The notes below the pieces were generated by a model. The model saw nothing but the letters and a program-made list of their open reading frames with translations, made no database searches and had not been told where the DNA came from. 64,000 nt of DNA, taken from positions 3,650,001-3,714,000 of the forward strand of contig NZ_JAUALB010000001.1 in assembly GCF_030345795.1 (NCBI RefSeq). Reading direction: 5' to 3'. Positions 1 through 64,000 of the stretch are shown here, piece after piece. The position numbers were made by a program, and so were the translations under genes. Source of the stretch: Micromonospora sp. WMMA1363 (lineage in GTDB: Bacteria > Actinomycetota > Actinomycetes > Mycobacteriales > Micromonosporaceae). Within the stretch, counting starts at the first letter, position 1. Each line of letters starts with the position of its first letter.

Positions 1-8
1 AGAGACAT
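1..8 (-). CDS. Start codon of a divergent gene running off the left edge
   Basis: On the minus strand an ATG (8-6) is preceded by a strong ribosome-binding site, AGGAGGAG, at 11-18. Only the codons for Met-Ser are inside the window, so the product cannot be named. A TAnnnT hexamer (TATCGT, 21-26) and a Zur-like palindrome lie just upstream, so the gene is probably zinc-responsive like its neighbours. This is inferred from the RBS, spacing and operator alone. Confidence 0.45.
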
Positions 9-22
9 GCTCCTCCTCACAC

Positions 23-47
23 GATAACGATCAACGATTGTCGTTAG
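23..47. promoter_or_regulatory. Zur-box-like operator in a divergent promoter
   Basis: The core AACGATCAACGATTGTCGTT (27-46) is an imperfect palindrome. Read on the minus strand as TAACGACAATCGTTGATC it closely matches the other Zur-like boxes of this window near 3760, 13355 and 13545. It overlaps candidate -10 hexamers in both directions: TATCGT for the gene leaving the window and TAGCGT (45-50) for the permease at 221. The Zur assignment is inference from similarity and from the zinc-related genes around it. Confidence 0.55.
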
Positions 48-220
48 CGTCGCGACGTGAGCACACCATGTCACGGTCGGTGGCGTCAACGGCACCGCTC
101 GTGTTCCACCGCCGACGGGGGACAGCCGGCGGCACGCGCCCACGCATCGCCTGAGTCGGAAGTCGAACTTGGCGCGGTGGCGCCCGCAACGCTGAGCTCC
201 ATCACTGGGTTGATTCACTT

Positions 221-1306
221 GTGAGTGCAGCCGGACAGGTCAGCGGTGAGACTGACGTCCCCGAAGACCAGGCCGACGGGCACACGGCGCGACGGGGGCG
301 GCATCACGGGTCGTTCATGCCGGCCGGCGCCGCGAGTGGCACCGAGGGGCACCCAGCGGAGGCGGGTACCGCCGTGGTCGTGGTCGTGACGGTACTGCTG
401 GTACTGCTGGTGGTCGGGCAGTCACCAGTCACTGTCGGCCTTGGTGCTCGGCTGCTGGCGACGTGGACCACTGTCTTCGTTTCGGTGTTGGTGCAGGCGG
501 TGCCCTTCTTGGTGGCGGGTGTGGTGTTGTCCGCAGTCATCGCTACATGCGTCCCGCCGTCGTTCTGGGCGCGGGCGCTGCCGGAACGATCCGTTCTCGC
601 GGTGCCGGTTGCCGGCGCTGCCGGTGTGCTGCTTCCGGGTTGCGAGTGCGGCGCCGTACCGATGGGTGCTGCGCTCGTGCGCCGAGGCGTGACGCCGGCG
701 GTCGCGGTGACGTTCCTACTGGCCGCGCCGGCGGTCAACCCGGTCGTACTCACGGCTACCGCGGTCGCGTTTCCGGCCAACCCGGAGATGGTGCTGGCGC
801 GTGGCCTCGCCAGCATGACGGTGGCCGTGGCCATGGGCTGGCTGTGGTTGCGCTGGGGCCGCACGGACTGGATCAAGCTGCCGAGCCGGCCTGAAGAGAC
901 CCGCCGGGCGCGAGCGTTCTGGCTGTCGCTACGCCACGACATTCTGCACGCCGGTGGGTTCCTGGTCGTCGGCGCGGCGGTCGCCGCGAGTGTCAACGTG
1001 TTGCTACCGGAACGGGCACTCGGTGTCGTTGTCGGCAACTGGGTCGTCGAGGTGCTGATCCTCGCCACGTTGGCCGTGGTCCTGTCGCTCTGTTCGGAGG
1101 CGGACGCTTTCGTCGCGGCGTCGATGTCGCAGTTCTCCCTGACCGCGCGGTTGGTGTTCCTGGTCGTCGGCCCCGCCGTCGACGTCAAGCTGATCGCCAT
1201 GCAGGCTGGGGTGTTCGGTGGTCGATTCACCCGCCGTTTCGTACCCGCCACACTGGCCGTCGCTATCGGTGTCGCGTCCGTAGCCGGCGCGGTCTTGCTG
1301 CCCTAG
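221..1306 (+). CDS. YraQ/ArsP-type permease (DUF318 family)
   Basis: A polytopic membrane protein of 361 residues with about eight to ten hydrophobic segments. It belongs to the YraQ/UPF0718 permease family, known by the segment GCECGAVPMG near residue 140 and by SEADAF near residue 292. The first 45 residues are polar and poorly conserved, so the true start may be downstream of the GTG used here; no good ribosome-binding site precedes 221. The next gene begins 12 bases downstream and encodes the usual partner of these permeases. The substrate is unknown. The Zur-like operator at 23-47 suggests control by zinc, so transport of zinc or a zinc complex is a reasonable but untested idea. Confidence 0.8.
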   Translation: MSAAGQVSGETDVPEDQADGHTARRGRHHGSFMPAGAASGTEGHPAEAGTAVVVVVTVLLVLLVVGQSPVTVGLGARLLATWTTVFVSVLVQAVPFLVAGVVLSAVIATCVPPSFWARALPERSVLAVPVAGAAGVLLPGCECGAVPMGAALVRRGVTPAVAVTFLLAAPAVNPVVLTATAVAFPANPEMVLARGLASMTVAVAMGWLWLRWGRTDWIKLPSRPEETRRARAFWLSLRHDILHAGGFLVVGAAVAASVNVLLPERALGVVVGNWVVEVLILATLAVVLSLCSEADAFVAASMSQFSLTARLVFLVVGPAVDVKLIAMQAGVFGGRFTRRFVPATLAVAIGVASVAGAVLLP

Positions 1307-1318
1307 CTCGGAGGACAG

Positions 1319-2056
1319 GTGCACCGCCTTGCTCAGTCGCTCCTGCTCCTGGTGTTCGGCGCCACCATGCTGCGGACGGGTCTGACCGACCTGCACCTGC
1401 GCTACGTTGCCGAGCCGTTGGGCCCGTTGCTGGTGGTCGCTGGCGGCACAGTCTTGATCGCCGCCCTGGTCGCGTTGCGGCACGACCTGGACCTGGCGGA
1501 CACACGGGCCACCGTCCGCGTCGGTCCGGGCTCGGTCGGCCATCAGCACGGCGGCGATCACGGTCCGGCGGTTGCCTGGCTGCTTGTCCTGCCCGTGCTC
1601 GCGCTGACGTTGCTGGCGCCGCCGGCGCTTGGCGCCTACCGAGCGGAGCGGACCGGCACCATGCTGCACCGGTCGCCGGGTGTGTCGTACCCGGCGTTGC
1701 CTGCCGAGGATCCCGTCACGCTCACCCTCTACGAATTCGCCTACCGGGCGTCAACGGACGCCGGCGCCTCTCTCGCCGGCCGCAGGGTCCGACTGATCGG
1801 TTTCGTCGCGACCGGTCCGGACGGCCGGCTCCTGCTGGCGCGGATCGTCGTGTCCTGCTGCGCCGCGGACGGCAGACCGATCAAGGTCGGCCTGACCGGT
1901 CAGGTACCTGCCAGGCTCGTCCCAGACACGTGGATAGAAGTCACTGGCCGGCGCAGCACTCGCATCGGCACCGACCCCGCCAACGACGGGCCCATCCCCT
2001 ACCTACACGTTGACGGTTGGCAACCCGTGCCAGCGCCGCGGCAGCCGTACGAGTGA
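1319..2056 (+). CDS. TIGR03943 family putative permease subunit
   Basis: A 245-residue protein that starts at GTG with a clear GGAGG five bases upstream. Two N-terminal hydrophobic segments (about residues 5-22 and 33-50) and a third near 80-100 are followed by a roughly 120-residue extracytoplasmic domain containing a CC pair near residue 180. This matches the YcgQ/TIGR03943 family, which is almost always encoded next to a YraQ-type permease, as here. It probably forms a complex with the product of the preceding gene. Family membership is judged by layout and context; the biochemical role is not known. Confidence 0.75.
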   Translation: MHRLAQSLLLLVFGATMLRTGLTDLHLRYVAEPLGPLLVVAGGTVLIAALVALRHDLDLADTRATVRVGPGSVGHQHGGDHGPAVAWLLVLPVLALTLLAPPALGAYRAERTGTMLHRSPGVSYPALPAEDPVTLTLYEFAYRASTDAGASLAGRRVRLIGFVATGPDGRLLLARIVVSCCAADGRPIKVGLTGQVPARLVPDTWIEVTGRRSTRIGTDPANDGPIPYLHVDGWQPVPAPRQPYE

Positions 2057-2178
2057 GGTATCACCGCCGGCCCGTGCGCAAGACGCCGACCGACCCCGGC
2101 AGCACCGGAGGAAGGGCCGGGTGACTCAGCCTTGATCGTCCTCGCCGCACTGTCGATGCACTCGCACTGCGCGGCGGC

Positions 2179-2205
2179 GCCCGCCGGCCAGAGCGGCCGG
2201 CGGGC
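2179..2205. terminator. GC-rich hairpin terminator between convergent transcription units
   Basis: A perfect 11-bp stem (GCCCGCCGGCC with its complement) closes a five-base loop, without a T tract, as is common in actinobacteria. It lies between the rightward permease pair and the leftward surface-protein operon and can serve both. The 364-base gap 2057-2420 contains nothing else recognisable apart from a second, imperfect CGGGCC/GGCCCG inverted repeat at about 2300-2355. Confidence 0.6.
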
Positions 2206-2420
2206 GGACACGTCGAGACCGCATCGCACGCATCGTCAGCGAGTTCGTCCACTGCCGGTTTAGCTATAGGCCAACTCCTTCTTGCCGTTCATGGGTGCAG
2301 CGGGCCAGCCGGCGCGAGGCCGCGGCGTGGGCGGTGGGATCGCGCCGGCCCGGTCCGCCGCTTGCAGGTACCACCCCTACCTCGGCGGGCGTCTGGTGCG
2401 GCTACCGCACCTGGCGTTGG

Positions 2421-3074
2421 TCAGGGGAGGACTTCGAAGGTCCAGGTCTTGGCGCCGGAGCTGATGGTCGTGCCGTTGGCGGCCAGTTTGCCGGTGACCT
2501 CGAAGGTGACGGTGTAGATGCCGGCGGCGTCGAAGCCCCAGTTGACGTGGGCGTGGGTGTTGCGGTTGACGTTGAGGCTGTCGGGCAGGCCGTTGCCGCT
2601 GTCGAACAGCACGGTCGGGGTTCCGCCGGATACGGTGTAGACGCTGAAACCGGCCGGCCCGGCGACGTTGGTGAGCTTGAAGGTGACACGGTTGTTCTGG
2701 AACACACCACTGGGCACCTCGGTGGTGTTCCATCCGGCCCAGAGCAGCCCGGCGGTGCTGGCCTGGGACAGCACCCAGGCTTGGCCGCCGGCGCCGAGGA
2801 ACGACCAGGCACCACCGCCGGGCACGGTGACCTTAGCGCTGGTGGGAACGCGCAGGACGACGTCGGCGGGGTTGCGCTCCACCGACGGGCTGACGGTGTC
2901 ATCGAGCAGGTTGACGGTGAGCGCGCCGCTGGCGTAGTCGACGTCGATGACGTCGACGTGGCCGCTGGACAGCACGATCGGCGCCGCGGCCGCAGGGGTG
3001 GCGGTGCCGGCGAGCAGCGCGGCGGTCAGGGCAAGGCCGGCGAGGAAACGGCTGCGGGTACGCACAGCGCTCAC
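2421..3074 (-). CDS. Secreted anchored-repeat (TIGR03769-type) protein
   Basis: A 217-residue exported protein: a signal peptide (residues 1-31, ending in a run of Ala) followed by one 'choice-of-anchor M'/TIGR03769-type beta domain that fills the rest. Diagnostic elements are GHVD (His39, Asp41), FLG near 92, WAGWNT near 112, and HAH (174-176) followed by Trp-Gly-Phe. The start is a GTG overlapping the TGA of the upstream gene (GTGA), so the two are translationally coupled; a longer open frame upstream is an artefact. No membrane anchor or sortase signal follows the domain, so the protein is probably released or held by partners. It is the last gene of the zinc-locus operon and is probably expressed from the Zur-controlled promoter at 3756-3785. 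The histidines suggest metal binding (inference). Confidence 0.8.
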   Translation of the reverse strand: MSAVRTRSRFLAGLALTAALLAGTATPAAAAPIVLSSGHVDVIDVDYASGALTVNLLDDTVSPSVERNPADVVLRVPTSAKVTVPGGGAWSFLGAGGQAWVLSQASTAGLLWAGWNTTEVPSGVFQNNRVTFKLTNVAGPAGFSVYTVSGGTPTVLFDSGNGLPDSLNVNRNTHAHVNWGFDAAGIYTVTFEVTGKLAANGTTISSGAKTWTFEVLP

Positions 3075-3718
3075 GCCCTGACCACGACGCGCAGGGTGGC
3101 CGCCTCGCTGGTGACCTGCTGCCCGGTGGCAGCGAGGGTGCCGGTGGCGCGGACGGTGAGGCAGTAGGTGCCGGCGCGGTCGAACGCCCAGTTGGCGTGC
3201 AGGTGGTCGCCGGCGGTCAGAGCGATGGTGTCGGGCAGACCGTCGCCGCTGTCGGCGAGGACGGTGGGCTGCCCGACGGCGTTCTCGGTGTAGATGGCGA
3301 GTTGCCCGGGTCCCCTGACCGACTGCAGGTTGAGGGTGAGCGCGTCGCCGGTGAAGGTGCCGGCTTCGACTTCCTCGGCGGCGATTCCGGGCCACACGAG
3401 GTCGGTGTTCTGGATCTCGGGCAGGATCCACACCTTCGACGCCCCGGGGGTGCCGAGGAAGCCGAAGGCGGGATCGTTCGGGACAGTGACCTTGGCCTGC
3501 CGCTTCACGACGATCTTGACCTCGTCGGTGGCGTACTCGACGTCGTTGTCCTCGTCGTGGACGCCGAGTTCCAACTCGCCGGCCTCGTACGCGATGTCGA
3601 CCAGGTCGAGGTGCCCGGAGTTGAACGTCACCACGGCGGCCTGCGCCGGCGGCACTGCCGCGAGCATCGCCGCGGTCACCGCCCCGGAGGCGAGAAGCAG
3701 GCGGATCGGCTTACGCAC
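3071..3718 (-). CDS. Secreted anchored-repeat (TIGR03769-type) protein
   Basis: A 215-residue exported protein with a signal peptide (1-27) and a single anchored-repeat domain. The GHLD motif is at His36/Asp38 and the HLH motif at 172-174, followed by Asn-Trp-Ala-Phe. The domain is more acidic than its siblings (EDNDVEY, 56-62). The GTG start is chosen because GGAAAGGAG sits just upstream and the codons begin a proper signal peptide; the frame continues upstream across the promoter but has no RBS there. It overlaps the next gene by four bases. A Zur-like operator lies 40 bases upstream, so this pair can be induced separately from the importer genes. A secreted zinc-binding or zinc-delivery role is inferred. 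Confidence 0.8.
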   Translation of the reverse strand: MRKPIRLLLASGAVTAAMLAAVPPAQAAVVTFNSGHLDLVDIAYEAGELELGVHDEDNDVEYATDEVKIVVKRQAKVTVPNDPAFGFLGTPGASKVWILPEIQNTDLVWPGIAAEEVEAGTFTGDALTLNLQSVRGPGQLAIYTENAVGQPTVLADSGDGLPDTIALTAGDHLHANWAFDRAGTYCLTVRATGTLAATGQQVTSEAATLRVVVRA

Positions 3719-3755
3719 GAAAGGCTCCTTTCCATGCGGTCCCCAGTAGACCACA

Positions 3756-3785
3756 CTATTGAAAATGATAGTCGTTTCACTTAAT
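3756..3785 (-). promoter_or_regulatory. Zur-box-like operator within a leftward promoter
   Basis: On the minus strand the palindrome TGAAACGACTATCATTTTCA (3760-3779) lies between a GTGAAA -35 element and a TAGTGT -10 element spaced by 16 bases. It matches the actinobacterial Zur-box pattern (TGAAAAYGA core) and the other boxes of this window. A repressor bound here would cover both promoter elements. It controls the two secreted anchored-repeat genes at 3718-2421. Confidence 0.65.
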
Positions 3786-3884
3786 GCGGGGAAGGGGATC
3801 TCGGGGCCAACAGCGACCCAACCGCCTTCGTCCACGTCCCAGCTCCTGGGGACAGGCCACCCGGGCGCCGGGGCCGGCATTCGG

Positions 3885-4826
3885 CTAGCGAGGGGCGGAC
3901 GGTGACGCCTGGTGTGGTTGGGGCTGGCCGATGTGGGCATCGGGTGGCGTACTCTGCGTGAGTTCCCGCTCGGTCGGACGCTTCCACCGCCGGGTCAGCA
4001 GGCCGTGTCGTGGGGCGATCAGCCAGGCGGCGAGGAAGACGGCGGTGGCGACCAGGACGATGGTGCCGCCGACCGGTGTGTCGTAGCTCCAGGACAGGTA
4101 CAGCCCGACGAGGGCCGACGCGCCGCCGACCAGCGGGGCGAGCAGCATCATGACGCCGAGCCGGTCGGTGAGCAGGCGGGCTGCGGCGGCGGGGGTGATC
4201 AGCAGAGCGAGGACGAGGATGTTGCCGATGGTCTGTAGGGAGATCACCACGGCCAGGGTGACCAGGACGTAGAGCGCGACGTCGAGCCAGAAGACCGGCA
4301 GCCCCATCGAGCGGGACATCTCCCGGTCCAGGCAGACCGCGACGAATTCCTTGTGCAGGGCGAGCACCAGGCCGAGGATGACCAGGCCGGTGCCGCCGAC
4401 GAGGTAGAGGTCCCGGTTTGGGATGCCGGTGATCGAGCCGAACAGGAACTGTTGCAGCGACCCGGCGTAGCCGGGGGCCTGGGAGATGATCACGATGCCG
4501 AGGGCGAACGCGGCGACCAGGAAGACGCCGATCAGGGAGTCCTCCTTGACGCGCCGGTTCTGCGAGAAGATCGCGATCAGCAGTGCGGTGGCGAGGCCGG
4601 CGGCGGCGCCACCGAGGACCAGGCTGCCCTGCAGGACGAAGGCGACCGCGATGCCCGGGAAGACCGCGTGCGCCACGGCGTCGCCGATGAAGGCCATCCC
4701 CCGGAGTACGACGTAGCAGCCGACGACGCCGCAGACGATGCTGGACATGACCGCGATCGCCAGTGCCTTGGGCAGGAAGGCGAGGTCGGGGTTGAGCAGG
4801 TCGGTGAGGAATTCGGTGATCGACAT
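3885..4826 (-). CDS. Zinc/manganese-type ABC transporter permease (anchored-repeat type)
   Basis: A 313-residue integral membrane protein of the ABC-3 (ZnuB/MntB) family with about eight or nine transmembrane segments. Family signatures are the early GCYVVLRGMAFIGDAVAHAV segment and the ALLITPAAAA segment in the second half. It ends in a polar cytoplasmic tail of about 40 residues. It starts with ATG overlapping the TGA of the ATPase gene (ATGA). The associated ATPase, ZnuA-like lipoprotein and surface proteins identify it as the permease of the 'anchored repeat-type' ABC transporter (TIGR03770-like). It should import Zn2+ handed over by the lipoprotein at 6557-8143. Confidence 0.88.
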   Translation of the reverse strand: MSITEFLTDLLNPDLAFLPKALAIAVMSSIVCGVVGCYVVLRGMAFIGDAVAHAVFPGIAVAFVLQGSLVLGGAAAGLATALLIAIFSQNRRVKEDSLIGVFLVAAFALGIVIISQAPGYAGSLQQFLFGSITGIPNRDLYLVGGTGLVILGLVLALHKEFVAVCLDREMSRSMGLPVFWLDVALYVLVTLAVVISLQTIGNILVLALLITPAAAARLLTDRLGVMMLLAPLVGGASALVGLYLSWSYDTPVGGTIVLVATAVFLAAWLIAPRHGLLTRRWKRPTERELTQSTPPDAHIGQPQPHQASPSAPR

Positions 4827-5569
4827 CAGGCTGCCCTCACGAGCTTCAGCAGCGCAGACGTCGCGCTGACCCCGAAGGTCTGTGTCCACAGCTCGGCGTC
4901 CTGCAGGTCCGCCGGGCGCCCATCGGCGATGATCCGGCCGTTGAGCAGGACCAGCCGGGTGCAGGAGTCCACCGCCGCGACCAGGTCGTGGGTGGTCATC
5001 AGCACCTCGCGGCCCTCCTGCGCCAGGCTGGTGAACAGGTCGCCCAGCAGTTCCTGGGTGGGCATGTCCAGTCCGGTGAACGGCTCGTCGAGCAGCAGGA
5101 TGCTCGGCGCGAGCGCGAGCGCGCGCGCGACCAGGACACGTTGGCGTTGCCCACCGGAGAGTTCACCGACCGGCCGGCGGCGCAGAGCGGTGAGTTGCAC
5201 GCGGTCGAGCGCGTCGCCGACCGCCCGCCAGTCGGCCACGCCGGGACGACGGAGCAACCCGATCCGGCCGGTGCGACCACTCATCACGGCCTGCTCCACC
5301 GAGATCGGGAAGTCCCAGCTGAACTCGTGGCGCTGGGGGACGTAGCCGATCCCCGATCGCCCGGGACGTGCCGGCTCACCCTCCACCAACACCCGGCCGC
5401 CGCGGGTGCGGATCAGCGCCAGGACGGCGCGCAGCAGGGTGGTCTTGCCGGCGCCGTTGGGGCCCAGCAGCCCCACCAGTTCGCCACGGTCGAGGTGCAG
5501 GTGTACGTCCCGCAGGACCGGCCGGCCGCCGAGATCCACGTCCAACCCTTCGATGTCGAGTGCTTTCAC
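4826..5569 (-). CDS. Zinc/manganese-type ABC transporter ATP-binding protein (anchored-repeat type)
   Basis: A 247-residue ABC ATPase. Walker A is GPNGAGKTT (36-44), the Q loop lies near YVPQR (76-80), the signature is LSGGQ (137-141), Walker B is LLLDEP (158-163) and the switch His is in TTHDL (192-196). It is closest to ZnuC/MntA-type ATPases of metal importers. The GTG start overlaps the TGA of the upstream surface-protein gene (GTGA), and the gene itself overlaps the permease gene by one base, so the three are coupled. A much longer upstream open frame on this strand is the shadow of the neighbouring gene. Confidence 0.9.
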   Translation of the reverse strand: MKALDIEGLDVDLGGRPVLRDVHLHLDRGELVGLLGPNGAGKTTLLRAVLALIRTRGGRVLVEGEPARPGRSGIGYVPQRHEFSWDFPISVEQAVMSGRTGRIGLLRRPGVADWRAVGDALDRVQLTALRRRPVGELSGGQRQRVLVARALALAPSILLLDEPFTGLDMPTQELLGDLFTSLAQEGREVLMTTHDLVAAVDSCTRLVLLNGRIIADGRPADLQDAELWTQTFGVSATSALLKLVRAA

Positions 5570-6546
5570 GGCTGACCCTCCGACGATGCGATCACGCGCT
5601 CCCGCTCGGCCCGCCGTCTGGCGCCGCGTCCGCGCAGCAGGAGAACGACCAGGCCGAGAGCGAGCACGACGGCCGTCCCGGCCAGTGCCGTCACCAGCAG
5701 CGTCTGAGAACCATCGGCCCGATCGTCGACTCCGGCCGGGTCCTGGCCGGGCGGCTCCTGGCCGACCGGTACGGCGATGTCCGCCGTGGCGGCGAAGGCC
5801 TCGTCGGCGCTGGTGGCGTCCCCCACCGCGAAGCGCAGCGTACGGGTCGCCGAGGCCTTCTCCCCGTTGACCAGGTCGGCCGACACCTGCACCGCGACCA
5901 GGTAGACACCGGGTGCGGTGAAGACCCAGTTGGCGTGGGTGTGGGTGTTGACCTCGGCCCAGAAGGGTTGAGCCTTCGCCTCGGCCGACCGCCACAGCGG
6001 CTGAGGCGCGGCGAAGTTGCCCGACTGGAGGTAGGTCGTGAGGGTCCCCGGGCCGCGTACGCCGAGCAGGGTCAGGGTGACACCTCGGTCGATGGTCTGC
6101 ATCACCCGCGGGTCCTGGGTGTTCCAGCCTAGCCAGATCACGTCCGGCGCCTGGACCTGCGGCACCACGTACACCCGCTTGCCGGCCTCGACGCCCAGGA
6201 ACGCGTACGCCGGGTCGTCGGGGACGGTGTGCAGCGCGGCGTCGGACACCCGCAACAGGGTCTCGTCCGGGTCACGCCACACTGGTTGCGCCTGCGTGCC
6301 GTCGTGGATCAGCAGCGTCCACCGGTTGTCGACGTAGCGGGGACCGATGTCGACGTGCCCGGTGGCGAGCGTCGTCCGACCGGCGGTGATGGGCTGGTCG
6401 GCCGCGATCGACTGGTCGAGGTTCGGCGTCGGCGCCGCTGCCCGCGCCGGGTTCGGTGCCGCCGACAGCACCAGCAGCGCCGCGATCGCGGCTCGCAGAA
6501 TGACTGTGGTCGCGCGGGTGCGGGGACGTGCCCGTCCTGCCGTCAC
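5566..6546 (-). CDS. Membrane-anchored surface protein with one anchored-repeat domain
   Basis: A 326-residue protein with a signal peptide (about 1-37), one TIGR03769-type domain (about 58-255; GHVD at His64/Asp66, HTH at 202-204 followed by ANW), a polar linker, one C-terminal transmembrane helix (about 282-303) and an Arg-rich cytoplasmic tail. It therefore displays the repeat domain on the outer face of the membrane. GTG is the start, with GGAGG six bases upstream. It lies between the substrate-binding lipoprotein and the ATPase, a position that suggests it docks on the importer or hands metal to it. No sortase motif is seen. The metal-relay role is inference. Confidence 0.8.
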   Translation of the reverse strand: MTAGRARPRTRATTVILRAAIAALLVLSAAPNPARAAAPTPNLDQSIAADQPITAGRTTLATGHVDIGPRYVDNRWTLLIHDGTQAQPVWRDPDETLLRVSDAALHTVPDDPAYAFLGVEAGKRVYVVPQVQAPDVIWLGWNTQDPRVMQTIDRGVTLTLLGVRGPGTLTTYLQSGNFAAPQPLWRSAEAKAQPFWAEVNTHTHANWVFTAPGVYLVAVQVSADLVNGEKASATRTLRFAVGDATSADEAFAATADIAVPVGQEPPGQDPAGVDDRADGSQTLLVTALAGTAVVLALGLVVLLLRGRGARRRAERERVIASSEGQP

Positions 6547-6556
6547 TGGTCCTCCA

Positions 6557-8143
6557 TCACTTGTCCGTGGTCAGGCAATCGCGCAGCGATTCGGCGTTGA
6601 ACCGCATCATCTCCGCGTAGGTGGTGACGGCGCGGTCGAACGCGTCGCCGTAGATCGGGCACACCCGCAGGTCCTGTTCCCGGGCCACCTCGGTCAGCGT
6701 GGCGGACCGGGCCGCCAGGTTCGGCTCCAGGAACACGGCGGGAATCCGCAGGTTGCGGATCGTCTCGGTGAGCCGGCGGCGGTCGGCGAGGCTCGGCTCG
6801 GTGGCGGGGTTGGGGGTGACGAAGCCGGAGATCTGCACCCCGTATGCCTGGCCCAGATAGCCGAACGCGTCGTGCGTGGTGACGAGGTGACGCCGCGACG
6901 GTGGAATCCGCGCGATGGTGTCCCGGACGTAGGTGTCGAGCTCTTCCAGTTGCCGGATGTAGGCCGAGGCGTTCGCCCGGTAGGTCGCCGCCCCCTCAGG
7001 GTCGACTCCGGTCAGTGTGTCCCGGATGAGCTCGGTGTAGGCGATGGCGTTGCGGACGTTCTGCCACAGGTGCGGGTCGATCTCGCCGTGCACGTGCTTG
7101 CCGAGAACGGCCTGCGGAAGCTGATACACCTGGGTGCCGGGTCGACCGAGGAACCGGAACCGCCGGTCGCCGGGAACCTCCAGCATCGCCTTGTTCGGCA
7201 CCTCGACGACGGTGCGCGCCGGGTCGTACACCCGTTGGGTCGCCTCGCCGCCACCCTCGGGGTCGGCGAGTAGGTAGAGCCGCCGCTGGTCGAGGTCGAC
7301 GGTGACGTCGGCGTGGCCGCCGTTCAGCACCTCCGACATCCCCGGCACCGAGTGCGGGTCCACCCCGACGGCGAAGGTGAACACCTGCTCGCCCATGGGG
7401 ACGGGCGCTGTCTGCGGATCGACGGCCAGCCGCGCCCGCATCGTCAGCCGGTAGACACCCGGCTCGGTGAACGCCCAGCTCATGTGGGTGTGCGCGTCCG
7501 GCGGCAGCATGGCGGTGTCGTCCCGGTAGCCGTTGGCGGCGTCGAACCCGTCGGCGGAGTCGACGTAGAACGACGGGTTGCCGAACGACTCGGTCAGGTA
7601 CGCGAACATCCGACCCGGCCCGTCCGTGGCGGTCGCGCTGAGCAGCACGTCCGAGGAACGGTTCGCCCCGTGCGACGCACCGGTGCCGCGCACCCGCATA
7701 CCCAGCCAGATGGTGTCCAGCGACACGTCCTCGACCAGCGGAATGATCTCCGCCGCGTACTTGACCGCCCCCTCGGCCAGCGAGATGTTCGGCACGCCGT
7801 CGCGCAGGTTCGCGTCCAGCGCCTTGATGACGGCCTGCTCCTCCAGCAGCAGGTAGTTGCTGAACGCCACGTCGGCGTAGACGACGTCGCGGATGTCCCG
7901 CAGCGACGCCTCGTAGCTGTGCGGATCGGCCCCGTCCGGCACCAACGAGGTGACCCTCACTCGGTCACCACCGACGTTTCCTACCAGGTCGCGCAGGATT
8001 CCGGTGGTCGTCACGACCTGTACCCGCTCGTCGTGCGCGCTCAACGCCACCTCCGACCGGCAGCCGCCGGCGAGCAACGCGGCCAGCAGCGGCAGCACGA
8101 CCAGCCGCCGCGTGCCGACCCGGTGGGTGCCCGTCCTCGGCAC
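6557..8143 (-). CDS. Anchored-repeat ABC transporter substrate-binding lipoprotein (ZnuA-like)
   Basis: A 528-residue lipoprotein (lipobox LLAGGC, Cys28). It is a cluster A-I, ZnuA-like metal-binding protein split by a large insertion. The ZnuA fold runs from about 40 to 130 and resumes at about 350. All four expected metal ligands are visible: His75 (DPHSYE), His358 (DPHLW), His424 (TTHDAF) and Asp500 (YGD). Between them lie about 210 residues of anchored-repeat domain, with HTH at 218-220 and GHAD at His277/Asp279. These halves come in the opposite order to the stand-alone domains, so the insert looks circularly permuted. The layout fits TIGR03772-type proteins. It should bind Zn2+ (possibly Mn2+) and deliver it to the permease at 3885-4826. 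Confidence 0.9.
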   Translation of the reverse strand: MPRTGTHRVGTRRLVVLPLLAALLAGGCRSEVALSAHDERVQVVTTTGILRDLVGNVGGDRVRVTSLVPDGADPHSYEASLRDIRDVVYADVAFSNYLLLEEQAVIKALDANLRDGVPNISLAEGAVKYAAEIIPLVEDVSLDTIWLGMRVRGTGASHGANRSSDVLLSATATDGPGRMFAYLTESFGNPSFYVDSADGFDAANGYRDDTAMLPPDAHTHMSWAFTEPGVYRLTMRARLAVDPQTAPVPMGEQVFTFAVGVDPHSVPGMSEVLNGGHADVTVDLDQRRLYLLADPEGGGEATQRVYDPARTVVEVPNKAMLEVPGDRRFRFLGRPGTQVYQLPQAVLGKHVHGEIDPHLWQNVRNAIAYTELIRDTLTGVDPEGAATYRANASAYIRQLEELDTYVRDTIARIPPSRRHLVTTHDAFGYLGQAYGVQISGFVTPNPATEPSLADRRRLTETIRNLRIPAVFLEPNLAARSATLTEVAREQDLRVCPIYGDAFDRAVTTYAEMMRFNAESLRDCLTTDK

Positions 8144-8147
8144 CCCG

Positions 8148-9719
8148 TCACCCGGTCCGAAGGGCGGCGCGGCGGCGGGCCAGCAGCAACAGCAGGGCTC
8201 CGAGCGATACCAGGACGACGCCGAGCGCTGCGGCCGTCAGCACCCAGCTGGCACCCGTAAGCGGCAGCGGCCCATCCTGGCGCCCGCCGCCGTCGCTGTC
8301 CCCGCCGCCGTCGCCGTTCCCGCCGCCGGGGCCGAAGCCGGCGTTCGGATCGGTGTTGTCGCCGACGGCGATGGTGAGCGTCTTCGTGTCGGTGACCGCC
8401 CTGCCGGCGGTGGTGGTGCCGCTCATCTGCACCGCGAGGCGGTACAGACCGGGCTTGCCGAATGCCCAGTTGCCGTGCGTGTGGGTGTTGAGCGGGATGT
8501 CCAGTTTCTGCGGGAACGGCCTGGTCGAGTCGAACAGCACGTCGGCCTTGCCGAACGAGCCGGTCAGGAAGAGGGCGAACCGCCCGGGCCCGTCGACCCC
8601 CTTCAGCGTCCACGTGACGTTGCCCTTGACGCCCGACACGACGGACGCGTGCTGGGTGTTCCAGCCCGGCCAGACGAGACCCGCCTGCTGGGTCTGCGGC
8701 AGCACCCACACGGTCTCGCCCGGCTTGCCGAGGAAGTCGGCTCCGGCGGGCACCGTGATCTTCGCCTTGTCCTTGGCATGCAGGACCACGTCGGCGGTCT
8801 CCCGCCAGACCGGAGGACTGGTCCGGTCGTCCTTGATCCGGATCGTCCAGCTGTCGCCGTTCAACATCGGGCCCATGTCGACGTGCCCGTCACTGATCAC
8901 TTGCCGAGCACCGGCAGCGGGTTTCGCGGGCTTCGGCGCGGCAGCGGGCTTCGGCGCGGCAGCGGGTGCGGCGAATGCCTCGGCGCGCGGCTGCGCCGCC
9001 TGCGTCAGCAGAGCAGGCGACGCCCGCTCGGCCGGCTCGATCGCCGGGACGTGGACGCGGTACGTCGCATCGGCGCGCACCGTCTCCCCCGAGCGCAGGG
9101 CTGCCGAGCCGGTCAGGGTGAGCCGGTACTCGCCGGCCGCGTCGAAGGCCCACACCACGCCGCCGGTACGCGTGCCCGCCGGCAGTCGCGTCGACCGCTG
9201 CACGCCGGCACCATTGCCGAACAGCGGGGTCGCCGCGCCGAGGCCGGACAGGGTGTAGGCGGTGAACGTTCCCGGCCCCTCGACCGAGCGCAGCATCAGG
9301 GTCACCCGGTCGTCGACGACGACGCCCGGGCGTACTCCGGTGGTGTCCAGAGCCGGGAACCCGGTGTCACCGGCGGACAGGGCCCACACGGCGTGGCCCG
9401 GCCGTCCGAGAATGGTTAAGGCCGGTCCGGCCGGCACCCGGCCGGCCAGGCCGCCGTTTGGCCCGAGCACCACCTCGGCCGGGTCGCGCCCGGCCGCGCC
9501 ACCGGCCGCCCGCGCGGCGTCCCGAAAGCGCAGCGACATCGACTCACCGTCGAGCGCGACGGAGACCAGGTCGGCGCCGGCCGAGGTGACGGCAACCGGT
9601 TCCGCGGAGGTTGGCGTTGCCGCGGGGGCCAGTGCCAGCACGACGGCGGCCAAACTCGCGGCACCGGCGCGCATACGTCTCGTCCTCATTAGGTCGCGCC
9701 CCAGGCGTAACCGAGTCAC
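8148..9719 (-). CDS. LPLTG-anchored surface protein with two anchored-repeat domains (ABC-associated)
   Basis: A 523-residue exported protein. After a signal peptide (about 1-39) come a first repeat domain (about 42-225), an Ala/Pro/Lys linker (226-270), a second repeat domain (about 272-440), a Gly/Asp-rich spacer, and an LPLTG sortase motif (485-489) with a hydrophobic segment and Arg-rich tail. It should be covalently bound to peptidoglycan. The second domain keeps GHVD (His279/Asp281) and HTH (413-415). The first has GAD (Ala49) and RTG (184-186) in the same places, so both His motifs are lost together. Architecture matches TIGR03773. The GTG start overlaps the upstream TGA; an in-frame ATG at codon 11 is a possible alternative. 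It stops four bases before the lipoprotein gene. Confidence 0.85.
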   Translation of the reverse strand: MTRLRLGRDLMRTRRMRAGAASLAAVVLALAPAATPTSAEPVAVTSAGADLVSVALDGESMSLRFRDAARAAGGAAGRDPAEVVLGPNGGLAGRVPAGPALTILGRPGHAVWALSAGDTGFPALDTTGVRPGVVVDDRVTLMLRSVEGPGTFTAYTLSGLGAATPLFGNGAGVQRSTRLPAGTRTGGVVWAFDAAGEYRLTLTGSAALRSGETVRADATYRVHVPAIEPAERASPALLTQAAQPRAEAFAAPAAAPKPAAAPKPAKPAAGARQVISDGHVDMGPMLNGDSWTIRIKDDRTSPPVWRETADVVLHAKDKAKITVPAGADFLGKPGETVWVLPQTQQAGLVWPGWNTQHASVVSGVKGNVTWTLKGVDGPGRFALFLTGSFGKADVLFDSTRPFPQKLDIPLNTHTHGNWAFGKPGLYRLAVQMSGTTTAGRAVTDTKTLTIAVGDNTDPNAGFGPGGGNGDGGGDSDGGGRQDGPLPLTGASWVLTAAALGVVLVSLGALLLLLARRRAALRTG

Positions 9720-10969
9720 TTCTCGTCCTTCCCCGTGTGGTCGATGGTGGGATGTCGGTTGTCCAGGCCCAGGCCGCGACGATCGGCGTCCGGCATCGGA
9801 CGGCCGTCGGGTGCTGATCCGCCGTCGCCGGCGGCCGGGGGCTGCCCGTCGGCAACCACTGCGGCGTCCTGGCCGTCCGGTGCCCGGCTGGCCTGCGCGC
9901 GGCCCTCCTCCCGGGCGGCGGCCACCGCTCGCGCGAGCTGCGCCGCCCGGCGACGCCGGGCCGCGATCAGTGCCCAGCCGGCGAGGGCAAGCAGAGCGAG
10001 CACGGCCAACTGCGGCCAGGGCATCGCCCAGACGGCCGCCCGCGCCGTGCCCGCCGGCGGTGGCGGGTCGAGGACCTGATCGCCCACGGCAGCCGGCGTG
10101 ACGGTCGCGTTCGCGGTCAGCCGGAACAGCGGCGGGACACCCGACATGCGTACGGTGGCGGTCAGCTCGCCGCCGGGCAGGATCTCCGGTAGGGCCTCAC
10201 CGTCCACGGACCGCCGGGCCAGGCCGAACGGTCCGGCCACGCCGAGCACGGGCTGCCCGGCGAGCCGCACGTTGCCGGTGTTGTGGACGGTGAACGTGGC
10301 GGTGACCGTGCCACCGGCCAGCGGGTTGACCGAGCCGGTGTGCCGTACACGCACATCTTCGACGGTCAGCGTCGGATGCAGCTCACCGGTGACCCGCAGG
10401 TAGATCCGCGCGCCGACCCGGTGGTCGACGGCGACCTGGTTACCCTGCGCGTCGACGGCGATGCCGGCGAGTGAGGCGACGATCCCTCCGGCGTGGTCCC
10501 CTGGCGTGGCGTTTCGCGGGACGGTGAGCGTGAACGGTACGTCCAGCCGGGACGTCGACGGGATGGTCAGGGTACGGCGCGGAAGGCGGACCCAGGAGCC
10601 CACGTCGGTGGGCTTCTGATCGGCGGCCAGCAGATCGAACCCACCCCGCGTGGTGGTGACCGCGTCGCTGGCGTAGAGGTTCAGGGTGAGCGGCCGGGTG
10701 GAGTGGTTCGTGACGCCGACGTAGTCGGTCAGGGTGGCGCCCGGGTCGAGCTTGTAGCTGAACGCCGCCCGGCCGTTCGGCCCGCGTGCGCTCGATGGTG
10801 CCACTCCCCACGTCGCCGCGGCCGGATCAGGGGAGGCGCTGGACGGAGCTGAGGGTCCCGGCTGCCCCGGCCGGGTGGCGGGGGCAGGTGCGGCCAGCGT
10901 CGAGGCAGGTGGCGCGGGGACCACGCCGAGCAGGGCGATCCCGGCGGCGATGGTGGCGAGCAGGCGCAT
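9716..10969 (-). CDS. DUF916/WxL-interacting-like surface membrane protein
   Basis: A 417-residue type I membrane protein. A signal peptide (about 1-28) and Pro/Ala/Ser stretch lead to two immunoglobulin-like segments, the first about 52-200 and the second about 200-300. One transmembrane helix follows (about 318-337) and then a basic, probably disordered cytoplasmic tail of about 80 residues. The first half resembles the DUF916 (WxLIP) domain that accompanies WxL proteins in Firmicutes: a YKLDPGATLTDYV-like strand, then a PGDHAGGIVASL-like strand. The ATG at 10969 is chosen because it opens the signal peptide; the frame extends upstream without an RBS. It overlaps the LPLTG protein gene (GTGA). 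It probably holds the WxL-like protein of the next gene on the membrane (inference). Confidence 0.65.
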   Translation of the reverse strand: MRLLATIAAGIALLGVVPAPPASTLAAPAPATRPGQPGPSAPSSASPDPAAATWGVAPSSARGPNGRAAFSYKLDPGATLTDYVGVTNHSTRPLTLNLYASDAVTTTRGGFDLLAADQKPTDVGSWVRLPRRTLTIPSTSRLDVPFTLTVPRNATPGDHAGGIVASLAGIAVDAQGNQVAVDHRVGARIYLRVTGELHPTLTVEDVRVRHTGSVNPLAGGTVTATFTVHNTGNVRLAGQPVLGVAGPFGLARRSVDGEALPEILPGGELTATVRMSGVPPLFRLTANATVTPAAVGDQVLDPPPPAGTARAAVWAMPWPQLAVLALLALAGWALIAARRRRAAQLARAVAAAREEGRAQASRAPDGQDAAVVADGQPPAAGDGGSAPDGRPMPDADRRGLGLDNRHPTIDHTGKDEK

Positions 10970-11052
10970 TGCGGGGACGGTGTCCGTTCCTGTGGTGACG
11001 AGGGGAGGCGCGGGGCGGGCGGGTCGCGGCAACGACACACCCACCCCGCGGT

Positions 11053-11089
11053 CGTCCGGTGGCCAGGCTCAACACCCGACCACCGGACG
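11053..11089 (-). terminator. Intra-operon hairpin
   Basis: A perfect 10-bp stem (CGTCCGGTGG with CCACCGGACG) closes a 17-base loop just downstream of the WxL-like gene and before the DUF916-like gene. It could end part of the transcripts and lower expression of the distal importer genes relative to the ribosomal-protein and WxL-like genes. There is no T tract. Confidence 0.45.
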
Positions 11090-11095
11090 GTGCGA

Positions 11096-12565
11096 TCAGA
11101 TGGCGGTGAGGGTCAGGGTCGCGGTGTAGGTCCCCGCCGCCGTCTCGGTGGGCAGGCTCAGCCGCAGTCCCGCGCCCAACTGCGCGGTACCCCGGCCGGC
11201 GCCGGACGGCGCCGAGCCCAGCACCGCGCTGTTGCCGAGGCCACCGCCGACCCCGACGACGTACGGTGCCACCTCCGGGCCGGCGACCACGCCCTGCCCG
11301 TCGGCCTGAGCCAGAACGCGCGGCGTCCAGCCGAGGTAGCCGGCGCTGAACGTCTTGTCGTCCGGCCCGGTGAAGTCGGCCGGGATCTGCCCGGACGCGT
11401 TCCAGCCCGGCTGACCTGCGCGGGTGTCGGTCACCGTGACCGGACGGAGCTCGCCGTTACTCTCCCACCGGTCGCCGGCGACGTTGAGCCGTGCCGGCGG
11501 CAGCACCACGGCCCGGTCGTCGGGGTTGACGCTGATCACCAGTGAACCCTGGGTCTCGTCGACCGACGCGGTGATCGTCTGCGAGGCGCCCGGCTCCTGC
11601 GGCGGGAACGCCACCCACAGGGTCACCGGTTCGCTGGTCGCGACGACCGCGTGGTCGTCGTCGTAGAGCTTGGCGACGTACTCGCAGGCGTTCAGCTCCC
11701 GCGTGGCGGTGAAGGAGTAGCTGACGCCCCCCTCACCCGGAATGATGGTCCAGTCCACGCCGGGGCACTTGCTGAACCAGTGGTAGTGGTCCAGCTCGGT
11801 CTGCGGCGTCTGCACCGCGGTGAGCGTGACCGTGTCGTTGGGCTGGTACTCGTCGGCCATGCCGAGGACCGACAGGCTGGCCTCCGGACCGCCGCCGGAC
11901 AGCTCGCCGACGACGAACGAGTAGTCGACCGGCCCGGTGCTGACCGTGGTGCCGTTGGTCAGCGTCGCGTCGGCCTGGAACTTCAGGGTGTAGCTGCCCA
12001 GCGCGCTGAACGCCCAGTTCGAGTGCGCGTGGGTGGGCACCGGCACGTCGATCGCGTCCGGGAGCCCGTCGTCGGAGCGGAACTTCATGATCGGACCGCC
12101 GAACGAGTCCTGGGTGAACAGCGTGACGTTGCCCGGCCCCTGCACGTCGACCAGACTCAGCCGTACCTTGTTCCCCTCGAACACTCCGGAGCCGAGCGTC
12201 GTGGTGTTCCAGCCCGGCCAGAGCAGGTCCGGGTCCTGGGTCATCGGTAGCAGCCAGATCTGGCTGTCCACCGGGCCGAGGAACGCGAACCGGGGATCAT
12301 CCGGAACGGCCATGGCCGCCTCCGGCAGAACCTGGAACGTCACATCCGCCGGGTCCCGGATCACACCCGGGCTGACCGTGTCGTCATGCACCTTCAACGA
12401 CAGCCTGCCGTCGCTGTAGTGCACGTCGACCGCGTCGGTGTGCCCCTTGGACAGCACCACCTTCTCGGCCGCCGACGCAGCGGCGGGCGCCAGCACCGTG
12501 CCGGCGACCACCACCGCCCCGGCGACCAGGGCCGCGAGGCCGCGAGCCCTCACCGTCGCATTCAT
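11096..12565 (-). CDS. Secreted anchored-repeat protein with C-terminal WxL-like region
   Basis: A 489-residue exported protein. A signal peptide (1-33) precedes one anchored-repeat domain (about 34-220; GHTD at His42/Asp44, HAH at 179-181). A PKD/Ig-like middle segment follows (about 228-325, with two Cys in CPGVDW and NACEY). The C-terminal region (about 330-489) ends in repeated short strands typical of WxL wall-binding domains, but no strict W-x-L motif is seen. ATG at 12565 has GGGGAGG just upstream and begins the signal peptide. It lies 48 bases after rpsN and is cotranscribed with it. Pairing with the DUF916-like gene recalls WxL surface complexes. The WxL assignment is tentative; the anchored-repeat domain is clear. 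Confidence 0.75.
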   Translation of the reverse strand: MNATVRARGLAALVAGAVVVAGTVLAPAAASAAEKVVLSKGHTDAVDVHYSDGRLSLKVHDDTVSPGVIRDPADVTFQVLPEAAMAVPDDPRFAFLGPVDSQIWLLPMTQDPDLLWPGWNTTTLGSGVFEGNKVRLSLVDVQGPGNVTLFTQDSFGGPIMKFRSDDGLPDAIDVPVPTHAHSNWAFSALGSYTLKFQADATLTNGTTVSTGPVDYSFVVGELSGGGPEASLSVLGMADEYQPNDTVTLTAVQTPQTELDHYHWFSKCPGVDWTIIPGEGGVSYSFTATRELNACEYVAKLYDDDHAVVATSEPVTLWVAFPPQEPGASQTITASVDETQGSLVISVNPDDRAVVLPPARLNVAGDRWESNGELRPVTVTDTRAGQPGWNASGQIPADFTGPDDKTFSAGYLGWTPRVLAQADGQGVVAGPEVAPYVVGVGGGLGNSAVLGSAPSGAGRGTAQLGAGLRLSLPTETAAGTYTATLTLTAI

Positions 12566-12613
12566 ACCTCCCCTTTCACACCGCGCACCCGCACGGTGGT
12601 ACATGTGGTGACG

Positions 12614-12919
12614 TCACCACGACGCCTTGCGCACCCCGGGCATCTCGCCGCGCAGGGCCAGCTCGCGGAACCGGACCCGGGACAGCCCGAACCGGGTCAG
12701 CACCCCGCGCGGGCGACCGTCGATCTGGTCCCGCGACCGCAACCGCACCGGGCTCGAATCGCGCGGCAGCCGACCGAGCCGGCGCACCGCCTCGGCGCGT
12801 ACGTCCGGATCGGTCTCCGGATGGGCGACCAGCCGCTTCAGCTCGGCCCGCGCCCGGGCGTGCCGGGCGACCAGTTCCGCGCGACGTGCCTGCCGGTTGA
12901 CCAGGCTCTTCTTCGCCAT
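12614..12919 (-). CDS. rpsN: 30S ribosomal protein S14, zinc-independent paralogue
   Basis: A 101-residue S14 of the long form, starting [10 protein letters not shown] and ending with the conserved [12 protein letters not shown] tail. It has no CxxC motifs, so it needs no zinc. Such paralogues replace the zinc-ribbon S14 in the 30S subunit under zinc starvation. The ATG overlaps the stop of rpmG (ATGA). It is the third gene of the Zur-type operon that begins with rpmB. Confidence 0.95.
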
Positions 12920-13086
12920 CAGCGGGCCTCGCGGAACTCGACGTGTCGGCGCACGATCGGGTCGTACTTGCGCAGGACCAGCCGGTCGGGGTCGTTGCGG
13001 CGGTTCTTGCGGGTGACGTACGTGTAGCCGGTGCCGGCCGTGCTGCGCAGCCGCACGATCGGGCGGACGTCGGTCTGGCGGGCCAT
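12919..13086 (-). CDS. rpmG: 50S ribosomal protein L33, zinc-independent paralogue
   Basis: A 55-residue L33 with the family core [12 protein letters not shown] and no cysteines, which is the 'C-minus' form that works without zinc. Its ATG overlaps the TGA of rpmB, and its own TGA overlaps the ATG of rpsN, so all three are translationally coupled. A longer frame starting at 13188 is not used, because it runs inside rpmB. Confidence 0.95.
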
Positions 13087-13322
13087 CAGAGCCTCACTCC
13101 CCTGGCGCGCAGCTCCGCGACGACCGCCTCGCTGCCCTTGCGGTCCACGGTCTTCAGCGCCTTGGCGGTCAGGGTGAGGCTGACCCACCGCCGCTCGGAC
13201 GGCAGCCAGTAGCGGTGGTTCTGCAGGTTGGGATTCCAGCGGCGGCGAGTGCGCCGGTGGGAGTGGGACACGGCGTTGCCGAAGCTCGGCTTCGCGCCGG
13301 TGACGTCACAGCGTCGGGACAC
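13086..13322 (-). CDS. rpmB: 50S ribosomal protein L28 paralogue
   Basis: A 78-residue L28 ([20 protein letters not shown] at the N-terminus, [13 protein letters not shown] towards the end). It keeps one Cys of the ancestral zinc site but not a four-Cys ribbon, as expected of the Zur-regulated form. The GTG start has GGGAG about nine bases upstream; an ATG nine codons earlier has no RBS. It is the first gene of the leftward operon, about 30 bases downstream of the Zur-like operator at 13352-13374. Confidence 0.93.
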
Positions 13323-13351
13323 AGTGCTCGCTCCCTTGATCAGACTCACAC

Positions 13352-13374
13352 GGTAACGACAACGGTTATCATTT
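13352..13374 (-). promoter_or_regulatory. Zur-box-like operator of the rpmB-rpmG-rpsN-surface protein operon
   Basis: The sequence TAACGACAACGGTTATCATT (13354-13373) aligns with the left-edge box (TAACGACAATCGTTGATC) and with the box before the CobW-like gene. It lies between the tiny ORF at 13380-13538 and the rpmB start. Repression by zinc-loaded Zur is the standard control of such ribosomal paralogues. No clear -10/-35 pair was identified. Confidence 0.65.
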
Positions 13375-13379
13375 CTACA

Positions 13380-13538
13380 TCAGTCGTTCGGACACACCCG
13401 TTCCGGGTCGTCGACGATCTCCACCGAACAGCCGGCGCCGAGGCGGTATCCGATGCCGTGGCGGCAAGGGACGTCATCGGAGTGCAGGACCTCGACTCCG
13501 CGCGCCCGCACGCGACTGCTGGCTTCAGCACCTCGCAT
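13380..13538 (-). CDS. Small ORF between two Zur-like operators
   Basis: A 52-codon frame from ATG (13538) to TGA (13380) with about three quarters G/C at third positions, like real genes here. It encodes three Cys (25, 37, 49) and ends in an acidic stretch, VEIVDDPERVCPND. It starts six bases from the Zur-like box at 13545-13563 and stops six bases before the one at 13352-13374, so it fills the space between the two operators. No Shine-Dalgarno is seen, so a leaderless transcript is possible. I do not recognise the family. A small zinc-starvation protein is plausible, but the frame could also be chance. Confidence 0.35.
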   Translation of the reverse strand: MRGAEASSRVRARGVEVLHSDDVPCRHGIGYRLGAGCSVEIVDDPERVCPND

Positions 13539-13543
13539 GTGCC

Positions 13544-13564
13544 TATAATGACAATCGTTTTCAA
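13544..13564 (+). promoter_or_regulatory. Zur-box-like operator overlapping a TATAAT promoter
   Basis: A perfect -10 hexamer TATAAT (13544-13549) is overlapped by the palindrome ATAATGACAATCGTTTTCA (13545-13563), which matches the actinobacterial Zur-box pattern. The rightward CobW-like gene starts 20 bases further on with GAGAGGAA as its RBS. Repressor binding would block the -10 element directly. The box may also control the tiny leftward ORF starting at 13538. Confidence 0.7.
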
Positions 13565-13583
13565 GTAAGTCGAGAGGAATCCG

Positions 13584-15152
<1,569 letters not shown>

Positions 15153-15286
15153 GCACCGACGCGCCGGTCGACTGGACGGAGCCGGCGCCGCAGCTTGTCG
15201 GCGCCGCCCGGCTCCCCGCCTGCAGCACACACCTCGGCGTACGCCCGTAGTCCGCCAGGACCACTCCGCTCGTCCCGGACACGCAG

Positions 15287-15677
15287 TTGCCGGTCGTCGG
15301 TCTGACGTCCACCGCGCCGCGCCGCGCCGTCCTGGCGCTGCTGGCCGGACGTTCCCGCCCGCTCACCGCCCAAGAGGTACACGCCGGACTCACCAGCACG
15401 TTGCGGCACATCGGCCTGACCACCGTCTACCGCGCAGTGCACAGCCTCGCCGACGCCGGCTGCTGCACACCTTCGGCCCTGACGGCCAACGCGCCTGCCG
15501 CCACTGTGGTGCGGCACCACACCAGCGCCTGATCCGCAGCCGCTGTGAGGCGGTGACCGAGTGCCCGCCCGAGATCGTGACGAGCCGACCCAACGAGTGC
15601 GCCGGCACACCGGCTTCACCCCGCATCCGGACCGACTCGACCTCAGCGGGATCTGTGCGACCTGTGCCGACAGGTAA
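15287..15677 (+). pseudogene. Fur-family regulator gene broken by two frameshifts
   Basis: Three successive frames together read as one Fur/Zur-type repressor. A winged-helix part (RRAVLALL to TTVYRAVHSLADAG) is in one frame up to about 15457. A metal-binding part (HTFGPDGQRACRHCGAAPHQ, then a CEAVTE segment) is in the next, up to about 15560. The C-terminal part (HTGFTPHPDRLDLSGICATC then ADR) is in the third, ending at TAA 15675. Each switch is explained by one missing base beside a G run. TTG at 15287 is the only start seen; a 33-codon frame from ATG 15149 ends at TAG 15250 just before it. It is either a decayed Zur paralogue or an intact gene with sequencing errors. It meets the intact zur tail to tail, five bases apart. 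Confidence 0.7.
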
Positions 15678-15682
15678 CGTGA

Positions 15683-16087
15683 TCAGCGGGAGCATTCGGC
15701 GCAGATGCCGAAGATCTCCAGGGTGTGACCCACGTCGGTGAAACCGTGCTGCGCGGCCAACTGGTCGGCCCACCGCTCGACGGCGGGCCCGGCGACCTCG
15801 ACCGTGCGCCCGCACTCGCGGCAGACCAGATGGTGATGGTGTTTGTTCTGGCTGCACCGGCGGAACAGCTGCTCGCCGCCGGGCAGCCGGGTGGAGTCGA
15901 CCTCGCCGGCCTCGAACAGCAGCTGCAACGTCCGGTACACGGTGGTGAGGCCGACGCGCGCCTTCCGGGCGAGCAGCATCTGGTGCAGCTGCTGCGCCGA
16001 ATGGAACCCCTCGACCTCGCGCAGCAGTGCGAGCACCTCGCCACGCTGGCGGGTGTTGCGGGCCACGTTCGGCATCGGCCGGGTCAC
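15683..16087 (-). CDS. zur: Fur-family transcriptional repressor, probably Zur
   Basis: A 134-residue Fur-type protein. The DNA-binding winged helix covers about 1-80 (TTVYRTLQLL recognition helix). The dimer and metal domain has HHHH (about 98-101), a CRECGR knuckle and a final CAEC, giving the structural zinc Cys4 site and a His-rich regulatory site. The GTG start is chosen for the AGGAGG upstream; an ATG four codons later is also possible, and the long N-terminal extension to 16144 is not typical. The surrounding zinc genes and Zur-like boxes make Zur more likely than Fur. With Zn2+ it should repress the divergent and leftward operons between 1 and 15 kb. Confidence 0.85.
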   Translation of the reverse strand: MTRPMPNVARNTRQRGEVLALLREVEGFHSAQQLHQMLLARKARVGLTTVYRTLQLLFEAGEVDSTRLPGGEQLFRRCSQNKHHHHLVCRECGRTVEVAGPAVERWADQLAAQHGFTDVGHTLEIFGICAECSR

Positions 16088-16810
16088 CGTGATCGCGTCC
16101 TCCTGTGCTGGCGGCCGTGGCCTGCGCGGCGCTTCCAATCTCACCCCTTACCTGCGATGGCCCCATTATGCGTCGCTGGGACCGATAACCTGCCTCGCCG
16201 TCCCCCCCGATGCCGCTACGCCGATCCGATCGGACGCGCGGCGGTGGGCTGCGGTGTCGCGACGGTGAGCCGGATCACGGTGGTCAAGGTCAGGCCCGCC
16301 ACCCGCCAGACGAGTGGGTCCGAGCGCTCGCGCGGCGTCGGCAGTCACGGTGTCGAGACGTTCGGCCGCCGAGGCGGGTCGGGCGGGGCCGACGACGGCC
16401 GCCGCGAAGAGGACGAGCGCGATCGAGCGGCGATCAGGCCGCCCAATGCCTGGCAGGAGAAGACACAGCGTTCACCGACACCCCCGGCCTGCTCCTCGCC
16501 GTCATCGTCACCGCCGCCAGCGCCAGCGGATCGGCGTAGGGATTGTCCAGGCGAACCGATCTTTGCCGTCGTTCATGGACGCTGAGCCTGCCAGGGTCAC
16601 CTCGCAACGGTCGCTGTGGGCACGGCGATTGCGGCGAATGCCTTCTCAGGGTGGAAGAGCTGCCCTGTTGCGAGGCAGTGGTGCGGGCAGCCGAGGAGCC
16701 GGGTGAACAGGTGCCGGAGCACTGCGTCTTGCAGACCTGCAGAGGCCGGGTAGCGGGCAGACATCCCGCGAACCGCGGCGGGTCGTTCGGGGACTCATTA
16801 GGTAACGGGG
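16088..16810. other. Gene-poor stretch with possible gene remnants
   Basis: About 720 bases without a convincing gene. On the minus strand near 16310-16430 there is a signal-peptide-like stretch (SIALVLFAAAVVGPARP, then ASAAERLDTV) that loses frame soon after. On the plus strand near 16620-16740 a frame with five Cys in about 45 residues (HGDCGECLLRVEELPCCEAV) has acceptable codon use but no start or known family. Both may be fragments of decayed genes. Base composition is slightly less GC-rich than in neighbouring genes. Confidence 0.35.
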
Positions 16811-17302
16811 TCAGCTGGGTCGGGCCGCGGAGCGGACCAGGGGGAGGGTGCGGTAGGGGATCTGCTCGGCCAGGGCGATGATGGTGGAGGCGCGGCGGAT
16901 GCCCCCGTAGGAGACGATCTGGTCGATCACCCGCTGGAGGTCGGCGTTCGACCGGGCCACGATGCGGCAGAGCAGGTCACCGGAGCCGGTGATGGTGTGC
17001 GCCTCCAACACCTCAGGGATCGCCGACAGGTGGGCGGTGACCGGGTCGTGGCCGTGCCGCTGGGTGATCTCCAGGGTGACGAAGCTGGTCACCCCGAACC
17101 CGATGGCGGCGGGCGAGACGTCCGGCCCGAACCCGCCGATCACCCCCCGCTCGACCAGTTTGTCCAGCCGGGCCTGCACCGTGCCCCGCGCCACCCCGAG
17201 GCGACGCGAGCACTCCAGCACGCCGATCCGGGGCTCCTCGACGAGCAACTCGATCAGCCTGGCGTCGAGCGTGTCGGGCTGTACATCCTGACCAGTGTTC
17301 AC
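16811..17302 (-). CDS. Lrp/AsnC family transcriptional regulator
   Basis: A 163-residue Lrp/AsnC protein. The N-terminal helix-turn-helix (about 10-60; CSRRLGVARGTVQARLDKL) is followed by the RAM/ligand-binding domain (about 75-150), with HTITGSGDLLCRIVA as the typical core. The start is the GTG at 17302, which gives the normal family length; the frame extends upstream through the hppD promoter without an RBS. It is divergent from hppD across 139 bases. Actinobacterial Lrp regulators in this position usually respond to aromatic amino acids and control tyrosine degradation, so it probably regulates hppD and itself (inference). Confidence 0.88.
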   Translation of the reverse strand: MNTGQDVQPDTLDARLIELLVEEPRIGVLECSRRLGVARGTVQARLDKLVERGVIGGFGPDVSPAAIGFGVTSFVTLEITQRHGHDPVTAHLSAIPEVLEAHTITGSGDLLCRIVARSNADLQRVIDQIVSYGGIRRASTIIALAEQIPYRTLPLVRSAARPS

Positions 17303-17317
17303 GGGATTCCACCCTAC

Positions 17318-17333
17318 TACTTGCGCAACCTGA
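17318..17333. promoter_or_regulatory. Candidate operator between the lrp-type gene and hppD
   Basis: A perfect palindrome, TTGCGCAA, occupies 17322-17329, with a related half site GTTGCCCAA at 17353-17361. The spacing and sequence resemble sites of actinobacterial Lrp/AsnC regulators. It lies just upstream of the regulator start, in the shared intergenic region. Confidence 0.35.
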
Positions 17334-17363
17334 CCAGCTTGATTCGCGACAGTTGCCCAATGA

Positions 17364-18647
<1,284 letters not shown>

Positions 18648-18683
18648 CACTGTCGAGCGTGAGCCGACCCTCTGCCGAACGTG

Positions 18684-18718
18684 CCGCCGCCGGCCGGGCC
18701 TCCACCCACCGGCGGCGG
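18684..18718 (+). terminator. Hairpin terminator after hppD
   Basis: A perfect 10-bp stem (CCGCCGCCGG with CCGGCGGCGG) with a 15-base loop, starting about 35 bases after the hppD stop. The 290-base gap 18648-18937 otherwise shows no gene, only GC-rich sequence leading to the next start. Confidence 0.5.
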
Positions 18719-18937
18719 GCGCACCGCACCCCGGTCCCGCGCCCCACGGATGTTCGATCCGGGCCGGCCGGCGGTGTGGTGGTGCAGTTCCTCGCCGGTT
18801 CCCTGGTGCCCGGCCTCAGCCACCCCGACGGGCCTGGCAGTTGTGGGACAAGCCCCGGCAACGGTGCCGCCACGACAGGTCCGCGGAAACGGTCGTCGCT
18901 AAGGTGTCCAGGTGAGCGAGCGCAACGAGGCGACGCC

Positions 18938-19828
18938 GTGAGCGTCGCGCCCGGCTGGTACGTCGATCCGGCTGACCCGCAGACGCGACGGTACTGGGAC
19001 GGCGAAGGCTGGATCGGCGCGCCCATCCCGGTCGACGCCACGCCGCCGGAAGGCCCGCCGCCCGAGCCCGCCCCCGCACCGCCCGAGCCGGAACCGCCCG
19101 CCCGGCCCACCAGCCCGCCCGCGCCGTCCGGCGGCGCCGGCACGGCGCCGGGGTACGGCGTGCCGCCCGGTCCGCAGCCGGGTCAGCCCCACGGCCCGCC
19201 GACCGGCTGGCCGTACCAGACCTGGCCGGCCCGGCCGCCGGAACCCCGTCCACACGGGCTGCCGCTGGCCGGGTACGGGGCCCGCCTGGTGGCCCGCCTC
19301 ATCGACGTCGCCGTCGTCTTCGCGCTCAACGCCGTCGTCAACGGCTGGTTCGTGTGGCGGTACGTCCAGGAGATGTCTCCGGCCCTGCACGAAATGTGGT
19401 CCCGGTTCATCAACCAGGAGCGCACCACCGAACCGCTGCCGGCCGCCGGCGAGCAGGCCGGCGGCCTGCAGATCGCCATCCTGCTGATCGCCACGGCGCT
19501 CTGGCTGGCGTACGAGGTGCCGTCGACGGCCTCACGCGGGCAGACCTTCGGCAAGCGGGTGCTGGGCTTGAAGGTACTGCCGGTGAGCGTCGACGCTCCG
19601 CTCGGCTTCGGCCGGGCCCTGCGCCGCTGGAACACGCTCGGCCTGCCGACCCTGCTCTGGTTCTGCTGTATCGGCTTCGTGCTACAGCTCATCGACGCGG
19701 TCTCGCCGCTCTTCGACCATCCGCTCCGGCAGGCGCTGCACGACAAGCGGGCGCAGACCGTGGTGGTTCAGCTCCCCCGTACCGCCGCACCGAACGACCC
19801 CCCCACATCCCCGGGAGACACCCCATGA
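18938..19828 (+). CDS. RDD family membrane protein with DUF2510 N-terminus
   Basis: A 296-residue protein. The first 20 residues ([18 protein letters not shown]) match the DUF2510 motif that often marks the cytoplasmic end of actinobacterial membrane proteins. A Pro-rich linker follows (about 28-105). Then comes an RDD domain with about four hydrophobic segments, starting [16 protein letters not shown], with [10 protein letters not shown] near 205. GTG at 18938 is chosen because the codons from there give the DUF2510 motif at once. It overlaps the aminotransferase gene by four bases (ATGA), so the two are cotranscribed. Function unknown; RDD proteins are proposed transporters or assembly factors. 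Confidence 0.8.
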
Positions 19829-20928
19829 GCGACACCGGACGTCACCAGGCGGCGCTGCGGCTGACCCGCGCCGACCTGGCCGCGCTGCCCAACTACGTAC
19901 CTGGCCGGAGCCCGGCCGACCTGGCCCGGGAGTTGGGCCTGCCCGAGGCGGTCAAGCTGGCCAGCAACGAGGTGCCGTACGGTCCACTGCCCGGCGTGGT
20001 GGAGGCGGTCGCGGACGCCGTCGCCGGGGTGCACCGCTACCCGGACATGGGGGTGGTGGCGCTGCGCCAGGCGCTGGCCGAGCGGTACGCGGTCCCCCCG
20101 GAGCGGATCGCCACCGGCTGCGGGTCGGTGGCCCTGGCCGAGCACCTGGTGCGAGCCACCTGCCTGCCCGGCGACGAACTGCTCTACGCGTGGCGCTCTT
20201 TCGAGGCGTACCCGATCATCGCGGCGACCAGCGGCGCGACCAGCGTGCGCGTCCCCAACGCCGCGGGGCACGGGCACGACCTGCCGGCGATGGCCGCCGC
20301 CGTGACCGACCGGACCCGGCTGATCCTCGTCTGCAACCCGAACAACCCGACCGGCACGGCGGTCCGCCGGGCCGAGCTGGACCGTTTCCTCGACGCCGTG
20401 CCGGACGACGTGCTGGTGGTCATCGACGAGGCGTACCGGGAGTTCGTCACCGATCCGACGGTGCCGGACGGCCTCACCTACGCCGACCGGCCGAACGTGG
20501 CGGTGCTCCGGACGTTCTCCAAGGCGTGGGGCCTGGCCGGCCTGCGGATCGGGTTCCTGGTCGCCCAGCCGGAGGTGGCGGCAGCCGTCCGCAAGGTCGT
20601 CACACCGTTCTCCACCAGCATCGCCGCGCAGGCCGGCGCGCTCGCGGCGCTCGCCCAGGCCGACGAGGTGCGGCGGCGCTGCGCCCTGGTGGTGGCTGAG
20701 CGGGACCGGGTCACCGAGGCACTACGCAAGCTCGTGCCAACCGTCCCGGACAGCCAGGCGAACTTCGTCTGGCTGCCGCTCGGTGACGGGGCCCTGGCCT
20801 TCGGCCAGGCCTGCGAGTCGAAGGGTGTGATCGTGCGGCCGTTCCCCGGCGACGGGGTCCGGGTCACCATCGGCACCCCGGCCGAGAACGACGCCTTCCT
20901 CGCGGCGGCCGAACCGGCACTCGCCTGA
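19825..20928 (+). CDS. Histidinol-phosphate/aromatic aminotransferase
   Basis: A 367-residue fold-type I PLP aminotransferase of the HisC/Pat class. Landmarks are [11 protein letters not shown] near 50, [10 protein letters not shown] (about 168-177), DEAY (about 203-206), the PLP-binding Lys in [10 protein letters not shown] (about 235) and [12 protein letters not shown] near the end. Because it lies next to hppD, it may act on tyrosine or phenylalanine, feeding 4-hydroxyphenylpyruvate to the dioxygenase, rather than on histidinol phosphate. Sequence alone does not settle which. The ATG overlaps the preceding stop. Confidence 0.88.
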
Positions 20929-20961
20929 TTCGTCCCGGCCGCCACGCCACTCGCCGAAGGA

Positions 20962-20998
20962 CCGGGCCGGTCCACCATCCCCCAGCGGACCGGCCCGG
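20962..20998. terminator. Bidirectional hairpin terminator
   Basis: A perfect 12-bp stem (CCGGGCCGGTCC and its complement) around a 13-base loop, between the converging aminotransferase and beta-propeller genes. No T tract follows on either strand. Confidence 0.6.
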
Positions 20999-21079
20999 AT
21001 GCGGTCCGGCGACCGGCATCGGCGGGCACCACCAACCGAATGGCGAAATGCCCGTTTTGTTCCAGTATAGAACGTCCGG

Positions 21080-22342
21080 TCAGGTCGCGGCGACCAGCAC
21101 CGGCTCGGAGGTGAAGAAGTAGCGCTGGTCGTCCGCCTCGGGATCCACCGGCTCGCGGAGCCGCTCCACCGCCAGGTAACCGTCCACCGCGTACGCGGCC
21201 CCCGGTGCCCACCCCGTCCCGTCCGCACCGACCGTGAGCGTGAACGAGGAACGCCGCGCCCCGGTGACCGGGTCCAGCGTCACCAGGTAGTTGTCACCGG
21301 ACACGAGATGCACCCGGTCCGGCTCCACGGCGAGCACCCGGGCGGTGCCCAGACCCGCCCGGCGCCACCGCTCGGCGCCCGTCCGCGCGTCGCGGCCCAC
21401 GAGCGCGCCGCCGTCGGTCCCGACCGCGGTTTCCCCGGCGAGCGCGCTGTTTGGCTGGTCCAGAACCGGCGCCGCGGACGGCTCCCCGTCGCCGAGGAGC
21501 CAGCCCCGGCCCGGGTCGTCGCCGGTCCCCGTGACCGTCCGGAGGCCGGCGCAGCCGGACCGGCCGGTACGGCAGCCCAGCGGCGTGGCGACCAACGCGT
21601 CGCCCGCACCCGGCGGACGCCACCGGATCTCCACCGTGCCGGTGTCCGCGTCCCGGAACTCGACCGTCGCCGGACCATCGCACACGTCGACGCTCACCAA
21701 CCGGCCCGCCACAGTGGTGCCGATCGACTCGTGGCAGCCAGCACCGACCCCGGCACGCCACCGGAGCCGCCCATCGGTCAGGTCCACGGCGGCGAGCCCG
21801 TCGCCGCCGGCGACCACCACCACCGCCCCGTCGCCGGCCGTCGGCGCGACGAAGAGGCCCTCGGGGCTCCACACCGTCGCCGCTCCGGTCCGCCGCGCGG
21901 TGACCGTCCGGGCCGGCACCGGCCCCTCGGTCTGCCAGGCGACCCGACCGGTCCGGGCGTCGACCGCCACGAGCAGGCCGTCCGACCAGCGGGTCACCAC
22001 GACCGGCCCGCTCGCCACCACGCCGGCCAGTTCGGCCGGCCAGCGGCGGTACGACCAGTACGGGGTGGTCCGGTATCGAAGGTCCAGCGACCGGTCGGCG
22101 TAGACCTGACGCTGCGCCGCGTACACCCGCAGCCGACCGTCGACGACCAGCGGGGCCACCGGCAGCCGGGAGACCACACCCGGCGCCGGACTCGGCGCCG
22201 TCGGATACGGACTCCGGGCGGGCGTGCTCACCTCGGCCGGGGCGAACACCCGCCAGACCGTGGCCGCGACCGCAACCGTGGCCAGCAGGACCACCACCAC
22301 CAGCAGCAGAGACCGTCGGCCCCCGGGGAACCCCATGCGCAC
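21080..22342 (-). CDS. Membrane-anchored PQQ-like beta-propeller protein
   Basis: A 420-residue protein with an N-terminal transmembrane anchor (about 11-32), a Pro-rich linker and an extracellular beta-propeller built of PQQ-type blades, seen as repeats such as VDARTGRVAWQ (about 129), VDLTDGRLRWR and GRDARTGAERWR. Cys residues in GCRTGRSGC and elsewhere may form disulfides. Such proteins often act as scaffolds. The ATG two codons further in (22336) is an alternative start. There is no clear functional partner nearby. Confidence 0.7.
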   Translation of the reverse strand: MRMGFPGGRRSLLLVVVVLLATVAVAATVWRVFAPAEVSTPARSPYPTAPSPAPGVVSRLPVAPLVVDGRLRVYAAQRQVYADRSLDLRYRTTPYWSYRRWPAELAGVVASGPVVVTRWSDGLLVAVDARTGRVAWQTEGPVPARTVTARRTGAATVWSPEGLFVAPTAGDGAVVVVAGGDGLAAVDLTDGRLRWRAGVGAGCHESIGTTVAGRLVSVDVCDGPATVEFRDADTGTVEIRWRPPGAGDALVATPLGCRTGRSGCAGLRTVTGTGDDPGRGWLLGDGEPSAAPVLDQPNSALAGETAVGTDGGALVGRDARTGAERWRRAGLGTARVLAVEPDRVHLVSGDNYLVTLDPVTGARRSSFTLTVGADGTGWAPGAAYAVDGYLAVERLREPVDPEADDQRYFFTSEPVLVAAT

Positions 22343-22408
22343 CTCCGACCGGCACCCTACCCAGCGCGGCGCGCCCCGCCACTGTCAGGTTGCCGGACCG
22401 GTCGGCGG

Positions 22409-22876
22409 TCAGGCGGCCTCGGCGTTGGTGCGGGTAGCGGCCGCGAGGGCGGCGAGATCCCGCCGCAGGGCGCCTTCGACCGCCCGGGCAGCCAGCCCAC
22501 CGAGGAGAAGTGCGACGACCCGGCCGGAGGGCGCGGTGGGTATCGCCTCCTGGGTGACCGTCACCATCGTGCACCCGCGGCCACGCCGCCGGACCGGACG
22601 CAGCGTCCAGGTGACCGTGTAGTCCACACCCGCGCCGGGTGAACCGAGCACCAGCCGGCGCGGCGGCTCCGCTGCGACCACGACGAACTCCTCGGTCAGT
22701 GCGGACCCGTCGGGTCGGGAGCGGACCTCCCGCCAGGCGGTGCCAGGGCCGAAGCCGCCCGGAGTGAGCACCTCGAGGCCGCGGGTGGCACGGGCGCGCA
22801 CGGTCAGGTCGGTGAGTAGCCGCCAGACGTCCACGGCGTGCGCCTCGATGGAACGGGTTACCGCCACGCTCGACAT
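22409..22876 (-). CDS. SRPBCC family protein
   Basis: A 155-residue polyketide-cyclase/START-like protein. It begins VAVTRSIEAHAVDVWRLLTD, the usual first strand and helix of the SRPBCC fold, and ends with a long C-terminal helix rich in Ala. ATG is preceded by GGGAGGTGG. It probably binds a hydrophobic ligand; no specific function can be given. It is convergent with no neighbour and stands alone upstream of the beta-propeller gene. Confidence 0.7.
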   Translation of the reverse strand: MSSVAVTRSIEAHAVDVWRLLTDLTVRARATRGLEVLTPGGFGPGTAWREVRSRPDGSALTEEFVVVAAEPPRRLVLGSPGAGVDYTVTWTLRPVRRRGRGCTMVTVTQEAIPTAPSGRVVALLLGGLAARAVEGALRRDLAALAAATRTNAEAA

Positions 22877-22978
22877 GCCACCTCCCGTGGCATCGACGGT
22901 ACGCCGAGTGAACGCCGAACGGGGCCTCCCGAGGAAAATACCGCCCTGGAAGGCCCCTCCCGGCGCGGCCGGCGGCGG

Positions 22979-23188
22979 TCAGGAACGGAGCCGATCCACC
23001 TGGATCGCCCGCAGGAACGCCGTCCACTCCACGGGGCTGACCGCGAGCGTCGGGCCGGACCGGTCCTTCGAGTCACGTACCGCCACCACCCCGAGCACGT
23101 CGACCAGGTTGTCGGCAACCTCAACGCACAGTCCTTGGTCGTTGGAGCGGCTGCTGGTACGCCAGACCGCGCCCGCGAGATCGTTCAT
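22979..23188 (-). CDS. DUF397 domain protein
   Basis: A 69-residue DUF397 protein (WRTSSRSNDQGLCVEVAD; then VRDSKDRSGPTLAVSP; then WTAFL). DUF397 proteins are actinomycete-specific and usually sit beside an XRE-type regulator, where they act as partner or antagonist. No such regulator is seen here, so this is an orphan copy. ATG 23188 has AGGAGG eight bases upstream. The 261 bases before it (23189-23449) hold no recognisable element. Confidence 0.85.
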   Translation of the reverse strand: MNDLAGAVWRTSSRSNDQGLCVEVADNLVDVLGVVAVRDSKDRSGPTLAVSPVEWTAFLRAIQVDRLRS

Positions 23189-23449
23189 CCTCACCCTCCT
23201 GTCGATGGACGCCCGCCGACAGCCGGGTCGGGAACCGACGAGGAGGAGGCCCGGCCCGGCGCGGCACGGCGACGGAATCCGGGTCGATCAAACGCGGGCG
23301 GCGCGGCCCCGGATCGGACGATCTGTGCGACGGCACACGTCACCCGCCCGACACGCGGCACGGGCGATACGGCAGGACGATCGGACCCACCACGTCCGGT
23401 CGCCGCACGCGGCCGGCCGTGGGAGCCGGGGTCCGGTGGACGGGTCGCG

Positions 23450-24649
23450 TCAGCGAGCCGGGAGGATGGTGCCGGTCACCTCACCGAGGGCGATGGTCGT
23501 GCCGTCCGGACCGGGCGCGGTGGCGGTGAGCGTCACCGTGTCGCCGTCCTCGAGGAAGGTGCGGGTGTCCCCGCCACCCACCTTCACGGGCTCGGCGCCG
23601 CCCCAGGTCAGCTCGAGGAACGAGCCGACCTGGGACCGCTGCGGACCGGACACGGTGCCCGAGGCGTACAGGTCGCCGGTGCGCAGCGACGCCCCGTTGA
23701 CGGTGAGGTGGGCCAGTTGCTGGGCCGGCGTCCAGTACATCGTGGCGAACGGCGGCTCGCTCACCCGCTCACCGTTCCACTCCACGGCCAGCCGCAGGTC
23801 GAGACCGAGGCGCGGCACGTCGCGCAGGTAGTCGGCGACGGGCGGGTCCTGCTCCGGTGCGGGGACGAACGCCGCACCGAGCGCCTCCAGCGGGGTCACC
23901 CAGGCCGAGACCGAGGTGGCGAAGGACTTACCCAGGAACGGGCCGAGCGGCTGGTACTCCCAGGCCTGGATGTCCCGGGCGGACCAGTCGTTGACCAGCA
24001 CCACCCCGAACACGTGGTCGGCGAAGTCGCCGGCGGCGACCCGGCTGCCCAGCGGGCTGGGCACCCCCACCACGAAGCCGACCTCCGCCTCGATGTCGAG
24101 GCGGGTCGACGGGCCGGTGACCGGGCCCTGCGGGGTGGCCCGCTGCCCCTGCGGTCGCACCACCGGCGTCCCGGAGACGACGACCGTGCCGGCCCGGCCG
24201 TGGTACCCGATCGGCAGGTGCTTCCAGTTCGGCAGCAACGGCGGCTGGCCGGGGCGGAAGATCTGGCCCACGTTCGCGGCGTGGTGTTCGGAGGAGTAGA
24301 AGTCGACGTAGTCGGCCACCTCGAACGGCAGCAGCAGCTCGACCTCGGCCAGCGGCACGAGCAGCGGCTCGACCGCCGCCCGATGGGTGGAGTCGGTGAG
24401 CAGCTCGGTGATCCGCTGCCGGACCGCCGTCCACTGCGGACGGCCGAGCGCCAGGAACTCGTTCAGCCGGGCCCGGCCCAACGACCCGGCGGCGAGCACC
24501 AGGCCGGCCGCCTCCGCGGTGCCCAGGTCCAGCACGGATCGGCCGATACGGACACCCACCCGCGGGTCGCGGCCGGCGTGGCGGAACACCCCGTACGGCA
24601 GGTTGTGCACCCCGTACGGGGAACCGTTGGCACCAGTCACCCAGGTCAT
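23450..24649 (-). CDS. fahA: Fumarylacetoacetase
   Basis: A 399-residue fumarylacetoacetate hydrolase that makes fumarate and acetoacetate in the last step of tyrosine degradation. The short N-terminal domain (SPYGVHNLPYGVFR) precedes the FAH fold. Active-site features are DFYSSEHHAANVG (about 118-130), DIEAEVGFVVG and NDWSARDIQAWEY with the metal-binding Asp. It starts with ATG overlapping the stop of the upstream unknown gene (ATGA), so the two are coupled. It is divergent from hmgA. Confidence 0.95.
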   Translation of the reverse strand: MTWVTGANGSPYGVHNLPYGVFRHAGRDPRVGVRIGRSVLDLGTAEAAGLVLAAGSLGRARLNEFLALGRPQWTAVRQRITELLTDSTHRAAVEPLLVPLAEVELLLPFEVADYVDFYSSEHHAANVGQIFRPGQPPLLPNWKHLPIGYHGRAGTVVVSGTPVVRPQGQRATPQGPVTGPSTRLDIEAEVGFVVGVPSPLGSRVAAGDFADHVFGVVLVNDWSARDIQAWEYQPLGPFLGKSFATSVSAWVTPLEALGAAFVPAPEQDPPVADYLRDVPRLGLDLRLAVEWNGERVSEPPFATMYWTPAQQLAHLTVNGASLRTGDLYASGTVSGPQRSQVGSFLELTWGGAEPVKVGGGDTRTFLEDGDTVTLTATAPGPDGTTIALGEVTGTILPAR

Positions 24650-25509
24650 GCGTCGACGCCCCCGTTCACCAGCCCCAGCCGGATCAGATCGGTCAGTGGT
24701 TCCAGGATGCTGCACGAGCCGTACCCGACCCACAGCGGACGCGCCTCGTCCAGGCCGGCCTCGATCAGTTGGAGCAGCGGCCGGGGGTCGGTGGCGGCCA
24801 GCAGCTCGGTGACCCGTGCCGCCCCGGCGCCCCTGGCGGCGGCGAGCGCCGCCGCCAGCACGTTGGCGAAGCCGTGGTGCGTGAAGCCGGTCTCCGACTC
24901 CAGGTGGCGGACGGCCTGATGCAGCCCGGCGGTCAACTTGAACGGCAGCCCGCGGTCCCGGCACGCGCAGACCACCGCGGCCAGTTCGGCGGACGTTGGG
25001 AACAGTTCGGCGGCGAGCCCGCCAGTGCGGAACTTGACCGCGACCGGCAGCCCGTCCGCCCGGGCGTCCGTGACCGTGTCGAGGGCCTCCATCAGGCCGA
25101 AGGTGAGCGGAATCTCCGCGTACACGGCCGCGCCGTCCAACTGCTGGGCCAGCTTCAGCAGCCCGGTCAGGCCTGGACGCGGGTCCTCGCCGCGTTTGGC
25201 CACGGCCACCTCGACCTGCCGGGCGGTGACGCCGGCCGGCAGTGCCGCCAGGGCGGCGGGCAGGCCGTCGAGTCCGGTGTCGCCGACAACCCCGATCACG
25301 AGGCCCTCCGCCGGATCGACCAGCGGGTGCAGCTCGCGGCCGGTCAACGCGGACGCGGGCACCAGCAGCGGGCCGACCAGATCGGCATACCAGGAGGTGC
25401 GGTGGCGCCGGTGCGCGGCGACGGCGGCGGGCACCGGCGCGCTGCCGGGCGGGAAGACCGCGGCGTCGTCGACGAGGCCGGTCAGGAGCCGGGGCAGCTG
25501 CGTTGACAC
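24646..25509 (-). CDS. Conserved protein of unknown function, coupled to fahA
   Basis: A 287-residue soluble protein without a known domain that I can name. Visible conserved-looking segments are VDDAAVFPPG near the start, AVKFRTGG (about 155-162), ELFPTSAELA, LPFKLTAGLH (about 188-197) and GFTHHGFANVLAAA. No signal peptide or membrane segment is present. It starts with GTG and overlaps fahA by four bases, and is divergent from hmgA, so a role in homogentisate degradation is likely. The pathway needs a maleylacetoacetate isomerase and no glutathione transferase-like gene is nearby, so it could fill that step or an accessory one. This is speculation. Confidence 0.6.
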   Translation of the reverse strand: MSTQLPRLLTGLVDDAAVFPPGSAPVPAAVAAHRRHRTSWYADLVGPLLVPASALTGRELHPLVDPAEGLVIGVVGDTGLDGLPAALAALPAGVTARQVEVAVAKRGEDPRPGLTGLLKLAQQLDGAAVYAEIPLTFGLMEALDTVTDARADGLPVAVKFRTGGLAAELFPTSAELAAVVCACRDRGLPFKLTAGLHQAVRHLESETGFTHHGFANVLAAALAAARGAGAARVTELLAATDPRPLLQLIEAGLDEARPLWVGYGSCSILEPLTDLIRLGLVNGGVDA

Positions 25510-25540
25510 GAGACAACAATGTACGCGACGCTACAAGGAG

Positions 25541-25556
25541 CGGACAACTATGTCCG
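25541..25556. promoter_or_regulatory. Palindromic operator between hmgA and the fahA operon
   Basis: A perfect inverted repeat CGGACA-ACTA-TGTCCG, followed five bases later by another half site, TCGGACGC. It lies in the 81-base divergent region and could be the site of a pathway-specific repressor acting on both hmgA and fahA. The regulator is not identified. Confidence 0.5.
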
Positions 25557-25590
25557 ATAATCGGACGCATTCGGGAATCCGGGAGGCGAG

Positions 25591-26757
25591 ATGCCGTACT
25601 ACCGCCGCATGGGCGAGGTGCCGCGCAAGCGCCACACCCAGTTCCGTCAGCCGGACGGAACCCTCTACGCCGAGGAGCTGATGGGCCAGGAGGGCTTCTC
25701 CTCCGACTCCTCCCTGCTCTACCACCGGTACCCACCCACCGCGATCGTGGCGGCCGAGGAGTTCACCCCGCCCGCGTTCACCCGCGCGCCGAACCTCCCG
25801 CTCAAGCCCCGGCACCTACGGACCCACAAGCTGGACACCGCCGGCGCCGACCCGGTGCTCGGCCGCCGGTACCTGCTCGCCAACGACGACGTCCGGATCG
25901 CGTACGTGCAGGCCGACCGGCCATCCCCACTGTTCCGCGACGCCACCGGCGACCACTGCCTCTACGTCGAGTCCGGCACCCTGCGCGTCGAGTCCACGTT
26001 CGGCGTGCTCGACTCGGTCGCCGGCGACTACGTTCTCATTCCGACCTCGACGATCCACCGGCTCGTGCCAACCGGCGCGGAGCCGGTCCGGCTGCTCGCC
26101 ATCGAGGCCGCCGGCCACATCGGCCCACCGAAGCGCTACCTGTCGGTGCGGGGGCAGTTCCTGGAGCACGCGCCGTACTGCGAACGGGACGTCCGCGGAC
26201 CGGACGCGCCGCTGCTGGTCGACGGGACCGACGTCGACGTGCTGGTCCGGCACCGTCGCGGGTGGACGACGTACCGCTACGCCAACCACCCGTTCGACGT
26301 GGTCGGCTGGGACGGGCACATGTACCCGTGGGCCTTCTCGATCCACGACTTCGAGCCGATCACCGGCCGGATCCACCAGCCACCACCGGTGCACCAGACG
26401 TTCCAGGGCCCGAACTTCGTGATCTGCTCGTTCGTACCGCGCAAGGTGGACTACCACCCGGACGCGATCCCGGTGCCGTACAACCACCACAACGTCGACT
26501 CCGACGAGATGCTCTTCTACACCGGCGGCAACTACGAGGCGCGGCGCGGTTCCGGCATCGCGCAGGGATCGATATCGCTACACCCCGCCGGCTTCACACA
26601 CGGGCCGCAGCCCGGCGCCGCCGAACAGTCGATCGGCGTCGACTTCTTCGACGAGCTGGCCGTCATGGTCGACACCTTCCGCCCGCTGGACCTGTGCGAC
26701 GCGACGACCGCCTGCGAGGACGACGCCTACGCCTGGACCTGGGCGCGCCGGGCATAG
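25591..26757 (+). CDS. hmgA: Homogentisate 1,2-dioxygenase
   Basis: A 388-residue cupin-fold dioxygenase that opens the ring of homogentisate to maleylacetoacetate. The Fe(II) site is seen in PYNHHNVDSDEML (His and Glu) and HPAGFTHGPQPG (His). ATG with GGGAGG just upstream. It stands alone rightward, divergent from the fahA operon, with a palindromic operator in between. Together with hppD (17.4 kb) and fahA it gives nearly the whole pathway from tyrosine to fumarate and acetoacetate. Confidence 0.95.
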   Translation: MPYYRRMGEVPRKRHTQFRQPDGTLYAEELMGQEGFSSDSSLLYHRYPPTAIVAAEEFTPPAFTRAPNLPLKPRHLRTHKLDTAGADPVLGRRYLLANDDVRIAYVQADRPSPLFRDATGDHCLYVESGTLRVESTFGVLDSVAGDYVLIPTSTIHRLVPTGAEPVRLLAIEAAGHIGPPKRYLSVRGQFLEHAPYCERDVRGPDAPLLVDGTDVDVLVRHRRGWTTYRYANHPFDVVGWDGHMYPWAFSIHDFEPITGRIHQPPPVHQTFQGPNFVICSFVPRKVDYHPDAIPVPYNHHNVDSDEMLFYTGGNYEARRGSGIAQGSISLHPAGFTHGPQPGAAEQSIGVDFFDELAVMVDTFRPLDLCDATTACEDDAYAWTWARRA

Positions 26758-26825
26758 TCACCACCGGAGCGCACCGCCGCCTCGCCCACGCCGGCTGTCG
26801 CCGGAGCGGTCACCTCGGGCCCGGG

Positions 26826-27869
26826 TCAGGCGCCCGGCCCGGGTCCGGCCGTCGAACGGGTGAGGACGGTGAGTTCGGCGACGGTCGCCACGGCGATCGC
26901 CAGGACCAGCGGCCACGGCGAGCCGACCAGAGCGTAGAGCAGGATCAGCACCGGCGCGGCGGCAGCCGCGTACACGGCCAGGGCGAGAGCGCGGTCGGAG
27001 CGCAGCAGGCTCGGCAGGATCGTCCGGGCCAGGCCAGGCAGCTTCGCGGCGTACCGCCAGACCACCAGTGCGCCGCCAAGGGCCGCGAACACCGCCGCCA
27101 CCCGGGACGTCCCGCCACTGCCCACGGCGACGCAGGCGAGCAGCACGGCCGTGACCATGGACCAACCGGCCCCGAAGACGACGAGCTGACGCAGGCCGAC
27201 GGAGATCGTCCGACCGGAGTCGATTCGGCCTGAACTCATCGCGGCCGCCTCGGCCAGGTGTTCCAGCGCCTCGCTCCACCGCCGCTGCTCCAACCGCAGT
27301 ACGCCGATGTCGTGCCGCGCCTCGGCCAACCGCGGATCGAGCCGCAGCGCCTCGGCGTAGGCCCGCTCAGCCAGGTCGTACATCTGCATGTTCGCCGCGA
27401 CCAGGCCGAGCACGAGGTGCGCCTCCGGCTCCTCGGGAGCCAGCTGCACCCCGCGCCACGCCGCGTTCAGCGCCGGCTGGCCGTTGCGGGAGCCGGCCAG
27501 GATCGCGGCGGCGCTGCGCTGGGCGTACGCGTCGTCCGGCCCGACCGCGAGGAGCCGGTCGGCGGTGCGGGCCGCCGCCGCGTACTCCGCCAGGTCGGCC
27601 AGCGCCAGCGCCCGGGCGACCAGTGCGGGGACCAGGTCGGGGGCGGCCGCCACGGCACCGTCGGCGGCGGTGAGCGCGTCGGCGGGCCGGCCGGCGGCGA
27701 GGTGCACCCGGGACAGCGCGGTCAGCACCGCCGGGTTGGCGGGTTCGAGCGCGACCGCGAAGCCCAGCTCGGCGGCGGCCTCGTCGTACCGGCCCAACTC
27801 GGCGAGCAGCTGGGCCCGCTGGAGGTAGCCGTCGGCGGCGGAACGGTCGGAGGTCGCGTCGCTGGACAT
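26826..27869 (-). CDS. TPR-repeat membrane protein
   Basis: A 347-residue protein. The N-terminal 215 residues are about six tetratricopeptide repeats (AELGRYDEAAAELGFAVALE; later YDLAERAYAEALRLDP). The C-terminal part has about four transmembrane helices. It may be a membrane scaffold; no partner can be assigned. It lies 10 bases downstream of ispF in the same direction and could be cotranscribed with it. ATG is the first start in the frame. Confidence 0.75.
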   Translation of the reverse strand: MSSDATSDRSAADGYLQRAQLLAELGRYDEAAAELGFAVALEPANPAVLTALSRVHLAAGRPADALTAADGAVAAAPDLVPALVARALALADLAEYAAAARTADRLLAVGPDDAYAQRSAAAILAGSRNGQPALNAAWRGVQLAPEEPEAHLVLGLVAANMQMYDLAERAYAEALRLDPRLAEARHDIGVLRLEQRRWSEALEHLAEAAAMSSGRIDSGRTISVGLRQLVVFGAGWSMVTAVLLACVAVGSGGTSRVAAVFAALGGALVVWRYAAKLPGLARTILPSLLRSDRALALAVYAAAAAPVLILLYALVGSPWPLVLAIAVATVAELTVLTRSTAGPGPGA

Positions 27870-27879
27870 CGCGGCGAGC

Positions 27880-28362
27880 CTAAGCGGCCGGAGCCTCGTA
27901 CACCAGAGCCACCGCGATGCCGGTCAGACCCTCCCCGCGGCCGGCGAAGCCGAGTCCGTCGGTGGTGGCGGCGGAGAGGCTGACCGGGGCACCGACCGCG
28001 GCCGACAGCACCCGCTGCGCCTCCTCCCGACGCGGTCCAATCTTGGGACGGTCCCCGATCACCTGCACCGACACGTTGCCGATCCCGAACCCGGCCGCCC
28101 GCACCCGGCGGGCGCTCTCGGTGAGCAGAGCCACACCGGACGCACCCGCCCACTCCGGCTGCCCCACGCCGAAGTTCGAACCGAGGTCGCCGAGGCCGGC
28201 GGCGGCGAGCAGCGCGTTGCAGGCGGCGTGCGAAGCGACGTCGGCGTCCGAGTGCCCGGCCAGGCCGTCCTGGCCGGGCCAGTGCAGGCCGGCCACCCAG
28301 CAGGGCCGGCCGGCCTCGAAGGCGTGCACGTCCGTGCCGATGGCCACCCGCGGAACGATCAT
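27880..28362 (-). CDS. ispF: 2-C-methyl-D-erythritol 2,4-cyclodiphosphate synthase
   Basis: A 160-residue IspF of the MEP isoprenoid pathway. Metal ligands are in GTDVHAF (Asp, His) and GHSDAD (His), with [13 protein letters not shown] near the C-terminus. The usual Asp in the [DE]ALL segment is Asn here ([12 protein letters not shown]). That residue contacts the nucleotide ribose in E. coli IspF, so the change may be mild. ATG 28362 gives the normal family length. It follows ispD with a 107-base gap. Confidence 0.95.
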
Positions 28363-28469
28363 GGACCCGAGCGTACGCGAGCCGGTCGGCACCGCGCGAC
28401 CTGCGCAGATCGGAAACGTTCAGCCGACGGAGGGGCCGATTTCCGCGCCGATCCCGTGGGCGGCCAGCG

Positions 28470-29165
28470 TCACGCGCCGGTGGCCAGCAGGTGCTCGGCC
28501 AGCGCCAGGTCGAACGGACGAGTGATCTTCAACGCATGCTCCGAGCCGGGCACGCACGCCACCGGCACCCCGAGCTTCTCGACCAGCCCCGCGTCGTCGG
28601 TGAGCGGGTCGGCGGCAGCGGCGTGCGCGGCGGCCAGCACCGCCCGACGGAAACCCTGCGGGGTCTGCACCGCCCGCAGGGCGGCGCGGTCGACGGTGCC
28701 GAGCACGATTTCGCCGGCACCGACCTGCTTGATGGTGTCGACCACCGGCAGCACGGGAATGACCGCGTCCCGCCCGGCGCGGACCGCCGCCGCGACGGAC
28801 TCCACCAACTCGGGCGGGGTCAGCGCCCGGGCGGCGTCGTGCACCAGGATGATCTCCGGGCCGGCGGGCACCGCGGCGAGCGCGGCGGCGACCGACGCCT
28901 GCCGCTCGGCACCGCCGGGCACGACGGTCACCGGGGCCACCGGGGCCAGCAGCTCGCGTACCGCCGCCACCTCTGCCGGCGGGGCGGCCACCACGACGGT
29001 ACGCACCGACACGGCGCCGGCGAGCCGGCGGACCGCGTGCACCAGCAGCGGCTCGCCGCCCAGCGGGCGCAGCGCCTTCGGCCGGCCGGGACCGAGACGT
29101 ACCCCCGCACCCGCGGCAGGCACGAGGACCGCGACGTCACCGCGCGGATTGAGCTGCGCGGTCAC
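28470..29165 (-). CDS. ispD: 2-C-methyl-D-erythritol 4-phosphate cytidylyltransferase
   Basis: A 231-residue IspD that joins CTP to methylerythritol phosphate in the MEP pathway. The nucleotide-binding motif is VPAAGAGVRLGPGRPKAL (about 13-30), with VHDAAR (about 108-113) and TPQGFRR further on. It starts with GTG. It is 56 bases downstream of carD, the conserved actinobacterial order carD-ispD-ispF. Confidence 0.95.
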   Translation of the reverse strand: MTAQLNPRGDVAVLVPAAGAGVRLGPGRPKALRPLGGEPLLVHAVRRLAGAVSVRTVVVAAPPAEVAAVRELLAPVAPVTVVPGGAERQASVAAALAAVPAGPEIILVHDAARALTPPELVESVAAAVRAGRDAVIPVLPVVDTIKQVGAGEIVLGTVDRAALRAVQTPQGFRRAVLAAAHAAAADPLTDDAGLVEKLGVPVACVPGSEHALKITRPFDLALAEHLLATGA

Positions 29166-29221
29166 GTCGCGGTCCTCGGTGGTTTCTTCGCTACGAATCG
29201 GGTACGACGATGGGGTGCGGA

Positions 29222-29707
29222 TCAGGCCTCGGTCAGCACCTTGTCGAGCAATGTCTCCGCCTCGTCCTTGGTGCTCTTCTCAGCCAGCGCGACCTCGCCG
29301 ACGAGAATGTCGCGGGCCTTGGCGAGCATGCGCTTCTCGCCCGCGGACAGCCCCCGCTCCCGCTCCCGGCGCCACAGGTCACGGACGACCTCGGCCACCT
29401 TCAGCGGGTTGCCGGAGGCCAGCTTCTCCAGATTCGCCTTGTAACGCCGCGACCAGTTGGTCGGCTCCTCGGTGTGCGGAGCCCGAAGAACGTCGAAGAC
29501 CTTTCCGAGGCCCTCCTCGCCGACCACCTCGCGCACACCCACGATCTCGGCGTTCTCAGCGGGCACCCGGACCGTGAGGTCACCCTGCGCGACCCTCAGG
29601 ACGAGGTACTGCTTCTCCTCGCCTTTGATGACCCGAGTCTCGATTGCCTCGATGAGTGCGGCCCCGTGGTGGGGGTAAACAACGGTCTCGCCGACACTGA
29701 AAACCAT
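29222..29707 (-). CDS. carD: CarD family transcriptional regulator
   Basis: A 161-residue CarD that binds RNA polymerase beta and stabilises open promoter complexes. The N-terminal RNAP-interacting Tudor-like domain ([20 protein letters not shown]) precedes the DNA-binding helical domain, with the conserved Trp in [13 protein letters not shown] (about 111). Length and sequence are close to the mycobacterial protein. ATG with AAAGGGG upstream. Confidence 0.97.
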
Positions 29708-29734
29708 AGGTTCGAAACCCCTTTCGCTGTGTCT

Positions 29735-29764
29735 AGGGTAACACGCTCAGACACCGATGTCTCA
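29735..29764 (-). promoter_or_regulatory. Candidate carD promoter with an upstream inverted repeat
   Basis: On the minus strand a TACCCT -10 (29740-29735) and a TGAGAC -35 (29764-29759) are spaced by 18 bases. Further upstream an 8-bp inverted repeat TTCTTCGG/CCGAAGAA (29813-29820 and 29838-29845) could bind a regulator or act as a terminator. The rest of the 323-base region 29708-30030 shows nothing else definite and must also hold the promoter of the rightward gene at 30031. Confidence 0.35.
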
Positions 29765-30030
29765 CCGCTGTCCTGACCGTTGGCGCAGCTCAGGGGCCCT
29801 GTGAGAGGTATTTCTTCGGCTTGACAGGCCGCCAGACCGAAGAATCGAACACGCTCCGTGACGATCAAGTGACGTCCCGGTACGGGTGATGGCAACCCGG
29901 GATCAAGGGCGTTGCGCTCGCACTCATGGTATCCCGCGGCGCGGGTACGCGCCCAGATGTGGCGGGAGGAGGTCCGGTGCGGGACGCTGGAAGGAGCCGC
30001 CGGCTCGCCGGCACAACTCCAGGGGGTCCG

Positions 30031-30717
30031 ATGGGCAAGCCCGACGCAGACGACCCCGGACTGCCCGACCTGCCGCCGGAGTGGGGCCGGGTGGTCGTGC
30101 CGGACGACGCCTCCGCACTGGCCGGCGAGGCCGCGCGGATCCGCCGGGAGCTGCGCGGATCCGCGCACGACGCCACCCCCCGGGCCGTGCCGCCGCTCGC
30201 GATGCCACTGCTGGTGCTCCTGGTCGCCGTGGTCACCGCCGTGACCGGTCTGGTCGCGGTCACCTGGTCTCGCTCCAGCCGCCCCACGCCGCAGTCGACG
30301 CCGGCCCCATACGCGCCACCGCCCGGACTGACCGGACGGCCAGTCCCGGCGCTCGACCTGGTCGACGACGGGCAACCGGTGCCGCTGCGCGGACTGGTGC
30401 CGGCGGTCATCGTCCTGGTCGACGGGTGCGCGTGCGCGCAGGAGATGGCCGGCACCGCCGCCGTCGCGCCGCCCGGCGTCACGGTGATCACCATCGACGC
30501 CGATCCGGCGGTCCACGTCCCGCCCCCACCCGCCGGGACGACCGTCCGCGCGCTCGCCGATCCGGCCGACGCGCTGCGCACCTTCCTCCGGCTGCCGGCG
30601 CGGGCCGGGATCGCCACCGCGCTGCTGGTGGACGCCTCCGGGACGCTGGTGAAGGTGGTACCCGAGGTCCGCTCGACCGACGACTACCAGCCCGAGCTGG
30701 CCCGGCTGGCCGGCTGA
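30031..30717 (+). CDS. Membrane protein with a thioredoxin-like extracytoplasmic domain
   Basis: A 228-residue protein with a cytoplasmic N-terminus (about 1-50), one transmembrane helix (about 53-75), a Pro-rich linker and an external domain of about 130 residues. The domain begins PVPALDLVDDGQPVPL, has a CAC pair in VDGCACAQEM (about 137), and shows strands resembling the thioredoxin fold (TALLVDASGTLVKVV near the end). The start at ATG 30031 is preceded by GGGGG and gives a sensible topology; the frame extends upstream without support. The spacing of the two Cys (CxC) is not the usual CxxC. Function unknown; a redox or metal role is possible. Confidence 0.6.
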   Translation: MGKPDADDPGLPDLPPEWGRVVVPDDASALAGEAARIRRELRGSAHDATPRAVPPLAMPLLVLLVAVVTAVTGLVAVTWSRSSRPTPQSTPAPYAPPPGLTGRPVPALDLVDDGQPVPLRGLVPAVIVLVDGCACAQEMAGTAAVAPPGVTVITIDADPAVHVPPPPAGTTVRALADPADALRTFLRLPARAGIATALLVDASGTLVKVVPEVRSTDDYQPELARLAG

Positions 30718-30808
30718 CCCGCGTCACGGCAGCACGGCCCAGCTCCACCGCCACCCGTGGGCGACCGCCCGCGCCGTCCCGGGCCCGGCGCGGCCCCACG
30801 GGTCGCCG

Positions 30809-31870
30809 TCAGCCGTCCTGCCGTTCGAAAAGCGCCGCGTACAGGGTCAACCCCGGGCCGAACGCGAGCATCACCACCCGCCGGGGCGGCACGGCGGCCC
30901 GGCACAACCGGTCCAGGATCAGCAGCACCGTCGGAGAGGAGCAGTTGCCGTGCTCGTCCAGCGTCGCGCGGGACGCGGCCAGCCCGTCCGGCGGCAGAGC
31001 CAGTTCCCGCTCCACCACGTTGAGGATGCGCGGGCCGCCCGGGTGGACCACCCAGCCATCCACCTCGGGCCGCCGGGCACCATGCCGGGCGAGCAGGTCG
31101 TCGACCAGGCCGCGGACGTGGGTGGAGAGCACCTGCGGCACCTTCGGCGACAACCCCATCCGGAAGCCGGAGTCGGTGACATCCCACGTCATGTGGTCGG
31201 CCGTCGACGTGTCGGTGATCGAGGCAACCTCGCGCAGCGCGTACCCCGCACCGTCCGGCAGCACCACGGCGGCGACGGCGGCGTCCGAGAAGAGCGCGTG
31301 CGAGACGATCTGTTGGGTGTCCACCCGGGCGGTGGAGGGCTGGATGTGCAGGCTGGTCAGCTCGGCGCAGAGGAGCAGGGCGGGGCGCCCCCGGGCGGCG
31401 ACGAAGTCGGCCGCCGCGCCGAGCCCCGGCAGCGCCGCGTAGCAGCCCATGTGGCCGACGAACATGCGCTGGGTGTCCGGGGCCATGCCAAGGTCCCGGG
31501 CGAGCAGGATGTCCAGACCCGGGGTGGCGTACCCGGTGCACGAGCAGACCACGAAGAGCCCCACCTCGTGGGCGGCCAGGCCGGCCGCGGTCAACGCCCG
31601 GCCGACCGCCTCCTTGCCCAGCGGTAGGGCCTCCACCTGGTAGCGACGCATACGCCGCTCGGTCGGCCAGTCGGAGACGTCCTCCAGTAACGGGTTGACC
31701 GCGGCCTGCCGGCGACTCACCCCGGAGTTCGCGAAGACGCGCCGGGCCAGCGCCCGGGTGGTGCCGGAGAAATGTCGGGAGAAGAAGCCGTCCCACAGCT
31801 CCCCCTGGTCGGCCGAGGGCGGATGCGCCGTCCCCAGACCCGCGAGCACCGGCACCGGCCGGGCCGTCAC
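30809..31870 (-). CDS. Type III polyketide synthase
   Basis: A 353-residue chalcone/stilbene synthase-fold enzyme. The catalytic triad is seen as Cys in MFVGHMGCYAALPG (about 141), His in VVHPGGPRIL (about 275) and Asn in DEHGNCSS (about 308). It should extend an acyl-CoA starter with malonyl-CoA and cyclise the product. Its GTG overlaps the stop of the acyl-CoA dehydrogenase-like gene (GTGA), so the two are coupled. The methyltransferase upstream and the divergent UbiA prenyltransferase suggest a methylated, possibly prenylated aromatic or quinone product. Starter unit and product cannot be told from sequence. Confidence 0.92.
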   Translation of the reverse strand: MTARPVPVLAGLGTAHPPSADQGELWDGFFSRHFSGTTRALARRVFANSGVSRRQAAVNPLLEDVSDWPTERRMRRYQVEALPLGKEAVGRALTAAGLAAHEVGLFVVCSCTGYATPGLDILLARDLGMAPDTQRMFVGHMGCYAALPGLGAAADFVAARGRPALLLCAELTSLHIQPSTARVDTQQIVSHALFSDAAVAAVVLPDGAGYALREVASITDTSTADHMTWDVTDSGFRMGLSPKVPQVLSTHVRGLVDDLLARHGARRPEVDGWVVHPGGPRILNVVERELALPPDGLAASRATLDEHGNCSSPTVLLILDRLCRAAVPPRRVVMLAFGPGLTLYAALFERQDG

Positions 31871-33030
31871 CACCGGGGTGCCGATCCGTCGCGGTCCGGG
31901 TCCCCACCCAGCGCCACGGTGCCGAGCCAGTCGGCACACACGTCGGAGGTCGCCGGCTGCAGCGAGCCGCAGCGAGCATCCCGGTACAGCCGTTCCAGCG
32001 GATGCCCACGCCGGGTCGCCGACGTCCCGGCCGCCTCCAGCACCGAGGCCGCCACCTCGGCCGCCGTGGTGCCGGCGACCAGCTTCGCGCGCCACACCCA
32101 CCGGTTGGTCTCGACGTCGCCGGGCGCCTCGTCGACCCGACGGGCCGCCTCGGCCACCACCAGGTCGGCCGCCGCGACCGCGGCGTCGGCGCGGCCCAGC
32201 CGGGCCCGGACCGCCGGCAGGCCGGTGAGACTTCGGGCGGTGAGGTGTTCGGCCGCCGCGTCGATCGCCGCCCGGGCGACCCCGACGTAGACCGCAGCGT
32301 AGCTCGCGACCAGCCAGTGCGGCATCAGCTGCGCGACGACCAGGGCCAGCCCCTCCACACCACCGAGCAGGCGATCCGCCGGCACGGTGACATCCAGGTG
32401 CAGGTCGTGCGACGAGGTGGCCCGCATCCCGAGCGAGTCCCACGTCTCCTCCACGCTCACCCCGTCACCGGCGGGCACCAGGAACTGGGAGACAACCGAC
32501 GGGTCGGCGGCGCTGCGCGCGGCCACCAGGTATCCGTCGGCGTGGCCGGCCCCGGAGCAGAAGGTCTTGCTGCCCTTGATCCGCCAGCCCCCCTCCACCG
32601 GCTCGTAGACCGTGCTGAGCTGCGAGAGGCGGGCGCCCGCGCCGCGCTCACTCATCGCCACCGCGTACCAGGAACCGTCGGCCGCGGCGCGCAGCAGCCC
32701 GTCCCGGGCCGCGAGCGCTTCCTCCGGTACGCCGAGCGTCTCGGCGAGGTCCTCGGTCACCGCACCGAGCGCTCCGGTCACCGAGGCGTGCATGTTGAAC
32801 ACCAGAGCCGTCGCGCCGTTACCCCGGGCCAGCTCGGTGGCGACGGCCGCGTACCCGGCGAAGGTGGCGCCGTGGCCACCCAGCTCGCGGGGGACCATCA
32901 GGCCGAACAGACCCGCCTCCCGAAGGTCCCGGAAGTCGTCGACCGGAAATGAGCCGTCCCGGTCGTGCCTGGCGGCCCGAGCGGCGAGCCGCGGCGCCAG
33001 CCGGCGGACCGCCTCCACAGCCTGCGTCAT
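31867..33030 (-). CDS. Acyl-CoA dehydrogenase-like flavoprotein
   Basis: A 387-residue acyl-CoA dehydrogenase-family protein: N-terminal helical domain, a middle beta domain with AVAMSERGAGARLSQLSTVY (about 125-145) and KGSKTFCSGAGHADGYLVAA, and a C-terminal helical domain. Members of this group include oxygen-using monooxygenases as well as dehydrogenases; the catalytic Glu is not obvious. Its coupling to the type III PKS suggests it oxidises the polyketide or prepares a starter. ATG start; the methyltransferase gene stops 42 bases upstream. Confidence 0.82.
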   Translation of the reverse strand: MTQAVEAVRRLAPRLAARAARHDRDGSFPVDDFRDLREAGLFGLMVPRELGGHGATFAGYAAVATELARGNGATALVFNMHASVTGALGAVTEDLAETLGVPEEALAARDGLLRAAADGSWYAVAMSERGAGARLSQLSTVYEPVEGGWRIKGSKTFCSGAGHADGYLVAARSAADPSVVSQFLVPAGDGVSVEETWDSLGMRATSSHDLHLDVTVPADRLLGGVEGLALVVAQLMPHWLVASYAAVYVGVARAAIDAAAEHLTARSLTGLPAVRARLGRADAAVAAADLVVAEAARRVDEAPGDVETNRWVWRAKLVAGTTAAEVAASVLEAAGTSATRRGHPLERLYRDARCGSLQPATSDVCADWLGTVALGGDPDRDGSAPRW

Positions 33031-33072
33031 GCAACCCCCTTCTCCGCGTACCGGTACCTCGCTCCGACCCCG

Positions 33073-33810
33073 CTATCCCCTTCGGATCCCCCAGCCCTGG
33101 TACAGCACGGCCGTCGACCAGGTCGGCACGATCCGCGGTGCTCGCCGCACGGGCCCCCCGGCTCCGCGGACCCGCCGGGCCAGCCAGCCGAGCACGCGGG
33201 TCACCTGCGGCCGGGCACCCCGCAGCCGCAGCTGGACGCCGTGCCGGCCGCACTCGGCGACCAACGCCCGAGCGTCCACGAACATCCGTGGATCGTGGAT
33301 GCCCCGGGGCACCGTGGGCAGCCGCTCCGCGATCCGGACGGCCAGCAGCCGACTCAGCGCGGTGTCGTTGAGGGTGTCAAGGACGAGCAGGCCCCCCGGG
33401 CGGAGCAGGCGGCAGGCCTCGGCCACCACCCGCCGCCAGTCGGCGACGTGCTCCAGCAGCTCGCCCGCGGCGACCACGTCGGCGCGGCCGGACGCCAGCG
33501 GCACCGCGGTCGCGTCGGCGTTCAGCACCGACACGCCGTGGCTGGCCGCCTGGTGCAGCGCCGAGGTCGTGAGGTCCACTCCGACGTGTCGGTACCCCTT
33601 GCCGGCGAGGTGCGGGGCGAGCAGCCCGGCCCCGCAGCCGAGGTCGACCAGGAGGGCGTCGGGGCGGGACGCCACCGGTACGAGAGCCGCGCGGGCCGCG
33701 GCCAGCCAGTGCAGCATCGCGAACGCGCCGTCCGGCCGCCACCACTCACCGGCCAGGTCGTCGTACTGGCGCGGATCGTTGCGCGGCAGGTTACGGCCCG
33801 CTTCTCGCAT
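33073..33810 (-). CDS. Class I SAM-dependent methyltransferase (UbiG-like)
   Basis: A 245-residue methyltransferase. SAM-binding motif I is LLVDLGCGAGLLAPHL (about 53-68), with the motif II region GVDLTTSAL and AAGELLEHVADW (about 111-122). Overall it resembles UbiG-type O-methyltransferases (YDDLAGEWWRPDGAFAMLHW near the start). ATG 33810 gives the usual family length. It is the first gene of the leftward group with the acyl-CoA dehydrogenase-like enzyme and type III PKS, and lies 46 bases from the divergent prenyltransferase gene, so it probably methylates the polyketide or quinone product. Confidence 0.85.
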   Translation of the reverse strand: MREAGRNLPRNDPRQYDDLAGEWWRPDGAFAMLHWLAAARAALVPVASRPDALLVDLGCGAGLLAPHLAGKGYRHVGVDLTTSALHQAASHGVSVLNADATAVPLASGRADVVAAGELLEHVADWRRVVAEACRLLRPGGLLVLDTLNDTALSRLLAVRIAERLPTVPRGIHDPRMFVDARALVAECGRHGVQLRLRGARPQVTRVLGWLARRVRGAGGPVRRAPRIVPTWSTAVLYQGWGIRRG

Positions 33811-33856
33811 GGACACGAGCCTGGCACGACTGCCCGGTAACGACCAGACTTCCCTC

Positions 33857-34708
33857 ATGCCGTCGACAGTGCTAATGCCGGCCCTCGCCCTGGTCAGGGC
33901 GAGCCACCCGGAGCCGGCCGCCGCCGTCACCACCGTTGCCGGCCTGCTCGCCTGGGGGGTCGGGCACCGGGGCGCCGGCGTCGTCGCCGTCGTACTCACC
34001 GTTGCCGCCAGCCAGCTCGCCGTCGGCTGGGCCAACGACGCGCTCGACGCGGGACGGGACGCCGCGGTGGGGCGTACCGACAAGCCGGTCGCCGCCGGCG
34101 CGGTGAGCCGGCGCAGCACCGCCCGAGCCGCCGCGTTGGCCGCGCTCGCCACGCCGGCGCTCGCGCTCGCGACGAACCCGTCCGCGGCGCTCGTGGCCAC
34201 CGCCGGTCTGCTCTCCGCCCTGCTCTACGACTGGCCGCTGAAGTTCTCGCCGCTGTCGGTGCTCCCCTACGCGGTCTCGTTCGGGTCGCTGCCGGCCTTC
34301 GTCGTGCTCGCGCTGCCCGGCGCTCCGCAGCCGCCGGTGTGGTTGGTCGCCGCCGCGGCCCTGCTCGGTGCCGGCGCACACTTCGCGAACGCGCTGCCCG
34401 ACCTCGCCGACGACGCCCGCACCGGCGTCCGGGGCCTGCCGCACCGGCTCGGCGCCGTCGGCAGCCGGGCCGCGGCCGCCGGGCTGCTGCTCGCCGCGAC
34501 CGCCACGCTGGTCATCGGCCCGCCCGGGCCGCCGACCGCGGTCGGGCTGGCCGCGGTGACCGCCGCCGTCGTGGTGCCGCCCCTGACCTGGTACGGCAGC
34601 CGCGCCGCCAGCCGCGCCGGGGGACGGTCGGTGGCGGCCTTCCGGGCGGTGATGGTGATCACCCTCATCGATGTCGTTCTGCTGGTCAGTAGCGGTCGCG
34701 TGGTCTGA
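33857..34708 (+). CDS. UbiA family prenyltransferase
   Basis: A 283-residue membrane protein with about eight or nine hydrophobic helices. The first prenyl-diphosphate/Mg2+ motif is NDALDAGRDAAVGRTDKP (about 57-74). The second motif is reduced to LPDLADDARTG (about 182-192). It should attach a prenyl chain to an aromatic or quinone acceptor. The start at ATG 33857 opens the first helix. Divergent from the methyltransferase across 46 bases, it is the likely partner of the type III PKS group. Confidence 0.88.
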   Translation: MPSTVLMPALALVRASHPEPAAAVTTVAGLLAWGVGHRGAGVVAVVLTVAASQLAVGWANDALDAGRDAAVGRTDKPVAAGAVSRRSTARAAALAALATPALALATNPSAALVATAGLLSALLYDWPLKFSPLSVLPYAVSFGSLPAFVVLALPGAPQPPVWLVAAAALLGAGAHFANALPDLADDARTGVRGLPHRLGAVGSRAAAAGLLLAATATLVIGPPGPPTAVGLAAVTAAVVVPPLTWYGSRAASRAGGRSVAAFRAVMVITLIDVVLLVSSGRVV

Positions 34709-34842
34709 GACCGCCCCGGGAGGTGGCATCCCCGGGTCGGCGTGCGGGGGTGGATCCGGCCCAACTACGCTTGACCGCGGTCTGCGCGGGCATGGCCACC
34801 GTGCCCGGCGTGCCGGGCGGAATCGTGACGAGGAGGACCGAC

Positions 34843-35568
34843 GTGACGCGCTCGATCAGGGGTTCCCGGCGGGCGGCCCTGCTGCTGTCCGGTGCGGCGA
34901 CGACCGGCCTGCTGCTGTCCGGGTGCGGCGCCGGCCAGGTCTCCGCGACCGCCGACACGCAGCCGTCGGTCCAGGGTGTGAGCCTCCAGACCGACGACGG
35001 TGCGTACGCCGTACGCGGCCTGTTGCTCGCCTACCCCGGCGTCGAGGGCTACCGAGCCGGGGCGAACGCCGCCCTGAGCGCGGTGATCTACAACGAGTCG
35101 CGGGACCCGGTCACGGTGACCGTCACCACCGACGACGCCCGCGAGGTCGTGATCACCGAGGCCGGGTCGCCCGCGCCGAGCGAGTCGCCGACGCAGAGCC
35201 CGTCGGTCACGCCGACGCCGGAGGGATTGGAGTCGCCCAGCCCGGTCGACAGCCCCACGGAGAGCCCGTCGCCCACCCCCGCCCCGGCCGGCCAACCGGC
35301 CCGGATCGAGATCCCGCCGCTGAGCTACGTGCAGCTCAACACCGAGGGGCAGCAGGTCCTCCAGCTGATCGGTCTGAACGAGTCGCTGCTCTCCGGCCAG
35401 AGCGTCTTCGTGACCTTCGACTTCAGCAACGGCGCCACGGTCACCGGCCCGGCCCCGGTCGCCGTGCCGCTCACCCCGGCCGCACCCCCGTCGCCGATCA
35501 TCGAGCGCGAGGGCGAATACCAGGACGAAGCGGGCGGGCACGGCGGCGCGGGTGGCGCCGGGCACTGA
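34843..35568 (+). CDS. Secreted lipoprotein with Ser/Pro/Thr-rich insert
   Basis: A 241-residue lipoprotein: twin-Arg-like N-region (SRRAALLL), lipobox LLLSGC (Cys about 27), then an Ig-like domain broken by a disordered Ser/Pro/Thr/Glu stretch (about 109-150) and resumed by LSYVQLNTEGQQVLQLIGL. The C-terminus is Gly/His-rich. GTG at 34843 is chosen for AGGAGG upstream. Function unknown. It is followed, 110 bases on, by radA. Confidence 0.75.
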   Translation: MTRSIRGSRRAALLLSGAATTGLLLSGCGAGQVSATADTQPSVQGVSLQTDDGAYAVRGLLLAYPGVEGYRAGANAALSAVIYNESRDPVTVTVTTDDAREVVITEAGSPAPSESPTQSPSVTPTPEGLESPSPVDSPTESPSPTPAPAGQPARIEIPPLSYVQLNTEGQQVLQLIGLNESLLSGQSVFVTFDFSNGATVTGPAPVAVPLTPAAPPSPIIEREGEYQDEAGGHGGAGGAGH

Positions 35569-35666
35569 TGTCCGGTAGCACCACGGCGCCGCCCGGTAAC
35601 ACCACGGGACCGCCGGCGTTGGGTGAACGCCAGCCCGCCGGCGGTGTTCTCGTCGTACGTGGCAGC

Positions 35667-35672
35667 TAACGT
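35667..35672 (+). promoter_or_regulatory. -10 element of a leaderless radA transcript
   Basis: TAACGT lies exactly six bases before the GTG start of radA, with no Shine-Dalgarno, the usual layout of leaderless actinobacterial genes. The same layout (TAGACT, six bases, GTG) occurs before disA. Confidence 0.45.
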
Positions 35673-35678
35673 CCCGGT

Positions 35679-37133
35679 GTGACCACCTCGCGATCCACCT
35701 CCCCGCGCGCCGGCACGGCGGGCGGGCGCAGCCGTGCCAGCGCCCGCGGGCCCCGTCCGGCCTACGAATGCGACGCCTGCGGCCACCAGCCACCCAAGTG
35801 GGTCGGGCGATGCCCGGAATGCGGCGAGTGGGGCTCGGTCGTCGAGTGCACGCTCACCGGCCCGACCGTCTCCGGGCGGGTGGTCAGTTCCCGGCTGCCC
35901 GCCGAGCCGGCCCGCCCCATCGCCACCATCAGCGCGGCCCCGGCGCGCGCCCGCCCCACCGGCGTCAGCGAGCTGGATCGGGTGCTCGGCGGCGGGCTGG
36001 TCCCCGGCGCGGTCGTGCTGCTCGCCGGGGAGCCCGGAGTCGGCAAGTCGACCCTGCTGCTCGACGTGGCGCAACAGTGGGCGGCCGGCGGGGGCAGCCC
36101 CTCGCTGGTCGTCAGCGGCGAGGAGTCGGTCAGCCAGGTCCGGCTACGCGCCGAACGGATGGGCACCCTGCACGACCAGCTCTACCTGGCCGCCGAGAGC
36201 GACCTCGCCGCGGTGCTCGGCCACCTCGACGCGGTCAAGCCCGGCCTGTTGGTGCTCGACTCGGTGCAGACCATCTCCACCACCGGCACCGACGGGGTGC
36301 CGGGCGGGGTCACCCAGGTCCGGGCGGTCACCGCGGCGCTGGTCGCGGTCGCCAAGGAACGCGGCATCGCCACCGTGCTGGTGGGGCACGTCACCAAGGA
36401 TGGCCAGGTCGCCGGCCCGCGCGTGCTGGAGCACCTGGTCGACGTGGTGCTGCACTTCGAGGGTGACAAGCACTCGTCGCTACGAATGGTGCGCGGCGTG
36501 AAGAACCGGTTCGGCGCGGCCGACGAGGTCGGCTGCTTCGAAATGCACGAGGGCGGCATCACCAGCCTCGCCGACCCGTCCGGGCTCTTCCTCACCCGCT
36601 ACTCGGAGCCGGTGCCGGGCACCTGTGTGACGGTGGCCATGGAGGGGCGCCGGGCCCTGGTCACCGAGGTGCAGGCACTGATCGGGGCGACCGTGGCGGG
36701 GTCGCCGAGGCGTACGGTCTCGGGGCTCGACTCGGCCCGGCTCGCCATGGTGCTGGCGGTGCTCCAGCGGCGCACCGAGCGGTTGACCCTGCACGACCGG
36801 GAGGTCTTCGCGGCCACCGTCGGTGGGATCCGGGTGGTCGAGCCCGCCGCTGACCTGGCCGTCGCCCTGGCGGTCGCCTCCGGCGGGCTGAACCTCGCCA
36901 TCGCGGGGCACCTGGTGGCCATCGGCGAGGTCGGGCTCACCGGCGAGGTTCGGCGAGTCGGCGCGGTGCCGCGCCGGGTCGCCGAGGCGGCCCGGCTCGG
37001 CTTCCGGCTGGCGCTCGTGCCGCCGGGCTGCGGGCCGGAGAGCACCGGGGTCCGCACCGAACAGATGCGGGTCGTCGAGGTCTCCGACGTCCGGATGGCC
37101 CTCCAGGCGGTCGCGCGGGCGTCGGCGGAGTGA
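35679..37133 (+). CDS. radA: DNA repair protein RadA (Sms)
   Basis: A 484-residue RadA ATPase that helps RecA in branch migration. A four-Cys zinc finger (YECDACGHQ and RCPECGEW, about 30-50) precedes the RecA-like domain with Walker A GEPGVGKST (about 115-123), the RadA motif KNRFG (about 275) and a C-terminal Lon-like domain. GTG start with no RBS but a -10 element six bases before it. It is followed by disA, the usual actinobacterial pair. Confidence 0.97.
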   Translation: MTTSRSTSPRAGTAGGRSRASARGPRPAYECDACGHQPPKWVGRCPECGEWGSVVECTLTGPTVSGRVVSSRLPAEPARPIATISAAPARARPTGVSELDRVLGGGLVPGAVVLLAGEPGVGKSTLLLDVAQQWAAGGGSPSLVVSGEESVSQVRLRAERMGTLHDQLYLAAESDLAAVLGHLDAVKPGLLVLDSVQTISTTGTDGVPGGVTQVRAVTAALVAVAKERGIATVLVGHVTKDGQVAGPRVLEHLVDVVLHFEGDKHSSLRMVRGVKNRFGAADEVGCFEMHEGGITSLADPSGLFLTRYSEPVPGTCVTVAMEGRRALVTEVQALIGATVAGSPRRTVSGLDSARLAMVLAVLQRRTERLTLHDREVFAATVGGIRVVEPAADLAVALAVASGGLNLAIAGHLVAIGEVGLTGEVRRVGAVPRRVAEAARLGFRLALVPPGCGPESTGVRTEQMRVVEVSDVRMALQAVARASAE

Positions 37134-37240
37134 CCCGGCGGCCTCCGGCTGGCGACACCGACCGGAGGCCACGGCGGGGTCGGAGAGAGGATCGTGGCAC
37201 ATCACAGTAACCGCGACAGCACCCACCGCAGGGCAGTCCG

Positions 37241-37246
37241 TAGACT
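37241..37246 (+). promoter_or_regulatory. -10 element of a leaderless disA transcript
   Basis: TAGACT lies six bases upstream of GTG 37253, which favours that GTG over the one at 37247 as the disA start. Confidence 0.4.
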
Positions 37247-37252
37247 GTGCGC

Positions 37253-38428
37253 GTGCCGATCGACCGCGACACCACCAAGCCTGCCGGCGCGACGCCCCAC
37301 GCCCGCACCGGCAGCGTGGGTTCGCCCGCCCGTCCGATCAGCGTCAACGTGACCAGCGGCGCCGTTGGCGACCCGCTCCGGGCCAACCTGGCCCTGATGG
37401 CACCGGGCACCGCCCTGCGCGACGGCCTGGAGCGCATCCTGCGCGGACGCACCGGCGCGTTGATCGTCCTCGGGTACGACAAGGTCGTCGAGAACCTCTG
37501 CACCGGCGGTTTCCCGCTCGATGTGGAGTTCTCCGCCACCCGGGTCCGGGAGCTGTGCAAAATGGACGGCGCGGTGGTCCTCTCCAGCGACGGCACCCGG
37601 ATCGTGCGGGCGGCGGTGCACCTGATGCCCGACCCGTCCATCCCCACCGAGGAGTCCGGCACCCGGCACCGCACGGCCGAGCGGGTCGCCCGCCAGACCG
37701 GCTTCCCGGTCATCTCGGTGAGCCAGTCCATGCGGATCATCAGCCTCTACGTCAACGGCCTGCGGCACGTGCTGGACGATTCGGCGGCCATCCTGTCCCG
37801 CGCCAACCAGGCCCTCGCCACCCTGGAGCGGTACAAGCTGCGCCTGGACGAGGTTTCCGGCACGCTCTCCGCGCTGGAGATCGAGGATCTGGTCACGGTC
37901 CGGGACGCGGTCGCCGTCGTGCAGCGGCTGGAAATGGTCCGCCGGATCGCCGACGAGATCGCCGGGTACGTGGTCGAGCTGGGCACCGACGGCCGCCTGC
38001 TCGCCCTCCAGCTCGACGAGTTGATGGCCGGCGTGGACGCCGACCGCACCCTGGTCATCCGGGACTACCTGCCCGTCGGGCGCAAGTCGCGCACGCTCGA
38101 CGAGGCCCTGGTCGAGCTGGACCTGCTGACCGCCACCGAGCTGATCGACCTGGTGGCGGTCGCCAAGGCGATCGGCTACCCGGCCGCCTCGGACGCGCTC
38201 GACGCCGCCGTCAGCCCGCGCGGTTTCCGGCTGCTGGCCAAGGTGCCACGACTGCCGGTGGCCATCGTCGACCGGCTGGTGGTGCACTTCGGCAGCCTCC
38301 AGCGCCTACTCGGTGCCACCGTGGAGGACCTGCAGGCGGTCGAGGGTGTCGGGGATGCCCGGGCTCGGGGCGTGCGGGAGGGGCTCTCCCGGCTCGCCGA
38401 GGCGTCGATCCTGGAACGCTACGTCTGA
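37253..38428 (+). CDS. disA: DNA integrity scanning diadenylate cyclase DisA
   Basis: A 391-residue DisA that makes cyclic di-AMP and pauses at DNA lesions. The DAC domain has the DGA motif ([10 protein letters not shown], about 103) and the RHR motif ([10 protein letters not shown], about 137). A central helical spine and C-terminal helix-hairpin-helix domain ([16 protein letters not shown]) follow. The frame also opens two codons earlier at GTG 37247; 37253 is preferred because a -10 hexamer lies six bases before it. It follows radA by about 115 bases. Confidence 0.96.
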
Positions 38429-38458
38429 CCTGGCCGGCGCCGTGGCCCGCCGGGCTGG

Positions 38459-39172
38459 TCAGTTGGTGATGGTGAGCTTCACCGGCTCGCTGAGCTTGGT
38501 GCCGACCCGGGCGAACACCTGGTACGTGCCAGCCGGCGGGACGGGACCGGTGGCCAGGCCGTCGGCACACCGGGTGGCGTCCTTGCCGTTCCAGCCGAGC
38601 TGGTAGGAGCGCTCGAAGTTGGGCGTGAACGGCTGCACGTCGGAGCCCCTTCCGGTGCCGCAGGTGTCGGAGGACCAGACCTTCGCGGCTCCCGACTTGA
38701 TGAACAGCTCCTGCACGTCCGCGCCGACATCCCGGCGGCACGTCCGGTCGGACCTGTTCTTGATCTTCAGTTGCAGGTCGACAGTGGCTCCCCGGACCAC
38801 GGTGGCAGGCCGGGCCACGGCGGTCACGGTAACCTCGGCATCGGTGCAGGTGCCATCGTCGACGACCGGGGCGACCGGCGGCGGCACGTTCGCGGCCGTC
38901 GCGTCGGTCGACGGGCCCGCACCGCCCGCGTCGCCCGAGCCCTCCGGCGGCGTGCCGGTCTGCGGGGTGAGCACCGAGCCGGTGGCCTCGGGTGTCGCAC
39001 CGGGCGAGGCCGCCCCCGACGTGGGCCGCGCGTCGCCGGCCGCGCCGGGCTGTTGCTCCGACCGGCTGCACGAATACAGCACGACAATCAGGAGAAGCAG
39101 CACCGCACCGAGTACAACGGCGCGACGCCGCCAGTAAACGGCGGGGGGCAGGGGGCCGACCGTCAGACGCAT
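38459..39172 (-). CDS. Membrane-anchored secreted protein with Ig-like domain
   Basis: A 237-residue protein with one N-terminal transmembrane segment (about 17-35; a Cys after it could act as a lipobox but the context is weak), a low-complexity Pro/Gly/Ala linker (about 40-100) and a beta-rich domain of about 130 residues with five Cys. ATG 39172 has GGGAG upstream. It converges with disA across 30 bases. Function unknown. Confidence 0.7.
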   Translation of the reverse strand: MRLTVGPLPPAVYWRRRAVVLGAVLLLLIVVLYSCSRSEQQPGAAGDARPTSGAASPGATPEATGSVLTPQTGTPPEGSGDAGGAGPSTDATAANVPPPVAPVVDDGTCTDAEVTVTAVARPATVVRGATVDLQLKIKNRSDRTCRRDVGADVQELFIKSGAAKVWSSDTCGTGRGSDVQPFTPNFERSYQLGWNGKDATRCADGLATGPVPPAGTYQVFARVGTKLSEPVKLTITN

Positions 39173-39377
39173 GATGCTCCCACCGTAACGGCGCTCCGCA
39201 CCGGGCACGGACGCGACGCGCCGAGCCGCTGGCAGCTCATGCGGCGATCCTCCACTCGGGACGGTCAGCGCCGCCGACCGTACTCCAACCACGACGCACG
39301 GTGTCGATTCCGGCCACGGCGCGGAGAGCCGGGCCTGGCCTTCCCCGACGGAGCGGCCCGGGGGAGGCCGTGAAATC

Positions 39378-39941
39378 TCAGAGGTAGACCTTGCGTTGGT
39401 AGATCGCGTGCGCGCCGGCGACCCGGTCAAGGAACAACAGGCCGGCGCAGTGGTCGATCTCGTGCTGGAGCGCCCGCGCCTCGAACGCGTCGGTGACCAG
39501 TCGGACCACCTTGCCCGTCCCGGGTAGCGCGCCCTCCACCACCAACCGGCCGGCCCGCTTCACGTCGCCGGTCAGGTCGGGCACGGACATGCACCCCTCC
39601 CGACCGGACTTCCAGCGGCTCGCCTCCACCACCGTCGCGTTGCAGAGCACGAAGGTGCCGTGCACGGTGGCCGCCTTCGGATGGCCGGTGACGTCGACCG
39701 CGAAGACCTGCGCACCGACCCCGATCTGCGGGGCGGCCAGGCCGACGCAGCCCGGAGACACCCGCATGGTGGCGACCAGGTCGGCCGCGAGGCGTACGGT
39801 CTCCTCGGCGGTCGGGTCCACCTCGCCGCCGGCCCGGCTGAGCACCGCGGCCGGCGCGGACACCACCGGCCGCACCTCCCCCGGCACGCTGAGGATCTCG
39901 GGAGTCCAACCGCCGAGGCCGGCGTACTCCTCGCCGTTCAC
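39378..39941 (-). CDS. def: Peptide deformylase
   Basis: A 187-residue peptide deformylase that removes the formyl group from new proteins. Motif 1 is GLAAPQIG (about 68-75), motif 2 EGCMS (about 117-121) and motif 3 QHEIDH (about 160-165), giving Cys and two His as metal ligands. The N-terminal 25 residues are longer than in E. coli, as in many actinobacterial copies. The GTG overlaps the stop of the ACT-domain gene (GTGA). Confidence 0.95.
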   Translation of the reverse strand: MNGEEYAGLGGWTPEILSVPGEVRPVVSAPAAVLSRAGGEVDPTAEETVRLAADLVATMRVSPGCVGLAAPQIGVGAQVFAVDVTGHPKAATVHGTFVLCNATVVEASRWKSGREGCMSVPDLTGDVKRAGRLVVEGALPGTGKVVRLVTDAFEARALQHEIDHCAGLLFLDRVAGAHAIYQRKVYL

Positions 39942-40450
39942 AGCACGTCCGGATCGGCCGGCCGCAGGGTCACGTCGACGCCCAGGTCCGCGGCGGTCGA
40001 CGCCAGCCGGCCCGCCACCTTCCCGGCCGTGCCCGGCGGCAGGTCCACCTCGGCGACGACCACGTAGAGCGACCCGGCCAGCCGGGTGCTCAGGTCGGTG
40101 ACGTTGCCACCCGCGTCGGCCAACACCCGGGTCATCGCCGCCACGATGCCCATCCGGTCGGCACCGTGCACTGCCATCACGTACGGCTCGCCGGTCCGCG
40201 CCAACTCGCCGTCCGGCGTCACCGCGCGTACGGTCGCCAGGAGCTGCCCGTGGGCGGCGAGGGGGGCCAGCGCGGCCTCGACGTCGGCGGCAGCCGGGCC
40301 CACGCAGATCAGCGTCATCGCGAAGTGACCCCGCAGCCGGGTCATCGTGCTGTCGGTGAGGTTCGCGCCGAGCCGGGCGAGGACCTCGGCCACGTCGGCC
40401 ACGATGCCCGGCCGGTCCCGGCCGATGACGGTGATCGCGAGCTCGTTCAT
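39938..40450 (-). CDS. Double ACT-domain protein (GcvR-like)
   Basis: A 170-residue protein made of two ACT domains: residues about 4-75 (ITVIGRDRPGIVADVAEVL) and about 90-165 (VMAVHGADRMGIVAAMTRVL). This is the layout of GcvR-type glycine cleavage regulators and related amino-acid sensors. It overlaps def and is cotranscribed with it. The ligand is unknown, though Gly or Ser is likely from the family. Confidence 0.85.
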   Translation of the reverse strand: MNELAITVIGRDRPGIVADVAEVLARLGANLTDSTMTRLRGHFAMTLICVGPAAADVEAALAPLAAHGQLLATVRAVTPDGELARTGEPYVMAVHGADRMGIVAAMTRVLADAGGNVTDLSTRLAGSLYVVVAEVDLPPGTAGKVAGRLASTAADLGVDVTLRPADPDVL

Positions 40451-40547
40451 CCCGGCATTCTCCCCGAAGGGAGTGCCGGTGTGTCGCCGCCCCCACCCGG
40501 GCCGTCCAGCCGACGGGACGGTCCCGCGTGACATGATCGACGACGCG

Positions 40548-41447
40548 ATGACTGAACCGACCTTCGCCACCCTGGTCAGCCGGTGGTACGCACAGAACGC
40601 TCGGGACCTGCCGTGGCGCCGGCCCGGAATCGGCCCGTGGGCGATCCTGGTCAGCGAGGTGATGCTCCAGCAGACCCCGGTCGCCCGGGTGGTGCCGGCC
40701 TGGGAGGCGTGGCTCGCTCGCTGGCCCGAGCCGGCCGACCTGGCGACGGACACCCCGGCCGAGGCGATCCGCATGTGGGGGCGGCTCGGGTACCCGCGGC
40801 GGGCGGTCCGGCTACACGAATGCGCACTGGCGATCGTGGAGCGGCACGACGGGCGGGTGCCGGACCGGTTGGAGCAGCTGTTGGCCCTGCCGGGCGTCGG
40901 AACGTACACGGCGCGGGCGGTGGCGGCATTCGCGTACGGGCAACGGCACCCCGTGGTCGACACCAACGTCCGGCGCGTGGTGTGCCGGGCGGTCGCCGGC
41001 GAGCCGGACGCCGCCCCGACCACCCGCCCAGCCGACCTGGCCGCGGCTGAGGAGCTGCTCCCCACGGAACCGGCCGCCGCCGCGCTGACCAGCGCCGCGA
41101 TCATGGAGCTGGGCGCGGTGGTCTGCACCGCCCGGTCGCCGCGCTGCGGCGTCTGCCCGATCGAGTCCGTCTGCGCCTGGCGCGCCTCTGGGCAGGAGCC
41201 GCCCAGCGGGCCCACCCGACGCCCGCAGCGGTACGCCGGCACCGACCGGCAGGTCCGAGGGCTGCTGCTCGGCGTGCTCCGGGAGGCGACCGCACCGGTG
41301 CCTCGGCACCGTCTGGACCAGGTGTGGTCCGACGACGTCCAGCGATCCCGAGCCCTGGCTGGGCTGGTGACCGACGGGCTCGTCGAGCCGGTCGGCGACG
41401 CGTCCTTCCGCCTGGTCGGCGACGGGCCTCCGGTCCTGCTGCCCTGA
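40548..41447 (+). CDS. mutY: A/G-specific adenine glycosylase
   Basis: A 299-residue MutY that removes A opposite 8-oxoguanine. It has LPWR near the start, the SEVMLQQTPVARVVPAW segment, a helix-hairpin-helix with catalytic Asp (LPGVGTYTARAVAAFAYG, then VDTNV) and an iron-sulfur cluster with spacing C-x6-C-x2-C-x5-C (CTARSPRCGVCPIESVC). ATG 40548 is used; an in-frame ATG five codons earlier (40533) is possible. The C-terminal substrate-recognition domain is short. Confidence 0.93.
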   Translation: MTEPTFATLVSRWYAQNARDLPWRRPGIGPWAILVSEVMLQQTPVARVVPAWEAWLARWPEPADLATDTPAEAIRMWGRLGYPRRAVRLHECALAIVERHDGRVPDRLEQLLALPGVGTYTARAVAAFAYGQRHPVVDTNVRRVVCRAVAGEPDAAPTTRPADLAAAEELLPTEPAAAALTSAAIMELGAVVCTARSPRCGVCPIESVCAWRASGQEPPSGPTRRPQRYAGTDRQVRGLLLGVLREATAPVPRHRLDQVWSDDVQRSRALAGLVTDGLVEPVGDASFRLVGDGPPVLLP

Positions 41448-41484
41448 GCGGAGCTGTCAGGCCGGCCGCCGGCGTTGGGGACGG

Positions 41485-41520
41485 CGAACGGGCCGGCCCC
41501 GGTGGGGGCCGGCCCGTTCG
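41485..41520. terminator. Bidirectional hairpin terminator
   Basis: A perfect 16-bp stem (CGAACGGGCCGGCCCC and complement) with loop GGTG, between the converging mutY and C39 peptidase genes. Confidence 0.8.
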
Positions 41521-41527
41521 TGGTGGG

Positions 41528-42181
41528 TCAGCTGGTGGAGTAGCCGCGGGTGGCGATCCAGTCGGCCAGGGCCTCGGTGGTCACCCAGTACTCGGCGGTG
41601 TTCGGGTTCGCCGAGTCGGCGATCTTCACCTCGTCGCCGTCGTGGCGGTAGCCGGTGACCGAGACGTAGTGGCCGCCCTCGAAGGAGTGCACGCCGCCGT
41701 CGGTGTCGGTGGTGGTGCCGGCGATGTTGGCGACCACGGCGCGCCCCTCGTTGACGGTGCGCACGACGTCGTCACGCAGCTTGTCGGTCTGCTTGTCGTC
41801 GGCCTCGGCGTCGCTGATCTCGACGCTGCGGTAGACGTCCTCGCCGGTCTCGGTGTTCAGCACCGGGGTGATGTCGTTGATCGAGTCGGTGCCGGCCTCG
41901 GTGGTACGCATCCGCTCGGCCATCGCGTCCATGTCGATGTTCTTGCCCTGCACCGACAGGGCGTTACGGGCGGCGGCCGGACCACAGTAGTAGAAGTTCG
42001 GCTGCGCCTCGTAGGCCACGCCCAGTTCCCGCTGCTTGTCGCCGCCCTTACGGTCGGCTACCGCCGCGGTCGGGGTGGTCTGCGCCGGAGCGGCGAACGC
42101 GGCCACCGGGCCAGCGAAAGCACCACCGACGAACGCGGCACCAGCAGCGGTCAGCACAGTCTTACGCATCAGAGCAGTCAT
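41528..42181 (-). CDS. Secreted C39-family cysteine peptidase
   Basis: A 217-residue exported protein: signal peptide (about 1-31, cut after AFAA) and a papain-like C39 domain. The catalytic Cys is in NFYYCGPAAARNAL (about 66), His in GGHYVSVTGY (about 170) and Asp in IADSANP (about 187). Unlike bacteriocin-processing C39 enzymes it is not fused to an ABC transporter and is probably released or wall-associated. ATG with GGAAGG about eleven bases upstream. Its substrate is unknown. The gene ends at a strong hairpin terminator shared with mutY. Confidence 0.85.
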   Translation of the reverse strand: MTALMRKTVLTAAGAAFVGGAFAGPVAAFAAPAQTTPTAAVADRKGGDKQRELGVAYEAQPNFYYCGPAAARNALSVQGKNIDMDAMAERMRTTEAGTDSINDITPVLNTETGEDVYRSVEISDAEADDKQTDKLRDDVVRTVNEGRAVVANIAGTTTDTDGGVHSFEGGHYVSVTGYRHDGDEVKIADSANPNTAEYWVTTEALADWIATRGYSTS

Positions 42182-42305
42182 CGGTGTTCACACCTTCCGT
42201 TTCGGGGGAGGCACACACGCCGCGGTCGGGGCGTGCGGCCAGAAGGGGAATCTCGATCGGCACCCGCCGACCACCCGCGCCGGGCGGGTACGGCGGTCCG
42301 GGGGA

Positions 42306-42383
42306 TGTAACCACGCCGACCGGCCTGTCATTCCGGCCGGCATCCAGGTACGGACGCCGGATGGCGCGGTCACGACGGTTACA
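42306..42383 (-). promoter_or_regulatory. Spaced inverted repeat in the long leader of the C39 peptidase gene
   Basis: TGTAACCACGCCGACCG (42306-42322) is an imperfect inverted copy of CGGTCACGACGGTTACA (42367-42383). The two GTAACC elements could bind a response regulator, or fold into a long leader hairpin. I looked for a ydaO-type (cyclic di-AMP) riboswitch, which often precedes secreted peptidases, and found no convincing match. The rest of the region 42182-42568 shows no gene. Confidence 0.3.
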
Positions 42384-42568
42384 ACGCCCGCCCCCTGGGC
42401 CCATGCCCGGCCGCGCGGTGACGCCCGCCACCCAAAATCCCCCAAACCGACATGTGACACGCAGACGTATCGACAGTTCATCTCGGCGAACCGTACACCG
42501 GGCGCGAAGGCGCGCCGGGCGCCGTCGGTCGAGAGCCGCCGGAGGGCCGGAACTCCGGGCAGAGAAAC

Positions 42569-42604
42569 GCGACGGCCCGGTGGCGGATGCCACCGGGCCG
42601 TCGC
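42569..42604 (-). terminator. Hairpin terminator after clpC
   Basis: A perfect 16-bp stem (GCGACGGCCCGGTGGC and complement) with loop GGAT, eight bases beyond the clpC stop codon. Confidence 0.8.
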
Positions 42605-42611
42605 GGGTTGG

Positions 42612-45149
42612 TCAGGCGATCTGCTCGTCCGGCCCGGTGGCGGTGCCGCTCAGGTTGGCCGGGACGGCGTCCGGCACGTCGACCGGCCTGTCCGCACCAC
42701 GGAAGACGAGCTTGGACTTGTCGATGTCGTTCGGGTCACCCTCGCAGTCCACCACAACGATCTGCCCCGGGGTCAGCTCGTTGAAGAGGATCCGCTCGGA
42801 CAGATTGTCCTCGATGTCGCGCTGAATCGTGCGACGCAGCGGACGGGCACCGAGAACCGGGTCGAAGCCCTTGGTCGCCAGGTACTTCTTGGCGTTGTCG
42901 GTCAGCTCCAGGCCCATGTCCTTGTTCCGCAGCTGTGCCTCGATGCGGGAGATCATGATGTCGACGATCGACAGGATCTCCTGATGGCGCAGCTGGTGGA
43001 AGACGATGGTGTCGTCGATCCGGTTGAGGAACTCGGGCCGGAAGTGCTGCTTGAGCTCGTCGTTGACCTTCTGCTTCATCCGGTCGTAGTTCGACTCGGA
43101 GTCGTCAGAAGCCTGGAAGCCCAGCGACACCGCCTTGGCGACGTCCCGCGTACCGAGGTTGGTGGTCAGGATGATGACCGTGTTCTTGAAGTCCACGATC
43201 CGGCCCTGACCGTCGGTGAGCCGCCCGTCCTCCAGGATCTGCAGGAGCGTGTTGAACACGTCCGGGTGGGCCTTCTCGATCTCGTCGAAGAGAACCACCG
43301 AGAACGGCCGGCGCCGCACCTTCTCGGTCAGCTGCCCGCCCTCGTCGTAGCCCACATAGCCGGGAGGAGCACCCACCAGCCGGGAGACCGTGTACCGGTC
43401 GTGGAACTCGGACATGTCCAGCTGGATCAGCGCGTCCTCGCTGCCGAACAGGAACTCCGCGAGGGCCTTGGACAGCTCGGTCTTACCGACACCGGACGGG
43501 CCGGCGAAGATGAACGAGCCGGACGGGCGCTTCGGGTCCTTCAGACCGGCCCGGGTACGCCGAATCGCCTTCGAGACCGCCTTGACCGCGTCCTCCTGGC
43601 CGATGACGCGCTTGTGCAGCTCGTCCTCCATGCGCAGCAGCCGCGAGGTCTCCTCCTCGGTCAGCTTGTAGACCGGGATGCCGGTCCAGTTACCGAGCAC
43701 CTCGGCGATCTGCTCGTCGTCGACCTCGGACACGACGTCCAGGTCACCGGCCTTCCACTCCTTCTCCCGCTGCGCCTTCTGGCCGAGGAGCTGCTTCTCC
43801 TTGTCGCGCAACTGGGCGGCCCGCTCGAAGTCCTGCGCGTCGATCGCGGACTCCTTGTCGCGACGCACCTGAGCGATCCGCTCGTCGAAGTCCCGCAGGT
43901 CCGGCGGCGCGGTCATCCGGCGGATCCGCATCCGGGCGCCGGCCTCGTCGATCAGGTCGATCGCCTTGTCCGGCAGGAAGCGGTCGGAGATGTACCGGTC
44001 GGCCAGCGTCGCGGCGGCCACCAGCGCGGCGTCGGTGATGCTCACCCGGTGGTGCGCCTCGTACCGGTCCCGCAGGCCCTTGAGGATCTCGATGGTGTGC
44101 GCCAGCGACGGCTCGCCCACCTGGATCGGCTGGAAGCGGCGCTCGAGGGCGGCGTCCTTCTCCAGGTGCTTGCGGTACTCGTCCAGCGTCGTCGCACCGA
44201 TCGTCTGCAGCTCACCGCGGGCCAGCATCGGCTTGAGGATGCTCGCCGCGTCGATCGCGCCCTCGGCGGCACCCGCACCCACCAGAGTGTGGATCTCGTC
44301 GATGAAGAGGATGATGTCACCCCGGGTGCGAATCTCCTTCAGCACCTTCTTCAGGCGCTCCTCGAAGTCACCGCGGTAGCGGGAACCGGCGACCAGAGCA
44401 CCGAGATCGAGGGTGTAGAGCTGCTTGTCCTTCAGCGTCTCCGGCACCTCACCCTTGATGATCTTCTGGGACAGGCCCTCCACCACGGCGGTCTTACCGA
44501 CGCCGGGCTCACCGATCAGGACCGGGTTGTTCTTGGTACGACGGGAGAGCACCTGCATGACCCGCTCGATTTCCTTCTCGCGCCCGATGACCGGGTCGAG
44601 CTTGCCCTCACGGGCGGCCTGGGTCAGGTTGCGGCCGAACTGGTCCAACACGAGGCTGGTCGACGGCGCGGCCTCACCCGGCGCGGCGCCGGCCGCGGCG
44701 GGCTCCTTGCCCTGGTAGCCGGAGAGCAGCTGGATCACCTGCTGACGGACCCGGTTGAGGTCGGCCCCCAGCTTGACCAGCACCTGGGCGGCGACGCCCT
44801 CACCCTCGCGGATCAGACCGAGCAGGATGTGCTCCGTGCCGATGTAGTTGTGGCCGAGTTGCAGCGCCTCCCGCAGCGACAGCTCCAGCACCTTCTTGGC
44901 CCGCGGCGTGAACGGGATGTGCCCGCTCGGCGCCTGCTGGCCCTGGCCGATGATCTCCTCGACCTGCTGGCGGACGCCCTCGAGGGAGATGCCGAGGCTC
45001 TCCAGGGCCTTCGCCGCGACGCCCTCACCCTCGTGGATCAGGCCCAGCAGGATGTGCTCCGTACCGATGTAGTTGTGGTTGAGCATCCGGGCCTCTTCCT
45101 GGGCCAGGACGACAACCCGTCGCGCTCGGTCGGTGAACCGCTCGAACAT
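42612..45149 (-). CDS. clpC: ATP-dependent Clp protease ATP-binding subunit ClpC
   Basis: An 845-residue class I Clp ATPase, the unfoldase of the ClpP protease. Two N-terminal Clp repeats (both with [13 protein letters not shown]) precede AAA module 1 (Walker [10 protein letters not shown] about 218), a UVR/M domain (about 420-470) and AAA module 2 (Walker [10 protein letters not shown] about 555; LGARPLRR in the C-terminal part). The ClpP-binding tripeptide lies in the D2 loop. It corresponds to mycobacterial ClpC1 in sequence and in its place next to lsr2 and lysS. ATG start. It ends at a strong hairpin. Confidence 0.97.
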
Positions 45150-45532
45150 GCCCTCGTGCTCCTCACGTGCCGTGCGCCTTGATGGTCAAGATCTTGGCGG
45201 GGCCGGTGCGCGGGCGTCCGGGACGGACGTCCGTGCCTCATCACTCTATCGCCGCGGACCGACCCGGCTGAGGTCGTGTGTCCCCGCCAAGCGCCGAGTA
45301 CGCGTTGTTTTGCACAACCGTCCGCGCTCAGCCGGTGTTCCGGTAGCCTCGCCGCTACGCGCAGAGCGAAATTCGGCGGCCTCCCGGACACCGCGCAAGA
45401 GCGGGTGGAGCGCCACCGCACCGGGCCGGGTCTCGCCGGACCGCCCACCGGCTGTGGGACTGGATCTGCACCGACCGTGGAGAACACGGGCTCACCGGCG
45501 TTTCTTCCCGCCGGACTGGCCAACCATACGGC

Positions 45533-45567
45533 GACGCCGGCCCGGAGCGGTGCTCCGAGCCGGCGTC
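45533..45567 (-). terminator. Hairpin terminator after lsr2
   Basis: A 16-bp stem with one mismatch (GACGCCGGCCCGGAGC with its near complement) and loop GGT, 18 bases beyond the lsr2 stop. The 435-base region 45150-45584 also holds the clpC promoter and the clpC leader (GAGGAG before the ATG). I found no ClgR-type box with the right spacing and no gene in it. Confidence 0.7.
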
Positions 45568-45584
45568 CGCGGCCCGCCCCCGGC

Positions 45585-45935
45585 TCAGTGACCGGCGCGA
45601 GCGTGGTAATCGTCAACGATCTCCTGCGGGATCCGACCCCGGTCGGAGATCTCCTTGCCGGCCTTCTTGGCCCAGGCGCGGATCGCCTTGTTCTGCTCCC
45701 GGTCGGCGGTGGCGCCGCCCCGACCCCGGGCGGCCCGGCCACCCACGACCACGCCACCCCGACCGACCTTCGTGCCGCTGGCGACGTACGGAGCGAAAAC
45801 GTCCCGCAATTTCTCGGCGTTGACGCTCGACAGATCGATCTCGTACTGAACGCCATCGAGGGCGAACTTGACGGTCTCGTCAGCGTCCCCGCCGTCCAGG
45901 TCATCGACCAGCTTATGAATGATCTGCTTGGCCAC
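45585..45935 (-). CDS. lsr2: Nucleoid-associated protein Lsr2
   Basis: A 116-residue Lsr2, the actinobacterial xenogeneic silencer (H-NS-like). The N-terminal dimerisation domain (KQIIHKLVDDLDGGDADETV) is joined by a basic linker to the C-terminal DNA-binding domain with the RGR core (EISDRGRIPQEIVDDY) that enters the minor groove of AT-rich DNA. GTG 45935 is used because the protein then starts like its relatives. It has its own promoter just upstream. Confidence 0.97.
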   Translation of the reverse strand: MAKQIIHKLVDDLDGGDADETVKFALDGVQYEIDLSSVNAEKLRDVFAPYVASGTKVGRGGVVVGGRAARGRGGATADREQNKAIRAWAKKAGKEISDRGRIPQEIVDDYHARAGH

Positions 45936-45982
45936 GTCCCACATTCCTTTCGAGCAGGGTGCACCTGCGACTTACCGGCAAC

Positions 45983-46011
45983 AATAACCCGTATGATGCT
46001 TGCCGCGTCAA
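45983..46011 (-). promoter_or_regulatory. Candidate lsr2 promoter
   Basis: On the minus strand a -35 TTGACG (46011-46006) and a -10 GTTATT (45988-45983) are separated by 17 bases, about 50 bases before the lsr2 start and after the lysS stop. This patch is clearly more AT-rich than its surroundings. Confidence 0.45.
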
Positions 46012-46045
46012 TAGGATGCGGTAAGGAGCTGGAGACGTCGACCAG

Positions 46046-47554
46046 TCACTCGGGCCGGACCAGCGGGAAGAGGATGGTTTCCCGAATTCCCAGGCCGGTC
46101 AGCGCCATGAGAAGCCGATCGATTCCCATTCCCATGCCACCGGCCGGCGGCATTCCGTACTCCATCGCCCGGAGAAAGTCCTCGTCGAGCCGCATCGCCT
46201 CGTCGTCACCGCGCGCCGCGAGCTGCGCCTGGGCCATCAGGCGCTCCCGCTGGACCACCGGATCCACCAGTTCGGAGTACGCGGTGCCAAGCTCGAAGCC
46301 GAGCACGTAGAGATCCCACTTCTCGGCCAGCCCCGGCTCGCTGCGGTGGGCACGGGTGAGCGGGCTGGTCTCCTCCGGGTAGTCCCGGACGAAGGTGGGC
46401 TCCGTCAGACCGGGGACGACGAGTTCCTCAAACAGTTCCTCGACGAGCTTGCCCGGCCCCCACTTCGGGTCGACGGGCAGGCCCACCTTGTCGGCGTACT
46501 CGACCAGACGGGCCCGCTCGGTTCGGACCGTGACCTCTTCACCGAGGGCCTCGGAAAGAACGCCGAAGAGGGTCACCGAGCGCCACTCACCACCCAGATC
46601 CAGCTCGCGCCCGTCCGCGTGTGTCACCACAGTCGAGCCGCCGACCGCGACCGCCGCCCGCTGGACGAGATTGCGAGTCAACTCGGCCATCGTGTCGTAG
46701 TCACCGTAGGCCTGGTATGCCTCCAGCATCGCGAACTCCGGCGAGTGCGACGAGTCGATGCCCTCATTGCGGAAGTTGCGGTTGATCTCGAAGACCCGGT
46801 CGACGCCGCCAACGACCGCTCGCTTGAGAAAGAGTTCCGGCGCGATTCGCAGATACAGATCGGTGTCGAGTGCGTTGCTGTGGGTCACGAATGGGCGCGC
46901 CGCGGCGCCGCCGTGCAGCAGCTGAAGCATCGGGGTCTCCACCTCGATGAAGCCCTGCTCGTGCAGCGAGTCTCGCAGGCCGCGGACGGCGGCCGCCCGG
47001 GTACGCACCATCCGGCGCGCCTGCGGGCGGACGACCAGGTCCACGTAACGCTGCCGGACCCGGGCCTCCTCACTCAGCGGCTTGTGCGCCACCGGCAGCG
47101 GACGCAATGCCTTGGCGGTGACCGCCCACTCCGCCACCAGCACCGACAGCTCGCCGCGTCGGCTGGTGATCACCTCACCGGTCACCCCGACGTGATCGCC
47201 GAGGTCGACCAGGCGCTTCCAGTCCTCCAGCCGCCGCGCCCCGACCCGGTCCAGTGACAGCATCGCCTGCAACTCGGTGCCGTCGCCGTCGCGCAGGGTG
47301 GCGAAGCAGAGCTTGCCGGTGTTGCGTACGAAGATCACCCGGCCGGTGACCGAGACCTGGTCACCGGTCGCCGTGTCGGTAGGCAGGTCGCCGTACTTCT
47401 GCCGGATCTCCGCGAGGGTGGTGGTACGTGGGTATCCGACCGGGTACGGCTCGACGCCCTCGGCGAGCATCCGGTCCCGCTTCTCCCGGCGGACCTTCAT
47501 CTGCTCGGGAAGGTCGTCGGCGGGGTCGACTGGCACGGCGTTCTGCTCGGTCAC
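46046..47554 (-). CDS. lysS: Lysine--tRNA ligase (class II)
   Basis: A 502-residue LysS. The N-terminal OB fold (about 65-170) binds the anticodon. The class II core has motif 2 ([18 protein letters not shown], about 265-282) and motif 3 ([13 protein letters not shown], about 480). GTG 47554 gives the normal length; the frame extends 18 codons further without support. It corresponds to the lysS of the conserved lysS-lsr2-clpC block. Confidence 0.96.
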
Positions 47555-47862
47555 GGCACGCTTCCTCAGACGGAGAACTCGGGCGGGGTCAGGCCCGAGC
47601 GTACTCAAGGGCCTGCGGGTGGGTTACCGGATGACCCGCCTGCCATGACCGAAGCCACTCAGGTCTCTCGTTCGGCGCCGCCGCGGGCAACGACGCCCGG
47701 TACCGACGAGCTGATCGGGATGGTCCACACCCGGTCGCACTATCCGGATCATCGCCGACCGCGAGTAACGGACCCGGGCGGCCGACCGAGCGTAACGGAC
47801 GCGGGTCGACCGGGCGTCGCGGGATCTCCTGACCAGGCGGCAACGGAGCCAGCCCCGGTCCC

Positions 47863-48621
47863 TCAGACGTTGCGGTCGTAAACCATCCGCAGCCCGATCA
47901 GGGTGATCATCGGCTCGTGGTGGGTGATCGTCCGACATTCGTTGATCACGAGCGAGGCCAGGCCGCCGGTGGCGATCACCGCCTTCACCTCGCCCAGCTC
48001 CTCGGCCATCCGCTCGACAATTCGGTCCACCTGGCCGGCGAAGCCGAAGTAGAGGCCAGACTGGAGGCACTCGACGGTGTTCTTGCCGACCACCGAGCGC
48101 GGTCGGGCCGCCTCCACCTTGCGGAGCTGGGCGGCGCGGGCAGCGAGTGCGTCGAAGGAGATCTCGATCCCCGGCGCGAACGCACCGCCCAGGAACTCCC
48201 CCCGACCGCTGATCACATCGAAGTTCGTGGTGGTGCCGAAGTCCACGACGATCGACGGCCCGCCGTAGAGGGTGTACGTGGCCAGGGTGTTGACCACCCG
48301 GTCGGCACCGACCTCCTTCGGGTTGTCGATCGCCAGCTGCACGCCGGTACGCACCCCGGGCTCGACGATCACATGCGGCAGCTCGGCGTAGTAGCGGTCG
48401 AGCATCGTCCGCAGCGAGCGCAGCGCGGCCGGCACGGTCGAGCACGCGGCCACCCCGGTGATCTCCACGGCGTCCCCAGCCAACAGGCCACGGAACATCA
48501 GCCCAAGCTCGTCGGCCGTCGACCGGGCATCGGTATTGATTCGCCAAGAATGCACCAGTTTGTCGCCGTCGAAGGTCGCCAGCACGGTGTTGGTGTTTCC
48601 GATGTCGATGCAGAGCAGCAC
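47863..48621 (-). CDS. coaX: Type III pantothenate kinase
   Basis: A 252-residue CoaX that phosphorylates pantothenate, the first step to coenzyme A. Landmarks are DIGNTNTVLA (about 5-14), GADRVVN (about 105) and VDFGTTTNFDVI (about 125-136). GTG start. It lies downstream of the panC/panD and nadBC genes in the same direction. The 308 bases between its stop and lysS contain only short imperfect repeats of GTAACGGACSCGGG at about 47765-47800. Confidence 0.95.
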   Translation of the reverse strand: MLLCIDIGNTNTVLATFDGDKLVHSWRINTDARSTADELGLMFRGLLAGDAVEITGVAACSTVPAALRSLRTMLDRYYAELPHVIVEPGVRTGVQLAIDNPKEVGADRVVNTLATYTLYGGPSIVVDFGTTTNFDVISGRGEFLGGAFAPGIEISFDALAARAAQLRKVEAARPRSVVGKNTVECLQSGLYFGFAGQVDRIVERMAEELGEVKAVIATGGLASLVINECRTITHHEPMITLIGLRMVYDRNV

Positions 48622-48880
48622 GCACGCAGCCTAGACAACCTTCCGACCAATGCGACACGCAGCGGCCGACCAACCGTATCCTGACAGCCATCACGACATG
48701 AACATCGGTCGATCCACGGCGCGCCGGACGGGGAACGGACGTGTCGGGGATGTGGTGGATCCGCGGGCGCAACGTGCTGCGCCGGCGCCGCCGGCACGTG
48801 CGGGTCCTGGCCGGCGGGGCGCTGTGGATGTCGACTCCCGGCTCGCCCAGGCGGCCTGAGCCGCTCCGTCCGCCACCCGC

Positions 48881-49774
48881 TCACTCCGTCCGCAGGTCCA
48901 GCGCGATATCCAGGATGGGCGAGGAGTGGGTGAGCGCGCCAACCGACAGGAAGTCCACACCGGTGGCGGCATACTCGGCCGCCCCGTCCAGGGTCAGCCC
49001 GCCGGTCGCCTCCAGTTCGGCCCGGTCCCCCACCGCGGCCACCACCTCGCGCAGCATCCGCGGGGTCATGTTGTCCAGCAGCAGAAAGCCCGCCCCGGCC
49101 CCGACCGCCTCGACCGCCTCGGCGACGGTGTCGACCTCCACCTGCACCGGCACGTCCGGGAACGACTCGCGGACCCGGCGGAAGGCCGCCGTGATCCCAC
49201 CCGCCGCCAGCTTGTGGTTGTCCTTGATCATGGCAACATCGTGCAGACCCATCCGCTTGTTGGTGCCGCCGCCCGCCCGCACGGCGTACTTCTCCAGCAT
49301 CCGCAGGCCCGGGGTGGTCTTACGGGTGTCGAGTACCGTCGCCTTCGTGCCGGCCAACGCGTCCGCCCAGGCACGGGTGTGGGTGGCCACCCCGGACATC
49401 CGGGAGAGCAGGTTGAGCGCGGTGCGCTCCGCCGTGAGCAGCAGCCGGGTCGGGCCGGTCACCGTCGCCAGCACGTCGCCGCGCGCCACGCGCTGCCCGT
49501 CGTGCGCCACCAGCGACACCTCGACCGCACGGCCCGTGCCGGTCACCTCGCCGACCAGCTCGAAAACGGCAGCGGCGACTGGCAGCCCGGCCACCACCCC
49601 GTCGGCGCGCGCCACCAGGTCGGCCGTGTCGTTCTGGCCGTCGGAGATCGTGGCGACGCTGGTCACGTCGAGGAAATCCGGGCCCAAGTCCTCGACGAGC
49701 GCGTCAGTCACCACCCGGCGTACCCGGTCCGGGTCCAGACCGGCGCCGCGTAACGCCCGGCTCGCCTCGGTCAC
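48881..49774 (-). CDS. nadC: Nicotinate-nucleotide pyrophosphorylase (carboxylating)
   Basis: A 297-residue quinolinate phosphoribosyltransferase making nicotinate mononucleotide in NAD synthesis. Landmarks are RMSGVATHTRAW, the PRPP/quinolinate motif TRKTTPGLR (about 152-160), NKRMGLHDVAMIKDNH and the C-terminal LDNMTPRMLREVV barrel segment. GTG start. It follows nadB by 55 bases. The 259 bases after it up to coaX hold a weak 53-codon rightward frame (48698-48859) that I do not accept as a gene. Confidence 0.96.
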   Translation of the reverse strand: MTEASRALRGAGLDPDRVRRVVTDALVEDLGPDFLDVTSVATISDGQNDTADLVARADGVVAGLPVAAAVFELVGEVTGTGRAVEVSLVAHDGQRVARGDVLATVTGPTRLLLTAERTALNLLSRMSGVATHTRAWADALAGTKATVLDTRKTTPGLRMLEKYAVRAGGGTNKRMGLHDVAMIKDNHKLAAGGITAAFRRVRESFPDVPVQVEVDTVAEAVEAVGAGAGFLLLDNMTPRMLREVVAAVGDRAELEATGGLTLDGAAEYAATGVDFLSVGALTHSSPILDIALDLRTE

Positions 49775-49829
49775 TGTGCCTCCTTAGTTCGCGACTGCGG
49801 GGCTCGCAAACCCAGCTCACTCCTCACAC

Positions 49830-51524
49830 TCACCAAGCCCCCTCCCACGTCAGCCCCAGCCGGCCTCGCGCCCCGATCGTGCCGACCAAGTGGCCGCGCC
49901 ACCGCTCGTCGGCCACCGGGAAATCCTCCCGCCAGTGGCAGCCCCGGGTCTCCGCACGGGCATACGCGGCGGCCACCAGCGTCGACGCCACGGTGAGCAG
50001 GTTCGTCGCCTCCCAGTCCGGGGTGCGGGGCACACCCCGGCCGTCGCCCACGGCGGACAGCGCGGCGGCCGTGTCGGCCAGCGTCGCGGCGGACCGCAGC
50101 ACACCCGCCCCACGGGTCATCGATCGTTGCAGGGCCGGCGTGCCGGTGGCCGGCAGCACCCAGCCCTCACCGCCGGCCCAGGCCCCGGTCGGCGCCGGTT
50201 TCGCCTGCTCCGGCAGGCCGGCCGCCAGGTCGTCGGCGATCCGGCGGGAGAACACCAGCCCCTCCAGCAGGGAGTTGCTGGCCAGCCGGTTCGCGCCGTG
50301 CACACCGGTGCAGGCGACCTCGCCGCAGGCGTACAGGCCCGCAATCGACGTGCGGCCGCGCAGATCGGTGCGGACGCCGCCGGAGGCGTAGTGGGCGGCC
50401 GGGGCGACCGGAATCAGATCGGTCGCCGGGTCGACGCCGATGGCCAGGCAGGACGCCACGATCGTGGGGAACCGCCGGGCCAGGAAGTCGCCGCCGAGGT
50501 GCCGCGCGTCGAGAAAGACGTGGTCCGCGCCGGTGGCGAGCAGCATCCGGTGGATGCCCTTGGCGACCACGTCCCGGGGGGCCAGCTCGGCCAGGTCGTG
50601 CTGCCCCACCATGAACCGCTTGCCGTCGCCGTCCACCAGGTGCGCGCCCTCGCCACGCAATGCCTCGGAGACCAGCGGCTGCTGGGCGTGCCCGGTGCCG
50701 GGCACACGGGCGGGTTCCGGCACGATGAGCGCGGTCGGATGGAACTGAACGAACTCCACGTCGGTGACGGCGGCGCCGGCCCGCAGCGCGAGCGCCACCC
50801 CGTCGCCGGTGGAGACAGCCGGGTTCGTGGTAGCCGCGAAGATCTGGCCCATTCCGCCGGTGGCGAGCACCACGGCGCGGCCCAGGACGGCACCCACCCC
50901 GTCCTCGCTGCCCTCGCCCAGCACGTGCAGGGTGACACCACAGGCCGGCCCGAGTCCGTCCGGGCCGTCGCCCGGGGCCCGCAGCAGGTCCAGCACCAAT
51001 GCGTGCTCGACCAGCCGGATCCACGGGTCCCGGCGGACCGCGGCGTGCAGTGCCCGCTGCACCTCCGCACCGGTGGCGTCGCCGCCGGCGTGCACGATGC
51101 GGTCCGCCCGGTGCCCGCCCTCGCGGGTCAGCATCAGCGAGCCGTCCCGATTGCGGTCGAATTCGGCGCCGATCCGCATCAGCTCCCGCAGCCGGATCGG
51201 CCCCTCCTCGACGAGGACGCGGACCGCTGCCGGGTCACAGAGCCCGACCCCGGCGATCTCGGTGTCCGAGGCGTGCGCCGCCGGGCTGTCGTGGGGGTCG
51301 AGCACCGCCGCGATGCCGCCCTGCGCCCAGCGGGTCGACCCCTCGTCGATGTCGACCTTGGTGACCACGGTGACGTGCAGGCCGGCCTCGCGCAGATGCA
51401 GCGCGGCGGTCAACCCGGCCACACCGGAGCCGACAACGACCACGTCGGTCGTCTCCACCCAGCCGGGCGCGGGGGCGGCCAGCAGGCGGGGCAGGCCCGG
51501 CAGGTCGCCGGTCGGTAGGTCCAT
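49830..51524 (-). CDS. nadB: L-aspartate oxidase
   Basis: A 564-residue FAD enzyme that turns aspartate into iminoaspartate for quinolinate synthesis. The FAD-binding motif VVGSGVAGLTAAL (about 32-44), GGHRADRIVHAGGDATG (about 140-156), substrate-binding HPTAL and the C-terminal helical domain are all present. ATG 51524 is chosen over the earlier in-frame start. nadA, the partner quinolinate synthase, is not in the window. Confidence 0.95.
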   Translation of the reverse strand: MDLPTGDLPGLPRLLAAPAPGWVETTDVVVVGSGVAGLTAALHLREAGLHVTVVTKVDIDEGSTRWAQGGIAAVLDPHDSPAAHASDTEIAGVGLCDPAAVRVLVEEGPIRLRELMRIGAEFDRNRDGSLMLTREGGHRADRIVHAGGDATGAEVQRALHAAVRRDPWIRLVEHALVLDLLRAPGDGPDGLGPACGVTLHVLGEGSEDGVGAVLGRAVVLATGGMGQIFAATTNPAVSTGDGVALALRAGAAVTDVEFVQFHPTALIVPEPARVPGTGHAQQPLVSEALRGEGAHLVDGDGKRFMVGQHDLAELAPRDVVAKGIHRMLLATGADHVFLDARHLGGDFLARRFPTIVASCLAIGVDPATDLIPVAPAAHYASGGVRTDLRGRTSIAGLYACGEVACTGVHGANRLASNSLLEGLVFSRRIADDLAAGLPEQAKPAPTGAWAGGEGWVLPATGTPALQRSMTRGAGVLRSAATLADTAAALSAVGDGRGVPRTPDWEATNLLTVASTLVAAAYARAETRGCHWREDFPVADERWRGHLVGTIGARGRLGLTWEGAW

Positions 51525-51705
51525 GCCCCAAGTCAACCCGAAGGTCACTCACGAAGGGTGGCGGGGGTGGAACAAGTGGTTTGGGCTACGGCGTGCCGGA
51601 TCAGCCCACCCGCCGCCACCTCGTCGACCGGGCCGGTGGGCGTGGCGTCGCCGGGTCAGCCGCACCGCCAGCCAGCGGATGGCGCTGTCCAGCGAGCTCC
51701 CGCCC

Positions 51706-52599
51706 TCAGCGGCTGCGGACCGGCAGACCGGCCGGGCCCGCACCCTTCAGGGAGCCGATGGTCGTCCGGTCGCTGAGCCACAGGTAGCAGCGGACCCCCC
51801 GGTCGCCGACCCGCCACCGGCCGGCTCCGGGCGGGCGGACCACGACGTCGGCGCGGAACCGCAACGCCACGTCGTCCGGGACGCCGACGTGGCGGGCGAT
51901 CGCGCTGCGGCAGCCGGCGTAGAGCGATGCCCAGTCGGCGTCCCGGGCAGGGTACGGCCGGTCCGGCGCCCGCCATACCCCGACGAACTCGGCGTCGTGG
52001 CGGACGGCGCACTCCACTGGAAGTAGCGTCGCCACGCCGCCACCCGCGTCCCGTCGACTCCGCTGGCAGCCGAGCCGCAACGGCGACGGACCGGCCAGCG
52101 CGTTCCGGAGGCCGCCGACCCGGGTGACCGCGGTGGCGGCGGCCTCGGCGGTGGTCATCTCGGTCAGGTCGCAGCGATACCAGCGGGAGCCGGACGTCCA
52201 GCCGGTGGCCGACGGCACCGCCACCGACAACCGCAGCCGCCCGACCCGCCAGTCGTCACCCACGTACTCGACGACTCGGGTGTCGCAGTCGGCGAACGCG
52301 CCCCGGAAATCGGCCGAACCACCGGCCGGCGGGTCCTCCTGGGCCGCCGGAAACGACCCCACGTGCACGGTCTCGACCCGGTGCGGCACCGCGCAGTCGA
52401 CCGGCTGGTACACGTCCAACGGCACCACGGCGGCGAAGTCGGCGAGGTGACAGACGCCCGCCTCCGGCGTGAACGGGCCGGCCGCCGGCAGACTTTTCCA
52501 GTCGTCGGTCAGATCGCCGTCGGTCTCACCGGCGCACCCGCCCAGCAACGCTCCCGCGGCAATAACGGTGAGAATGCCACGCCCGACCCGCTGTCTCAC
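51706..52599 (-). CDS. Septum-formation-domain lipoprotein
   Basis: A 297-residue lipoprotein (lipobox ALLGGC, Cys22) with two repeats of the Cys-containing septum-formation (PF13845-type) fold, about 48-145 and 170-280: CHLADFAAVVPLDVYQPVDC, and later LLPVECAVRHDAEFVGVW. The even number of Cys suggests disulfides. It sits between nadB and panD but has no obvious metabolic link to them. Function unknown. Confidence 0.7.
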   Translation of the reverse strand: MRQRVGRGILTVIAAGALLGGCAGETDGDLTDDWKSLPAAGPFTPEAGVCHLADFAAVVPLDVYQPVDCAVPHRVETVHVGSFPAAQEDPPAGGSADFRGAFADCDTRVVEYVGDDWRVGRLRLSVAVPSATGWTSGSRWYRCDLTEMTTAEAAATAVTRVGGLRNALAGPSPLRLGCQRSRRDAGGGVATLLPVECAVRHDAEFVGVWRAPDRPYPARDADWASLYAGCRSAIARHVGVPDDVALRFRADVVVRPPGAGRWRVGDRGVRCYLWLSDRTTIGSLKGAGPAGLPVRSR

Positions 52600-52775
52600 G
52601 CCGCCTCCCCCAGCCGACGCCCACCCCGCCAGCGTAACGGTGAATCACCCCCCGGTGACAGACCGGATCCTCGCCCCAGACCACGCGATCCTGCGGTTTC
52701 TGTCGGAACATCTGACGTGGAGGCGCAGACAGCCGCAACCAGGGTGCAAGATCGCGGCGGACAGGTCGGGGCGGG

Positions 52776-53204
52776 TCAGGGGAGGGCGGCCGCGAGGGGG
52801 TTCGGGGTCGGGTCACCCGCGGTGCCGGGGACGGCCGTCGTGGGATCGGCGGTCAGGTCGACGATGCGGTTCGCCGCGTCGACGTGCACGACCTTCGGCT
52901 GGTACCAGCGGGCCTCGGCGTCGTCGAGCAGCCCATACGAGATGAGGATGACCAGGTCGCCGGGGTGCACGAGGTGGGCGGCGGCACCGTTGATGCCGAT
53001 CACGCCACTCCCCCGCTCGCCCGGGATCACGTACGTCTCCAGCCGGGCGCCGTTGGTGATGTCCACGATCGCCACCTGCTCGCCGGGCAGCAGGTCGGCC
53101 GCGTCGAGCAGGTCCTGGTCCACCGTCACCGACCCGACGTAGTGCAGGTCGGCCTGGGTCACCGTGGCCCGGTGGATCTTCGACTTGAGCATGGTGCGCA
53201 GCAT
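52776..53204 (-). CDS. panD: Aspartate 1-decarboxylase proenzyme
   Basis: A 142-residue PanD making beta-alanine for pantothenate. It begins [20 protein letters not shown], and self-cleavage at Gly24-Ser25 (HYVGSVTVD) makes the pyruvoyl cofactor. The C-terminal tail beyond about residue 115 is Pro/Ala/Thr-rich and probably disordered, as in mycobacteria. It follows panC by 26 bases. Confidence 0.96.
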
Positions 53205-53230
53205 CGGGGGCCTTTCGACTGGTGGTCGGG

Positions 53231-54079
53231 TCAGGATCGGGGGGCGAGCCGGATCGGCGCGTTGTCGATCAGGCGAGTGGTGCCGACCCGGGCGGCGATG
53301 AGCAGCCGCGCCGGACCGGCGACCGGCCCGGGCTCCAGATCCGGGTCGGTGAGCACCAGGTAGTCCAGCCGCGCGCCCGGCGTACCGGAGCCGAGGGCGG
53401 CGTGCGCGGCGGCCAGGACCGCGTCGGCGGGCGCGCCCGCGTCGGCGGCCTCCGCCCCGGCACGCAGCGCCGCCGACAGGCTCAGCGCGGCCCCGCGCTC
53501 GCCGGGCGACAGATACCGGTTGCGGCTGGACAGCGCCAGCCCGTCGGGTTCCCGGACCGTCGGCACCCCGACGATCTCCACCGGCACGTCGAGGTCCCGG
53601 GTCATCCGGCGGACCAGGGTGAGCTGCTGGTAGTCCTTCTCGCCGAAGAACGCCACGTCCGGGCCGGTGAGTTGCAGCAGCTTCAGCACCACGGTGAGTA
53701 CCCCGTGGAAGAAGCCGGGGCGGCTCTGGCCCTCCAACTCCTCGCCGAGCTGGCCCGGATGTACCCGGACCCGGGGCTGACCGTCCGGGTACATGTCCGC
53801 GACGGCGGGCGCGAAGACCACGTCCACGCCGGCCCGCCGGCAGATCTCCAGATCCGCGTCGATTGTCCGCGGATAACGGTCGAAGTCCTCGTTCGGCCCG
53901 AACTGGAGCGGGTTGACGAAAATCGTGACGAGTACGCTGTCAGCCCGCTCGCGAGCCGCCCGCAGCAGCACCTCGTGTCCTCGGTGCAGGGCGCCCATGG
54001 TCATGACAACGCCGACCGTGCCGTCGAGAGCTTTGCGCGCCGCCGCCAGCTCGGCCCGGGTGTGCACCAACTCGGTCAC
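53231..54079 (-). CDS. panC: Pantothenate synthetase
   Basis: A 282-residue PanC that joins pantoate and beta-alanine. ATP-binding motifs are [10 protein letters not shown] (about 26-35) and SSRNRYLS (about 188-195), with [13 protein letters not shown] and [11 protein letters not shown] between. The GTG overlaps the stop of the DUF2520 gene (GTGA). Confidence 0.97.
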
Positions 54080-55023
54080 GCGGCCACCTCCCGATCCGTC
54101 CCACTCAACACGCCCAGCAGCGGCTCCGCGTCCTCCGGGCGCAGCCGCCCGGCCGCGATCGCGCGGTCCGCGGTCCGTCGTGCCAACGCCAGGTAGGGCC
54201 CCACGGATTCCGGTGCGGTCGCCGCGAGTCGAGCCAGGTGCCGTCGGACCGTACCGGCGTCGCCCCGGGACACCGGGCCGGTCAGCGCGTCGTCGCCGAG
54301 GCGGAGCGCGTTCTCCAGCGCGGCCCTCAGCAGCGGAGCGAGCACCTTGTCGGGTTGACCCACCCCGGCGTCACGCAGCCGGTCGGCCGCCTCGTTGACC
54401 AGCGTCACCAGATGGTTGGCGCCGTGCGCCAACGCCGCGTGGTACAGCGGCCGGTCCGCCTCGCCGATCCACTCCGGCACGCCACCGAGGTCGGCGACGA
54501 GCCGGGCGGCGAGCGGGCGCAGCTCGGCCGGCGCGGTCACCCCATACGAGATGCCGGCCAGTCGGGCGAGGTCGTCCGGCGTACCGGTGAAGGTCATGGC
54601 CGGGTGCAGGGCCAGTGGACGGACGCCGATCCCGGTGGCCGGGGCCAACACCGCCAGCCCGTGCGCACCGGAGGTGTGCGCGACCACCTGGCCGGGGCGC
54701 AGCGCGCCGGCGCGGGCGAGCCCGGCGACCACGCCGGCGAGCGCGTCGTCCGGCACCGCGAGCAGCAGAAGGTCGGTCGCGGCCTGGGCCACCGAGGTGG
54801 CCGAGCGACACGGAACGGCGGGGAGCAGCAGCGCCAGCCGGGCGCGAGACGCGCCGGACATCCCGGCGGCGGCGACCACCCGGTGGCCGGCGGCGGCGAG
54901 AGCGGCCCCCAGCACTGCACCGACCCGACCGGCGCCGATCACGCCGACGGTCAACGCACGGGGAACGGACGCGTGGGCCGGCCCTTCGGCCGGCCCGGGA
55001 CGCGGGCGCAGCGGAGCGCTCAT
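54076..55023 (-). CDS. Rossmann-fold DUF2520 protein, coupled to panC
   Basis: A 315-residue protein. An N-terminal NAD(P)-binding Rossmann domain has [16 protein letters not shown] (about 27-42) and AHTSGAHG (about 114-121). The C-terminal DUF2520 helical domain begins HPAMTFTG and includes [18 protein letters not shown]. The fold resembles ketopantoate and 6-phosphogluconate dehydrogenases. It overlaps panC by four bases and is the equivalent of the gene before panC in mycobacteria. It may act as an oxidoreductase of pantothenate synthesis, but this is not established. Confidence 0.85.
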
Positions 55024-55248
55024 GTGACGATCCAGTCCTCGAGAAGGGGTACCGGTCGATCGCCAGTATGCGCCGCGGCGACGGAACCGAACCAAGAAGG
55101 TGTGAAAACCTTCACCAATGGGGGTGACCGGGGTTGAGCAGGGCCCTGTTCCCCACCGACGGCAGCGCCGGGCCCGGGGATGGTGGGTGATCTCGGGTGC
55201 GTCACCGTAGGGTCGCACGGTGACGCACCCTCGAACCGGACTGAACTG

Positions 55249-56373
55249 ATGTCGGTACGCTGGCGAGATGCAATGGACCGGGCGCTGTACGGCCCAGGCG
55301 GCTTCTTCGTCTCCGGCGCCGGCCCGGCCGGTCACTTCCGCACCAGCGTCCACGCCTCACCCGCATTCGCCTCGGCGCTGCTCCGCCTGATCACGTCGGT
55401 CGACGAGGCTCTCCGGCATCCCCCGGCCTTCGCCGTCGTCGACGTCGGAGCCGGTCGCGGAGAACTGGTGCGTTCCCTCGCCGCGTTGCTCGCAACCGGG
55501 GTTCGCGGCGAGCCCCCGCCGGGCGTCGCCGGTCCGCCGCGGGCCACGCCGGTGCCGCTGGCTCAGCGGGTACGGTTCACCGCGGTCGAACTCGCCCCGC
55601 GCCCCGCGGGCCTGCCCGAGCAGATCACCTGGCTGGACGAGATTCCCGCGGGCATCACCGGCGTCCTCCTGGCCACCGAATGGCTCGACAACGTTCCGCT
55701 GGACCTGGCCGTCCCCACCTCCGAGGGCTGGCGCTACCTCCTGGTCGACCCCAGCAGCGGCGACGAAACAGTCGGCGCCCCGGTCAGCGGCGCCGACACC
55801 GCCTGGCTGACCACCTGGTGGCCCGGCCCCGCCTCCACCCAGTTGACCAGGAAGCACCCAGCTTCGATTGGCCCTGGACCGGACGAAAACCTGTCGACCA
55901 ACGGGGAGGGTGCGCGGGCGGAGATCGGCCGGAGCAGGGACGAGGCTTGGGCGGCGGCGGTGAGCCGGGTCGAGCGGGGAGTGGCGGTGGCGGTGGATTA
56001 CGGGCACCTGCGGACCGGGCGGCCGATGAACGGGACACTGACCGGGTACCGAGGTGGGCGGCAGGTGCGCCCGATACCGGACGGATCGTGCGATGTCACC
56101 GCGCACGTCGCCATGGACTCGGTCGCCGCCGCCGGTGAGCGGGTCGCGCGGTGCGCGCACTCCCTGGTGTCGCAGCGGGAGGCGCTACGAGCGCTCGGGG
56201 CCGACGGCTGCCGGCCACCGTTGAGCCTGGCCGCCCGGGACCCCGCGGGGTACCTGCGGGCGCTGGCCGCCGCGTCGGCGGCAGCCGAACTGACCGACCC
56301 GGCCGGCCTCGGCGGACACCGGTGGCTACTCCAACCGGTCGGCGTCGCCGTCGACCCGCTCGTGGCACGATGA
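55249..56373 (+). CDS. MidA/NDUFAF7-like SAM-dependent methyltransferase
   Basis: A 374-residue methyltransferase of the MidA (PF02636-like) family. It has the N-terminal YGPGGFF and [13 protein letters not shown] segment, the SAM motif [12 protein letters not shown] (about 62-73), [12 protein letters not shown] (about 142-153) and a C-terminal stretch [20 protein letters not shown] and SCDVTAHV that follows the family closely. The mitochondrial relative NDUFAF7 methylates an arginine in the NuoD-type subunit of complex I. Here the gene overlaps a nuoD gene by four bases. ATG 55249 is used; ATG 55273 is possible, with a TACGCT hexamer before it. Confidence 0.8.
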
Positions 56374-57536
56374 CGGGCATGACCACGGACGCCGGCCTTC
56401 GCGAACTGACCGTCGGCACCGGCGCCGGCGGAGAGCAGCTCGGCACCGACATGGTGCTCAACATCGGTCCACAGCATCCCTCGACGCACGGCGTACTCCG
56501 GCTACGGCTCGTGCTCGACGGCGAGCACGTGGTGAGCGCCGAACCGATCATCGGGTACATGCACCGGGGCGCGGAGAAGCTGTTCGAGGTCCGCGACTAC
56601 CGGCAGATCATCGTGCTGGCCAACCGCCACGACTGGCTGTCCGCCTTCTCCAGCGAGCTGGGCGTGGTACTGGCCGTGGAGCGCCTGATGGGCATGGAGG
56701 TTCCGGAGCGGGCAACCTGGCTACGGATGGCGCTCGCCGAGCTGAACCGGGTGCTCAACCACCTGATGTTCCTCGGCTCGTACCCGCTGGAGATCGGCGC
56801 GATCACCCCGATGTTCTACGCGTTCCGGGAACGGGAGACCCTCCAGGCGGTCATGGAGGAGGTGTCCGGTGGCCGGGTCCACTACATGTTCAACCGGGTC
56901 GGCGGCCTGAAGGAGGAGGTGCCGGCGGGCTGGACCGGACGGGCCAGGGCGGCCATCGGCGAGGTACGCCGCCGGATGCCGGACCTGGACCACCTGATCC
57001 GGCGCAACGACATCTTCCTGGCCCGCACGGTCGGGGTGGGGGTGCTGTCGGCGGCGGACGCCGCCGCGTACGGCGCGTCCGGGCCGGTCGCCCGGGCGTC
57101 CGGACTCGACCTCGACCTGCGCCGCGACGAACCGTACCTGGCCTACGACCAGCTCGACGTCCCGGTGGTGACCCGCACCGCCGGGGACTGCCACGCCCGC
57201 TTCGAGGTGCTGCTCGACCAGGTGTACGCCTCGCTCGACCTCGCCGGCCAGTGCCTGGACCGGGTGGACCGGCTCACCGGCCCGATCAACACCCGGCTAC
57301 CCAAGGTGCTCAAGGCACCCGAGGGGCACACCTACGCCTGGACGGAGAACCCGCTCGGCATCAACGGCTACTACCTGGTGTCTCGAGGCGAGAAGACGCC
57401 GTGGCGGCTGAAGCTACGCACCGCGTCGTACGCCAACGTGCAGGCGCTGTCCACCCTGCTGCCCGGCTGCCTGGTGCCCGACCTGATCGCCATCCTCGGC
57501 TCGATGTTCTTCGTGGTCGGCGACATCGACAAGTAG
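56370..57536 (+). CDS. nuoD: NADH-quinone oxidoreductase subunit D, stand-alone copy
   Basis: A 388-residue 49-kDa-type subunit of complex [18 protein letters not shown] (about 29-45), [12 protein letters not shown] (about 62-73) and the terminal GDIDK. The quinone-site His is present. The arginine that NDUFAF7 methylates in animals is conserved as Arg86 in [12 protein letters not shown] 56370 overlaps the methyltransferase stop; ATG 56379 is an alternative. No other nuo gene is nearby, so this is a second or isolated copy apart from the main nuo operon, or part of a related complex. Confidence 0.9.
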
Positions 57537-57572
57537 CCCGGCGCGCGACGGACGGTGGGCCGGACGGCCCGG

Positions 57573-59081
57573 TCAGCGCCAGCGATCGGTGGATCGGGCG
57601 CCACCGCGGGAAGCGTCGTCCCGGGACGGGTAACCGTGGCGGCCGGACTCGGGCGACCACTGGTGCTCCGGCTCCCGTCGTGGGGAGGCCCGCCACTCAT
57701 CCGGCACCGGCACCCCACCGGGGGGCAGCGCCGGCCGGTCCTCCGACTCGACCCACGAGCCCTGCCATGCGTCGTCAGGGTCGCGCCCCTCGTCCCGGCG
57801 GACCGCCGCCCACCGGTCCGCCACCCGGAACTCGGTGCCGACCTGGTCCGTGTGCAGCTCCGCCCGCAGCTCGCCCATCCGCAGTTCGCGGCCCCGGTCG
57901 TCGTCGCGGACGGCGGCCCAGCGATCCCCGGCGCGGGCCTGCGACCAGTACTCGCCATCGGCCGCACCACCGTCCGGCGCGGTGGACCGGATCCGGCCGT
58001 ACTGCTCGGCGGAGGTGTCCCAGGACTGTTCCCCGCCCCAACCTCGGTCGTCACGCTGGTCGGACCAGCCGCGGTCGTTCCACTGCTGCCCGGCCGGGGC
58101 GGACTCGTCCCGGTCGGTCCAGCCGGGCTCGTCGCGCGGCCGGCTACGCTCGTTCCCGCCCGACCACGACCGGCCGTCCGCGTCACTGTGCCCGGACCAG
58201 GAACTGCCCTCGTCCCCGCCGGACCACGACGGCTCCTCGGCGCGGGCCGACCGGCGGCCGCGATATCCGCCGTACCGAGTGCCGTCCTCCCCGACACCAC
58301 TACCGTCCACTATGGTGTGCCGGGTCGTGACATGCACCGTCTCGGTGCGCTGCACCACCCCGCGCGACCGGCGCCCGGGTTGACCCTCGGACTCCGCGGA
58401 CCAGGTGCCGTAGCCCGTTGCAGACCGTTCCGCGGCATGCCCACCGCTGGCGCGATCGCCGCCGTAGCCGCCGTAGCCACCGTAGCCACCGGCGGATTGA
58501 TCGCCGCCGTACACGTTCGCCGAACCGGTGGCCGGGCGGTCAGTCGCGTGTGCGTCGACGGTCGGCCGGTCGGCGGGGCGGGTCGGATCGACCTGGTCCT
58601 CCCGATCGGTGCCGCCCCAGCGAGCCTCCCCCGCCGGCCGACCGGCCGGCTCGACGGTGGGGACGCGGGCCCGGCCCGCGCCACCCGCGTCGGCCCCATT
58701 CGAGCGGGCGGCGGCACCGGCGTCGAGCCGCCGGCGCAACGCGACGACCGCCTCGTGGGCCTGGTGCGCCTGGTCGAGGGCCTGGTTGCCACGCTGGGCG
58801 GCGGCAACGATCTCTCCGTGCAGCTCCCGGCGGAGCTGCTCGATCTCCTCCCGCAGCTCCGCCGGGAGCTGCGCGGAGCCACCGTCGGCCCGCAACGCGA
58901 TCGACAGCCCGATCAGCACGACGGCCAAGATGGCCAGCACGGCCGCGAAGCGTAGCGGGCCATTACCGTCAGCGATAAGGAGAATCAACGCCGCCACGGG
59001 TGCGAGGGCCACGCCGACCCAGAAGAGGGCCGTCAGCAACGACGGATTACGCGGTTCGTCGGTATCCACCGAGGCGGGCAT
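57573..59081 (-). CDS. Large low-complexity protein with two N-terminal membrane helices
   Basis: A 502-residue protein. Two transmembrane helices (about 15-36 and 42-60) are followed by a short coiled coil (about 68-115; AELREEIEQLRRELHGEI) and about 380 residues of disordered, charged, Gly/Ser/Trp/Asp-rich sequence. The latter has repeated GGYGGY and SWSGG motifs and many RDD/DRGW blocks. ATG 59081 gives a sensible start of the first helix. Similar tails are common in actinobacterial membrane proteins of unknown role. It may act in cell-envelope scaffolding, but there is no direct evidence. Confidence 0.7.
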   Translation of the reverse strand: MPASVDTDEPRNPSLLTALFWVGVALAPVAALILLIADGNGPLRFAAVLAILAVVLIGLSIALRADGGSAQLPAELREEIEQLRRELHGEIVAAAQRGNQALDQAHQAHEAVVALRRRLDAGAAARSNGADAGGAGRARVPTVEPAGRPAGEARWGGTDREDQVDPTRPADRPTVDAHATDRPATGSANVYGGDQSAGGYGGYGGYGGDRASGGHAAERSATGYGTWSAESEGQPGRRSRGVVQRTETVHVTTRHTIVDGSGVGEDGTRYGGYRGRRSARAEEPSWSGGDEGSSWSGHSDADGRSWSGGNERSRPRDEPGWTDRDESAPAGQQWNDRGWSDQRDDRGWGGEQSWDTSAEQYGRIRSTAPDGGAADGEYWSQARAGDRWAAVRDDDRGRELRMGELRAELHTDQVGTEFRVADRWAAVRRDEGRDPDDAWQGSWVESEDRPALPPGGVPVPDEWRASPRREPEHQWSPESGRHGYPSRDDASRGGARSTDRWR

Positions 59082-59174
59082 GAGTGTGCAGCCTACCCAG
59101 AGTTGCGTGGTGTGGGAACGGCTGCAGACGTCATCCGACCTAGCTACTCGGCGGTAGGTTACGGTGCGCCCGGC

Positions 59175-59201
59175 CACCCGGTGACCCGGCGCCACCGGGT
59201 G
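59175..59201 (-). terminator. Hairpin terminator after the osmoprotectant operon
   Basis: An 8-bp stem (CACCCGGT with ACCGGGTG) with an 11-base loop, 37 bases beyond the stop of the substrate-binding gene. The region 59082-59237 otherwise holds only the promoter area of the low-complexity protein. Confidence 0.45.
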
Positions 59202-59237
59202 ACCGGGCGCGGCCGTGGATGCCGTTCGGGCGGCCCG

Positions 59238-60242
59238 TCAGCCGGCGGCGAGCGCTCCGTCAGAGGAGAAGACGAGGCCGACGCTGGCCGCCCCGGTCTT
59301 CAGGGCGTTCTTCGTCTGCGGACCACCGGCGTCGAGTGAACTGAACGACCCGGCCTTGAAGTCGTAGACCTGGACCAGCCCGGCCTGGCACTTCGGCCGC
59401 TGCGGGCACTCCGGCGGGCCAGCCAGCACGGTGGCCTGCCCCGAGCACTTCTCGGCCAGGTCGGAAAGGGTGCGTACCGCGTACGTGTCGGCGAAGGCGC
59501 GGGTGACGGCGAAGGCGTTCTGGTCCTGCGCGGCGGAGGGCGCCCCGAAGACCAGGCCAGCCCTGTCGCCGGCGATCTTCAGCGCGGCGACCGTCTTGTC
59601 CAGGTCCGGCGAGGAGACCGGCTGGGCGTTCTGCCCGTTCTCCTTGGTGTTGAGGAACTCCGCCATGGTGGCCGTGTACTCGGGGACCACCTGGATCTCA
59701 CCCTTCTCCAGGGCCGGCTCGTAGAGTTCGCGGCTGCCGATCTGCTGCACCGTCACCTGGTAGCCGGCCTCGATCAACGTGATCTTGTACAGCTCGGCGA
59801 GGGTCTGACTCTCGCTGAAGTTGCCGGCACCGACCACGATCCGGCCGCCGGGACCCTTCGCGATGCCGGCGGTCAGGTCGTTGGCGGTGGCGAAGTCCGC
59901 CGCGGCGACCGCAGGCGTCTTGCGGTCCACGTCGACGGCCTTGTTGAGCTGGATCAGCTTCGGCGTGTCCAGCGCCGCGGAGACCTTGTCCAGCGCGGCG
60001 ACGAGCTGCGGGGTCGCGACGTCGGCGTTGACCGCGGGGATGACGTTGTCGGTGTCCTGGAGCTTCTTGTCGTCGTCGAGGACGACAAGCTCGTCGCCGG
60101 CGACCGGGTCGCACCCGGCCCCGGACGCGGCCTGCTCCGGCGCCTCGGTGCCGGACGAGCCGGCGGCCCCGCAGGCGGTCAGCAGCCCGACCGTGGTGAG
60201 GGCGCCTGCCGCGCCGACCGCCAGGCGTGTGCGTGCGCGCAT
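59238..60242 (-). CDS. Osmoprotectant ABC transporter substrate-binding lipoprotein
   Basis: A 334-residue lipoprotein (lipobox LLTAC, Cys24) of the OpuBC/ProX family binding glycine betaine, choline or related compounds. Its two halves are seen in VVGAGNFSESQTLAELYK (about 140-157) and VPEYTATMAEFL. The N-terminal region carries an extra repeated lobe (about 40-130). It is last in the leftward operon after two permease genes; the 179-base gap before it may hold its own promoter. ATG 60242 begins the signal peptide. Confidence 0.88.
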   Translation of the reverse strand: MRARTRLAVGAAGALTTVGLLTACGAAGSSGTEAPEQAASGAGCDPVAGDELVVLDDDKKLQDTDNVIPAVNADVATPQLVAALDKVSAALDTPKLIQLNKAVDVDRKTPAVAAADFATANDLTAGIAKGPGGRIVVGAGNFSESQTLAELYKITLIEAGYQVTVQQIGSRELYEPALEKGEIQVVPEYTATMAEFLNTKENGQNAQPVSSPDLDKTVAALKIAGDRAGLVFGAPSAAQDQNAFAVTRAFADTYAVRTLSDLAEKCSGQATVLAGPPECPQRPKCQAGLVQVYDFKAGSFSSLDAGGPQTKNALKTGAASVGLVFSSDGALAAG

Positions 60243-60421
60243 GTATGCCCGCCTTCCGTGTCCCGGCGCGACCCCGGTCGGGTCGGCCGCGTGTCCGACG
60301 GGCGATCCGACACCGCCCGCGTTTCCACCCAACATCCTGCACCGGGGTCCGACAATTTCAGGGCGGGCTTTGTCACCGGATCGTCACTTGGGGCCGACCA
60401 TCGGCCAACCCCGCGACCGGC

Positions 60422-61207
60422 TCAGCCGCCCGCGACCGCGTCCACCGCACGGCGGTTCGCACCGCGAACGCGGGCTCGCAGCGGTCGCGGGGTGACGAGC
60501 CGCTCGACCAGCGCCAGGAGCAGCTCCACCAGCACCGCGAGCCCGGCCACGAGCACGCCCCCGGCGAGGATCTGCCCGCCGCCGGCGGCGATGTCCAGGC
60601 CGAAGCCGGCGCGGATGATCTGCCCCAGGCCGCCGCCGTTGACGAACGACGCAAGCGCGGCCGTGGCCACCACCTGCACTGCCGCCGTCCGGAAACCGGC
60701 AGCCAAATAGGGCACCGCCAGCGGCAGCTCCACTCTGCGCAGCAACTGCCAACCGGAGAAACCCATCCCGAGCGCCGCGTCCCGGGCCTCCGGGTCGGCC
60801 TGGCGTACCCCGGTGTACGCGTTGGCCAGCAGTGGTGGCACCGCGAACACAGCCAGCGCCACCACCACCGCCGGCCGGCCGAACCCGAGGAAGGTCAGCG
60901 GCAGGATGGTCAGCAGGGCCAGCGTCGGGATGGCGAGTGTGAGGTTGGCTATCAGTACGACCAGTCCCCCGCCCCGCCCGGCGTGCCCGAGCCAGAGCCC
61001 GATCGGCCATGCCACCAGACAGCCAACGGCCACCGCCGCCGCCGACAGCGACAGGTGCTCGGCCAACCGGTCCAGAATGCCGCCCGGGTTGGTCCAGTTC
61101 AGCGGATCGTTGAGCCAGACCACCGCCGCCTCGATCGGGTTCACCGCCGCCACCGTTCCTTCATACCCCGCCGGACCGCGCCCGATCTGGTGCCCCGCAA
61201 CGCTCAC
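60422..61207 (-). CDS. Osmoprotectant ABC transporter permease
   Basis: A 261-residue OpuBB/ProW-type permease with about six transmembrane helices and the EAA loop DPEARDAALGMGFSGWQLLRRV (in two parts about 140-160). Start: the GTG at 61207 overlaps the stop of the preceding permease (GTGA); a start eight codons earlier would overlap more. It pairs with the next permease as a heterodimer. Confidence 0.9.
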   Translation of the reverse strand: MSVAGHQIGRGPAGYEGTVAAVNPIEAAVVWLNDPLNWTNPGGILDRLAEHLSLSAAAVAVGCLVAWPIGLWLGHAGRGGGLVVLIANLTLAIPTLALLTILPLTFLGFGRPAVVVALAVFAVPPLLANAYTGVRQADPEARDAALGMGFSGWQLLRRVELPLAVPYLAAGFRTAAVQVVATAALASFVNGGGLGQIIRAGFGLDIAAGGGQILAGGVLVAGLAVLVELLLALVERLVTPRPLRARVRGANRRAVDAVAGG

Positions 61208-61893
61208 GCCGGATTCCGACGACGTAGCCACGGCGTGAGAAGTCGGCCGACACCAGCGAGGACCAGGTCGAGCACCAGGGCGAGCAGGACACAGAGCAAC
61301 GTCCCGGTCATGATCTGCGCCTTGTAGAAGTTGTTCTGAAAGCCAGCGAAGATGAGCTGGCCCAGGCCGCCCCGCCCGATCACCACACCCACGGTCACCA
61401 GGGCCACCGTGGACACCGTCGCCAGCCGCAGCCCGGTCAGGATGCCGGGCAGGGCGAGCGGCAGCTCGATCCGGAGCAGCCGCCCCCAGCGGCCGTACCC
61501 CATCCCCTCAGCCGCCTCCCGCACCTCGGGAGGTACCTGCGTCAGCCCGGCGAGCGCGTTGCGGACGATCACCAGCAGCGCATAGAGCGCAACCACACTG
61601 AGCACGGTCACCGCCCCGATGCCGAGATACGGCGCGAGGAAGGCGAACAGCGCCAGCGACGGGACCGTGTAGAGGACGCCGGTGACTGCCAGGATGGGGC
61701 CGGCCAGCGGCCGGAACCAGTACGCCGCCACCGCGAGCGGCAGCGCCACCAGGACGGCGATGAGCACCGCCCGCGCGGTCAACGAGGTGTGTTCGCGCAG
61801 CGCGGCGAAGATCGTGTCAGAGTTGTCCCGCACGTACGGCCAGGAGAACCAGGGGTTACCCGGGTCGGCCCGGTAACTCAGGCGGAAGGACAT
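61204..61893 (-). CDS. Osmoprotectant ABC transporter permease
   Basis: A 229-residue OpuBB-type permease with about six transmembrane helices and the EAA loop VPPEVREAAEGMGYGRW. It is the first gene of the leftward arm of the importer. ATG has only a distant GGAG upstream. Its start lies two bases from the start of the divergent ATPase gene, so the promoters of each must lie inside the other's coding sequence, or true starts are further in. Confidence 0.9.
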   Translation of the reverse strand: MSFRLSYRADPGNPWFSWPYVRDNSDTIFAALREHTSLTARAVLIAVLVALPLAVAAYWFRPLAGPILAVTGVLYTVPSLALFAFLAPYLGIGAVTVLSVVALYALLVIVRNALAGLTQVPPEVREAAEGMGYGRWGRLLRIELPLALPGILTGLRLATVSTVALVTVGVVIGRGGLGQLIFAGFQNNFYKAQIMTGTLLCVLLALVLDLVLAGVGRLLTPWLRRRNPA

Positions 61894-61895
61894 GT

Positions 61896-62897
61896 GTGGA
61901 CGTTACTCCGCGGGAGCGCGCCGGTGCCGGGGCGCAAGCGGCGTCGATCACCCTCGACGCGATCAGCAAACGCTATCCGGACGGCACCGAGGCCGTCCGG
62001 GACCTGACCCTGGACGTGGCGGCCGGTGAGCTGACGGTGCTGATCGGGCCGTCGGGCTGCGGCAAGTCGACCGTGCTGCGGATGGTGAACCGGCTCATCG
62101 AACCGACCGGCGGGCGGATCCTGCTCGGTGGGGAGGATGTGACGCGGGTGAACCCGGTGCGGCTGCGCCGCCGGATCGGGTACGTGATCCAGAACGTCGG
62201 TCTCTTCCCTCACCAGACCGTGAGCGCGAACGTCGGCACCGTGCCCCACCTGCTCGGCTGGCCCTCGGAGCGCCGTCGCCAGCGGGTGACGGCGCTACTC
62301 GACCTGGTCGGGCTCGACCCGGCGCGGTTCGGGCGCCGCTATCCACACGAACTCTCCGGCGGCCAGCGGCAACGGGTGGGGGTGGCCCGCGCGCTCGCCG
62401 CGGACCCGGTGGTGCTGCTGATGGACGAGCCCTTCTCCGCCGTCGACCCCATCGTGCGGACTCGTTTGCAGGAGGAGTTCCTCCGGTTGCAGGCCGAGGT
62501 GCGCAAGACCATCGTGCTGGTGACCCACGACCTCGACGAGGCCGTCCGGCTGGGCGACCGGATCGCGGTGCTGTCCCAGGGCGGCCACCTGGAGCAGTAC
62601 GACACCCCGTCCGCCGTCCTGGGCACGCCCGCCACTCCGTTCGTCCGCGAGTTCGTCGGCGCCGACCGGGGCATCCGTCGGCTGGCCGTCACCGCGATCA
62701 CCCGGGAAGCGGTCGAACCGCTGCCCGCGACGACGGTGGCCGGGCTGCCCACGGTCCCGCTCGGCGGATCAGCGTACGACGCACTCAGCGTCCTGCTGAC
62801 CTCCGCCGCCGACCAGGTGGTGGTGACCGACACGGACCGGCCGGTCGGCGTGCTCACCCGGGGCCGGCTGCTCGACCTGGTTGGCCGGGTCCACTGA
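61896..62897 (+). CDS. Osmoprotectant ABC transporter ATP-binding protein
   Basis: A 333-residue OpuA/ProV-type ATPase. Walker A is GPSGCGKST (about 51-59), the signature LSGGQ (about 151), Walker B LLMDEP and the switch His in VTHDLDEA. A CBS-like regulatory segment fills the last 60 residues (AYDALSVLLTSAADQVVV). GTG has GGAAGGA five bases upstream, inside the first codons of the divergent permease gene. Together with the two permeases and lipoprotein it makes a complete importer for compatible solutes. Confidence 0.92.
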   Translation: MDVTPRERAGAGAQAASITLDAISKRYPDGTEAVRDLTLDVAAGELTVLIGPSGCGKSTVLRMVNRLIEPTGGRILLGGEDVTRVNPVRLRRRIGYVIQNVGLFPHQTVSANVGTVPHLLGWPSERRRQRVTALLDLVGLDPARFGRRYPHELSGGQRQRVGVARALAADPVVLLMDEPFSAVDPIVRTRLQEEFLRLQAEVRKTIVLVTHDLDEAVRLGDRIAVLSQGGHLEQYDTPSAVLGTPATPFVREFVGADRGIRRLAVTAITREAVEPLPATTVAGLPTVPLGGSAYDALSVLLTSAADQVVVTDTDRPVGVLTRGRLLDLVGRVH

Positions 62898-62901
62898 CGG
62901 C

Positions 62902-63010
62902 CGCACGCCGGTCGGCCTCGCGCCGCTCAGGCACAACCGGTCGGCACCCGGGTCAGGCGCCTCGGGTCGGCAACCGGCTCAAGGCACAACCAGTCGGCAA
63001 CCGGCTCAGG
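62902..63010. repeat. Degenerate tandem repeat of about 26-29 bases
   Basis: Four imperfect units built on a pattern like CACAACCGGTCGGCAACCGG with a CTCAGG end: 62902-62931, 62932-62957, 62958-62984 and 62985-63010. The last unit contains the TGA stop of the leftward gene at 63006. The repeat fills the gap between two converging genes. Confidence 0.65.
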
Positions 63011-63503
63011 CACGGCCGCCGAGGCTCGCCGCGCCGACGATCCAGCCGAAGAGGAATCCGTACGAGGCCCCGCCGCCCCCGGACTGCACGACGGTGAGCA
63101 GCGAAGAGTCGGAGGCGACCGGAGAGGCCACCAGGGAGGCGAGGCCACCGGCCAGCGAGTACCCAGCCCACCCCGTGAAGAACTGGCTGGCCGAGCCGGG
63201 CACCCGGGCCGCCTGCGCGGCGGGAAGCAGATAGAGCAGGCCCGCGGTGAAGAGCACCAGCAGGACGGCCCGCAGGTTCGCGCCGAACAGCCCGCCCGGC
63301 ACGTCCGGGTCGGACGACCACGCGGGCCAGGTGAGCAGGCGGAGGACCCAGCCGCCCGCCGACGCCTCGTCGGTGTGGTCCCCGGCCCACCCGACGTACG
63401 CCGGGCTTCCCCCGACGGCGACCAGCAGAAACGCGGCAACGGCACCGGTGCCCACCGGCGTAACGTACCGGGCGGTGGTGCCGGTCCGGTTGGTAGACGC
63501 CAC
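63006..63503 (-). CDS. Small membrane protein of unknown function
   Basis: A 165-residue protein with about four hydrophobic segments (about 18-38, 76-95, 108-128 and 142-160) and Gly-rich loops. No known domain is recognised. GTG start. Its last codons lie in the tandem repeat at 62902-63010. Confidence 0.6.
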   Translation of the reverse strand: MASTNRTGTTARYVTPVGTGAVAAFLLVAVGGSPAYVGWAGDHTDEASAGGWVLRLLTWPAWSSDPDVPGGLFGANLRAVLLVLFTAGLLYLLPAAQAARVPGSASQFFTGWAGYSLAGGLASLVASPVASDSSLLTVVQSGGGGASYGFLFGWIVGAASLGGRA

Positions 63504-63554
63504 GGTCGGATCAGTCCCCGGGCAACGGCGAGGGGCAGATTCGCCCGGCGGCGG

Positions 63555-63869
63555 TCATTCGGGATGCCTCATCAGGTAGTCGATGAAAGCCGCCCGCAGC
63601 AGGGGGGCCGACTCCTCGTACCCGTGACCGGTCAGTTCCCGCCACAACGCCACCGCCTCGTCAACGGTCGGCCCGACCGAGTTCGGCGCCCCGTCGAGGG
63701 CGGCGGCCTCGTCGGCGTTCGGCAGATGCCGCAGCACCGACCAGAAGAAACGCACGTCGCGACGCTCCCGGGCCGCCGCGAACGCCAACTCCCGCAACTC
63801 CTCGGTGGACAGTGCGTCCAGTTCTGTGAGGGACCGGCCGGCCGGGGACCTCGATGGTTTGTCGGTCAT
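63555..63869 (-). CDS. Small conserved protein of unknown function
   Basis: A 104-residue soluble, mostly helical and acidic protein (LTELDALSTEELRELAFAAA; FFWSVLRHLPNADEAAA). ATG 63869 is preferred to an earlier in-frame start. No domain recognised. It is close to the next gene in the same direction and may be cotranscribed. Confidence 0.6.
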   Translation of the reverse strand: MTDKPSRSPAGRSLTELDALSTEELRELAFAAARERRDVRFFWSVLRHLPNADEAAALDGAPNSVGPTVDEAVALWRELTGHGYEESAPLLRAAFIDYLMRHPE

Positions 63870-63917
63870 GCCGCCGAGCCTAACCGGCGAGATCACCGCT
63901 GGCCGGGTGGACGGGGC

Positions 63918-64000
63918 TCACCGGCCACCGGAGTCCCAGCGTCGGTCGGCGTCCCACTGCGGGACGCCCCAGGGGTCCACCGGGTTCTCCACGGACTGGG
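63918..64000 (-). CDS. C-terminal end of a gene running off the right edge
   Basis: The last 27 codons of a minus-strand gene ending at TGA 63918: SVENPVDPWGVPQWDADRR and a short Ser/Gly tail. The hydrophilic, Asp/Trp-rich end suggests a low-complexity C-terminus. The gene starts beyond 64000 and cannot be named. Confidence 0.45.
   Translation of the reverse strand, partial: QSVENPVDPWGVPQWDADRRWDSGGR

Follow-up and report, generated by a model that had tools for sequence, protein, structure and literature searches.

Gene organization of the locus

The window analysed here is a stretch of 64,000 nucleotides from Micromonospora sp. WMMA1363 (contig NZ_JAUALB010000001.1, positions 3,650,001 to 3,714,000), and all positions are those of the window. 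On its minus strand, genes for ABC transporter components lie together with genes for proteins that carry the choice-of-anchor M domain (NF038134), which is called stand-alone in proteins other than the SBP lipoprotein. The features are as follows.

2421..3431, minus strand: probably secreted protein with one stand-alone domain (NF038134, E = 4.5e-49); the ORF as listed probably starts too early
3071..3940, minus strand: probably secreted protein with one stand-alone domain (NF038134, E = 5.1e-50)
3885..4889, minus strand: ABC permease, TIGR03770
4826..5995, minus strand: ABC ATPase, TIGR03771, with the ATPase part from about residue 145
5566..6546, minus strand: protein with a single stand-alone domain and, at its C-terminus, a hydrophobic stretch; it occupies the position that ZnuE has in C. 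diphtheriae (NF038134, E = 2.2e-59; gene order as in PMC12445094)
6557..8143, minus strand: TIGR03772 anchored repeat ABC transporter SBP lipoprotein, 528 aa (TIGR03772, E = 5.3e-250, positions 1-486; PF01297 in two stretches)
8148..9719, minus strand: TIGR03773 surface protein of LPXTG type; of its two repeats the first is without the HxD/HxH tetrad
9716..11044, minus strand: WxLIP-like peptidoglycan-binding protein within the operon (PF06030, E = 4.2e-11)
11096..12604, minus strand: probably secreted protein with one stand-alone domain (NF038134, E = 1.9e-55)
13355..13373: site resembling a Zur box, lying upstream of the operon and of L28-L33-S14 (it differs at 2 positions from the core of the C. 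glutamicum cg0042 box; 0 expected)

The genes for ribosomal proteins S14, L33 and L28 (12614-13349, minus strand) lie directly upstream of the operon on the same strand. Zinc-free ribosomal protein paralogues carry no Cys, and S14 and L33 of the window are without Cys. The site at 13355-13373 was found with the Zur box sequence of C. glutamicum cg0042 as the query (PMC2823685). Two more Zur-like sites, with 0.02 expected for the consensus used, were observed at 13549-13563 (2 mismatches), preceding the frame for a GTPase-L31 fusion, and at 3760-3774 (3 mismatches), close to where the single-domain gene 3071-3940 begins. The order SBP, single-domain protein, ATPase and permease is the same as that of C. 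diphtheriae znuAECB, where the single-domain protein ZnuE is reported to be needed for growth in low zinc and its conserved His to have a role (PMC12445094). Gene order and Zur-like boxes thus point to a putative zinc uptake operon. The WxLIP-like protein is a possible wall anchor for the zinc proteins.

In the single open frame at 13584-15152 (plus strand), a COG0523-type GTPase (residues 21-412) is followed by a ribosomal protein L31 of type B (residues 437-515, above the cut-off); NF047431 MRF was the best match of the GTPase part, followed by ZigA, both below their cut-offs. Among 25 other genomes of the family, nine had a match spanning most of the GTPase, and one match covered residues 15-519 with a stop. 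Since none of these 25 genomes had a frame open over both GTPase and L31, the fusion looks either specific to the Micromonospora sp. WMMA1363 genome or like a sequence error. Adjoining the zinc operon, 221-2056 (plus strand) encodes an ArsP_1-type permease, with weak matches to the SO_0444 and SaoE metal efflux families, and a TIGR03943 protein.

A ZnuA-like lipoprotein interrupted by a second domain

The SBP ORF has a GTG start and a lipobox-like Cys at residue 28; residues are numbered in the ORF from M as 1, and mature numbering is 27 lower. The protein is a full-length member of TIGR03772 (830 bits against a cut-off of 350.45, over positions 1-486, the whole model), a family model that includes the insert and treats the region as one linear stretch. 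In the literature searched, the family name is in use and the accession TIGR03772 is not named. The match to PF01297 (ZnuA) was split into two stretches with a copy of the choice-of-anchor M domain (NF038134) between them. AztC was both the best structural match and the second family match, with the score for the AztC family itself (NF040870) below the curated cut-off (201.3 versus 350 bits). The ligand set of a cluster A-I zinc-type SBP (ZnuA/AztC-like), three His and one Asp at known positions, was found as H75, H358, H424 and D500. These ligands flank the insert in the ORF, as the original prediction had read them, and are invariant in 79 sequences; in that alignment no His is invariant outside the SBP site, the insert tetrad and the linker. 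The lipoprotein gene is divided as follows.

7727..8020, minus strand: ZnuA/AztC-like fold, first part, residues 42-139, with H75 (codon 7919-7921); residues 38-102 align to the MntA 5hx7 chain, 10-74
7364..7726, minus strand: choice-of-anchor M second half, placed first, residues 140-260, with IWLG, HTH 218-220 (7484-7492) and FAVG (NF038134 77-184; AlphaFold2 strands match stand-alone strands 93-197)
7337..7363, minus strand: bridge linking the former C- and N-termini, 9 residues with the boundaries used for structure comparison
7112..7336, minus strand: choice-of-anchor M first half, placed second, residues 270-344, with GHAD 276-279 (7307-7318), FRFLG and LPQ (NF038134 1-73; AlphaFold2 strands match stand-alone strands 14-84)
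7073..7111, minus strand: linker AVLGKHVHGEIDP with H350 and H352 (7088-7096), which are H323/H325 in mature numbering and invariant in 79 sequences; pLDDT below 50 at model residues 320-329
6569..7072, minus strand: remainder of the ZnuA/AztC-like fold, residues 358-525, with H358, H424 (6872-6874) and D500 (6644-6646)

The halves of the inserted domain are exchanged

Along the chain, the SBP shows IWLGMRV (145-151), HTH (218-220) and then WAF, followed by GHAD (276-279), FRFLGRPG (about 329-336) and LPQ (342-344). The prediction that these motifs place the second half of the domain before the first was confirmed by a whole-genome profile search, in which the SBP frame matched NF038134 77-184 (E = 1.1e-14, 56.5 bits, above the cut-off) and then 1-73 (E = 4.0e-8, 35.2 bits, below it). 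Over the whole protein the two stretches together reached 88.5 bits against the cut-off of 55 bits, with 77-184 preceding 1-73 in place of the linear order 1-184. The other six NF038134 matches in the genome were in normal order, five of them over 1- or 2-184 and one, a degenerate repeat, over 7-184. With both parts of the profile present and their order exchanged, the insert is homologous to the domain and very probably permuted.

We also built our own HMM of 184 positions from stand-alone domains only. Against it, the insert scored 61.7 bits as it stands (positions 76-184) and 106.8 bits when rotated in silico (2-184). With 500 shuffles each, the rotated insert did not exceed 70.2 bits when its first half was shuffled, or 50.8 bits when its second half was. 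The two pieces alone scored 63.7 and 45.7 bits, above the maxima of 3.6 bits (second half) and 6.6 bits (first half) in 500 shuffles of each. Between the NF038134 profile ends, the bridge of the SBP measures 12 aa.

Structure prediction led to the same order. AlphaFold2 models were obtained for the SBP (pLDDT 84.1, pTM 0.69, with loose linkers) and for a stand-alone domain (pLDDT 95.2, pTM 0.90), and after rotation the secondary structure of insert and stand-alone domain agreed at 156 of 181 positions, compared with a mean of 43% and a maximum of 73% for cyclic-shift controls. An insert with the strand order of stand-alone domains, which would have spoken against the original prediction, was looked for in these models and was absent.

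The SBP family and its genomic companions

The exchanged order was observed in all 81 SBPs compared (the window and 80 loci, from Micromonospora and Streptomyces to Microbacterium, Solirubrobacter and Conexibacter), and likewise in 26 of 26 further loci and 120 of 120 database proteins. Some species are shared among the three sets, and one of the 120 is a reading frame that also runs through normal domains lying upstream. Among 332 other domain-bearing ORFs, none had a second half and a first half as separate pieces in that order. Considering that every SBP set has the exchanged order and none of the 332 other ORFs does, the permutation is old and, judging by the members seen, fixed across the SBP family. 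Profile match, predicted secondary structure and survey together strongly support a circular permutation, and the insert is very probably a nearly complete choice-of-anchor M domain in permuted form. Of the original claim of a circular permutation made on insertion, the permutation stands, on a rotated HMM match with its cut in one loop, rotated strands and the order in all SBPs; that it was made on insertion could not be upheld, the event being old and its steps not recoverable from these data.

In comparison with the NF038134/TIGR03769 repeats, the insert has both profile parts (1-73 and 77-184), the tetrad and the same strands, but its halves are exchanged, it sits inside another fold, and its bridge is short: 7-15 aa in the 81 SBPs by our own HMM, as against 24-389 aa for 100 tandem-repeat linkers.

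The SBP was detected (E 1e-90) in 27 of 394 genomes of the class, and NF038134 matches (E 1e-10) in 28 of 394. All 27 SBP genomes had at least four NF038134 matches each, which exceeds what the SBP alone gives, so that stand-alone domains are present in 27 of 27; the 28th genome had two matches (best E = 4.1e-15) and no SBP. A stand-alone domain ORF was present at each of the 80 loci. It starts just after the SBP in 66 of them, and in the other 14 a domain-bearing open frame ends about 0.9-1.1 kb downstream of the SBP and is open further upstream. The SBP co-occurs near-perfectly with stand-alone domains.

The HxD/HxH tetrad

HxD of the first half and HxH of the second form a tetrad, which in the SBP insert consists of H276, D278, H218 and H220. 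In 505 distinct stand-alone rows, both motifs were present in 466 and neither in 38, with HxH alone in one and HxD alone in none, a somewhat rough table in that many rows without HxD are gapped there, some from a late match start. The tetrad was aligned in 201 of 203 SBP rows, and the remaining two show GHVD and GHAD in translation. In the first repeat of the TIGR03773 surface protein (8148-9719) the whole tetrad is gone, a true loss by direct reading, and the same loss was seen in 30 first repeats of two-repeat proteins (58 such proteins).

Coupling analysis of stand-alone domains ranked H7-H144, H7-H146, D9-H146 and D9-H144 at 2, 7, 18 and 23 of 16110 pairs; these ranks are high because the tetrad is lost jointly. 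Pairs that connect residues by the cut with the tetrad site (5-77, 8-79, 80-144 and 82-146) ranked 4, 27, 33 and 11, and therefore the tether point of the insert should lie near its metal site. The insert tetrad would, we infer, bind zinc; the same has been proposed for the HxD/HxH proteins of C. diphtheriae that have stand-alone domains.

In that organism, Peng, Lyman and Schmitt (2025) reported that ZnuA carries HxD/HxH in reverse orientation with 45 residues between, and gave its ligands as H63, H317 and H383 (PMC12445094). The string "permut" does not occur in the main text of that paper; what was published there as a reversed motif is read here as a permuted domain. In the same study, ZnuE with its His changed to Ala still shifted with zinc, the result for the corresponding form of ZnuG was ambiguous, and loss of znuA had a modest effect only (PMC12445094). 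On account of these results, there may be zinc sites other than the tetrad, and the SBP may not be alone in accepting zinc.

Position of the insert and the proposed zinc transfer

The insert lies between two stretches aligned to MntA (5hx7), in the loop directly before the DPH ligand, and its siting is thereby established. The prediction that it lies beside the ZnuA site holds along the chain, on which H358 follows the Q of LPQ by 14 residues; at this level of sequence the two sites would be neighbours. The linker that follows the insert keeps HVHG and has low model confidence. On the other side, residues 124-140 (7724-7774, minus strand), which include KYAAEIIPLVEDV and precede the insert, are strongly conserved, yet form the block of lowest model confidence; going by the model, an interface with a partner would fit this stretch.

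In AztC the element that receives zinc occupies the same position, N-terminal to the second His ligand: this D-loop (residues 117-133, before H138) and its three His are described as needed for zinc transfer from the metallochaperone AztD (PMC7463823). The element in AztC is a flexible His loop and its partner AztD a beta-propeller, whereas the SBP has a folded domain, and partners with the same domain. Polyhistidine triad proteins are a further case of surface zinc binders, proposed to feed AdcAII (PMC12445094). The description text of TIGR03769 reportedly already hints at a relay for the present gene group. For Polyhistidine triad proteins we know of no domain shared with an AdcAII-type SBP.

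We propose that an AztC/ZnuA-type lipoprotein carries a permuted choice-of-anchor M domain in the loop before its second ligand, at the D-loop position, with the old N- and C-termini joined through the short bridge and new ends opened in the LPQ-WLG loop. Membrane- and wall-bound stand-alone domains would collect zinc and hand it to the permuted insert, from which the flexible HVHG linker would pass it to H75/H358/H424/D500 for ABC import. A permuted insert that acts as zinc acceptor is, in our judgement, likely. For the full relay, from wall proteins through the insert to the transporter, we see about an even chance. Somewhat less probable than that, and tentative, is a homotypic relay from wall domain to SBP insert to HVHG linker to SBP site, in which a feeder domain was captured in place of the receiving loop and the permutation sets the two sites adjacent.

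Alternative readings

The insert could instead serve for docking or recognition, with wall proteins or the permease as partners, and itself carry no zinc to the SBP site. Co-occurrence with stand-alone domains agrees with this, in that like domains could pair, and the conserved KYAAEIIPLVEDV stretch by the insert has the low model confidence that a partner interface might show. However, the insert keeps its tetrad while other repeats have lost theirs, and this, like the two invariant His of the linker, fits metal handling better; we regard pure docking as unlikely.

A little less likely again is an insert that stores or buffers zinc, or serves as a lid that tunes the affinity of the SBP site, with no directed relay involved. 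Its position in a loop before a ligand would suit a lid, and storage was named by the authors as possible for ZnuF and ZnuG (PMC12445094). One insert per SBP would give little capacity, and nothing speaks directly against this reading.

A third alternative concerns the fold itself: the two pieces could be independent half-domains, or be swapped between two lipoproteins in a dimer, and the pTM of only 0.69 for the SBP model leaves some room for either. Against this, each half supplies two residues of a tetrad that is kept or lost as a unit in stand-alone domains and kept in the SBPs, the bridge is short in all 81 SBPs, and the block pLDDT of model residues 121-320 is 76-98. Cross-half coupling points the same way, weakly. 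The top 10 cross-half pairs of stand-alone domains were modestly raised in SBP inserts (mean percentile 0.73, reached by 1.3% of shifted and 2.3% of re-paired controls), and controls equalled the cross-half coupling in 1.3-2.5% of cases when shifted and 1.8-3.7% when re-paired; among the inserts' own 20 strongest cross-half pairs, one was in the stand-alone top 100. Two independent half domains, the outcome named beforehand as contrary to the prediction, are thus made very unlikely by the tetrad, with a modest contribution from coupling.

That HxD and HxH were merely reversed by chance or convergence, without a shared domain, would agree with the description of ZnuA by Peng et al. solely as a motif in reverse orientation (PMC12445094), but is ruled out by the rotated match over 2-184, the profile homology and the matching strands.

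Possible origin and implications of the permuted domain

For the permuted, zinc-accepting insert that we favour, the simplest origin would be tandem capture, in which two consecutive repeats of a tandem array were kept in part, the earlier one as its second half and the later one as its first half, with later shortening. We offer this as a guess. A linker motif chosen post hoc was found in its strict form in 6 of 106 non-last repeats, 2 of 77 last repeats and 0 of 212 single repeats, a weak signal, and the half identities that bear on this origin were near 30%.

The reversed motif is already in print; what is new is its explanation as a permuted domain, located at the position of a receiving loop, and a published oddity of ZnuA, its reversed HxD/HxH, is accounted for in this way. 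The SBP family offers a clear natural example of permutation and insertion combined in one domain, fixed across the family. The permuted domain also predicts where a second metal site would be located in these SBPs, and a relay that starts at the wall proteins and ends at the ABC transporter becomes directly testable through four residues of the insert.
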